The position numbers and the translations under genes were made by a program. The notes below the pieces were generated by a model. That model did not search any database and was not told the DNA's origin. It saw only the letters and a program-made list of their open reading frames with translations. Positions 1 through 41,873 of a stretch of 41,873 nt of DNA are shown piece by piece (position 1 is the stretch's first letter; every line of letters starts with the position of its first letter). The stretch is from contig JALSSV010000074.1 in assembly GCA_026984045.1 (NCBI GenBank), forward strand, positions 1 to 41,873. Reading direction: 5' to 3'. This DNA is from Chromatiales bacterium (lineage in GTDB: Bacteria; Pseudomonadota; Gammaproteobacteria; UBA6429; Thiohalophilaceae).

Positions 1-414
<414 letters not shown>

Positions 415-450
415 GAAACAGAGAAGGTAGGAGCCCCCTTTCCCCTGATT

Positions 451-732
451 TCATTCATCCAGCAGTCGCTGCCAGTCCTCCTCGTCGGGCAGGCTGTCGG
501 TCTCGAAGCCCAGCTCCCCCATGTCCAGTTCGTCGTAGGGCCCGGTGGCGTCGCCGGGCTCGGCGACGGGGATGACGCCCATCAGGCTCCAGGTTTCCCC
601 GTCCAGCTCGGCCACGTCGCCGTCGAAATACTGGATCTCGATGCTGTCGCCGTCGAGGGCCACGACCTCGAATTGTCGCTGCTCGGCATCCTGGTACCAC
701 TGTCCGATGACGGGTTCGACGATGGCGGCCAT
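451..732 (-). CDS. Small acidic protein, DUF6763-like, unknown function
   Basis: Encodes 93 residues starting MAAIVEPVIGQWYQD. It is strongly acidic, with a C-terminal half rich in Asp and Glu (for example DELDMGELGFETDSLPDEEDW) and no signal peptide or membrane segment. The first half (GQWYQDAEQRQFEVVALDGDSIEIQYFDGDVAELD) reads as a small beta-barrel-like domain, which I associate with the gammaproteobacterial DUF6763 family. That family name is from memory and could not be searched. Function is unknown. It is convergent with ettA, and a perfect 10-bp palindrome, CTAACGTTAG at 776-785, lies about 44 bp upstream of its start and could be an operator. Sequence character and codon use match the neighbours, so the gene is probably real. 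Confidence 0.75.
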   Translation of the reverse strand: MAAIVEPVIGQWYQDAEQRQFEVVALDGDSIEIQYFDGDVAELDGETWSLMGVIPVAEPGDATGPYDELDMGELGFETDSLPDEEDWQRLLDE

Positions 733-859
733 GACCGGCTCCTGACTGCGGTTGCGAAAGGCAAGGGACTCTTCCCTAACGTTAGCAGGCCGGCGGGAAA
801 TGTCATCCCCGGCACGACGGGCGGCAGCGTCCGGACGGCGACGCGCCCGGACGGCGGAC

Positions 860-1525
860 TCAGGGTGCAGGCTGGGTGACGGTGCCGGTGGTGTCGAGAT
901 CGGCCGCCTCGGGCGGGGTGATGTTGACCACCTCCTCGGAAATCACCTCGCCGTTGCCGTTGATGACCGAGACCTTCCATTCGCCGGTGGCGTCCGGCGG
1001 CAGGTTCTTGCTCGACCAGACCCGCCAGCGCGGCCCCTTCACGTCGAACTTCACCTCGGCCTGGACCTGGCCATTGTGCTCCCAGCGATGGGTGGCGGTC
1101 TGGCCCGCCATGCCGCGCAGCTCGGTGAAAAAGTAGATCTTCTGGCGGTCGGCAGGCAGCTTGTCCACCGTGTCGACCGGCTCCCGATCCACCACGGCGG
1201 TGGCGAAGGCGGCGCGGGCCACCTCGCCGCGAGCCATGCCCATGCCGTGGGCCTCGCCGGCTGCGCCGTCGGTGGCCTGATCGGCGTGCTTCATGGCCGG
1301 CTCGTCCATGGCCTCATGCTGCCGGGCACGCTCTTCCGGCCGTTCGCCCGACTCGCTCACGGCCTCGCTGCGTTCTTCCATCGCCTCGGCCCGTTCCTGG
1401 GTCATTTCACCGCGCATCTCCATCGTCTCGGCGCGTTCGGCCATGCCGTCTTCGGGAGGCGCCGCCAGTGCCAGCGGCGTGGCGGTGACCAGGGCGGTCA
1501 GGATGAGAATGGAGGATGTTTTCAT
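860..1525 (-). CDS. Exported DUF2914-domain protein
   Basis: Encodes 221 residues. Residues 1-21 form a signal peptide (MKTSSILILTALVTATPLALA, probable cleavage before APP). Residues about 22-100 are a low-complexity linker rich in Met, Glu, Arg and Ala with repeated RAE-x-ME phrases, likely helical. Residues about 105-205 are a DUF2914 domain: VDREPVDTVDKLPADRQKIYFFTELRGM, then THRWEHNGQ, GPRWRVWSSKNL and TGEWKVSV. The domain is common in periplasmic proteins of gammaproteobacteria, but its biochemical role is not known to me. The start is supported by the well-formed signal peptide. It is transcribed divergently from hemH, and a strong hairpin (1559-1585) lies in its presumed 5' leader. Confidence 0.85.
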   Translation of the reverse strand: MKTSSILILTALVTATPLALAAPPEDGMAERAETMEMRGEMTQERAEAMEERSEAVSESGERPEERARQHEAMDEPAMKHADQATDGAAGEAHGMGMARGEVARAAFATAVVDREPVDTVDKLPADRQKIYFFTELRGMAGQTATHRWEHNGQVQAEVKFDVKGPRWRVWSSKNLPPDATGEWKVSVINGNGEVISEEVVNITPPEAADLDTTGTVTQPAP

Positions 1526-1558
1526 GGTGCTCTCCCTGTTGGATGTGGGTTTGAAACC

Positions 1559-1585
1559 GGGGCGAACGTTCCGGCTGTTCGCCCC
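1559..1585. other. Perfect 9-bp hairpin between the DUF2914 gene and hemH
   Basis: GGGGCGAAC (1559-1567) and GTTCGCCCC (1577-1585) are perfectly complementary around a 9-base loop. It lies 34 bp upstream of the DUF2914 gene start on the minus strand and 131 bp before hemH. It has no T tract, so it is not an obvious intrinsic terminator. A leader hairpin or protein-binding palindrome is possible. The rest of the 191-bp gap (1526-1716) shows no promoter I would defend. Confidence 0.5.
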
Positions 1586-1716
1586 GCCTGGGTGTCAGAC
1601 GGCCCGATCAGACTGGATTTTCCGTCCGCCGGCCGTGATGCCGGTCACATTGCATCCATCCCGCCGGCAGGCGCACGGCTTCAGGTTTGCGCCCGGCTCG
1701 GCCATAATGCCGCTCC

Positions 1717-2751
1717 ATGCCCGCCTATACTGCCCACTCCACCCCGGCCGGCGATCGCACCGGGGTATTGCTGACCAATCTCGGGACGCCGGACTCCCCA
1801 GCGACGGCCGACGTGCGCCGCTATCTGGCCGAGTTTCTCGCCGATCCGCGCATCGTCGAGCGGCCGCGCTGGCTGTGGTGGCCGATCCTGCACGGCATCA
1901 TCCTGCGCCTGCGGCCGCGCCGGGCGGCTCATGCCTATCGCCGGATCTGGACCCCGCAAGGCTCGCCCCTCCTGACCCTCAGCCAGGCCCAGGCCGAAGC
2001 CCTGCAGGCGCGGTTGGGCGAGGCGGTTCCGGTGGTACTGGCCATGCGCTATGGCCGCCCCTCCCTGGCCACCGGGCTCGAGGCCCTGCGCCGCCGGGGC
2101 GTCGGCCGCCTGATCGTGCTGCCGCTCTATCCCCAGTATTCGGCCACCACCACCGGCTCCACCTTCGACGCGGTGAGCGCCGTGCTGGCCACCTGGCGGG
2201 AAGTGCCGGAACTGCGCTTCATCAGCCGCTACCACCACCACCCGGCCTATCTCGACGCCCTGGCCGCCAGCCTCCGCGAGGCCTGGGCCGAGCGGCCGCG
2301 GGCGCAGAAGCTGCTGTTTTCCTTCCACGGCCTGCCGCGGCGCTACGCCGAAGCCGGCGATCCCTATCCGCGGGAGTGCGAAGCCACGGCCCGGGCGGTG
2401 GCCCAACGGCTGGGACTGGGGGAAGACGAGTGGCTTTTGACCTACCAGTCCCGCTTCGGGCCCGAGGCATGGCTGCAGCCCTACACGGACGCGACCCTGC
2501 GCCGGCTGGCGGCCGAGGGGGTGACCTCGGTGGATGTGGTGGCGCCGGGTTTTGCCGCCGACTGCCTGGAGACGCTGGAGGAGATCGCCATGGAAAACCG
2601 CGATCTGTTCCTCGAGGCCGGGGGCAAGGATTACCGCTACATTCCCGCGCTCAATGCGCGGGAAGAACACATCGATCTGCTGGAGCAGCTGGTGCGGGCG
2701 CACCTCAAATCGACGTTCCGAACATCGGACCACTCAGGCAAGGGTGCCTGA
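1717..2751 (+). CDS. hemH: Ferrochelatase
   Basis: Encodes 344 residues and inserts Fe(II) into protoporphyrin IX, the last step of haem b synthesis, at the cytoplasmic side of the inner membrane. Recognisable blocks are GVLLTNLGTPDSP (residues 16-28), VLPLYPQYSATTTGSTFD (134-151), the catalytic histidine in LLFSFHGLP (His204), YQSRFGPEAWLQPYT (243-257), and the conserved acidic block DCLETLEEI (282-290). Length matches bacterial ferrochelatases (about 320-345). The usual C-terminus ends near LEQLVRAHL (residue 330). The last 14 residues (from KSTFRTSDH) are encoded mostly by the left end of repeat element A, so the stop codon lies inside the repeat. The ATG start leaves a short leader before the family-conserved block. 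Confidence 0.96.
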   Translation: MPAYTAHSTPAGDRTGVLLTNLGTPDSPATADVRRYLAEFLADPRIVERPRWLWWPILHGIILRLRPRRAAHAYRRIWTPQGSPLLTLSQAQAEALQARLGEAVPVVLAMRYGRPSLATGLEALRRRGVGRLIVLPLYPQYSATTTGSTFDAVSAVLATWREVPELRFISRYHHHPAYLDALAASLREAWAERPRAQKLLFSFHGLPRRYAEAGDPYPRECEATARAVAQRLGLGEDEWLLTYQSRFGPEAWLQPYTDATLRRLAAEGVTSVDVVAPGFAADCLETLEEIAMENRDLFLEAGGKDYRYIPALNAREEHIDLLEQLVRAHLKSTFRTSDHSGKGA

Positions 2752-2911
2752 TTCCAACATCGCCCTCTGGGACAGAGAGTCGTTTCGTGACACGCCGTGA
2801 ATACCTCCCTGTAGGCTCGACGGCCGCATCCCTGCGGCCGACGGTCACGAAACGACTCTCTGTCCCAAAGGGCTCAGTGCACACAATGAACCATGGTCTG
2901 GTATTTGGAAC
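2715..2911 (-). repeat. Nested-palindrome element, copy A (197 bp)
   Basis: Outer ends are imperfect inverted repeats, GTTCCGAACATCGGACCA at 2715-2732 and the complement of GTTCCAAATACCAGACCA at 2894-2911 (14 of 18 match). Inside are 30-bp arms at 2762-2791 and 2844-2873 with one mismatch (23 inner bp perfect). Between them is a 52-bp core (2792-2843) that matches copy B with one difference when read on the minus strand. On the minus strand the core holds a perfect 8-bp hairpin with loop GGGA (2821-2840) and a small TAC/GTA hairpin with AGGGAG (2802-2813). The left end overlaps the hemH 3' end. No ORF inside is credible. Confidence 0.9.
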
Positions 2912-2947
2912 TTCCATTTAGCCGTCACCCGGCGCAAAGGCCGGGCA

Positions 2948-3079
2948 GTAGGAGCGGCGCCCTCGCCGCGACAATGCGGTTGCTGGTAGCGGGGGACGGG
3001 TAGCGGGGAAAGGCCTTTTGGTTTTACCAGCAACCAGCTACCCGCTACCGCCGAATCGCGGCGAGGGCGCCGCTCCTAC
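2948..3079. repeat. REPIN (paired REP palindromes), copy 1, 132 bp
   Basis: A 24-bp sequence beginning GTAGGAGCGGCGCCC (2948-2971) is repeated perfectly in inverted orientation at 3056-3079. The spacer contains a second inverted pair, GGTTGCTGGT (2978-2987) with ACCAGCAACC (3026-3035), and GGGTAGCGG-type phrases that can pair with CTACCCGCTACC. The GTAGGAGC...GCCGCGA form resembles Pseudomonas-type REP sequences mobilised by RAYT transposases; no RAYT gene is in the window. The gap 2752-3127 holds only element A, this REPIN and a small hairpin (CCCGGC/GCCGGG, about 2929-2945). Confidence 0.9.
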
Positions 3080-3127
3080 AGAATTGCGCCGCCCTGCGGG
3101 GCTTCTCTCTGATCAACCGAGAACCGC

Positions 3128-4921
3128 TCAGGCGATGCCGGGGTTGCCTTCCACGCCCACGATCTTCGGGGTGTTGAGCTTCTCGACCTTGGCCACCTTC
3201 TCCTCACGCAGGTATTCGGCCACGATTTCCCAGATGGGCTTGCCGGGGGCCTTGGAGCCGACGGTGGCCCAGCCGGCCACGGTGTAGGTCTTGTCGGCCT
3301 CCAGGGGCGAGCCGTCGTCGAGGCGCAGATCGGTGATCCGGGTGCCCATGTCCTTGTTGGGATCGATGGTGTAGTCCAGGCCGCCCACGCGCACCATGTC
3401 GCCGCCCTGCTGGTAGTAGGGATCCTTGTTGAACAGGTTGTCGGCCACGTCTTCGAGGATCAGCTTGATGTCGGCCCCGCTCATTTCCCGCACGTAGGTC
3501 TCGGGATAGGTGATGCAGGTCTGATCCAGCACGTTCTCCATGGTGATGGCCTGGCCCGGCAGCACGGTGGTACCCCAGCGGAAGCCGGGCGACAGGGAGA
3601 TCTGGGCCCCGCCCACCTCGCGCAGCGCATCGCAGATGATCTGATCGAAGGTGCCGTTGAAGTTGCCACGGCGGTAGAGCAGCGTGTCGGCCACCGCCAG
3701 TTCCTCGCGCAGCTTGTCGAGGTAGGGCTTGCGCACCTGCTCGATGAAGGCGGACATCTCCGGATCCGGCTCCAGCAGGTTGGAGAACACGGGCAGCAGC
3801 TTGTAGTCGTAACCCTGCACCTTGCCGTTGCGGATGTCGAGCTGCATCACGCCCAGGAACTTGCCGTTGGAACCGGCGTTGGTCACCAGGGTCACGCCGC
3901 CGGCGTTCTTCACCTCCACCGGGCGCGGCACGCCGTCGTGGGTATGGCCGCCGAAGATCACGTCGATGCCGCTGACCCGCGAGGCCATCTTGAGATCCAC
4001 GTCCATGCCGTTGTGGGAGATGACCACCACCGCATCCGGCTTCTCGTTGGCGCGCACGTCGTCGACGATGGACTGCATCTCGCCATCGCGAATGCCGAAG
4101 GTCCAGTCGGGAATGAAACGCCGCGGGTTGGCGATGGGGGTGTAGGGGAAGGCCTGGCCGATGACAGCGACGCGGGCGCCGCCGATGTTCTTGATCACGT
4201 AGGGCTTGAAGGCCCGCTGGCTGTCCTCGTCGAACCCCGGGAAGTCGGCGAACTTGTAGTCGAAAGCCGCATCGTCATTGACGAAGATGTTCTGGGCCAC
4301 GAAATCGCCCTTGAAGTCCTTGATGTTGTCGATGACCTCGACATCCTTGTAGGTGAACTCCCAGTGGCCGGTCATCACGTCCACGCCCAGCAGGTTGCAG
4401 GCGCCGACCATGTCCTTGCCACGGGTCCAGTAGGCGGTGCCGGAACCCTGCCAGGTGTCGCCCCCGTCCATCAGCAGCGTCCGATCGGGACCGTGCTCGG
4501 CGCGCAGGCGCTTGACCAGGGTACGCAGATGGGCGAAGCCCCCCACCTTGCCGTAGGTCCTGGCGGCTTCGACGAAATTCAGATAGGTGAAAGCATAGGC
4601 CTCGGGCGTATTGGGCTTGATACCGTAATATTTGAGGAAGGCCTCGCCCACCAGGTGTGGGGGCCGACCCTTGGCCTCCCCGAGGCCGAGGTTCACACTC
4701 GGCTCCCGGAAGTAGATGGGCAGGAGCTGGGCATGGCAGTCGGTCATGTGCAACAGGGTGACGTTGCCGAACTTCGGGATGGCGTAGGCGTCCTTCTTTT
4801 CCGCCTTGGTGGTGGTGGTGACGCCACCCGGCCCACTGGTCTTGGTGTCGCAACCGGGCAACATGCCGGCAGCGGCGGCCATGCCCATGATCTGGATGAA
4901 TTCACGGCGGCTGATAGACAT
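3128..4921 (-). CDS. soxB: Thiosulfohydrolase SoxB
   Basis: Encodes 597 residues. SoxB hydrolyses sulfate from the cysteine-S-thiosulfonate on carrier SoxYZ in the periplasmic thiosulfate oxidation pathway. The twin-arginine motif SRREFIQ (4-10) and hydrophobic stretch mark Tat export. The dinuclear-metal phosphoesterase fold shows HMTDCHAQLLPIYFREP (from residue 58; Asp61, His63), MDGGDTWQGSG, a GHWEF block in place of GNHEF, HNGMD, and GGHTHDGVPRP (about 323). The C-terminal 5'-nucleotidase domain follows. The length fits SoxB (about 560-600) rather than generic UshA. A cysteine after LPG (Cys24) gives a possible lipobox. The ribosome site GGAGGA sits 4 bp before ATG. No soxAXYZ genes are adjacent, so it is an orphan here, as in some sulfur-oxidising gammaproteobacteria. 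Confidence 0.93.
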   Translation of the reverse strand: MSISRREFIQIMGMAAAAGMLPGCDTKTSGPGGVTTTTKAEKKDAYAIPKFGNVTLLHMTDCHAQLLPIYFREPSVNLGLGEAKGRPPHLVGEAFLKYYGIKPNTPEAYAFTYLNFVEAARTYGKVGGFAHLRTLVKRLRAEHGPDRTLLMDGGDTWQGSGTAYWTRGKDMVGACNLLGVDVMTGHWEFTYKDVEVIDNIKDFKGDFVAQNIFVNDDAAFDYKFADFPGFDEDSQRAFKPYVIKNIGGARVAVIGQAFPYTPIANPRRFIPDWTFGIRDGEMQSIVDDVRANEKPDAVVVISHNGMDVDLKMASRVSGIDVIFGGHTHDGVPRPVEVKNAGGVTLVTNAGSNGKFLGVMQLDIRNGKVQGYDYKLLPVFSNLLEPDPEMSAFIEQVRKPYLDKLREELAVADTLLYRRGNFNGTFDQIICDALREVGGAQISLSPGFRWGTTVLPGQAITMENVLDQTCITYPETYVREMSGADIKLILEDVADNLFNKDPYYQQGGDMVRVGGLDYTIDPNKDMGTRITDLRLDDGSPLEADKTYTVAGWATVGSKAPGKPIWEIVAEYLREEKVAKVEKLNTPKIVGVEGNPGIA

Positions 4922-5121
4922 TCACTCCTCCTCACCTGGGGTCTTGTGCATTCGGGCGGCATGGCGGCCTGGAATGGCGCCTCACGCCGGCCCGGTCGGG
5001 TTGGTTGATTTTGCCCGCATGATAGTACAAACCGCCGGCCGGCCATATCACCGGCGCCGGGGAAGGGACGAGCGGGCCGCTGGCGTTGCGTTTTGCAGCC
5101 TTTGTGACCGGGACGGCCGCC

Positions 5122-5745
5122 TCAGGACCGGGACAGCGCCGTTGCCGCCGGCAGCCGGCCCGGACGCCGGACCCGGCGCCAGAGGCGGTGGCCGAGCAGC
5201 GCACCGGCGATGACGGCATAGATGGTGGGCCACAGCAGATCGGCCTTGACCAGCCAGAAGTGATGCAACACCGCCAGCAGGACTGCCACGTAGACCATCC
5301 GGTGCAACGGTTTCCAGCGCCGGCCGAGACGCCGCATCATGCCACGGGTGGAGGTGGCCGCCAGGGCCAGCAGGATGAGCAGGGCGCCCATTCCGGCGGT
5401 GATGAACGGCCGCTTGACGATTTCCTCGACGATGGCGGGCCAGTCGAAGAACTGGTCGAACCACAGCCAGGTGAACAGGTGCAGGGTACCGTAGAAGAAG
5501 GCATACAGGCCCAGCATCCGCCGCAGCCGCACGGGCCATCGCCAGCCGGTCCAGTCGCGCAGCGGGGTCATCAGCAGGGTGAGCAGGAGGAAGCGCAGGG
5601 TCCATTCGCCGGAACGGCGGGTCAGGGCCTCGAAGGGGTTGGCGCCCAGGCGATCGGCGAACAGGGCCCACGCCAGCCACAGGGCCGGGGCCAGGGCCGC
5701 GACGAACACCAGCAGGCGCAGGCGGGCCATCCGTTCAGCGTCCAT
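5122..5745 (-). CDS. msrQ: Haem-binding membrane subunit MsrQ of methionine sulfoxide reductase
   Basis: Encodes 207 residues with about six transmembrane helices. MsrQ (formerly YedZ) is an inner-membrane b-type haem protein that passes electrons to periplasmic MsrP. Family features visible are GEWTLRFLLLTLLMTPLRDWTGWRWPVRLRRMLGLYAFFYGTLHLFTW near the N-terminal third (haem-ligand histidine in TLHLFTW) and RRWKPLHRMVYVAVLLAVLHHFWLVKAD in the third quarter with further candidate haem histidines. Length matches the family (200-215). It follows msrP on the same strand after 170 bp that holds an inverted repeat, so co-transcription is likely but not certain. soxB begins 200 bp further downstream. 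Confidence 0.93.
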   Translation of the reverse strand: MDAERMARLRLLVFVAALAPALWLAWALFADRLGANPFEALTRRSGEWTLRFLLLTLLMTPLRDWTGWRWPVRLRRMLGLYAFFYGTLHLFTWLWFDQFFDWPAIVEEIVKRPFITAGMGALLILLALAATSTRGMMRRLGRRWKPLHRMVYVAVLLAVLHHFWLVKADLLWPTIYAVIAGALLGHRLWRRVRRPGRLPAATALSRS

Positions 5746-5776
5746 GTGCCGTTCCCCTCGGGTTCAACCCCGGTAG

Positions 5777-5879
5777 CGAGCAGGATGCGCCCTCCACGGT
5801 CTTCGGCCACAGGGAGGCGGCAAACGAAGCCGCTGTCGAGTGGTATCCACAGCCTGTCGTGAAGGGCGCATGCTGCTCG
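5777..5879. repeat. Long inverted repeat between msrP and msrQ
   Basis: A 17-bp arm, CGAGCAGGATGCGCCCT (5777-5793), is matched in inverted orientation by AGGGCGCATGCTGCTCG (5863-5879) with one mismatch. The 69-bp loop has an inner GCGGC/GCCGC pair (5816-5832). No T tract follows. It could be an mRNA-processing or stabilising structure between the two msr genes, or a degenerate palindromic repeat. No second copy was seen in the window. Confidence 0.6.
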
Positions 5880-5915
5880 CCACGGGCGGGAAGGCGGATC
5901 ATACGGCAAAACCGC

Positions 5916-6857
5916 TCAGAAAAACCGCCGCAGATCCATGCCGGCATACAGGTGCGCCACCTGTTCGGCATAGCCGTTGAAGGGCAGGGTCTTGCGCTTG
6001 CGAAACTCGCCGATCCGGCGTTCCCGCTTCTGGCTCCAGCGGGGATGATCCACTTCCGGGTTGACGTTGGCATAGAAACCGTATTCGTGCGGCGCCGCCT
6101 TGTGCCAGGTCGTCATCGGCTGGCGTTCGCTGAAATGGATGCGCACGATGGACTTGATGCTCTTGAAGCCGTATTTCCAAGGCACCACCAGCCGCAGAGG
6201 CGCGCCGTTCTGGTTGGGCAGGACCTCGCCATACAGGCCCACGGCGAGGAGTGTCAGGGGATGCATGGCCTCGTCCATGCGCAGGCCTTCCACATAGGGC
6301 CAGTCGAGCACGTGGCGGCGCTGGCCCGGCATCTCCTCGGGCCGATAGAGGGTGGTGAAGGCCACGTATTTCGCCCGCGAGGTGGGCTCGACGCGCGTGA
6401 TCAGATCCGCCAGCGGAAAACCGATCCAGGGAATCACCATGGACCAGCGCTCCACACAGCGTAGCCGGTAGATCCGCTCTTCCAGGGGATGGGGCTTGAG
6501 GAGGTCTTCGAGGGCGTAGGTGCCGGGGCGGGCCACTTCACCATCGACGGTGACCGACCAGGGATCGGTGGTGAGCCGCCCCGCCAGTTCCGCGGGGCTG
6601 GCCTTGTCGGTGCCGAATTCGTAGAAATTGTTGTAGGTGGTCACATCGGTGTAGTCGGTCAGCGCGTCCGGCACCGCCAGATCGGGGCGCGGGCGGAAGT
6701 CCAGGCGCCGGCCACCGTGCCCGGCCCGGGCCGGCCGCAGCCCGCCTGCGGTCAGCAGCAGGGCGGCCGTGCCCTGCAGGAATTCCCGACGCCGGGCGTA
6801 CCAGGCCGGATCGGTCACATCGGCTTCGGTGAGATCGGGTTTGCGGCGAATCAGCAT
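5916..6857 (-). CDS. msrP: Protein-methionine-sulfoxide reductase catalytic subunit MsrP
   Basis: Encodes 313 residues. MsrP (formerly YedY) is a periplasmic molybdopterin enzyme that repairs oxidised methionines in envelope proteins using electrons from MsrQ. A Tat signal with [19 protein letters not shown] lies at 21-39. Conserved features include [19 protein letters not shown] (67-85), the molybdenum-ligand cysteine in [11 protein letters not shown] (Cys134), IPWIGFPL, and [15 protein letters not shown]. The C-terminus with [14 protein letters not shown] is typical. The ATG at 6857 is preferred to upstream in-frame starts because AGGAGGA lies 6 bp before it and the Tat region is complete. 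It is divergent from the 204-residue membrane protein gene at 7042. Confidence 0.95.
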
Positions 6858-7041
6858 GGCATTTCCTCCTCGGCCGGAACGGTATGGGCCCCCATAGGCA
6901 GGCAGACTCCCTGCTCCCGGCGAAGTTCCCTCCGAATCGGACCGGCCGCGCCCGGGGCCGGACGGACGGGGGTGTCCATGGTCATGTTCCGGGTTATGAT
7001 GCGGGCTTCGTTTTCCGGTTCGACAGGGACAGAAACTGGGC

Positions 7042-7656
7042 GTGAGCGGCAAACGCGTCAATCGGGTGCTCCTGCAGGAATCCCCATTCAAGGGGGAAAT
7101 TCGGCGCTTCGAAATCTACAACGACAAGTTCGTCAAGGTCGAGATCCGCAACGTCTTCGGCGAGATCGGCTATCACATCAACATGGGCCTGCTCGAACCC
7201 TGGCCCGTGTTCCACCGCCAGATCGCCTGGCCCTGGCTGCTGGCCGTGGTCTATTTCGGCACCGCCACTCTCGTCTACGCCCTGTGGCTGTGGCAGCATC
7301 CGGACGGTCAGACCCTGGCCCGGCTGCTGCCCTTCATGGTGGTGTTCATCCTGCTGACGCTGGGTGCCCTGCTGATGTTCCTGTATCATTCGCCCAACGT
7401 CGTCGAATTTCGCAGCCGCTATGGCGGCTGCCCGCTCATCGGCCTGCTCAACAACAAGCCCGACAAGACCGAGTTCCGCCATTTCCGCGATGAACTCAAG
7501 ACCCGGGTCCTCGCCGCCAGCCAGGCCATCACCTTCGACAAGCGCCAGATGCGCAGCATCGAGCTCCAGGAACTGCGCCGCCTCTGCGAACAGGGCGTCA
7601 TCGACGAGCTTGCCCTGCGCAAGGCCCGGGATCGGGCCCTGCGCCTGCAGATCTGA
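7042..7656 (+). CDS. Two-helix membrane protein of unknown function, linked to a sensor kinase
   Basis: Encodes 204 residues from a GTG start. The N-terminal 60 residues are soluble with a charged, beta-rich pattern ([22 protein letters not shown]). Two transmembrane helices lie at about 62-84 and 94-116. The C-terminal domain ([25 protein letters not shown]) ends in a short helix pair, [19 protein letters not shown], that resembles a SHOCT-like oligomerisation motif. I do not recognise the family. Only 12 bp separate it from the downstream kinase gene, so the two are probably co-transcribed and may act together. A TATGAT sequence (about 7005-7010) could be its -10 element, without a good -35. 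Confidence 0.82.
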
Positions 7657-7668
7657 ACGGGTCCGCCG

Positions 7669-9282
7669 GTGCGTAGCTATTCCGTATTCCTGCTGGGAAC
7701 CCTGGTGTTCTTTGCGGTCCTGCTGGGCTGGATGGCCTGGGCCCGCGATGCGGATTTCGACCGCCATCATCGTGCCGTGGCGCAGCAAACCGTCTCAGGG
7801 CTGGCAGACGAACTGGCCCGCAACATTGCCAACCGCAAACGGATGGTCCAGCTCTTCGCCCTCGAACAACGTCCGCTGCTGAGCCGGCTGATTCGCGATC
7901 CGGAAAACACCCGGCTGCAGGGGGCAGTCGCCGAAAAGCTGCGGGACTATTTTCCCGATTATTTCACCTACACGCTGGCCAATCCTCGGGGCGAGCTGTA
8001 CATCGAGGATTTCGGTGAGCAAATCGGACGCATGTGCCGGGAGGACATCCTCACCTATGCCCGCCAGCATACCAACCGGCCTCGCATCCATCCCGGTCCC
8101 GGCGTCCATCACTTCGATATCATGGCCACCCTCGATGTGGACAATCGGGCCCAGATTCTGTTCGTGAGCTTCCCCGTGGATCTGCTGGCCAACCTGCTGG
8201 CCAACGTGCAGCGACCGCAACACGATCTCTACCTGGTGCTGCCCGATCACGCCCCGCTCATCGAGGTCACGGCCCGGGGATCGCGCAATCGGCTCGCCCG
8301 GGAGGACTACCATCTGACGCCCAGGGAACGGCAACGCCTGCTGGCCCACCTGCCCGTCGCCGGCACCCGCTGGGAAGTGTTCGATCTCGCCCGGCCCGAT
8401 CTGTTCGCCAATTTCTACCGCGACCTGCTCACCCAGTCGCTGCTGATGTTCACCCCCTTTCTGCTCTTCACCCTGGCCATGTGGTGGCTGTTCCGGCGCC
8501 AGGAACGGCTGCGGCGTGAGGCGGAGATCGCCCGCGACGAGTTCCTCGCCACCGTCAGCCACGAATTGCGCACGCCACTGACCGCCATCCACGGCGCCCT
8601 GGAACTGATCGCCAACGGTGTCACCGGCCCCATCGGCGAACGCACGCGCGAGATGCTGCAAATTGCCTGCAAGAACAGCGACCGGCTGATCCTGCTGGTG
8701 AACGACCTGCTGGACATGCGTCGCGTGGAGTCGGGCAATCTGGAACTGGACAGGCAGCCCATCGATCTGGTGAGCGTGATCCGCCGGGCCATCGAGGAGA
8801 ACAGCAGCTACCTGGAGCAGTTCCAGGTGCGATGCCGGTTCGACCCGGATCGGGATCGGATTCCGGTCTACGGCGATCGCAACCGCCTGATCCAGGTGCT
8901 GACCAACCTGCTCTCCAACGCCGCCAAATACGGCCCTGACAACGAAATGGTGCGGATCCGCACCCGCTGCGCCAATGGCACGGTGCGGGTCTCGGTGATC
9001 GACCGCGGCGAGGGCGTCCCGCCGGAGTTCCGCCCCCGCCTGTTCGAGAAGTTCACCCGCCACGACGCCTCCGACACTCGCACCGTCTCCGGCACCGGCC
9101 TGGGCCTGTCCATCGCCCGCGCCATCGTCGAGGCCCACGGCGGCCGGATCGGCTTCTTCTCCTATCGCTCGGTGGGCTCCACGTTCTATTTCGAGCTGCC
9201 CCTGAGAGAGAGGGACGCGGGCCGAGGGACGAGTGGCGAGGAGAGGCGGCAGGAAGATCAGGCGGAAGGGGAAAATCGGTAG
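7669..9282 (+). CDS. Membrane sensor histidine kinase (orphan)
   Basis: Encodes 537 residues from a GTG start. A transmembrane helix lies at 5-24, a periplasmic sensor domain at about 25-250 (no family recognised), and a second helix at 253-275. The HisKA domain has the phospho-acceptor in FLATVSHELRTPLTAIHGA (His298), and the ATPase domain has the N box VLTNLLSNAAKYG, G1 IDRGEGVPPE, F box FEKFTR, and G2 GTGLGLSIARAIVEAHGG. The FYFELPL strand ends the family-conserved part; the following roughly 25 hydrophilic residues (ERDAGRGTSGEERRQ...) are encoded by an inverted repeat (left arm 9221-9240). No response regulator is adjacent; the upstream membrane protein gene is the only likely partner visible. 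Confidence 0.93.
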   Translation: MRSYSVFLLGTLVFFAVLLGWMAWARDADFDRHHRAVAQQTVSGLADELARNIANRKRMVQLFALEQRPLLSRLIRDPENTRLQGAVAEKLRDYFPDYFTYTLANPRGELYIEDFGEQIGRMCREDILTYARQHTNRPRIHPGPGVHHFDIMATLDVDNRAQILFVSFPVDLLANLLANVQRPQHDLYLVLPDHAPLIEVTARGSRNRLAREDYHLTPRERQRLLAHLPVAGTRWEVFDLARPDLFANFYRDLLTQSLLMFTPFLLFTLAMWWLFRRQERLRREAEIARDEFLATVSHELRTPLTAIHGALELIANGVTGPIGERTREMLQIACKNSDRLILLVNDLLDMRRVESGNLELDRQPIDLVSVIRRAIEENSSYLEQFQVRCRFDPDRDRIPVYGDRNRLIQVLTNLLSNAAKYGPDNEMVRIRTRCANGTVRVSVIDRGEGVPPEFRPRLFEKFTRHDASDTRTVSGTGLGLSIARAIVEAHGGRIGFFSYRSVGSTFYFELPLRERDAGRGTSGEERRQEDQAEGENR

Positions 9283-9429
9283 GAGGAACGGCGCAAGCCA
9301 CGACCTTGCGGTGGCTAGTGGGTGGGAACAGCATGGTTTTCCCAGCTACTCTTCCCCAACCACCCGCCATGACCTATCGCGGCTCGCGCCGCTCCTACCC
9401 ACCTCGTCCCTCGCCACTCGTCCCTCGGC
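9221..9429. repeat. 20-bp perfect inverted repeat enclosing REPIN copy 2
   Basis: GCCGAGGGACGAGTGGCGAG (9221-9240) is exactly complementary to 9410-9429. The left arm is in the 3' end of the kinase gene and encodes part of its tail. The phrase CTCGTCCCTCGCCACTC recurs at 14698-14729, so the arm belongs to a dispersed repeat. Between the arms lies a degenerate REP pair (9279-9398). Confidence 0.85.
9279..9398. repeat. Degenerate REPIN, copy 2
   Basis: The left REP, GTAGGAGGAACGGCGCAAGC (from 9279 to 9303), and the right REP at 9377-9398 (ends GCGCCGCTCCTAC) are inverted with several mismatches. The spacer again contains TACCC/CACCC-like phrases seen in the other REPINs. It belongs to the same family as the copies at 2948, 20346 and 39686. 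Confidence 0.75.
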
Positions 9430-9438
9430 CCTTGATCT

Positions 9439-9536
9439 GGTGAGAGCCCGGCCCCCCTGCGGCCAGGTCAAAAAAGAAAACCGGCACTTGGCCGGTTGCG
9501 AATCATCAGAATTTTGGCTCCCCGGGACGGGCTCGA
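9439..9536 (-). repeat. Duplicate of the tRNA-Asn 3' end plus terminator (att-like or pseudo-tRNA)
   Basis: This 98-bp stretch repeats 9620-9717 in direct orientation at a distance of 181 bp. Only four differences occur, all within the first 30 bp. It contains the last 22 bases of tRNA-Asn including CCA (minus strand, 9515-9536) and the tRNA terminator hairpin (9470-9497), but none of the 5' two thirds of the tRNA. The 83 bp between copies (9537-9619) are very GC-rich with local palindromes and no gene. The arrangement looks like paired attachment sites of a lost integrated element, or a collapsed tandem tRNA duplication. Confidence 0.8.
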
Positions 9537-9650
9537 CGATTTCGCCCGGAGCGAAATCGGCCGCGCGCCAGCGCGCCCGAAGGGGGGGCCCAGGGAGGGG
9601 CCGCCGCCACCGCCGCGGCGGTGAGAGCCTGTCCCACCTGCGGCCAAGTC

Positions 9651-9678
9651 AAAAAAGAAAACCGGCACTTGGCCGGTT
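9651..9678 (-). terminator. Intrinsic terminator of tRNA-Asn
   Basis: On the minus strand a perfect 7-bp stem (AACCGGC/GCCGGTT, plus-strand 9660-9666 and 9672-9678) with a 5-base loop is followed by a T-rich tract (TTTCTTTTTT). It lies 18 bp after the tRNA 3' end. An identical copy is at 9470-9497. Confidence 0.85.
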
Positions 9679-9695
9679 GCGAATCATCAGAATTT

Positions 9696-9771
9696 TGGCT
9701 CCCCGGGACGGGCTCGAACCGCCGACCCGGTGATTAACAGTCACCTGCTCTACCTGCTGAGCTACCGGGGA
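9696..9771 (-). tRNA. tRNA-Asn (anticodon GTT)
   Basis: The 76-base minus-strand gene folds as a standard cloverleaf. The acceptor stem is TCCCCGG/CCGGGGA, the D arm GCTC...GAGC, the anticodon stem GGTGA/TCACC with loop CTGTTAA (anticodon GTT), the T arm GGCGG TTCGAGC CCGTC, and the discriminator G is followed by encoded CCA. It has its own promoter and terminator, so it is a single-gene transcription unit. The duplicated 3' end nearby shows that this locus has been a recombination or integration target. Confidence 0.97.
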
Positions 9772-9783
9772 ATAGGGGCGTGG

Positions 9784-9812
9784 ATGATACTGATGACGGC
9801 CCCGAAGGTCAA
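9784..9812 (-). promoter_or_regulatory. Sigma-70 promoter of tRNA-Asn
   Basis: On the minus strand TTGACC (9807-9812) and TATCAT (9784-9789) are separated by 17 bp. The downstream stretch before the tRNA is GC-rich (CCACGCCCC), the kind of discriminator found at stringently controlled stable-RNA promoters. The predicted start is about 6 bases before the mature tRNA end. Confidence 0.8.
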
Positions 9813-10079
9813 CAATTCCCCCACTCGACGGAAAAAGGGGTGCTCCCCGTGGCGGCCTCCATCCCGGTTCCCTGCATTGCGCGCACGTCCCTGAATCCTT
9901 CTCGACCACCACCACGGGGAACCTCGAACGGAGACGTCCCTGTCTACCCCCCACTTCCCTGTTGGCAGTCAAGGTACCCAATCCGGCCCGCCGCCACAGT
10001 CGGCGGTTCCCGATACTTCGTGTAGGACGATTCCGATCCGGCTTGTCGGATTTCTTCCCGCCGCCAAGGGGCAGCCCGA

Positions 10080-10115
10080 ACGCAAAAACCCCGCCAAAAG
10101 GCGGGGTTTTTGCGT
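10080..10115. terminator. Bidirectional intrinsic terminator after clpB
   Basis: A perfect 16-bp stem with loop AAAA (arms 10080-10095 and 10100-10115) contains CCCCGCC/GGCGGGG flanked by A and T tracts on both sides, so it can act in either direction. It lies 16 bp after the clpB stop codon. The rest of 9813-10079 shows a short CCGCCG/CGGCGG palindrome near 9990 and nothing else I recognise. Confidence 0.92.
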
Positions 10116-10130
10116 CGTGTGCCGTCGGGC

Positions 10131-12728
<2,598 letters not shown>

Positions 12729-12832
12729 GTCGTTTCGTCCCCTTTCAGGTTGGATTTGGGTCAGGTCCGGCCCGGCCGCCGGACCGTGCGAGCGGACCGA
12801 AACGCCGGGGACCCGAATTTCTGTTGCTGGGG

Positions 12833-12861
12833 AGATGGGGGAAAACTCCCCGGGTTTCAAG
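12833..12861 (-). promoter_or_regulatory. Heat-shock (sigma-32) promoter of clpB
   Basis: On the minus strand CTTGAAA (12855-12861), a 14-bp spacer and CCCCATCT (12833-12840) match the sigma-32 consensus (CTTGAAA, 13-14 bp, CCCCATNT) essentially perfectly. The predicted transcript has a leader of about 100 bases before clpB. The 416-bp gap 12729-13144 otherwise holds repeat element B. Confidence 0.9.
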
Positions 12862-12908
12862 CGGAAAGGGAGGAAAAAGCGGGCGGGACGTCTCTGGGAC
12901 GGAGGGCC

Positions 12909-13110
12909 GTTCCGAATTACGTGAAATCCGGTTGTTTGCAGGCACAAAGCCGTCGAGGCCGGGAAGCCGTTTCGGGACCGTCGGCCGCAGGGATGCGGCC
13001 GTCGAGCCTACAGGGACGTATTCACGGCGTGTCCCGAAACGGCTTCCCGGCCTCGATGGCGTGCCAGATGCTGGCCCAACTTCGGTGGAAAGTGCACAGA
13101 AATTCAGAAC
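12909..13110 (+). repeat. Nested-palindrome element, copy B (about 202 bp)
   Basis: Outer ends are GTTCCGAATT (12909-12918) and the inverted AATTCAGAAC (13101-13110). The 30-bp arms lie at 12949-12978 and 13031-13060, with 26 inner bp perfectly complementary and one G/T mismatch. The 52-bp core (12979-13030) is nearly identical to copy A, but the arms share only their innermost bases with copies A and C (for example GTTTCGGGAC against GTTTCGTGAC). GGA-presenting hairpins lie at 12982-13001 and 13009-13020 on the plus strand. It sits upstream of clpB and downstream of the glutamate-synthase-like gene. Confidence 0.88.
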
Positions 13111-13144
13111 GGGGGTTCAGGCCAGAATCGGTTCCGCCCAAATC

Positions 13145-14635
13145 TCAACCTGCCTCGCTGCGCCGCATGGCGGCCCGCGTCTGCGGCGGCGGATGCAGCT
13201 CGTTGAGGCCCACGCTGTGGCCGGGGGCCTGCACGATGCGCACGTGTTCACGGGCGAACTGGCGGGCGTTGGCCAGCCCGCAGGCATGGGCCAGCACGTT
13301 CACCTCGTGATTCACCCAGTGGGCGTAGCGGGCCACCCGTTCGGCCTTGTCGGCCACCACCAGCCCCCGCTGGCGGCGCGGATCGTGGGTGGTGATGCCG
13401 GTGGGGCAGGTGTCCCGGTGGCACTGCAGGGACTGCACGCAGCCCAGGGCGAACATGAAGCCCCGGGCGCTGACCACGAAATCGGCGCCCACGCACAGGG
13501 CCCAGGCCACCTTCGCCGAGGTGACCAGCTTGCCCGAGGCCACCACCCGGATCCGCTCGCGCAGACCGGCCTCGAGCAGGGTGTCCACGAGGATGGGCAG
13601 GGCCTCGGTCAGGGGCAGGCCCACGTGATCGGCCAGCACCTGGGGCGCGGCGCCGGAGCCGCCCTCGCCGCCGTCCACGGTGATGAAATCGGGCGCCGAG
13701 TCCGGGCCGCGGCGCAGGATGGTCTCGCACAAGTCGCGGGGAAAACGTTCCGAGCCGACCACCGTCTTGATCCCCACCGGCCGGCCGGTGACCTCGCGCA
13801 CCCGGGCGATCATGTCCAGCAGATCGTCCGAGTTGCGGATCTCCCGGTGGCGGTTGGGGCTGCTCGAAACCCGGCCTGCCGGAATCCCCCGGATGCGGGC
13901 GATCTCCTCGGTGACCTTGTTCGCCGGCAGCACCCCGCCCCGGCCGGGCTTGGCGCCCTGGGAGAGCTTGATCTCGAAGGCCCGCACCGACTCGGCCACC
14001 TCGCGCAGGCGGGCATCGGAAAGGTTGCCCGCCGCGTCGCGCACGCCGTACTTGGCGGTGCCGATCTGGAAGATCAGATCGCAGCCGGCCTCCACGTGCC
14101 AGGGGGTGAGCCCGCCCTCGCCCGTGTTCATCCAGATCCCGGCCTTCGCCGCGCCCCGCGCCAGGGCCTGCACCGCCGGCTTCGAGAGGGCGCCATAGCT
14201 CATGCCGGAGATGTTGAACAGGGAAGGCGCCACGAAGGGCCGTTCACAGTCCCGCCCGATCACCAGCGGCGGCGCCGGGGCCACTTCCTCTTCCAGCAAC
14301 GGATAGGAGGCGTTGACGAAGACGATGGAGCCCGGCTCGCGCAGATCGTTGGTGGAGCCGAACCCCAGCAGGCCGCCCAGATCCTTGGCGGTGCGATAGA
14401 CCCAGCTGCGGGTGGCGCGGTTGAAGGGCAGCTCTTCCCGGTCCAGGGCGAAGAAATACTGGCGCAGATATTCCCCCAGCCGCTCGAGAAAGTAGCGGAA
14501 ACGGCCGATGACCGGAAAGTTGCGCCGGATGGCGTGATGGGTCTGGAGCACGTCCGCCACGTACATCCAGACGAGCGAAACCAGCAGGGCACCCAGCAGC
14601 GCCGCCAGCAGCCACCAACCGTTGAATCCGTCCAT
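13145..14635 (-). CDS. Membrane-anchored FMN-binding glutamate-synthase-family protein
   Basis: Encodes 496 residues. A single N-terminal transmembrane helix (8-30) is followed by a GltS FMN-binding barrel domain (about 130-450). Family blocks are ISGMSYGALSKPAVQALARGA, NTGEGGL, QIGTAKYGV, KLSQGAKPGRGG, ITVDGGEGGSGAAP, SGKLVTSAKVAWALCVGAD, and the 3Fe-4S-type cysteine run CVQSLQCHRDTCPTGITT. There is no glutaminase domain, so it is not a complete glutamate synthase. Such stand-alone proteins are common in proteobacteria; their substrate is not established. The gene lies last in the minus-strand series from the ZIP gene at 17245, 57 bp after the acyltransferase gene. Confidence 0.88.
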   Translation of the reverse strand: MDGFNGWWLLAALLGALLVSLVWMYVADVLQTHHAIRRNFPVIGRFRYFLERLGEYLRQYFFALDREELPFNRATRSWVYRTAKDLGGLLGFGSTNDLREPGSIVFVNASYPLLEEEVAPAPPLVIGRDCERPFVAPSLFNISGMSYGALSKPAVQALARGAAKAGIWMNTGEGGLTPWHVEAGCDLIFQIGTAKYGVRDAAGNLSDARLREVAESVRAFEIKLSQGAKPGRGGVLPANKVTEEIARIRGIPAGRVSSSPNRHREIRNSDDLLDMIARVREVTGRPVGIKTVVGSERFPRDLCETILRRGPDSAPDFITVDGGEGGSGAAPQVLADHVGLPLTEALPILVDTLLEAGLRERIRVVASGKLVTSAKVAWALCVGADFVVSARGFMFALGCVQSLQCHRDTCPTGITTHDPRRQRGLVVADKAERVARYAHWVNHEVNVLAHACGLANARQFAREHVRIVQAPGHSVGLNELHPPPQTRAAMRRSEAG

Positions 14636-14692
14636 CCGCCGCCTCCCGCGAGCATTTTCCTGAAGACATTGGCGGCCGGTGGGGCGAAAAGT

Positions 14693-15427
14693 TTATGCCT
14701 CGTCCCTCGTCCCTCGTCCCTCGCCACTCTGTGCATTGATGACGGGATCCAGCCTGTCCAGGCATTCCCGTTCCTTGAGGTGGGGACAGTCCACCGGCGG
14801 AAAGGCGCGCAAGCGGGCGCGGCTTGGGATCAGCACCGCGGGCAGGACGTGGCCGGGCAGGCGCACGCCGTCGATGTGGCAGGGAAAGACCGGCGCGCCG
14901 GAGAGGCGGGAAAGGCGGGCCACCCCCCGGCGCAGGCGGGCCGGGCCTTCTTCCGGCAGGTGGATGCGGCCGGAGGGGAACAGGGCCACCACCTTGCCGG
15001 AGGCCAGGGCGTCCAGGGCGGCGCGAAAGGCGCTGTCGTCGCGGCTGGAGCGATCCACGGGGATGCATTCCCCGAGGCGGAACAGCCAGGTGAGGCCGAA
15101 GCGCTCGTACTCCTCCCGGGCGATGATGAAGTGCACGGGCCGGCGGCAGGCGGCGAGGATGAGCAGCGGATCCAGCCCCGAGATGTGATTGGCCACCACC
15201 AGGGCCGGGCCGTCGGGCGGCAGCGGCACGGTCTGGATGTCGCAGCGGTGCCAGGTGCGCAGAAAGACCCGGTTGAGGCCGTCGATGACGTTGGTGACGG
15301 GATGCCCCCAGTCGCACCCCGCCGCGCGGTTGGCCTCGCGACCGATCCGGATCAGGGCGCCGAAGGCGGCCATCAGCAGCAGGCTGCCCGCCAGCCACGG
15401 GAGCGTGGCCACCGCTTCGGGACTCAT
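14693..15427 (-). CDS. Lysophospholipid (1-acylglycerol-3-phosphate-type) acyltransferase
   Basis: Encodes 244 residues. An N-terminal hydrophobic helix (about 9-27) precedes a PlsC-type domain with the catalytic NHISGLD motif (HX4D), a ICPVDR-like block (GECIPVDRSS), and the LFPSGRIHLPEEGP segment in place of the usual FPEGTRS. It probably acylates lysophosphatidic acid or a related lysolipid at the inner membrane; the exact substrate cannot be read. The start ATG overlaps the def stop by 4 bases. The last roughly 10 residues (SGEGRGTRDEA) are encoded by the CTCGTCC tandem repeat at 14698-14729, so the C-terminus is repeat-derived. Confidence 0.85.
   Translation of the reverse strand: MSPEAVATLPWLAGSLLLMAAFGALIRIGREANRAAGCDWGHPVTNVIDGLNRVFLRTWHRCDIQTVPLPPDGPALVVANHISGLDPLLILAACRRPVHFIIAREEYERFGLTWLFRLGECIPVDRSSRDDSAFRAALDALASGKVVALFPSGRIHLPEEGPARLRRGVARLSRLSGAPVFPCHIDGVRLPGHVLPAVLIPSRARLRAFPPVDCPHLKERECLDRLDPVINAQSGEGRGTRDEA
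14698..14729. repeat. Short tandem repeat of CCTCGTC units
   Basis: The seven-base unit (CCTCGTC / CCTCGCC) is repeated about four times and ends in GCCACTC. The same phrase forms the right arm of the inverted repeat at 9410-9429. It overlaps the 3' end of the acyltransferase gene. Too short and regular for a CRISPR array. Confidence 0.75.
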
Positions 15428-15927
15428 TTGGCGTACACCTTGCGCCGGAACAGGTCGTGGCGCTTGCTCACCAGCCGGTCGAGAAACAGCAGGCCATCGA
15501 GATGATCGATCTCGTGCTGCACGGCGCGGGCCTCGTAGCCTTCCATCTCGTACTCCCGCGCCTCGCCGTGCTCGTCCTGGGCGCGCAGGCGGATCCGCGC
15601 GGCGCGGATCACGTTGCCGGTGAAGTCGGGCACCGAGAGGCAGCCCTCGCGGCCCTTGACCATGCCGTCCCATTCCAGGATTTCCGGATTCACCAGCACC
15701 AGCCGACCGTGATTCGGGGTTTTGGGCTTCGCCGACACGTCGACGATGACGATGCGCCGGAACTCGCCCACCTGAGGCGCGGCGATGCCCACGCCACCGG
15801 GGCCGGCGCGCATGGTCTCCTCCAGATCCGCAACGAAGGCCCGCAGCGCCTCGTCGAAGTCGGTGACCGGTGCCGAGACCTGCTTGAGACGGGGATCGGG
15901 GTAGGTAAGAATGTCGAGGACCGCCAT
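15424..15927 (-). CDS. def: Peptide deformylase
   Basis: Encodes 167 residues. The cytosolic Fe(II) enzyme removes the formyl group from nascent N-termini. All three signature motifs are present: GVGIAAPQVG (47-56), EGCLSVP (metal-ligand Cys), and QHEIDHLDG (two metal-ligand His and catalytic Glu). The length is normal. It is not next to fmt; instead it lies between a GcvR-like gene (4 bp upstream) and the acyltransferase gene (overlapping by 4 bases), so it is probably part of a four- or five-gene operon. A genome of this type may have a second def beside fmt, which cannot be seen here. Confidence 0.96.
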   Translation of the reverse strand: MAVLDILTYPDPRLKQVSAPVTDFDEALRAFVADLEETMRAGPGGVGIAAPQVGEFRRIVIVDVSAKPKTPNHGRLVLVNPEILEWDGMVKGREGCLSVPDFTGNVIRAARIRLRAQDEHGEAREYEMEGYEARAVQHEIDHLDGLLFLDRLVSKRHDLFRRKVYAK

Positions 15928-15931
15928 GCGC

Positions 15932-16462
15932 TCAGCCCACCAGCGTCTCCACCGGTTCGAGGTGGGCGTCCACGCCCTCGGCGCGCACGATCTCCAGGGC
16001 CGATGCCAGGGCCGGGATCCCCTCGCGGGCCCGTCCCTCGATCTGCATGACGTAGATGGGCGCCTCGGCGGTGCCGGCCACGTCCGATTCAAGATCCAGG
16101 ATGTCCAGCCCCGCTTCGGCCAGCACGCCGGTGACCCGGGCCACGATGCCGGCGCGATCGGCGCCGTAGACGGTGATCCGCACGTCGGGCTCGTGATGCG
16201 CGTGCAGATGCGCCTCGATGGGATCGATGTGCACGGTCAAATCCAGCGAGTCGGTTTCGGTGGCGATGGCCTGTTCCAGTTCGCGACGGCTACCGGGGAA
16301 CTGCACCATCATCATGATGGTGAAATTGCCGCCCAGGCGCATCATGGCCGTCTCGCCCAGGTTGGCGCCGGCCTCGTAGAGGGCGGCGGTCACGTGGGCC
16401 ACGATGCCGGGCCGGTCCTTGCCCACCAGGGTCAGCATGTACCATTTGGCTTGCTTCGTCAT
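15932..16462 (-). CDS. ACT-domain protein of the glycine cleavage repressor (GcvR) type
   Basis: Encodes 176 residues made of two ACT domains. The first, about 7-85, begins YMLTLVGKDRPGIVAHVTAALYEAGANLGET; the second, about 94-170, begins RITVYGADRAGIVARVTGVLAEAGLDI. GcvR-like proteins regulate the gcv operon in E. coli by binding GcvA and glycine. Many genomes carry related ACT-ACT proteins of unknown target, so the specific role is inferred only from family. No gcv genes are in the window. It is 18 bp downstream of the ZIP transporter gene and 4 bp upstream of def on the same strand. Confidence 0.85.
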   Translation of the reverse strand: MTKQAKWYMLTLVGKDRPGIVAHVTAALYEAGANLGETAMMRLGGNFTIMMMVQFPGSRRELEQAIATETDSLDLTVHIDPIEAHLHAHHEPDVRITVYGADRAGIVARVTGVLAEAGLDILDLESDVAGTAEAPIYVMQIEGRAREGIPALASALEIVRAEGVDAHLEPVETLVG

Positions 16463-16480
16463 GGCCGTCTCTCCTTGCGA

Positions 16481-17245
16481 TCAGTGGAGGGTGGAATGGG
16501 CCAGCCAGATCACCAGCACCCCGGCGCTGATCAGGCCGAGCTGCTGCAGGGTGGCCGAGAGGTGCAGCCTGCGGTGCAGCCCCGGGATGAGATCCGCCAC
16601 CGCGATGTAGATGAAACTGGAGGCGGCCACCGCCAGGATGTAGGGCAGGACGGACTGCATGCCGCCCAGACTCCAGTAGGCGCCGAGGGCACCGATGAGG
16701 GTGGTAAGACTGGAGAGGACATTGAACAGCAATGCCTTGCCACGGGTATAGCCGCTGTGCAGCAGCACCGCGAAATCGCCCACCTCCTGAGGGATCTCGT
16801 GCGCCGCCACGGCCAGGGCCGTGACCACGCCCAGGTGCACGTCCACCAGGAAGGCCGCGCCGATCAGCACCCCGTCCACCAGGTTGTGAATCCCGTCCCC
16901 GATCAGGATCAGGGTGCCGGCAGCGTGCCCGTCATGGGCCAGGGTGTGGGTCTCGCACTCGCCTGAATGACAATGGCGCCACAGCACCATCTTCTCGAGC
17001 AGAAAGAAGCCCAGCAGCCCCAGCAGCACCGCCATACCCACATTGTGGGGATCGGCCGTCCCCAGCGCATGGGGCAACAGGGCCAGAAAGGCCGCCCCCA
17101 GCAAGGCCCCGATGGCGAAACTGATCATGTGCGGCAGCAAGCGCCCCCGCAACCCCTCCGGCAACAACAGGAACACCCCGGCCGCCAGCACGCTGAGCAC
17201 CCCGCCGACCAGGCTGAAGACGACGATCCAGACAAGCAGGCTCAT
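16481..17245 (-). CDS. ZIP-family divalent metal transporter
   Basis: Encodes 254 residues with seven to eight transmembrane helices. The paired metal-binding helices show DGIHNLVDGVLIGAAF and AVAAHEIPQEVGDFAVLL, the standard ZIP motifs (HNxxDG and HEIPQEVGD). A His/Cys-containing loop (WRHCHSGECETHT) lies between helices 3 and 4 and may bind metal. ZIP proteins import Zn(II) or Fe(II) across the inner membrane; the ion cannot be assigned. The start MSLLVWIVV is preferred over longer in-frame options because it begins directly at the first helix. It is the first gene of the run that continues through the ACT protein, def and the acyltransferase gene. Confidence 0.9.
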   Translation of the reverse strand: MSLLVWIVVFSLVGGVLSVLAAGVFLLLPEGLRGRLLPHMISFAIGALLGAAFLALLPHALGTADPHNVGMAVLLGLLGFFLLEKMVLWRHCHSGECETHTLAHDGHAAGTLILIGDGIHNLVDGVLIGAAFLVDVHLGVVTALAVAAHEIPQEVGDFAVLLHSGYTRGKALLFNVLSSLTTLIGALGAYWSLGGMQSVLPYILAVAASSFIYIAVADLIPGLHRRLHLSATLQQLGLISAGVLVIWLAHSTLH

Positions 17246-17313
17246 GAAAGACTCCCCGGAGAAACGGCGTGCATCATACCCGAAAACGGGCATCTGCCTG
17301 ACTCACTGCAAAT

Positions 17314-17462
17314 AACGCAGAGACCGCAGAGACGCCGAGAGCGCCGAGAAAACGGTGTGGCCAACGCCTCGAACTCAACGATCATGTCCACCTCCCAGCC
17401 TCTTTATCAATCCACAAATCCGACATTCTCTGCGACCTCGGCGTCTCTGCGGTCTCTGCGTT
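17314..17462. repeat. 26-bp perfect inverted repeat spanning the pgeF 3' end
   Basis: AACGCAGAGACCGCAGAGAC... (17314-17339) is exactly complementary to 17437-17462. The GCAGAG-rich phrase resembles dispersed repeats common in proteobacterial genomes. Shorter relatives appear at about 18290-18312 (CTCCTCTGCGCCTCTG) and 39931-39950 (TTTGCACCTTTGCGTTG). The right arm and the loop encode the last 27 residues of pgeF. Confidence 0.88.
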
Positions 17463-18251
17463 TTTTCCAGCGCTCCCGACCGAAGCCCCTTCGAGCCAGA
17501 TGACGCTGGCCATGCGGCCGGTGCGGCCGTCGCGGCGGTAGGAGAAGAAGCGGTCGGTCTCGGTGAAGGTGCAGTGTTCACCGCCGAAGACCTGCACGCC
17601 CAGGACCTCGAGGCGGCGGCGAGCCAGGCAGTAGAGATCGAGGTGCCAGTGGCCAGGCCGGGTGGCGGTGAAGGCAGAGGCGGCGCCGGGATCGGTGACG
17701 AGAAAGGCGTCGCGCACCGTGGCGTCCACCTCGTAGGCATCGGGGCCGATGGCCGGGCCGAGCCAGGCCAGCAGTTTGCTGGCAGAGACGGCCAGGGCGA
17801 CGACGGTGGCCTCGAGCACCCCGGCGGCCAGGCCCCGCCAGCCGGCATGGGCCGCGGCCACCCGGCTCCCGGCGCGGTCGCAGAACAGCACCGGGAGGCA
17901 GTCGGCGGTGAGCACCGCGCAGATCACGCCGGGGCGGTCGGTCCAGGCGGCATCGGCCCGGGGCGTGGCGCCGGGGGCAACGGCGTGGGCCGCCACCACG
18001 GCCGTGCCGTGCACCTGTTCCAGCCAGACCGGCTCGTTCGGAAGGCCCAGCCGACGGCGATTCTCGACCACCCGCCGCGGATCGTCCTCCACGTGCAGAG
18101 CCAGATTGAGGCTCGCCCACGGAGGCGGACTGACGCCGCCACTGCGCCGACTGGTGGCCGCATGCACCCCGACCGGCGCCGGCCAGTCGGCCGGGAACCA
18201 GGAGGCGTTGAAAGGGACATTTGAACTCACCCGAGATTGTCCTCCCGCCAT
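17382..18251 (-). CDS. pgeF: Purine nucleoside phosphorylase/laccase-like protein PgeF (YfiH, DUF152)
   Basis: Encodes 289 residues from the ATG at 18251. The Cu/Zn-dependent YfiH family acts on purine nucleosides and, in E. coli, edits misincorporated residues in peptidoglycan precursors. Conserved blocks are SRRSGGVSPPPWASLNLALHVEDDP, LPNEPVWLEQVHGTAVV, ICAVLTADCLPVLFCD, and VAAAHAGWRGLAAGVLEATV, followed by LGPAIGPDAYEVD. The enzyme-like part ends near MASVIWL; the last 27 residues (from KNAETAETP) come from an inverted repeat (17314-17462), unlike normal homologues. The start is uncertain; a later GTG would better match E. coli length at the N-terminus. It lies 91 bp after rluD on the same strand, a common pairing. 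Confidence 0.9.
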   Translation of the reverse strand: MAGGQSRVSSNVPFNASWFPADWPAPVGVHAATSRRSGGVSPPPWASLNLALHVEDDPRRVVENRRRLGLPNEPVWLEQVHGTAVVAAHAVAPGATPRADAAWTDRPGVICAVLTADCLPVLFCDRAGSRVAAAHAGWRGLAAGVLEATVVALAVSASKLLAWLGPAIGPDAYEVDATVRDAFLVTDPGAASAFTATRPGHWHLDLYCLARRRLEVLGVQVFGGEHCTFTETDRFFSYRRDGRTGRMASVIWLEGASVGSAGKNAETAETPRSQRMSDLWIDKEAGRWT

Positions 18252-18342
18252 GACGACCACGGCGCCGGCAGACGGCCGACAACCCGCCTTGCATCTCCTC
18301 TGCGCCTCTGGGATCTTTCCAGCCAACGTCTCGTAGCCGTCC

Positions 18343-19359
18343 TCATTCGTCCACGTACTCCCATTCCCAGTCGCCTTCGTCCTCGTCCGTGTCGCTGCCG
18401 GCCCGGGCCTCGTCCTCGCGCAACTCGTCGAGCAGACGGCGCATGTCCTCCGGCAGCGGCGAATGCCATTCCATCTCCTCGCCGCTTTCGGGATGCACCA
18501 GGCCGAGGCGGCCGGCATGCAGGGCCTGGCGGCGGAAGCCGCGCAGGGTCTCGGCCAGGGATTCGCTGCATCCGGGCGGCAGACGCAGGCGCCCGCCATA
18601 GACCGGATCGCCCACCAGGGGATGCTGGAGATGGGCCATGTGCACCCGGATCTGGTGGGTGCGGCCGGTCTCCAGGCGGCAGCGGATCCAGGTATGGGCG
18701 CGGTAGCGTTCCACCACGCGGTAATGGGTGACCGCCGGCTTGCCGCCGGGGGTGACGGCCATGCGCTTGCGCTGCACGGGATGCCGGCCCACGGGCGCCT
18801 CCACCGTGCCGCCGGCCACCAGCACCCCGCTGACCACCGCCTGATACTCGCGCAGCAGGCTGCGCGCCTGAAGCTGGTTGACCAGGGCGGTCTGGGCCGG
18901 AAGCGTGCGGGCCACCACCAGCAGGCCCGTGGTGTCCTTGTCCAGGCGATGGACGATCCCCGCCCGGGGCAGCTTCGCCAGAGCCGGATCGTGGTGCAGC
19001 AGGGCATTGAGCAGGGTGCCGGTGGGGTTGCCCGCGGCGGGATGGACCACCAGCCCGGCCGGCTTGTCGATGACCAGCAGCTCCGCATCCTCGTAGACGA
19101 CCGTCAGGGGGATGGGCTCGGGGCGCCAGTCGCCTTCCGCTTCCAGCACCACCGCGAGCGACACCCGTTCGCCACCCATGACCTTGTCCCGGGCCCGCCA
19201 GATGGCTCCGTCCACGCGCACCCGACCGGCCTTGAGCCAGGCGGCCAGCCGGGAACGGGAATAGTCGGGAAACAGGCGGGCCAGGGCCTGATCCAGGCGC
19301 AGGCCGGCCAGTTCGTCGGGAACGATCTGCTCGAGCCGGGTTTCGGATTCGTCGTGCAT
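18343..19359 (-). CDS. rluD: 23S rRNA pseudouridine synthase RluD
   Basis: Encodes 338 residues. RluD makes pseudouridines in helix 69 of 23S rRNA (E. coli positions 1911, 1915 and 1917). An N-terminal S4 RNA-binding domain (about 13-75: [25 protein letters not shown]...) precedes the synthase domain with the catalytic aspartate in [17 protein letters not shown] (Asp140) and the [23 protein letters not shown] block. The C-terminus is unusually acidic ([16 protein letters not shown]). RluC is less likely given pairing with pgeF and divergence from bamD, which is the E. coli arrangement. The internal start [11 protein letters not shown] is used; the upstream open frame overlaps the divergent promoter region. 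Confidence 0.94.
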
Positions 19360-19414
19360 GCTGACAGCAGGTTGGCAAAGGCTCCATGATACCCCGTCCC
19401 GGCCGATGGGGGAT

Positions 19415-19443
19415 TTTTCAATCCCTCTCCGGGCGGGTATACT
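19415..19443 (+). promoter_or_regulatory. Candidate sigma-70 promoter of bamD
   Basis: TTTTCA (19415-19420), a 17-bp spacer and TATACT (19438-19443) lie just before bamD, giving a short leader of about 25 bases. The -10 element is good and the -35 is four of six. Confidence 0.55.
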
Positions 19444-19474
19444 GCGCTCCCCTCTTCGCACCGGTCCACCTGCC

Positions 19475-20275
19475 ATGGTATTGCGCCCCGCTCTCCTGCT
19501 CCTGCTGCTCGCCGCCCTGCTGGCCGGTTGTGCCGCCACCGGCGAGGGGGAGGACGAAACCGCCGGCATGAGTGCGGCGGAAATCTATGCCGAGGCCCAT
19601 CAGAAGCTGGAAGACAAGGAATACGAGACCGCGGCCCAGTGGTTCGAGAAGCTGGAGGCCCGCTATCCCTACGGCCCGTATGCCGAGCAGGCGCAACTGG
19701 AAGTGGCCTACGCCTACTACAAGGCCAACGAGCCCGAGTCGGCCATCCTCTCCGCCGAGCGCTTCATCAAGCTGCATCCCAATCATCCGAAGGTGGACTA
19801 CGCCTATTACCTGCGGGGCCTGGCCGCCTACGACTCGGATCAGTCCTTCATCAACAAGGTCTTCCGCCAGGATCCCACCGAACGGGATCCCAGGTCGGCA
19901 CGCCGGGCCTTCCGCTTCTTCAGCGAGCTGGTCAAGCGCTTTCCCGACAGCCGCTATGCCGAGGACGCCATCGCGCGCATGTACCGCATCCGCGAGGGGC
20001 TGGCCCGCTACGAGTTGCACGTGATCGACTACTACACGAGGCGCAGCGCCTTCGTGGCCGTGGCCAACCGGGCCAAGTACGTGGTGGAGAACTACCAGGG
20101 CACCGCCGCCGTGCCCAAGGCCCTGGCGGCGATGGTCAACGCCTACGTGGAACTGGGGCTGCCCGACTTGGCGCGGGACGCGCTGAAGGTGCTGGAACTG
20201 AACTATCCCGAGTATCGGGACATCGCAGGACTGCGCAAACAGGTGGCAGAGGCCGAAAAGGACGCGGCAGGGTGA
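19475..20275 (+). CDS. bamD: Outer membrane protein assembly factor BamD
   Basis: Encodes 266 residues. BamD is the essential lipoprotein of the beta-barrel assembly machine on the inner face of the outer membrane. A lipoprotein signal ends with LLAGC (Cys19). Five TPR-like repeats follow: [46 protein letters not shown], then [37 protein letters not shown], the [23 protein letters not shown] segment typical of BamD, and [18 protein letters not shown]. Length is normal (about 245-270). The start at MVLRPALLL is set by the signal peptide; the longer frame upstream is promoter. It is divergent from rluD. Confidence 0.95.
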
Positions 20276-20345
20276 ATTCGCGGCCCGTCTGCCGGATCCG
20301 CCGCTGCGCGGCCTGAGCCTGCCTGCATTCCACTGATTCCGTTCA

Positions 20346-20367
20346 TCGCGGCTTGCGCCGCTCCTAC
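20346..20367. repeat. Single REP sequence, copy 3
   Basis: The 22-bp sequence ending GCGCCGCTCCTAC is the same as the right REP of the pair at 9377-9398 except one base. No inverted partner is nearby. It stands 61 bp before nested-palindrome copy C. The whole 404-bp gap 20276-20679 is taken up by this REP and copy C. Confidence 0.8.
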
Positions 20368-20428
20368 ACGACCCGTCAAGCCATTCCTCTGACGTCGAAC
20401 CGCCACGCGGTGCAACGACTAAATGAAA

Positions 20429-20676
20429 GTTCCAAATACCAGACCATAGTTCATTGTGTGCACTGAGCCCTCTGAGACAGAGCGTCGTTTCGTGACCGTC
20501 GGCCGCAGGGACGATGTGCAGGACGCACAAGTGTCGCGAGAGGGCAGGATGCCCGAAGCGACTGCGGCCGTCGAGCCTACAGGGATGTATTCACGGCGTG
20601 TCACGAAACGACGCTCTGTCCCAGAGGGCGGTGTTGGAATCGGTCGCTCTTGCTCAAATGGTCCGGTACTCGGAAC
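20429..20676 (+). repeat. Nested-palindrome element, copy C (248 bp, with 51-bp insertion)
   Basis: Outer ends, GTTCCAAATACCAGACCA (20429-20446) and the inverted GTTCCGAGTACCGGACCA (20659-20676), match at 15 of 18 positions. Arms of 30 bp with one mismatch lie at 20467-20496 and 20600-20629. The core (20497-20599) is the 52-bp core of copies A and B interrupted by 51 bp (20512-20562) exactly in the hairpin loop. The insertion has hairpins TGTGC-AGGAC-GCACA (20515-20529) and GGGCA-GGA-TGCCC (20542-20554). A third small hairpin TACA-GGGA-TGTA lies at 20578-20589. Overall length equals copy A plus 51. It ends 3 bp from the glnB stop codon. Confidence 0.9.
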
Positions 20677-20679
20677 TTC

Positions 20680-21030
<351 letters not shown>

Positions 21031-21101
21031 TCAGGTGGCGTTCTCGTTATTCTGCTGCGGTTTTTATACCCGATTTTCCGCCCCGGCGCACCGGGCACGG
21101 A

Positions 21102-22745
21102 TCATTCGGACCGGGACTGCCGGTAACCGGAAGTGATGGGATAGCGCCGATCCCGGCCGAAAGCCCGCGGCGTGATGCGGATCCCGGGCGGGGCCTGGCG
21201 GCGCTTGTACTCGTTGCGATCCACCATGCGGATGACCCGCCAGACCGTGTCCGGATCGTAACCGGCGGCCACGATCTCCTCCATGCCCTGATCCCGCTCC
21301 ACGTAGCGCTCCAGAATACCGTCGAGAATCTCGTAGGGCGGCAGGCTGTCGGTGTCCTTCTGATCGGGCGCCAGTTCCGCCGAGGGCGGCCGTTCGAGCA
21401 CCCGCTCGGGGATCACCGGGGCGATGGCGTTGCGGTGGCGCGCCAGGCGGTACACCAGGGTCTTGGGCACGTCCTTGAGCACGTCGTAGCCGCCGGCCAT
21501 GTCGCCGTAGAGGGTGGCGTAACCCACGGCCAGCTCGCTCTTGTTGCCGGTGGTGAGCACCATGCGGCCCTTCTTGTTGGAGATGGCCATGAGGATCACG
21601 CCGCGGCAGCGGGCCTGGATGTTCTCCTCGGTGGTGTCCGCCGGCAGGTCGTCGAACTCGGGATGCAGGACATCGAGAAACGCCTGGAAGGGCGTTTCGA
21701 TGGAAATCACCGAATAGGCCACGCCCAGGGCGCGGGCCTCGGCAGCGGCATCCTCGAGGCTCATGTCGGAGGTGTAACGGGAGGGCATCATCACCGCCTC
21801 CACCCGCTCGGCGCCGAGGGCGTCCACCGCCACGGCCAGGGTCAGGGCCGAGTCGATGCCACCGGAGAGGCCGATGACCACGCCGGGAAAGCCGTTCTTG
21901 GTCACGTAGTCGCGCACGCCGAGCACCAGCGCCGAATAGACGCTGGCCTCGAGGGAAAGCGGCTCGGCCTGCGGCCCCGGGCGGGGCGTGGCGCGCTGCC
22001 CGTCGTCGTCGATGGCCACCGGCGCCAGGGTTTCCTCGAAGGCCGGCAGGCGCTGGCGGATTTCGCCGCCGGCCGCCATGACGAAGGAATCGCCGTCGAA
22101 CACCAGCTCGTCCTGTCCGCCCACCAGGTTGGCATAGATCACCGGCAGGCCGGTCTCCCGCACCCGATCGCGCACCGCGGTCTCCCGCTCGCCGGCCTTG
22201 TCCTTGTGGAAGGGCGAGGCGTTGAGCGTGAGGATCAACCGGGCACCGGCGTCCCGGCAGTCGGCGGCCGGATCCGGATACCAGATGTCCTCGCAGATGG
22301 TGATCCCCACCGGCACGCCTTCCAGTTCCACCACGCACGGTTCGTGGCCGGGGACGAAGTAGCGCTTCTCGTCGAACACCGCGTAGTTGGGCAGGTAGCG
22401 CTTGCGGGCATTGGCCAGGATGCGACCGTCGCGCAGCACCAGGGCAGCGTTGTACACGCCATGGGGCGTCTTCTCGGGATAGCCGAAGATCAGAGTGATG
22501 CCGTGCACGGCCTGGCGCAGGCGGGTGAGTTCCTCGTCCACCCATTCGTACAGATCCGGGCGCAGCAGCAGATCCTCCGGCGGATAGCCGGTGACGGCCA
22601 GCTCGGGAAAGAGCACGACCGCGGCGCCGAGTTCGTCCCGCGCCCGTTCGGCCTCGGCGATCATGCGCGAAACGTTGCCGGCGATGTCGCCCACCAGGAA
22701 ATCGACCTGGGCGATGGCCAGGCGCAGGGACGGTTCGGCCGTCAT
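21102..22745 (-). CDS. nadE: Glutamine-dependent NAD+ synthetase
   Basis: Encodes 547 residues. It converts deamido-NAD to NAD+ with glutamine as nitrogen donor. An N-terminal nitrilase-type glutaminase domain (1-250) has the catalytic triad in FPELAVTGYPPEDLL (Glu48), RKRYLPNYAVFDEKRYF (Lys115) and ITICEDIWYP (Cys151). The synthetase domain has the pyrophosphatase loop GLSGGIDSALT (291-301), LTTGNKSELAVGYATLYGDMAGGY and YEILDGIL. This two-domain form is longer than the ammonia-dependent NadE of E. coli. The ATG at 22745 begins 5 bp after the sucD stop, so it is translated from the same transcript. The pairing with glnB fits an enzyme whose donor is glutamine. Confidence 0.96.
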   Translation of the reverse strand: MTAEPSLRLAIAQVDFLVGDIAGNVSRMIAEAERARDELGAAVVLFPELAVTGYPPEDLLLRPDLYEWVDEELTRLRQAVHGITLIFGYPEKTPHGVYNAALVLRDGRILANARKRYLPNYAVFDEKRYFVPGHEPCVVELEGVPVGITICEDIWYPDPAADCRDAGARLILTLNASPFHKDKAGERETAVRDRVRETGLPVIYANLVGGQDELVFDGDSFVMAAGGEIRQRLPAFEETLAPVAIDDDGQRATPRPGPQAEPLSLEASVYSALVLGVRDYVTKNGFPGVVIGLSGGIDSALTLAVAVDALGAERVEAVMMPSRYTSDMSLEDAAAEARALGVAYSVISIETPFQAFLDVLHPEFDDLPADTTEENIQARCRGVILMAISNKKGRMVLTTGNKSELAVGYATLYGDMAGGYDVLKDVPKTLVYRLARHRNAIAPVIPERVLERPPSAELAPDQKDTDSLPPYEILDGILERYVERDQGMEEIVAAGYDPDTVWRVIRMVDRNEYKRRQAPPGIRITPRAFGRDRRYPITSGYRQSRSE

Positions 22746-22749
22746 GAAC

Positions 22750-23618
22750 CTAGCCCAGGCGCTCGCGCATGCGCGCGCCCATCTCGGCCGGCGAGCGGGT
22801 GACCGTGACCCCGGCGGCCTCCAGTGCCGCGAACTTGCTCTCGGCAGTGCCCTTGCCACCGGAGATGATGGCGCCGGCATGGCCCATGCGCTTGCCGGGG
22901 GGCGCGGTGACGCCGGCGATGTAGGCCACGACCGGCTTGCTCACGTGGTCCCGGATGTATTCGGCGGCCGCCTCTTCGGCGCTGCCGCCGATCTCCCCCA
23001 CCAGGATGATGCCCTCGGTGCCCGGATCGGCCTCGAAGCGTTCCAGGCAGTCGATAAAGTCGAGGCCGTGGATGGGATCGCCGCCGATCCCCACGCAGGT
23101 GCTCTGGCCGAGGCCGGCGGTGCTGGTCTGATGCACCGCCTCGTAGGTGAGGGTGCCGGAACGGGAGACGATGCCCACCCGTCCCGGCCGGTGGATGGCC
23201 CCGGGCATGATGCCGATCTTGCATTGCCCCGGGGTGATCACCCCCGGGCAGTTGGGGCCCACCAGCAGGGCGCCGGTTTCGGCCAGCACCGGCTTGACCC
23301 GCAGCATGTCCTGCACCGGGATGCCCTCGGTGATGCAGACGATGAGCCGGATGCCGGCGTCGGCCGCCTCGAGGATGGCGTCGGCGGCGAAGGCCGCCGG
23401 CACGTAGATCATGCTGGCATCGGCGCCGGTTTCGGCCACCGCCTCGTGCACCGTGTCGAACACCGGCCGGTCCAGGTGGGTCTGCCCGCCCTTGCCGGGG
23501 GTCACGCCACCGACCAGGTTGGTGCCGTAGTCGATGGCCTGCTGCGAATGGAAGGTGCCCTGCTTGCCGGTGAAGCCCTGGCAAATCACCCGGGTGTCGC
23601 GATCGATGAGGATGGCCA

Positions 23619-23619
<1 letters not shown>
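22750..23619 (-). CDS. sucD: Succinyl-CoA synthetase alpha subunit
   Basis: Encodes 289 residues. With SucC it interconverts succinyl-CoA and succinate with substrate-level ATP or GTP formation in the citric acid cycle. The CoA-binding Rossmann domain starts [23 protein letters not shown] with [14 protein letters not shown], and the phosphorylated histidine lies in [16 protein letters not shown] near the C-terminus. [20 protein letters not shown] is also intact. Length is normal. Its start overlaps the sucC stop by one base, showing tight translational coupling. Confidence 0.97.
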
Positions 23620-24785
<1,166 letters not shown>

Positions 24786-24888
24786 CGGCGTCTCGCCTGT
24801 GCTCGCAAAGGGCCGCTATTTTGGGCCAAAGCCGAAGCGGACGCAAAACCACGGCCCTGCGGCGCGCGCCCGCAACGGGCATTTGGGT

Positions 24889-24894
24889 TATGAT
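24889..24894 (+). promoter_or_regulatory. Candidate -10 element placing transcription start at the ATG
   Basis: TATGAT ends 6 bp before the ATG at 24901, so a transcript starting at the usual distance would have no leader. No ribosome-binding site is visible before the ATG. There is no clear -35 element, so this is tentative. Confidence 0.35.
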
Positions 24895-24900
24895 GGCCAG

Positions 24901-25155
24901 ATGGCCTCCCTGCTGCGTCTCCTCATACTCGTGCTGCTCGTCTGGCTCGCCTGGCGCTTCGTCCGGCGCTGGCTGGACGGGACCGGGACGCGCGCGACCC
25001 CCTCCCGGCGCGCCTCGCCCGGCAAGGTGGCGCGCATGGTCCGTTGCCGCTACTGTGATCTGCACCTTCCCGAAGGCGAGGCGGTGCACGACGGGCGGGA
25101 CTGGTACTGCAGCGAAGCCCACCGCCTGGCCGATCACCGCCACCGCGACGGCTGA
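24901..25155 (+). CDS. PP0621-family small membrane protein
   Basis: Encodes 84 residues. One N-terminal transmembrane helix (2-20: [19 protein letters not shown]) is followed by a basic linker and a metal-binding-like tail, [18 protein letters not shown], then [12 protein letters not shown]. The two CxxC-type cysteines with the later Cys and His could bind zinc. I associate it with the PP0621 family, often encoded directly before pilS in gammaproteobacteria; function is unknown. The gene ends 30 bp before pilS and probably shares its transcript. It may be leaderless (see 24889). Confidence 0.85.
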
Positions 25156-25185
25156 GCCGCCCATCCGGGAGCGCGCATCGCATCC

Positions 25186-26834
25186 ATGGCTGTCCAGGAT
25201 CCGTACGATTTCCGCTATCCCACCGAGCTGCTCGCCGGCAGCGACGAATACGCCTACACCTGGAAACCCCTCGAGTTCCTCAACGCCTACCGCTTCCTGA
25301 TCAGCGTCGTGCTGAGCGCCCTGTTCTACGTGGACGCCCTGTTTCCGCCGCTGGCCAGCCGCGCACCGCTGCTGTTCTTCGGCACCAGCATCGCCTATCT
25401 GGGCCTGAGCGTGGTCTTCGCCCTGATGCTGCGCTGGCACCAGCCCGGGTTCCGCATCCAGGTCTACCTGCAACTGCTCACCGACATCGCCGCCACGGTC
25501 CTCCTGATGCACGCCAGCGGGGGCGTCAGCAGCGGCATGGGCAACCTGCTCATCATCGCGGTGGCCGGCGGCAGCGTGGTGCTGCCGGGCCGCCAGGCGC
25601 TGCTGCTGGCGGCCCTGGCCAGCTTCGCGGTGCTCGGCGAACAGCTCTACACCGAAACCTGGGGGCTGGACACCACCAGCACCTACACCCAGGCCGGCCT
25701 GCTGGGCATGACCCTGTTCATCACCGCCGCCGCGGCCCACCTGTTCGCCCGGCGGATCCGCGAATCGGAGGCCCTGGCCAAGCGGCGCGGCGTGGATCTG
25801 GCCAACATGGCCGAACTGACCGAGCACGTCATCCAGCGCATGCAGACCGGCATCGTGGTGGTGGACGGCGAGGATCGCATCCGCCTGATCAACGAATCGG
25901 CCTGGAAGATGCTGGGCATGCCCTCCACCGCCGGAGGCCCGCCCCTGGCCCAGGTCTCGCCCCGCCTGGATCAGCGCCTGCAGGAATGGCGCCGCGATCC
26001 CGACCGCCCGATCCGGGTCATTCAGCCCGCCCCCCTGCAGCCCAAGGTGCGGCCCCGCTTCGCCCGCCTCAGCCAGGAAGAACGGCCCGCCACCCTGATC
26101 TTCCTCGAGGACGCCTCGGCCATGGCCCAGCAGGCCCAGCAGCTGCAGCTCGCCTCGCTGGGACGCCTGACCGCCTCCATCGCCCACGAGATCCGCAATC
26201 CCCTGGGGGCCATCAGTCATGCCGGACAGCTGTTGTCCGAATCCCCCAACCTCGATCGCCACGACGCCCGTCTGACCGAGATCATCACCGAACAGTCGCG
26301 ACGCATGAACACCATCATCGAGAGCGTGCTGCAGCTCGGCCGGCGCACCCGCACCCAGCCGGAGCTCCTCGATCTGGGCGCCTTCCTGCGCACCTTCGCC
26401 CGGGATTTCGTCACCGGCCACAAGCTCGAGCCCGACAGCGTGCAAATCACTCTGGAGCAGCCGGACATGGCGGTGCGCTTCGACCCGGTGCACCTGCACC
26501 AGATCCTCACCAACCTGTGCGAAAACGCCCTGCGCTACAGCCGGCGCGAGGCCCCGGGCCCGCGCATCGCCCTGCGCGCGGGCCTCAGCCCCGATCACCA
26601 CCGCCCCTATCTGGACGTGGTGGACAACGGTCCCGGCATCCCGCCCGAGGACGCCCGCCACCTCTTCGAGCCCTTCTTCACCACCTCCAACAGCGGCAGC
26701 GGGCTCGGGCTGTTCATCTCCCGGGAGCTGGCCGAAGCCAACCAGGCCCATTTAGACTATATTCCCCTGTCGGGCGGGAGCTGTTTCCGGATCAGCTTTC
26801 AGGATCCCCGCCGGCAAATCACCCAGGAAGCCCC

Positions 26835-26838
<4 letters not shown>
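25186..26838 (+). CDS. pilS: Type IV pilus two-component sensor kinase PilS
   Basis: Encodes 550 residues. PilS is a polar inner-membrane kinase that senses pilin level and phosphorylates PilR. Six predicted transmembrane helices occupy about 35-190 ([17 protein letters not shown] and following). A PAS-like domain (about 210-310, [26 protein letters not shown]) is followed by HisKA with the acceptor His334 in [20 protein letters not shown]. The ATPase domain has [29 protein letters not shown] and [15 protein letters not shown]. Its stop overlaps the pilR GTG by 4 bases. The helices and gene order make PilS clearly better than other NtrB-like kinases. Confidence 0.95.
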
Positions 26839-28184
<1,346 letters not shown>

Positions 28185-28200
28185 GAACCACGTCACGAAC

Positions 28201-28215
28201 TGACAATTTTTGTCA
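28201..28215. promoter_or_regulatory. Candidate PilR-binding palindrome upstream of pilA
   Basis: TGACAA-TTT-TTGTCA is a perfect 6+6 palindrome, followed within 11 bp by another GACA (28222-28225). PilR sites in Pseudomonas contain TGTC units. It lies about 145-160 bp before the -24 element, a normal enhancer distance. The assignment is inference from position and motif. Confidence 0.5.
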
Positions 28216-28357
28216 CTTCCCGACACCCCGTGCCTGGTCCTAAGGTTTATATCCTTTTTCCGATGTCATATACCAGCCTATCCGGCCGACGAAAGTGTGA
28301 CCCAAGCCCTTGCTGCCAAAAGACTTTTCGGTTCCAATCCGGCTTCTTTGGAAACCT

Positions 28358-28373
28358 TGGCACGCTCCCTGCA
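28358..28373 (+). promoter_or_regulatory. Sigma-54 promoter of pilA
   Basis: TGGCACG-CTCC-CTGCA matches the sigma-54 consensus (TGGCACG-N4-TTGCW) in all but one position, with GG and GC at -24/-12. The predicted start is about 28384, leaving a leader of some 57 bases with GGAGAG before the pilA ATG. The AT-rich stretch at 28243-28275 between operator and promoter could help DNA bending. Confidence 0.9.
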
Positions 28374-28440
28374 GTGCTATCCCCACACGCGGCCAGGGCC
28401 GCACGTTTTCCCGACAACCACACACCGGAGAGTCATCCTC

Positions 28441-28911
28441 ATGAAACGCACACAAGGCTTTACCCTCATCGAACTCATGATCGTTGTCGCGATCATCGGC
28501 ATCCTCGCCGCCATCGCGATTCCGGCCTATAATGGATACATCGAACGCTCGAAGATCAACGCTGTGCATACCAACGTGGATGCTGCCTATAGTTTTGTCA
28601 AGAATGAAATTGCCAAAGCAGCGGCCAGTGGCAATTATGCTCCCCTGACGGAGAACACTGTCGTTGCCACACTCAATGCCGGTGGCAAGCGCAGCCCATT
28701 CGATTCAAACAATAGTGCATTTGCTGCAGGAAATGCCGCTGTCGCAGCGGGTGTCGTGCATGTCGACAACACTGCCGGTGGAGCTGCTGCACAATGGGCA
28801 CCCGGCGACAATGTCGTGATAACCGTTGAAAACGATGGCAATAACCGAATTGGTTCTCAGACTTGGGCCACCAACTATGTCGGCTCTGGCGAAACCCTTA
28901 CCGTGGAATAA
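28441..28911 (+). CDS. pilA: Type IV major pilin PilA, cysteine-free
   Basis: Encodes 156 residues. The six-residue leader MKRTQG is cut by PilD before the methylated Phe, and the mature protein begins [31 protein letters not shown] with the conserved Glu5. The globular domain is Ala/Gly/Asn/Thr-rich. It contains no cysteine at all, so the C-terminal disulfide loop typical of type IVa pilins is missing. Sigma-54 control by the adjacent pilR and its position as the first gene after the promoter mark it as the major pilin. GGAGAG lies 10 bp before the ATG. Codon use and GC are lower than in the surrounding genes. Confidence 0.93.
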
Positions 28912-28944
28912 GCCGAATACTCTAATATCTTTAGAGATTTGTTA

Positions 28945-28985
28945 CCCGGGGTCTGCAATTTTGCGGCCCCGGGATTCTCGTTTTT
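28945..28985 (+). terminator. Hairpin with T tract between pilA and the second pilin gene
   Basis: CCCGGGG (28945-28951) pairs with CCCCGGG (28967-28973), with an inner GCAA/TTGC pair, and TTTTT follows at 28981-28985 after seven bases. It would end most pilA transcripts and let a minority continue into the downstream genes, giving high pilA expression relative to the rest. Confidence 0.75.
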
Positions 28986-29009
28986 ACACTGAGCGAAGAG
29001 CATGAGAAG

Positions 29010-29411
29010 ATGGACAAGATCCGACAAACTCAACACGGCTACACTCTCATCGAAGTAATGATCACTGTCGTGATTCTCGCCATCCTGACCAGCATCGCCA
29101 TACCTGCCTATCAGAACTACATCCGCACCAGCCGCCTCACAGAATGCAACAACAACCTCGCGAGCATCCGCTTGGCGCAGGAAGAATACTATCTCGAAAA
29201 CAACCGCTACTTCCCCGATCCCGATGGCACTGTTCAAACCAGTGATGCTTCGATCAACGCCTACTGGCAACCCAACGAAAGCGATGCCGAAAGAAACTTC
29301 GACTACGCAGTGACTTCCAGCAACACCGGCGCCAATTGGACCGCCACGGGAACCGGAAGAGGAGGCACCTTCAAGGCCACCGCCACCGATACCTGTACCG
29401 CGTCAAAATAA
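29010..29411 (+). CDS. Second type IV pilin (PilE-like)
   Basis: Encodes 133 residues. The leader MDKIRQTQHG is cut before Tyr, giving YTLIEVMITVVILAILTSIAIPAYQNYIRTSRL with Glu5. The following domain (TECNNNLASIRLAQEEYYLENNRYFPD) and the C-terminal end with two cysteines total (Cys in TECNN and in TDTCTAS) fit a PilE-type minor pilin, with a possible long-range disulfide. It is in the same orientation 98 bp after pilA, beyond a hairpin terminator. It could be a minor pilin or an alternative subunit; the missing cysteines of PilA contrast with this protein. Confidence 0.88.
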   Translation: MDKIRQTQHGYTLIEVMITVVILAILTSIAIPAYQNYIRTSRLTECNNNLASIRLAQEEYYLENNRYFPDPDGTVQTSDASINAYWQPNESDAERNFDYAVTSSNTGANWTATGTGRGGTFKATATDTCTASK

Positions 29412-29424
29412 AGCGGCATATCCT

Positions 29425-31296
29425 TTGCGGTACGCATCACGACAACCAGCGCATTCCTCCGCTCCAACAACGCTTTCGTTCGCCCCCCTCGCTCTTCTGG
29501 CCTGCCTGTTTTTTGCTCTACCCCTCGTTTATTGGCCAACCCTGTTTCTGGGCGCGTCCCTACCTCGCTATGCATTTCTGCACTTTGCCGTAAGCGGTCT
29601 GTTTCTGGCATGGGCTTTTTCCGCACACGCGCCCAGGTGGCGTAATCACCCCGCCTTGGTGCTGATGCTGTTGTTCCTAATCTGGAATATATTGACCCTG
29701 TTTTGGTCACCAGAGCCCGTCACCGGGCTGGTCGAGGTCCTTCGACTGTGCACCTTTCTGGGGCTGGCCCTGTTCGCCAGTCAGTGGCTCGACACCGAAA
29801 ACAGCCTGCGCTGGTCCATGCCGTCCATCCTGGCTGGTGCCGGCATCGCCCTCCTGATCGGCATTCTGCAGTATTTCGACCTGGACCCCTTCTCTTTCCG
29901 CAGGGCACCATCACATATCCCTTCTACCTTTATCAACCGCAATCACGCCGCCAACTATTTCGATTTCATTCCTCCTCTGGCCTTGTCGGGAATCCTATTG
30001 TTTCATAGAGCACTCCTTTCCCGGTTTTCCGCACTGGTCTTTGGTCTGGGAGTCATCTACATCCTTCTCAACTCCTCACGAGGAGGCTGGCTGGCGCTTG
30101 CCACTTGGTCTAGCCTGACACTTATCCTCCTGACATGTCTGCCGAAATTGCGCAAGGAGACTCTGGCACTTGCCCGACAAAAGAAGGGTGCCCTGCTGAT
30201 TGCGGTATGTGTGCCTGTTTGCTTCTTTATCCTATTGAAACTGCTGAACTTTTCGCCACCTGCCGGTGAGACGTCCCGGCTTGAACTGATGGATCATTCC
30301 GGGGAACTGCGAATCGCCATGTATGTCAATGCTCTGCCTGCCATTGCAGATCATCCCCTGACCGGACTCGGCATCGGGGGCATGCGGTTGGGTTTCCTCC
30401 CCTATGCGTCCGCCATTCTTCCGACCGATTTTCGCACTGAAGACACCATCTTGCGCGAACTGCACAATGATCCATTGCAGAATTTCGTAGAGTTCGGGCT
30501 GCCTGGCGGCCTGCTGTTTCTCCTGATCGCATTTTCCCTGTACCGCACCGGTCTGAAACACTTGGCGAGCTCGGCCTCTCTCCAGAACCGTATCCTCTCC
30601 CTAACCCTGTTGACAGGGCTGGGAGCCAGCCTCATCCATTCCATAGTGGACTTTCCCCTAAGACTGCCTGCATCGGGTGCAATGTTCTGGCTCTATGCTG
30701 GCTGGCTGCTGGCACTTTCCGGTATGGCCAGAACAAAGCACGAAGCCGAATCCACTCCTCCTCGCCTTCTGCACTCCAGTCTCATGTTTGCGGGACTCCT
30801 TGGCTTGCTGAGCGGTTTTCTGCTTTATCCCCGTTACCTTAGCGCCAACCACTTCTTGTATCAGGCAGCATACAATCTCCAGACAAATCACTGTCGCAAA
30901 GCTGCAGAGGCAGCCACATCAGGAATCGACCGTTTCCCTTTCGACTTCATGCTCTGGACAGCATTGGCTCAGACCTATACGGCATGCAGCTTTCCACATG
31001 GACAAAAACGGGAGATCATGCAATCCATTATCACTCGGGATCCAGCCAATCTCCGTGCCCGTTCGACAATGGGCTTTCTGCTGCTCGATGAGGGCAAGCC
31101 GAAAGAGGCAATTCCGCTATTTGAGGGAGTTGCTCGCACCCTGCCTCACCGGGCAACCAGCTACGCAGGACTTGGCGATGCCTATCTGGAGCTTGGTCAA
31201 CCACAACGAGCACGCCAGTTCTACAAGGCCGCCCTCCGCAATAACCCACAATACAACTATGTCATAATGCGTTTGCGAAGTCTTGAAAATCAATGA
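29425..31296 (+). CDS. O-antigen-ligase-family membrane protein with C-terminal TPRs, possible pilin glycosyltransferase
   Basis: Encodes 623 residues from a TTG at 29425, 13 bp after the second pilin gene; the start is uncertain since no strong ribosome site is seen. About ten to twelve transmembrane helices fill residues 20-470. Wzy_C-type features are NRNHAANYFDF (after the first third), NSSRGGWLAL, and RELHNDPLQNFVEFGLPGGLLF with the conserved loop His. Residues about 485-620 contain TPR-like helices (AIPLFEGVARTLPHRATSYAGLGDAYLELGQPQRARQFYKAAL). The family includes O-antigen ligases and O-oligosaccharyltransferases (PglL, TfpO). Position beside pilins suggests transfer of a glycan to pilin. 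GC content is visibly lower than in the flanking genes (a sampled line has 28 of 60), a sign of transfer. Confidence 0.8.
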   Translation: MRYASRQPAHSSAPTTLSFAPLALLACLFFALPLVYWPTLFLGASLPRYAFLHFAVSGLFLAWAFSAHAPRWRNHPALVLMLLFLIWNILTLFWSPEPVTGLVEVLRLCTFLGLALFASQWLDTENSLRWSMPSILAGAGIALLIGILQYFDLDPFSFRRAPSHIPSTFINRNHAANYFDFIPPLALSGILLFHRALLSRFSALVFGLGVIYILLNSSRGGWLALATWSSLTLILLTCLPKLRKETLALARQKKGALLIAVCVPVCFFILLKLLNFSPPAGETSRLELMDHSGELRIAMYVNALPAIADHPLTGLGIGGMRLGFLPYASAILPTDFRTEDTILRELHNDPLQNFVEFGLPGGLLFLLIAFSLYRTGLKHLASSASLQNRILSLTLLTGLGASLIHSIVDFPLRLPASGAMFWLYAGWLLALSGMARTKHEAESTPPRLLHSSLMFAGLLGLLSGFLLYPRYLSANHFLYQAAYNLQTNHCRKAAEAATSGIDRFPFDFMLWTALAQTYTACSFPHGQKREIMQSIITRDPANLRARSTMGFLLLDEGKPKEAIPLFEGVARTLPHRATSYAGLGDAYLELGQPQRARQFYKAALRNNPQYNYVIMRLRSLENQ

Positions 31297-31312
31297 AAGG
31301 TGAATGATTTAC

Positions 31313-31341
31313 TTGAATATTCATAAACTTAGCGATATAAA
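31313..31341 (+). promoter_or_regulatory. Sigma-70 promoter of pilB
   Basis: TTGAAT (31313-31318) and TATAAA (31336-31341) are 17 bp apart in the AT-rich gap between the ligase-like gene and pilB. The predicted leader is about 150 bases. The 201-bp gap 31297-31497 has no other recognisable element. Confidence 0.7.
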
Positions 31342-31497
31342 CTAAAGATGAAGGTTATTACGTAGGCCTTTCGGAATCGTAACAGTACAGGTTTCAAGCT
31401 GACTCCCGGTACGGCCGATATGAACGGGTGAATTTACACGGGCTCCTGTCCCTTTATCATTAACAGACCAGCCCCAATCACATCACGGTAAACCGAC

Positions 31498-33222
31498 ATG
31501 GCAACTCCCGGTGTAAAAATCCAGTTCGGAGGGCTCGCCCGCAAACTCATCCAGGACGGCTTTCTGAGCGACCAGAAGGCTGCCGAGGCGTTTGAAAAAG
31601 CCAAGAAAAAAAAGATCCCCTTCGTCACCCAGCTCGTCGAAAGCAAGATCATCGACAGCCAGACCATCGCCCATACCGCATCTGAAGAATTTGGCGTGCC
31701 GCTTCTGGACATCGATGCCATCGATATCGAGCCGGATACCGTCAAGCTGGTCAAGGAAAACCTGATCCGCAAGCATCACAGTCTTCCCCTCTTCAAACGA
31801 GGCAATCGGCTGTTCGTTGCGGTCTCCGATCCGACCAACCTGCAAGCGCTGGACGAAATCAAGTTCCACGTCGGCATGACCACGGAACCGATTCTGGTCC
31901 TGGACGACAAGCTCAGCCGGGCCATCGACAAGGCCCTGGAGGCCGCTGACACCACCCTCAGCGAGCTGGGCGACGCCGATCTCGACGACGTGGAATTCGT
32001 CGACGAAGAGGCCATGGAGGCCGGCAATGAGGTCTCGGAAGCCGAAGTCGACGACACTCCCGTGGTGCGCTTCATCAACAAGGTGCTCCTCGATGCCATC
32101 AACAAGGGTGCCTCGGACATCCACTTCGAGCCCTACGAGAAAACCTACCGCGTCCGCTTCCGCCAGGACGGCATCCTGCGAGAAGTGGCCGCGCCGCCGG
32201 TGACCATGGCTCCCCGCCTGGCCGCGCGGCTCAAGGTCATGTCGCGGCTCGACATCTCCGAGCGACGCATCCCCCAGGACGGGCGCATCAAGCTCAACCT
32301 GTCGAAGAACCGGGCCATCGACTTCCGTGTCAACACCTGTCCGACCCTGTTCGGCGAGAAGATCGTCCTGCGTATTCTCGACCCCAACAGCGCCAAGCTC
32401 GGCGTCGATGCCCTGGGTTTCGAGCCGGAGCAGAAGGAACTCTTCCTGGAAGCCCTGCACAAGCCCTACGGCATGCTGCTGGTGACCGGCCCCACCGGGA
32501 GCGGCAAGACCGTGACGCTGTATACCGGCGTGAACATCCTCAACGAGCCGAACATCAACATCTCCACCGCCGAGGATCCGGTGGAAATCAACCTGCCCGG
32601 CATCAACCAGGTGAACATCAATCCCAAGGTGGGACTGGACTTCCCCGCGGCCCTGCGCGCCTTCCTGCGCCAGGACCCGGACGTGATTCTGGTGGGCGAG
32701 ATCCGGGACCTGGAGACCGCCGAGATCGCCATCAAGGCCGCCCAGACCGGCCACATGGTACTCTCGACCCTGCATACCAACGACGCGCCTCAGACCCTGA
32801 CCCGAATGGTGAACATGGGTGTGCCGCCCTACAACATCGCCAGCTCCGTCAACCTGATCATTGCCCAGCGCCTGGCGCGGCGGCTGTGCAACCACTGCAG
32901 GCAGCAACTGGATATCCCCGCCGAAGCCCTGCGGGCCGAAGGCTTCGCCGAGGACGACATCCAGCAGGGCATCACCGTGTACGGTCCCAATCCGGAGGGC
33001 TGTGACAACTGCAGCGGCGGCTACAAGGGTCGGGTGGGCATCTACCAGGTCATGCCCGTCTCCGAAGAAATGGGCCGGATCATCATGGAAGGGGGCAACG
33101 CCATGCAACTGGCCGACCAGGCCCGCCAGGAAGGCATCCCCGATCTGCGCGAATCGGGCCTCAAGAAGGTCCGTGACGGCATCACCAGTCTCGACGAAAT
33201 CAACCGCGTCACCAAGGAATAA
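31498..33222 (+). CDS. pilB: Type IV pilus extension ATPase PilB
   Basis: Encodes 574 residues. PilB is the hexameric cytoplasmic ATPase that drives pilin polymerisation. The N-terminal MshEN/GspE_N domain (about 1-165) precedes the ATPase core with Walker A GPTGSGKTVTLYT (about 331), Asp box STAEDPVEINLPGINQVNIN, Walker B ILVGEIRDLETAEIA and His box STLHTNDAPQTLTR. A zinc-binding tetracysteine is formed by CNHC and CDNC in the C-terminal third. Length is normal (about 560-580). It opens the pilBCD run and is followed 3 bp later by pilC. Confidence 0.96.
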   Translation: MATPGVKIQFGGLARKLIQDGFLSDQKAAEAFEKAKKKKIPFVTQLVESKIIDSQTIAHTASEEFGVPLLDIDAIDIEPDTVKLVKENLIRKHHSLPLFKRGNRLFVAVSDPTNLQALDEIKFHVGMTTEPILVLDDKLSRAIDKALEAADTTLSELGDADLDDVEFVDEEAMEAGNEVSEAEVDDTPVVRFINKVLLDAINKGASDIHFEPYEKTYRVRFRQDGILREVAAPPVTMAPRLAARLKVMSRLDISERRIPQDGRIKLNLSKNRAIDFRVNTCPTLFGEKIVLRILDPNSAKLGVDALGFEPEQKELFLEALHKPYGMLLVTGPTGSGKTVTLYTGVNILNEPNINISTAEDPVEINLPGINQVNINPKVGLDFPAALRAFLRQDPDVILVGEIRDLETAEIAIKAAQTGHMVLSTLHTNDAPQTLTRMVNMGVPPYNIASSVNLIIAQRLARRLCNHCRQQLDIPAEALRAEGFAEDDIQQGITVYGPNPEGCDNCSGGYKGRVGIYQVMPVSEEMGRIIMEGGNAMQLADQARQEGIPDLRESGLKKVRDGITSLDEINRVTKE

Positions 33223-33225
33223 ACC

Positions 33226-34449
33226 ATGGCAGAACAGGCACTCAAACAATCCGTTTTCATCTGGGAAGGCAAGGACAGCAAGGGACAGACAATCAAGGGC
33301 GAGACCACCGGCGCCAACGTGGCCCTGGTCAAGGCCAGCCTGCGCCGCCAGGGCATCGTGCCCTCGAAGGTCCGCAAGAAATCCAAGCCCCTGTTCGGCG
33401 GCAAGGGCAAGGTCAAGCCGGCCGACATCGCCATCTTCAGCCGCCAGCTCGCCACCATGATGAACTCGGGCGTCCCGCTGGTGCAGGCCTTCGAGATCAT
33501 CGGCCGCGGTCACGAGAACAAGGCCATGCAGGAGCTGCTGCTCGGGATCAAGGCCGACATCGAGGGCGGCAGCAACCTGTCCGACGCCCTGGCCAAGCAT
33601 CCCCTGATCTTCGACGACCTGTACTGCAACCTGGTTCGGGCCGGCGAGCACGCCGGGATTCTCGACAGCATCCTCGACAAGGTGGCCACCTACAAGGAAA
33701 AGACCGAGGCCATCAAGGCCAAGATCAAGAAGGCGCTGTTCTATCCCACCGCCGTCATCGTCATGGCCTTCATCATCACCGCGGTACTGATGATTTTCGT
33801 GATCCCCGAGTTCGAGAAGCTGTTTTCCGGTTTCGGGGCCGATCTGCCGGCCATCACGAAGTTTGTCATCAACCTGTCCAAGGTCTTCCAGGAATGGTGG
33901 TGGGCCATCTTTGGCAGCATCGGCCTGGCCATCTATGGACTCCTGCAATTCAAGAAACGCTCGAAGAAATTCCAGACCTTTCTCGACAAAACCCTTCTGC
34001 ACGTGCCGATCATCGGCCCCATCATGACCAAGGCCGCCATCGCCCGCTATGCGCGCACCCTGTCCACCATGTTCGCCGCCGGCGTGCCCCTGGTGGAAGC
34101 CATGGAATCGGTGGCCGGTGCCGTCGGCAACGTGGTCTATGGCGACGCGGTGATGCGCATGCGTGACGAGGTCGCTTCCGGTACCCAGCTCAACGTAGCC
34201 ATGAAGCAGACCAACCTCTTCCCCAACATGGTGGTGCAGATGACCGCCATCGGCGAGGAGGCCGGCTCGGTGGACGCCATGCTGGCCAAGGTGGCCGACT
34301 TCTACGAAGAGGAAGTGGACAACGCCGTGGACGGCCTCAGCAGCCTGCTGGAGCCCATCATCATGGCCATTCTTGGCGTCCTGATTGGTGGCCTGGTGGT
34401 TGCCATGTACATGCCCATCTTCCAGATGGGCAAGGTGGTCGGCGGCTGA
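33226..34449 (+). CDS. pilC: Type IV pilus inner-membrane platform protein PilC
   Basis: Encodes 407 residues. PilC is the inner-membrane platform on which PilB acts. Two GspF domains are visible: the first from KPADIAIFSRQLATMMNSGVPLVQAFEIIGRGH, the second from IGPIMTKAAIARYARTLSTMFAAGVPLVEAMESVAGA. Transmembrane helices occur at about 170-190 (LFYPTAVIVMAFIITAVLMIFVIPEF), 220-240 and 375-400 (IIMAILGVLIGGLVVAMYMPIF). Length is normal. It lies 3 bp after pilB and 12 bp before pilD. Confidence 0.96.
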   Translation: MAEQALKQSVFIWEGKDSKGQTIKGETTGANVALVKASLRRQGIVPSKVRKKSKPLFGGKGKVKPADIAIFSRQLATMMNSGVPLVQAFEIIGRGHENKAMQELLLGIKADIEGGSNLSDALAKHPLIFDDLYCNLVRAGEHAGILDSILDKVATYKEKTEAIKAKIKKALFYPTAVIVMAFIITAVLMIFVIPEFEKLFSGFGADLPAITKFVINLSKVFQEWWWAIFGSIGLAIYGLLQFKKRSKKFQTFLDKTLLHVPIIGPIMTKAAIARYARTLSTMFAAGVPLVEAMESVAGAVGNVVYGDAVMRMRDEVASGTQLNVAMKQTNLFPNMVVQMTAIGEEAGSVDAMLAKVADFYEEEVDNAVDGLSSLLEPIIMAILGVLIGGLVVAMYMPIFQMGKVVGG

Positions 34450-34461
34450 TCCGTTCACTGC

Positions 34462-35331
34462 ATGACATTCCTTACACTGTTGCAGCAGAACACGGCGCTC
34501 TTTCTGGGCGCCGTGTTCGTACTGGGGCTGCTGGTGGGCAGCTTCCTCAACGTGGTGATCCTGCGCCTGCCGGTGATGATGGAACGGCGCTGGCAACGGG
34601 AATGTGCCGAGTTCACCGGTGCGCCGCTGCCCGAGACAGCCGAACCATTCAATCTCGTCACCCCCCGTTCCCGTTGTCCGGAATGCGGGCATCTTATCTC
34701 GGCGCTGGAGAACATTCCCGTCCTCAGTTATCTGTGGCTGCGCGGCCGCTGCCGCCACTGCGGCACAGCCATTCCGATGCGCTATCCCCTGGTGGAAATC
34801 CTCAGTGCCCTGCTGGCCATCACCGTGGCTTGGCATTTCGGCCTCGACCTGCCATTGCCGTTCGCCCTGCTGCTCACCTGGGTCCTGCTGGCCCTGAGCT
34901 TCATCGATCTGGATCGGCAGTGGCTGCCCGATGACCTCACCCTGCCCTTTCTCTGGCTGGGGCTGCTGGTCAACATTCGCGGGGTGTTCACCGATCTCGA
35001 GTCGGCCGTGATCGGCGCTGCGGCCGGCTACCTGATCCTGTGGTTCGTCTACCACGTATTCCGCAAGCTCACCGGCAAGGAAGGCATGGGCTACGGCGAC
35101 TTCAAGCTGCTGGCGATGCTCGGCGCCTGGCTGGGCTGGCAGGCCATTCCCCTGATTGTGATCCTTTCCTCGCTGGTGGGAACGGTCTTCGGCGTGAGCT
35201 TTCTTCTTTTGCGCCGCCTGGGTCGGGAACAGCCCATTCCCTTCGGCCCGTACCTGGCCATCGCAGGCTGGATCGCCCTGATATGGGGGGATCGAATCAC
35301 CGCCGCATACCTGGACTGGGCGCTCGGCTGA
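34462..35331 (+). CDS. pilD: Prepilin peptidase / N-methyltransferase PilD
   Basis: Encodes 289 residues. PilD is the bifunctional inner-membrane aspartic protease and methyltransferase that matures type IV prepilins. The cytosolic methyltransferase loop carries two CxxC pairs (RCPECGHLISALENIPVLSYLWLRGRCRHCG), and the protease aspartates lie in FIDLDRQWLPDDLTLP and GKEGMGYGDFKLLAMLG. About seven transmembrane helices. It matches the two pilins in this locus, whose leaders end in glycine before F/Y-TLIE. It is followed 2 bp later by coaE. Confidence 0.97.
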   Translation: MTFLTLLQQNTALFLGAVFVLGLLVGSFLNVVILRLPVMMERRWQRECAEFTGAPLPETAEPFNLVTPRSRCPECGHLISALENIPVLSYLWLRGRCRHCGTAIPMRYPLVEILSALLAITVAWHFGLDLPLPFALLLTWVLLALSFIDLDRQWLPDDLTLPFLWLGLLVNIRGVFTDLESAVIGAAAGYLILWFVYHVFRKLTGKEGMGYGDFKLLAMLGAWLGWQAIPLIVILSSLVGTVFGVSFLLLRRLGREQPIPFGPYLAIAGWIALIWGDRITAAYLDWALG

Positions 35332-35333
35332 TC

Positions 35334-35942
35334 ATGCTGGTGGTGGGGCTCACCGGGGGGATCGGCAGCGGCAAGAGCACTGTGGCGGGGCTGTTCGCCG
35401 AGCGGGGCGTGCCGATTATCGACACCGATGAACTGGCCCGGGAGGTCGTGGCCCCCGGCACGCCGGGGCTCCAGCAACTGGTGGAACGCTTCGGCACGGC
35501 GATTCTGACGCCGGACGGTGAACTGGACCGGCGCCGGCTGCGCGTGCGGATCTTCCAGGACGAGGCCGCCCGCCGGGACGTCGAGGCCATTCTCCATCCC
35601 CTCATCGAGGCGCGGGTCCGCGAACGGCTCGCTCCGCTGGAGGCGCCCTACGCCCTGGTGGTCATTCCCCTGCTGGCAGAAACCGGCGGCTATCCCTTCA
35701 TCGAGCACGTGCTGGTGGTGGATGCCGCACCGGAAACGCAAATTCAGCGAGTCATGGCCCGGGACGGGGTCGATCGCGCCGCAGTCGAAAGGATCCTCGC
35801 CACCCAGGCCGATCGCCAGCGCCGCCTGGCCCTGGCCGACGACGTGATCGACGGCGAGCGGCCTCTGTCCGAACTGCGCGAACGGGTCGCGCAGCTCGAT
35901 CGGCGCTACCGGGAAATGGCCCGCGAACTCGAAGGACGGTAG
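35334..35942 (+). CDS. coaE: Dephospho-CoA kinase
   Basis: Encodes 202 residues. CoaE phosphorylates the 3'-hydroxyl of dephospho-CoA in the last step of CoA synthesis. The P-loop is [39 protein letters not shown] (Walker A in residues 9-17), followed by [33 protein letters not shown] and the R-x9-10 lid block RMARDGVDR-like ([23 protein letters not shown]). Length is normal. The ATG lies 2 bp after the pilD stop. The order pilD-coaE-zapD-yacG is common in gammaproteobacteria. Confidence 0.96.
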
Positions 35943-36004
35943 CGGTTGCCAAAACCGCCCGCCTGGCACAGAATCCCGCTTTGCCTCATCGAGCCGTCTT
36001 GCCC

Positions 36005-36772
36005 GTGGAAAACCCCATCCTCTACGAACAGCCTCTGAACGAGCGGATGCGCACCTTCCTGCGCCTGGAACAGCTCTTCCGGCAGACCCGCTATTCGCTG
36101 GGGGGCTTCTCCATGTGGGACAGCCGCCACAGCGTCAACGGCCTCATCCAGATCCTCGAGCTGCTGGCCCGGGGCGATCTGAAGAACGAAATCCTCAAGG
36201 AGCTGGAGCGCCTGCAGGCCTCCCTCATGGCCCTGCAGGATCGGCCGGGCGTGGATCAGGCCCAGCTGGGCAGCGTGCTGCACCAGTTGCAGCAGGCCGA
36301 GGCGGAAGTCCATGGCCAGTCGGGCCAGTTCGGCCAAAGCCTGCGCGACAACGAGCTGCTTGCCGGCATCCGCCAGCGCACCAGCATCGTCGGCGGCGAC
36401 TGCAACTTCGACCTGCCGGCCTATCATCACTGGCTGAGCCGCGATCCCGAACGGCGGATCGCGGATCTGGAGAGCTGGCTCGCCAGCCTGGATCCGGTCA
36501 TCCAGCCCATTTCCATGATTCTCGCCATCCTGCGAGAAAGCGCGGACGCCCGGGAACAGCGGGCCGAAGGCGGCTTCCACCAGCAGAACCTCGATCCCGG
36601 GCAACCGGTTCAGCTGCTGCGCATCCAGCTCCCCCAGGCGATGGAGGTGTTTCCCGAAATCAGCGCCGGCAAGCACCGCTTTTCGGTTCGGTTTCTCGAA
36701 CCCCGTGGCAGCGAGCGGCCGGTACAGACCGATCAGAACGTGGACTTTCTGCTGAGCCTGTGTGCCCTGTGA
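36005..36772 (+). CDS. zapD: Cell division protein ZapD
   Basis: Encodes 255 residues from GTG 36005. ZapD bundles FtsZ filaments at the Z ring. The N-terminus ([27 protein letters not shown]) and internal segments ([22 protein letters not shown]) are typical of ZapD. The GTG places the family-conserved [10 protein letters not shown] near the start; a TTG at 35981 gives eight more residues and is less likely. The stop overlaps the yacG GTG by three bases. It follows coaE after 62 bp. Confidence 0.93.
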
Positions 36773-36963
36773 GCAAGACCGTCAAATGCCCAACCTGTGG
36801 CAAGGCCGTGACCTGGGGCCCCGACTCGCCCTTGCGCCCCTTCTGCAGCGAACGCTGCAAGCTCATCGATCTGGGGGAATGGGCCGCCGAAGGGCACCGG
36901 ATTCCCGGCGAGGAAATCCTGCCCGAGGAGATGCTGGATCCGGAGCGCCGCCACCGGCATTGA
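36769..36963 (+). CDS. yacG: DNA gyrase inhibitor YacG
   Basis: Encodes 64 residues from a GTG overlapping the zapD stop (GTGA). The zinc-ribbon has the four cysteines [12 protein letters not shown] and [14 protein letters not shown]; the following [14 protein letters not shown] is the conserved tail. In E. coli the protein binds GyrB and blocks DNA binding. It is the last gene of the plus-strand run that begins at pilB. The 106-bp gap to the convergent lipoprotein gene shows no clear terminator. Confidence 0.94.
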
Positions 36964-37069
36964 CCTCCATCCCCTTCTCACCCTGGCCCACTCGGCTCGG
37001 GCGTCCCGCTTCGCGCTACCGTGGCGTCGTCCTCCGAGGAGAGAGGAAAAATCCGGCATACCGGCCTGT

Positions 37070-37507
37070 TCAGTCTCCGGCACGGAAGCCGAAACGGGCT
37101 TCCCGGACCGCCTCCGCGCTTTCCACGCTCACCACGGCCCGCCAGTCGTGACGGCCGGTGGTGCACACGGGCAACACGGCGCGACCGGTGAAGCGGCCGG
37201 TACCACCGTTCTGCAGCCGATAGCGGTTCAGACCCATGTCCATGTCCGGCATCTCGAAACGCACCTGCACGTCGGGCGGCGGCTTCACCGCAAAGCCGTT
37301 CAGGTGCACCTCGAAGGGAAATGCCGTGAGGGGGCTGGGCGGGGCAAGGAAGCGCAGGGTGATGCGGCGGCCGTCCCGACTGCTCTGGCAGAATCCGGCG
37401 CCATCACACTCTGCGTCGGGAAACGAGACGACCTGGGGTGCATCACTCTGGCAGGCAACGAGCGTCAGGAGGAGCCAGGCCAGGGCGGTTGCGCGAAGAC
37501 CGGTCAT
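37070..37507 (-). CDS. Small lipoprotein of unknown function
   Basis: Encodes 145 residues from the ATG at 37507, which overlaps the upstream Nudix gene stop by 4 bases. A lipoprotein signal ends LLTLVAC (Cys19). Later features are FPFEVHLNGFAVKPPPDVQVRFEMPDMDMGLNRYRL, a Met-rich stretch, then FTGRAVLPVCTTGRHDW, which resemble FixH/YtkA-like periplasmic domains; I cannot assign a function. Two further cysteines (DAECDGAGFC) may form a disulfide. It is the last gene of the secA-argJ-nudix series on the minus strand. Confidence 0.8.
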   Translation of the reverse strand: MTGLRATALAWLLLTLVACQSDAPQVVSFPDAECDGAGFCQSSRDGRRITLRFLAPPSPLTAFPFEVHLNGFAVKPPPDVQVRFEMPDMDMGLNRYRLQNGGTGRFTGRAVLPVCTTGRHDWRAVVSVESAEAVREARFGFRAGD

Positions 37508-38469
37508 GGCCACCACGCCCGGATGGCCGCCACCCCCTGCCCGCCGGCTTCCCAGGCCCGTTCCCGCTCGGCCTCGCCGAGCCCGCCCAGGGCATAGACC
37601 GGATGGGCGGCCAGCCTCACCAGTTCGGCAAAGCCCCTCCAGCCCAGCGGCCGGGTGCCGGGATGGGAGGCGGTGGGCGCCACCGGCGAGAGGACGCTGA
37701 AATCCACGCCCATGGCCTGCGCCTGACGCAGCTCCTGCGCATCATGGGTGGAGGCGGCCACCAACCGGCTCGCGGGGAGCGGCCGGGAGGTCAGCGCCCG
37801 CAGCCGGTGACGGGTGAGATGCACGCCATCGGCGCCGGTGGCCGCCACCCAGTCGGGCGGGCCGTTGATCAACAGGCGCGCGCCGGCCGCGTGGCAAAGT
37901 GCCACCGCTTCCCGTGCCAGCGCCAGGTATTCGCCGGCATCGAGATGATGGGCCCGAAACTGAACGAGACGGATGCCCCGTGCAAGGGCGGCCTGCAACC
38001 GGCACCGGAAATCGGCCGCATCTGCGAAGGACCCGGTGATCAGGTAGCGGGAAGGCAGCCGCACGGCAGTGACGATGGGCCGGTTGGCGGCAGGCAGGGG
38101 AAGGGTAAGCAGATCCGCCTCCGCCACCCAGCGCAGCGGCTGCCCTTCCCGTCCGTGGGGCTCGCCCTGCCAGCGATCCACCTGCCACACGTCCAGCTCC
38201 ACCGTCCTGTCGGGATAGGCATGGCGCAATCGGATCAGGGGCCGCAGGTGCTCGGCGCGGATCCCCAGTTCCTCCTCCAGTTCCCGGATCAGGGCGCTGC
38301 GGCGATCCTCGCCCGGCTCGCGCTTGCCGCCCGGAAACTCCCACAGCCCGCCCTGATGAACGTGTGCCGGGCGCCGCGTCAGCAGCACCCGATCGCCGCG
38401 GCGGATCACGCCCACCGCCACGGGCAGCGCCTCAGGTGCGGTATTCGGCGTTGATGCGCACGTAGTCAT
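37504..38469 (-). CDS. MutT-type Nudix hydrolase fused to a ThiE-like domain
   Basis: Encodes 321 residues. The N-terminal Nudix domain (about 15-135) has the full Nudix box GKREPGE...RELEEELGI (residues about 48-70). Such MutT proteins hydrolyse 8-oxo-dGTP. The C-terminal domain (about 145-320) resembles thiamine phosphate synthase: [76 protein letters not shown], and HPVYALGGL. This MutT-ThiE architecture is known in gammaproteobacteria, but the function of the ThiE part is unclear. The start overlaps argJ by 38 bases; a GTG at 38421 is an alternative. The location next to secA matches E. coli secA-mutT. Confidence 0.92.
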
Positions 38470-39640
38470 AGGAGAAGTCGCAGGTCCACACCCGCGCCCG
38501 GGCCACGCCCCGTGCCAGATCGATGCGCACGGTGATCTCGTTGCGGTCCATCACCGCCTGACCCCGTTCCTCACGGTATTCCGGATCGCGGCCGCCGGCG
38601 GTGACGATCCGCACTTCGTCGAGCCAGATCCGCACGGCCTGAACGTCGAGATCGGGAACGGGTGCCCGGCCCACGGCGGCGAGTATGCGCCCCCAGTTGG
38701 GATCGGCGGCGAAGAAGGCCGTCTTGACCAGCGGCGAGTGGGCCACCGTCCAGGCCACTTCGAGGCATTCCGCCTCGCTGCCGCCCCCCGTGACCTCCAC
38801 ATGGATCAGTTTGGTGGCCCCTTCGCCGTCGCGGACCAGCCCCTTGGCCAGTTCCTCGCACAGCTCGGTCAGGGCCGCCTGCCAGGCGGCCAGGGCCGGC
38901 GTGCCCGTTTGCAGCGTCACGCCGCTTTGGCCCGTGGCCATCAGCACGCAGGCATCATTGGTGGAGGTATCGCCGTCCACCGTGATCCGGTTGAAGGAGA
39001 CGTCCACCGCCGCCTGCAGGCTGGTCTGCAGCAATTCGGGAGCGAGGGCGGCATCGGTGGCGATATAGGCCAGCATGGTGGCCATGTTCGGGCGGATCAT
39101 GCCGGCCCCCTTGGCCATGCCCGTGAGCGTCACCGTCCGCCCGTCGATCTCAAGCGTGCGCGACAGCCGTTTGGGCCGGGTGTCGGTGGTAAGGATCCCC
39201 CAGGAGGCCTCGTCCCAGCCGTCGGCGTCGAGCGCCTCGAGCGCCGTCGGCAGGGCCGAGGTGATCCGCGCCACCGGCAGATCCTCGCCGATGACGCCCG
39301 TGGAGAACGGCAGAACCTGCTCCATCTCGCACCCCCCATGGCCGGCCAACGCCGCGCAGCATTCCCGCGCCGCACGCAGCCCCGCCTCGCCGGTGCCGGC
39401 ATTGGCATTGCCGGTATTGACGAGCAGGTAACGCGGTGCGCCCTGCGCCAGATGTTCCCGGGCCACGATCACCGGCGCGGCGCAGAAGGCATTGCGGGTG
39501 AACACCGCCGCCGTGGTGGTCCCCTCGGCCAGTTCGATCACCACCAGATCGCGGCGATCCGGCTGCTTGATACCGGCCCGGGCGGTGCCCAGGCGGATGC
39601 CGGGGATGGGGAGGGCAGCGGGGAGATCGTCAGAGGTCAT
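38432..39640 (-). CDS. argJ: Bifunctional ornithine acetyltransferase / N-acetylglutamate synthase ArgJ
   Basis: Encodes 402 residues. ArgJ transfers acetyl from N-acetylornithine to glutamate in the cyclic arginine pathway. The self-cleavage nucleophile Thr188 lies in [17 protein letters not shown]; the precursor is split into alpha and beta chains there. Other blocks are [48 protein letters not shown], and [17 protein letters not shown]. The start [14 protein letters not shown] (39640) is chosen because an upstream in-frame start adds only a non-conserved extension. It lies downstream of secA after a 323-bp gap containing a REPIN. Confidence 0.96.
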
Positions 39641-39685
39641 GGATTGGAGGATTCCTGTCGGGAAGGGCAAACGGTTCGTATCTTC

Positions 39686-39817
39686 GTAGGAGCGGCGCCC
39701 CCGCCGCGATTTTGCGTTAGTGGGTAATGGAGGTCAGGGAAAAGCGTGGTGATGTTACCCGCAACCTGCTACTCGTCACCCGCAACCTTCTGATCGCGGC
39801 GGGGGCGCCGCTCCTAC
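39686..39817. repeat. REPIN (paired REP palindromes), copy 4, 132 bp
   Basis: GTAGGAGCGGCGCCCCCGCC... (39686-39709) is perfectly complementary to 39794-39817. The total length equals that of copy 1 exactly. The spacer differs but again carries CACCCGCAACC and TACCCGC phrases. The 323-bp gap 39641-39963 between argJ and secA holds this REPIN and a short TTTGCACCTTTGCGTTG phrase near the secA end. No other gene or terminator is evident. Confidence 0.9.
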
Positions 39818-39963
39818 CGTTTTCGTGCAAGGCAGAAAAGGCTTGCCCACGCCTCGCTTCGAATCGACGGCGAGGGCAATGTTGTCATGTCGGCCTGATA
39901 CCCAAGGGGCACACACCAGGACACCCTTCTCCCTTTGCACCTTTGCGTTGAAAACACAATCGG

Positions 39964-41873
39964 TCAGTTCAGCTTGCCGTGGCAGTGCTTGTACTTCTTG
40001 CCGGAACCGCAGGGGCAGGGTTCGTTGCGGCCCACCTTGCGGCCTTCGCGCACGAAGGGCTTGTGGGATTCTTCGGCTTCGGCCGTCGCGGTTTCGGCAT
40101 CGCCCTGCATGGCCGTGACGTTGGCATGCTGAAACTCCATCTGCTGCTCCAGAGCCCGGCGCTGGGCCTCGAGGGCGGCGATCTCTTCCTCGCTGTGGAT
40201 CTGCACCCGGCTCAGGAGCGTGATCACGTCGTGCTTGATGCGCTCGAGCATGGCCGCGAACAGCTCGAAGGATTCGCGTTTGTATTCCTGCTTGGGGTTC
40301 TTCTGCGCATAGCCGCGCAGGTGGATGCCCTGGCGCAACTGATCCATCAGGGCCAGGTGATCCCGCCACTGGCTGTCGAGCACTTCGAGGAACACCGCCT
40401 TTTCGATCTGGCGCATGACCTCGGCGCCGTACTGTTCCTCCTTCTCCCGGTAGGCCTGTTCCACCGCCTCGATGATGCGCTGGCGCAGGCCTTCCTCGTC
40501 CAGGCGCTCCTCGGCATCGAGCCAGCCCTGCACGTCCAGCGTCAGGCCGAACTCGGCCTTGAGGGCCTCCTGCAGGCCCGGAATGTCCCACTGTTCCTCG
40601 ATGCTCTGCGGCGGCACGTAGTCGCTGATGATGCCGATGACCACGTCGGCGCGGATCGCGCTGATGGTTTCCGAGAGATCCTCGCTGGCGAGGATTTCGT
40701 TGCGCTGGTTGTAGATCACCTTGCGCTGATCGTTGGCCACGTCGTCGTATTCGAGCAACTGCTTGCGCATGTCGAAGTTGTGACCTTCCACCTTGCGCTG
40801 GGCGTTCTCGATCGCCCGGCTCACCCAGGGATGCTCGATGGCCTCGCCTTCCTGCATGCCCAGGCGCTGCATGATGGCGCTGACCCGATCCGAGGCGAAG
40901 ATCCGCATCAGATTGTCTTCCAGGGAGAGGTAGAAGCGAGAAGAGCCGGGATCGCCCTGGCGCCCGGAACGGCCGCGCAACTGGTTGTCCACGCGCCGCG
41001 ATTCGTGGCGCTCGGTGCCGATGATGTGCAGGCCACCGGCCTCGAGCACCGTCTGGTGGCGCTTCTCCCAGTCGGCGCGCAGCTTCTCGATCTGTTCGTG
41101 GGTGGGATCCTTGAGCTTGTCGATCTCCGCCTCGAGATTGCCGCCGAGCACGATGTCGGTGCCGCGGCCGGCCATGTTGGTGGCAATGGTCACCGCCCCC
41201 GGCATGCCGGCCTGGGCCACGATCTCCGCCTCGCGCTCGTGCTGCTTGGCGTTGAGGACCTCGTGCTTGATGCCGGCCTTCTTCAGCAGGCCCGAGAGGT
41301 ATTCGGAGACCTCGATGGAGGTGGTGCCCACCAGCACCGGCTGCTGGCGCGCATGGCAGTCCTTGATGTCCTCGATCACCGCGTCGAACTTCTCGCGCTG
41401 GGTGAGGTAGACGAGATCGTTCATGTCCTTGCGGATCATCGGCCGGTGGGTGGGAATCACCACCACTTCCAGGCCATAGATCTGCTGGAACTCGTAGGCC
41501 TCGGTGTCGGCGGTGCCGGTCATGCCCGAGAGCTTGTCGTAGAGCCGGAAATAGTTCTGGAAGGTGATGGAGGCGACCGTCTGGTTCTCCTGCTGCACGG
41601 GCACGCCTTCCTTGGCCTCGATGGCCTGGTGCAGGCCGTCGGACCAGCGCCGGCCGGGCATGGTGCGGCCGGTGAACTCGTCGACGATGATCACCTCGTT
41701 GTTCTGCACGATGTAGTCCACGTCCTTCTGGAACAGGCTGTGCGCGCGCAGCGCGGCGATGACGTGGTGCAGCAGACCGATATTGGAGACGTCGTACAGC
41801 GATTCCCCCTCCTTGAGCAGGCCGGCTTCGAGCAGCAGGCGTTCCACCTTCTCGTGGCCTTCCTCGGTCAGGT
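39964..41873 (-). CDS. secA: Preprotein translocase ATPase SecA, C-terminal part
   Basis: The gene runs off the window; about 636 residues are visible. They begin with [19 protein letters not shown] and continue through the preprotein-binding and second nucleotide-binding regions: [105 protein letters not shown]. The C-terminal helical scaffold and SEC-C zinc finger ([17 protein letters not shown]) are complete. SecA powers post-translational export through SecYEG. It is followed by argJ and the Nudix fusion gene. Confidence 0.98.

Follow-up and report, generated by a model that had tools for sequence, protein, structure and literature searches.

The source paper for the Yersinia repeat YPAL is reportedly that of De Gregorio from 2006, the content of which is taken here from papers that cite it. 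In the parts of the literature available to us, its known hosts are Yersinia, Erwinia carotovora and E. coli, the last with three copies. According to the text examined of PMC2229807 (Delihas 2008), YPAL is without TA termini and has, at a dyad symmetry or beside it, target duplications of 3-26 bp, and the sequence printed for RU-2 of Y. pestis in Table 1b of PMC2759123 (Delihas 2007, seen in part) contains a hairpin with a GGA loop, followed by CGAGCCTACATGGATGTATTTACGGCGTCTTTAC. For the Csr/Rsm proteins, the portion seen of PMC4005645 gives as the high-affinity motif a hexaloop ANGGAX directly on a stem, while that of PMC7652899 gives the CsrA SELEX consensus RUACARGGAUGU, mostly in six-base loops, and a CsrA dimer that bridges sites 10-63 nt apart, best at more than 18 nt. 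The TwoAYGGAY RNA (RF01731), in which an outer stem encloses two hairpin loops with GGA, has been proposed as CsrA-binding (PMC4333381, in part). As far as these sources go, YPAL repeats are already known, and CsrA binding has already been suggested for RNAs with GGA hairpin loops.

The window analysed here is a stretch of 41,873 nucleotides from a draft Chromatiales genome, and three copies of a palindromic repeat, hereafter the carrier, were found in it. Copy A (about 2705-2921, minus strand) and copy B (about 12900-13118, plus strand, ends set by eye) are of the short form by sequence comparison, and copy C (about 20419-20683, plus strand), of the long form, differs from both by exactly 51 bases. 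The first-pass annotation had described these bases as an insertion at 20512-20562, and the letters bear this out: the insert is exactly 51 bp and stands between GGGA and TGCGGCCG of the carrier, the sequence running ...GGCCGCAGGGA (ending at 20511), CGATGTGCAGGACGCACAAGTGTCGCGAGAGGGCAGGATGCCCGAAGCGAC (20512-20562) and TGCGGCCGTCG (from 20563). It is the sole match in the window of R2, the 51-mer model (80.9 bits, E 5.9e-17). The terminal repeats of copy C are CTAAATGAAAGTTCC... and ...GGAACTTCTTAG; the right end is imperfect, TTCTTAG against TTCCATTTAG in other copies, and was set by eye. All parts of copy C are given for the plus strand. The arms of the outer stem, 20467-20496 and 20600-20629, are 97% complementary and covary over 45 short copies. 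Hairpin 1 is divided, by sequence and alignment, into a 5' half with GGGA at its end (20497-20511) and a 3' half (20563-20573), which are still able to pair as had been claimed, the complementarity between 20497-20508 and 20562-20573 being 92% despite the insert. Carrier hairpin 2 (CTACAGGGATGTA, with the bulge TTCAC) was placed at 20575-20597 by alignment and covariation.

The predicted sense-strand fold of copy C has -105 kcal/mol, and none of 200 shuffles was equally stable (mean -62.9, sd 3.95, z -10.66). Both hairpins that the annotation had read in the insert are present in this fold, namely M1, TGTGC-AGGAC-GCACA, at 20515-20529, and M2, GTCGC...GGGC-AGGAT-GCCC...GCGAC, at 20533-20562, which takes in the proposed GGGCA-GGA-TGCCC; the pairs of both are also seen over 29 aligned places. 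Two further GGA hairpins are indeed gained, but hairpin 1 loses its own loop when the insert is present, the long form having three GGA hairpin loops and one GGA, that of hairpin 1 at the junction, outside any hairpin loop. The hairpins do share a motif; however, carrier hairpin 2 reads ACAGGGATGT, and the common pattern is therefore CANGGANG or CAGGAYG and not the proposed GCAGG(G)A(T/C)GC. Among the copies of this genome the first hairpin of the insert shows paired changes, GTGC/GCAC versus GTCC/GGAC.

Copy C lies between two convergent genes, bamD (19358-20275, plus strand) and a P-II gene (20680-21018, minus strand), and by sequence the TAA stop codon of the latter comes from the TTAG at the right end of the copy. 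A simple consensus scan of 20200-20800 found no promoter- or terminator-like sites, an intrinsic terminator included, near copy C, and the Rfam gathering scan of the window returned one tRNA and nothing else. A tRNA gene (9699-9771) adjoins a direct duplication of 98 bp with 96% identity (9439-9536 and 9620-9717). Inverted pairs of another repeat, GTAGGAGCGGCGCC...GGCGCCGCTCCTAC, which is REP-like with a GTAG start, are present at 2948-3079 and 39686-39817.

The draft genome searched comprises 2,982,687 bases in 104 contigs and is 99.26% complete. A DNA search, the core pattern and 20 further stretches gave 62 carrier places, of which 60 were kept after removal of two artefacts: 46 short, 8 long and 6 others. 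Three of the others (L016, L039, L075) are copies with hairpin 1 lost, and the remaining three (L071+2855, L074 and L076-2120), apparently spurious or degenerate, were left out of the counts. One more long copy, L011, damaged in its 3' part, brings the long form to nine. The 58 carrier copies examined comprise 46 without the insert, nine with it (one truncated) and three without hairpin 1, so that the varying module number which the annotation had suggested looking for does exist: hairpin 2 only, two hairpins, and the long form. A covariance search gave 82 matches in this genome, which is not taken as the copy number because some of them may be antisense or degenerate. The insert was found at nine places by BLAST and at nine by R2, all nested in carriers; it is neither unique nor unrelated to other copies, and since nine copies have it at the same place it is not a chance occurrence.

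The carrier measures 217 bp without the insert and 268 bp when it is present. Terminal repeats CTAAATRGNNGTTCCGAAT are seen in many copies, clear at both ends in only part of them; the terminal inverted repeat pattern occurred 34 times forward and 28 times reverse, against 2 and 1 for the reversed-pattern control. No clear target duplication was seen at the carrier ends examined. The terminal inverted repeats make the carrier similar to a MITE, from which it differs in that no partner transposase was found: the DDE_3 transposase profile, covering that family only, had no match in the draft genome. An IS630-type transposase was considered as driver, and none was found in the genome. Two loci, L018 and L023, are carriers without the core, and from their sequence the terminal CTAAATG apparently provides the stop codon of the preceding gene; the terminal repeat pairs C21:32095-32213 and C72:14683-14799 are also core-less carriers. 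The idea that the core was inserted into pre-existing hairpins, with the outer stems as targets, was rejected for L018 and L023 on the letters, because core-less forms would be expected from deletion between the short direct repeats CTCTG and CAGAG in the arms.

The structure of the carrier was assessed on alignment A1, which holds 45 of the 46 short copies; the one omitted is L061, whose hairpin 1 is a base short. In the outer stem, hairpin 1 and hairpin 2 (3 bp, a bulge of five, 3 bp) taken together 98.7% of 2025 cells pair, both sides change in 28 of the 45 carrier pairs, and 23 of the 30 pairs of the 30-bp outer stem covary. The covariation score was 0.413, compared with 0.100 (sd 0.006) for shuffles and at most 0.085 for slid controls. 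This proves a hairpin and not an RNA, because DNA template switching can also keep perfect palindromes. Both loops conform to ANGGAN with one exception: among the 45 copies hairpin 1 has A, [G39 T4 A2], G (44 of 45), G, A, [T36 C5 G3 A1], and hairpin 2 has A, [G34 T7 A3 C1], G, G, A, [T19 G17 C8 A1]. The freely varying positions are those left open, as N and X, in ANGGAX.

For other organisms a wider search pattern was used, fixed on hairpin 2 only, which matched at least 119 stretches; among those listed are Stenotrophomonas, Yersinia similis, Rheinheimera, Shewanella, Marinobacter, Methylotuvimicrobium, Halopseudomonas and Ectothiorhodospira. The named-organism carriers among the matches listed are nearly all from Gammaproteobacteria, one (L180) being titled Rhodobacteraceae and a few only Proteobacteria. 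The listed stretches hold 125 matches, 122 of them with sufficient sequence. Hairpin 1 lay outside the search pattern, yet among these listed matches the GGA loop is kept in 108 of 122, on 77 different stems; among shuffles the figure is 152 of 2440 (6.2%). R1, the carrier covariance model, matches most of the 90 named-organism loci, is present in 20 of 40 family genomes and 48 of 274 class genomes, and matches the Y. similis loci L122 and L176 with E 3.2e-11 and 2.2e-9. Since R1 matches Y. similis, and the core printed for RU-2 in the part of the source seen is the same, the carrier belongs, as judged from its sequence, with the Yersinia repeat YPAL/RU-2. As far as the accounts of YPAL/RU-2 were available, the two are alike in core sequence and secondary structure, in intergenic position, in numbering tens of copies and in their internal inverted repeats, whereas YPAL/RU-2 is about 168 bp long and has no terminal TA, and the carrier has 217 or 268 bp and in many copies terminal repeats. 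With the same restriction, YPAL is now joined to repeats in Stenotrophomonas, Rheinheimera, Methylotuvimicrobium, Marinobacter and others. Carriers also form arrays, four copies in a Saccharophagus MAG (L094, 3103-3754) and six in Neiella litorisoli (L141, 4871-5815).

The insert also occurs elsewhere. A query of 76 bases, the insert with its flanks, matches 21 of 40 family genomes, and several of these matches cover only query positions 13-63, that is, the insert alone, with flanks unrelated to the carrier. R2 was found in 67 of 274 class genomes and 57 of 222 genera, with at least 21 matches in the richest genome; R1 and R2 occur together in 16 genomes, an association that is not significant (P 0.14). 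Alignment A3 took in 29 of 35 rows, leaving out L222 (the window), the second place in L227 and in L228, and, from L204 and L217, three matches to hairpin 2 of the carrier. Over the 29 aligned places 99.2% of 358 cells pair and the covariation is 0.227 versus 0.089 in shuffles; the count of further pair types in the 51-mer was not above shuffles, 84 of 500 reaching the observed value. No 51-mer was found in the 90 named-organism loci around carriers, and one 51-mer pattern gave no stretch in viral contigs. Phages gave one partial match (55% of the query, E 7e-3), and plasmids one record, of Lonsdalea populi, with the 51-mer antisense inside a primase gene. The Rfam gathering scan of eight loci with the 51-mer gave 16 matches, all tRNA.

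The surroundings of the 51-mer are of several kinds. Free 51-mers lie inside other hairpins, just after GGA, in L226, L227, L231 and L241, and within an array of GGA hairpins in L228. Others lie in degenerate tRNA copies, beside tRNA genes that are intact by ARAGORN: tRNA-Pro in L229, L234 and L235, and tRNA-Ser(GGA) in L230 and L238, here directly after the anticodon-loop CTGGA. The 51-mers of L260 and L267 are also near tRNA-Ser(GGA) genes, making tRNA-Pro/tRNA-Ser(GGA) a recurring site. When 29 loci were read, no 51-mer was located in L249 and L259, it was in carrier hairpin 1 in L243, L246 and L252, and L262 had a tandem pair. GGA stands at the left end in 3 of the 23 remaining contexts, L270 included (P 0.005), and in 8 of the 15 contexts of the 76-base query, although GGGA was already part of that query. 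A fixed tetranucleotide ahead of the insertion point was considered, and none was found in the left flanks; direct target duplication was likewise rejected, adjoining repeats of at least 2 nt being absent from the 38 contexts.

Six segments were compared with genomes of the same genus in an empty-site test. Two had exact empty sites, two were filled in the relative too, namely uvrD/rep (L281) and metE (L282, where 33 bases have been lost in frame), and in two the flanks were repeats (L248, L256). The first empty site is CGCGTCCTG^CGCCCATGG (L250 versus L284); the second is TTTCCGA^CTGAGGAAA, for which L261 was compared with another repeat, aligned in four copies from G310; in one of these copies the C that follows the site is replaced by T. 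At both sites there are 51 extra bases and no duplication beyond a possible single base. Seven protein genes hold the 51-mer in frame as 17 codons. Sense-direction read-through uses one frame, giving xDVQGxTSAAGGRMPGAx and the like, in MetE (L251), MurD (L262, tandem two), UvrD/Rep (L263), MetH (L264), a type I specificity subunit (L266) and ValS (L269), and the opposite direction is read in a class-V aminotransferase (L250). The 51-mer accounts for these 17-residue insertions in conserved enzymes; in the structures of ValRS (1gax) and of the MetH chain of 9ssp most of the inserted stretch is absent. In the aminotransferase gene of L250 the 51-mer is adjoined by a stretch (CGCCGCACAGGGATGTGCAAGTGCC, other strand) that resembles the initial part of another 51-mer, and L284 has this stretch too.

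From these sequences we conclude that the 51-mer is a very small mobile element with fixed ends, nested in a MITE-like one. Cyanobacterial small dispersed repeats are also of this very small mobile kind. Rickettsia palindromic elements and REPs, in the part of PMC3733652 seen, are similar to it as short non-coding dispersed repeats that also occur within genes. The 51-mer is set apart from these very small repeats by its 51 bp, its two GGA hairpins and its frequent site after GGA in loops, and its ends carry no GTAG or CGTC tag.

The annotation had seen in the insert modular growth by adding like hairpins. Hairpins of like kind are added, but not by copying the element's own, because both come as a preformed 51-bp repeat that is also free-standing with the same ends. 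Growth in place, with the extra hairpins duplicated from those of the carrier, would account for the similar loops in all hairpins and for copies with one, two and three loops; we consider it highly improbable in view of the free-standing 51-mers with the same ends, the exact empty sites and the absence from 20400-20700 of direct repeats reaching 12 nt. A single ancestral insertion, followed by carrier copying and carrier recombination with the 51-mer itself immobile in this lineage, is a more serious possibility, if not the one we favour: all nine matches in the genome are nested at one site, and long copies in other genomes (L203, L223, L224, L225, L243, L252) use the same hairpin-1 site, whereas the outer stems of the long copies differ from one another, the 51-mer elsewhere is free-standing with exact empty sites, and in L270 it sits in a carrier at another site, hairpin 2. 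As it is only found nested in this genome, the 51-mer may have spread here with the carrier. That the module is mobile and widespread, a 51-bp repeat nested in a relative of YPAL, is nevertheless, in our judgement, very probable.

The comparison with CsrB-like RNAs that the annotation had suggested is apt, the ANGGAX hexaloop on a stem being the high-affinity Csr/Rsm motif (PMC4005645, in part). Hairpin 2 agrees with 9-11 of the 12 SELEX positions in 45 copies (mean 10.1) and hairpin 1 with only 6-8. In M1, 12 hairpins have a six-base loop and agree with 9-12 of the 12 positions, and 17 hairpins have a five-base loop; the M1 of the window is among the latter, its loop lacking the N of ANGGAX. 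Two 12-mers of the window match at 11 of 12 SELEX positions, one being hairpin 2 of copy C, at 20577. By sequence, the GGA spacing is 20 nt in the short form and 23 nt within the insert. Like the CsrA-sequestering RNAs of the CsrB/RsmZ type, copy C has several GGA loops (ANGGAX or AGGAY) on stems at bridging distance; unlike them it is a dispersed repeat, with no promoter or terminator of its own by the consensus scan of 20200-20800, and no Rfam gathering match to such RNAs in the window. In a permissive Rfam scan of five loci the RsmY model reached only 16.2 bits (E 3.5), and Ysr224 (RF02770) matched the carrier weakly in antisense in three of the five (E 0.0004, 0.0016, 0.044), differing in its opposite strand and in 32.5 bits versus a gathering value of 70; other matches of that scan were taken as chance. 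The TwoAYGGAY model (RF01731) had no match in the genome at E 10.

Two CsrA genes are present in the genome, one with a canonical-looking sequence. In the class, 91 of the 99 genomes that hold R1 or R2 gave a csrA match, versus 144 of 175 others (P 0.03, uncorrected for kinship); the eight element-bearing genomes in which it was not detected include six that are 67-89% complete, G162 (95%) and G234 (98%). Between tandem genes the copies show no strand preference, 19 with and 16 against the genes (P 0.74), and 35 of 56 point the same way as the upstream gene (P 0.08); the gene calls came from a simple codon-usage script, which put 3 of 58 copies inside predicted genes. Judged by their loops, the hairpins of both units are rather likely to bind CsrA. 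A selected regulatory role of the copies is weaker than binding, and to us distinctly doubtful, because there is no strand preference and csrA was not detected in eight of the 99 genomes.

REP/REPIN hairpins are recognised by their transposases. The GGA hairpins could similarly be DNA features, single-stranded hairpins or cruciforms, for a mobilising enzyme, with no role of CsrA. The absence of strand preference agrees with this, as does the arrangement of 30 neighbouring carrier pairs (within 400 nt, named loci): 22 minus-plus, 5 plus-plus, 2 minus-minus and 1 plus-minus. The left and right flanks of the 51-mer moreover pair with each other above permutation in 38 contexts (14.53 own versus 12.77 swapped; 1 of 2000 permutations), the same test giving 85 of 2000 for the 23 R2-only contexts. 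The close fit of the loop variation to ANGGAX speaks for CsrA instead, and on the sense strand G-U cells exceed A-C cells, 14 versus 6, in the direction expected for RNA, which is not significant (P 0.12). We hold a purely DNA-based role to be rather improbable. Inverted doublets within 400 nt are common in the named loci (for example L133, L129, L166, L183, L115, L125, L171, L155), and the minus-plus ones recall REPIN or BIME doublets.

The explanation that we favour on balance is that copy C is a carrier of the YPAL/RU-2 type into which a second, independent 51-bp repeat was inserted. It draws on what the sequences show: the fixed ends of the 51-mer, its dispersal on its own in many class genomes, its insertion without target duplication, its frequent position just after GGA in a hairpin loop and its occurrence in frame in protein genes. 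Read-through from bamD would present carrier and insert as RNA, and the ANGGAX or AGGAY loops, 20 and 23 nt apart, may bind CsrA (RsmA) dimers. With the second pair of sites that the insert brings, up to two dimers could sit on a transcript of the long form, and such an RNA could act as a small decoy or a 3'-UTR site. Carrier and 51-mer are probably both selfish, with regulatory use by the host secondary. More speculatively, the 51-mer might be a mobile CsrA-site cassette, a ready-made pair of CsrA hairpins that inserts preferentially into CsrA-type loops, so that arrays of sites would grow by module transposition and couple a selfish element to a global regulator. The texts examined of PMC2759123 and PMC2229807 mention neither a 51-bp insert nor a link to CsrA for YPAL/RU-2, and the literature matches listed include no account of the 51-mer and no paper tying YPAL to CsrA; within that scope the 51-mer, its behaviour and the proposed CsrA link are new.

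At 51 bp, a repeat that moves precisely, without coding capacity or target duplication, comes close to the smallest size possible for mobile DNA. If the loops bind CsrA, genomes with many copies would hold a dispersed, evolving pool of CsrA sites, and the origin of CsrB/RsmZ-like RNAs from mobile modules would become testable.
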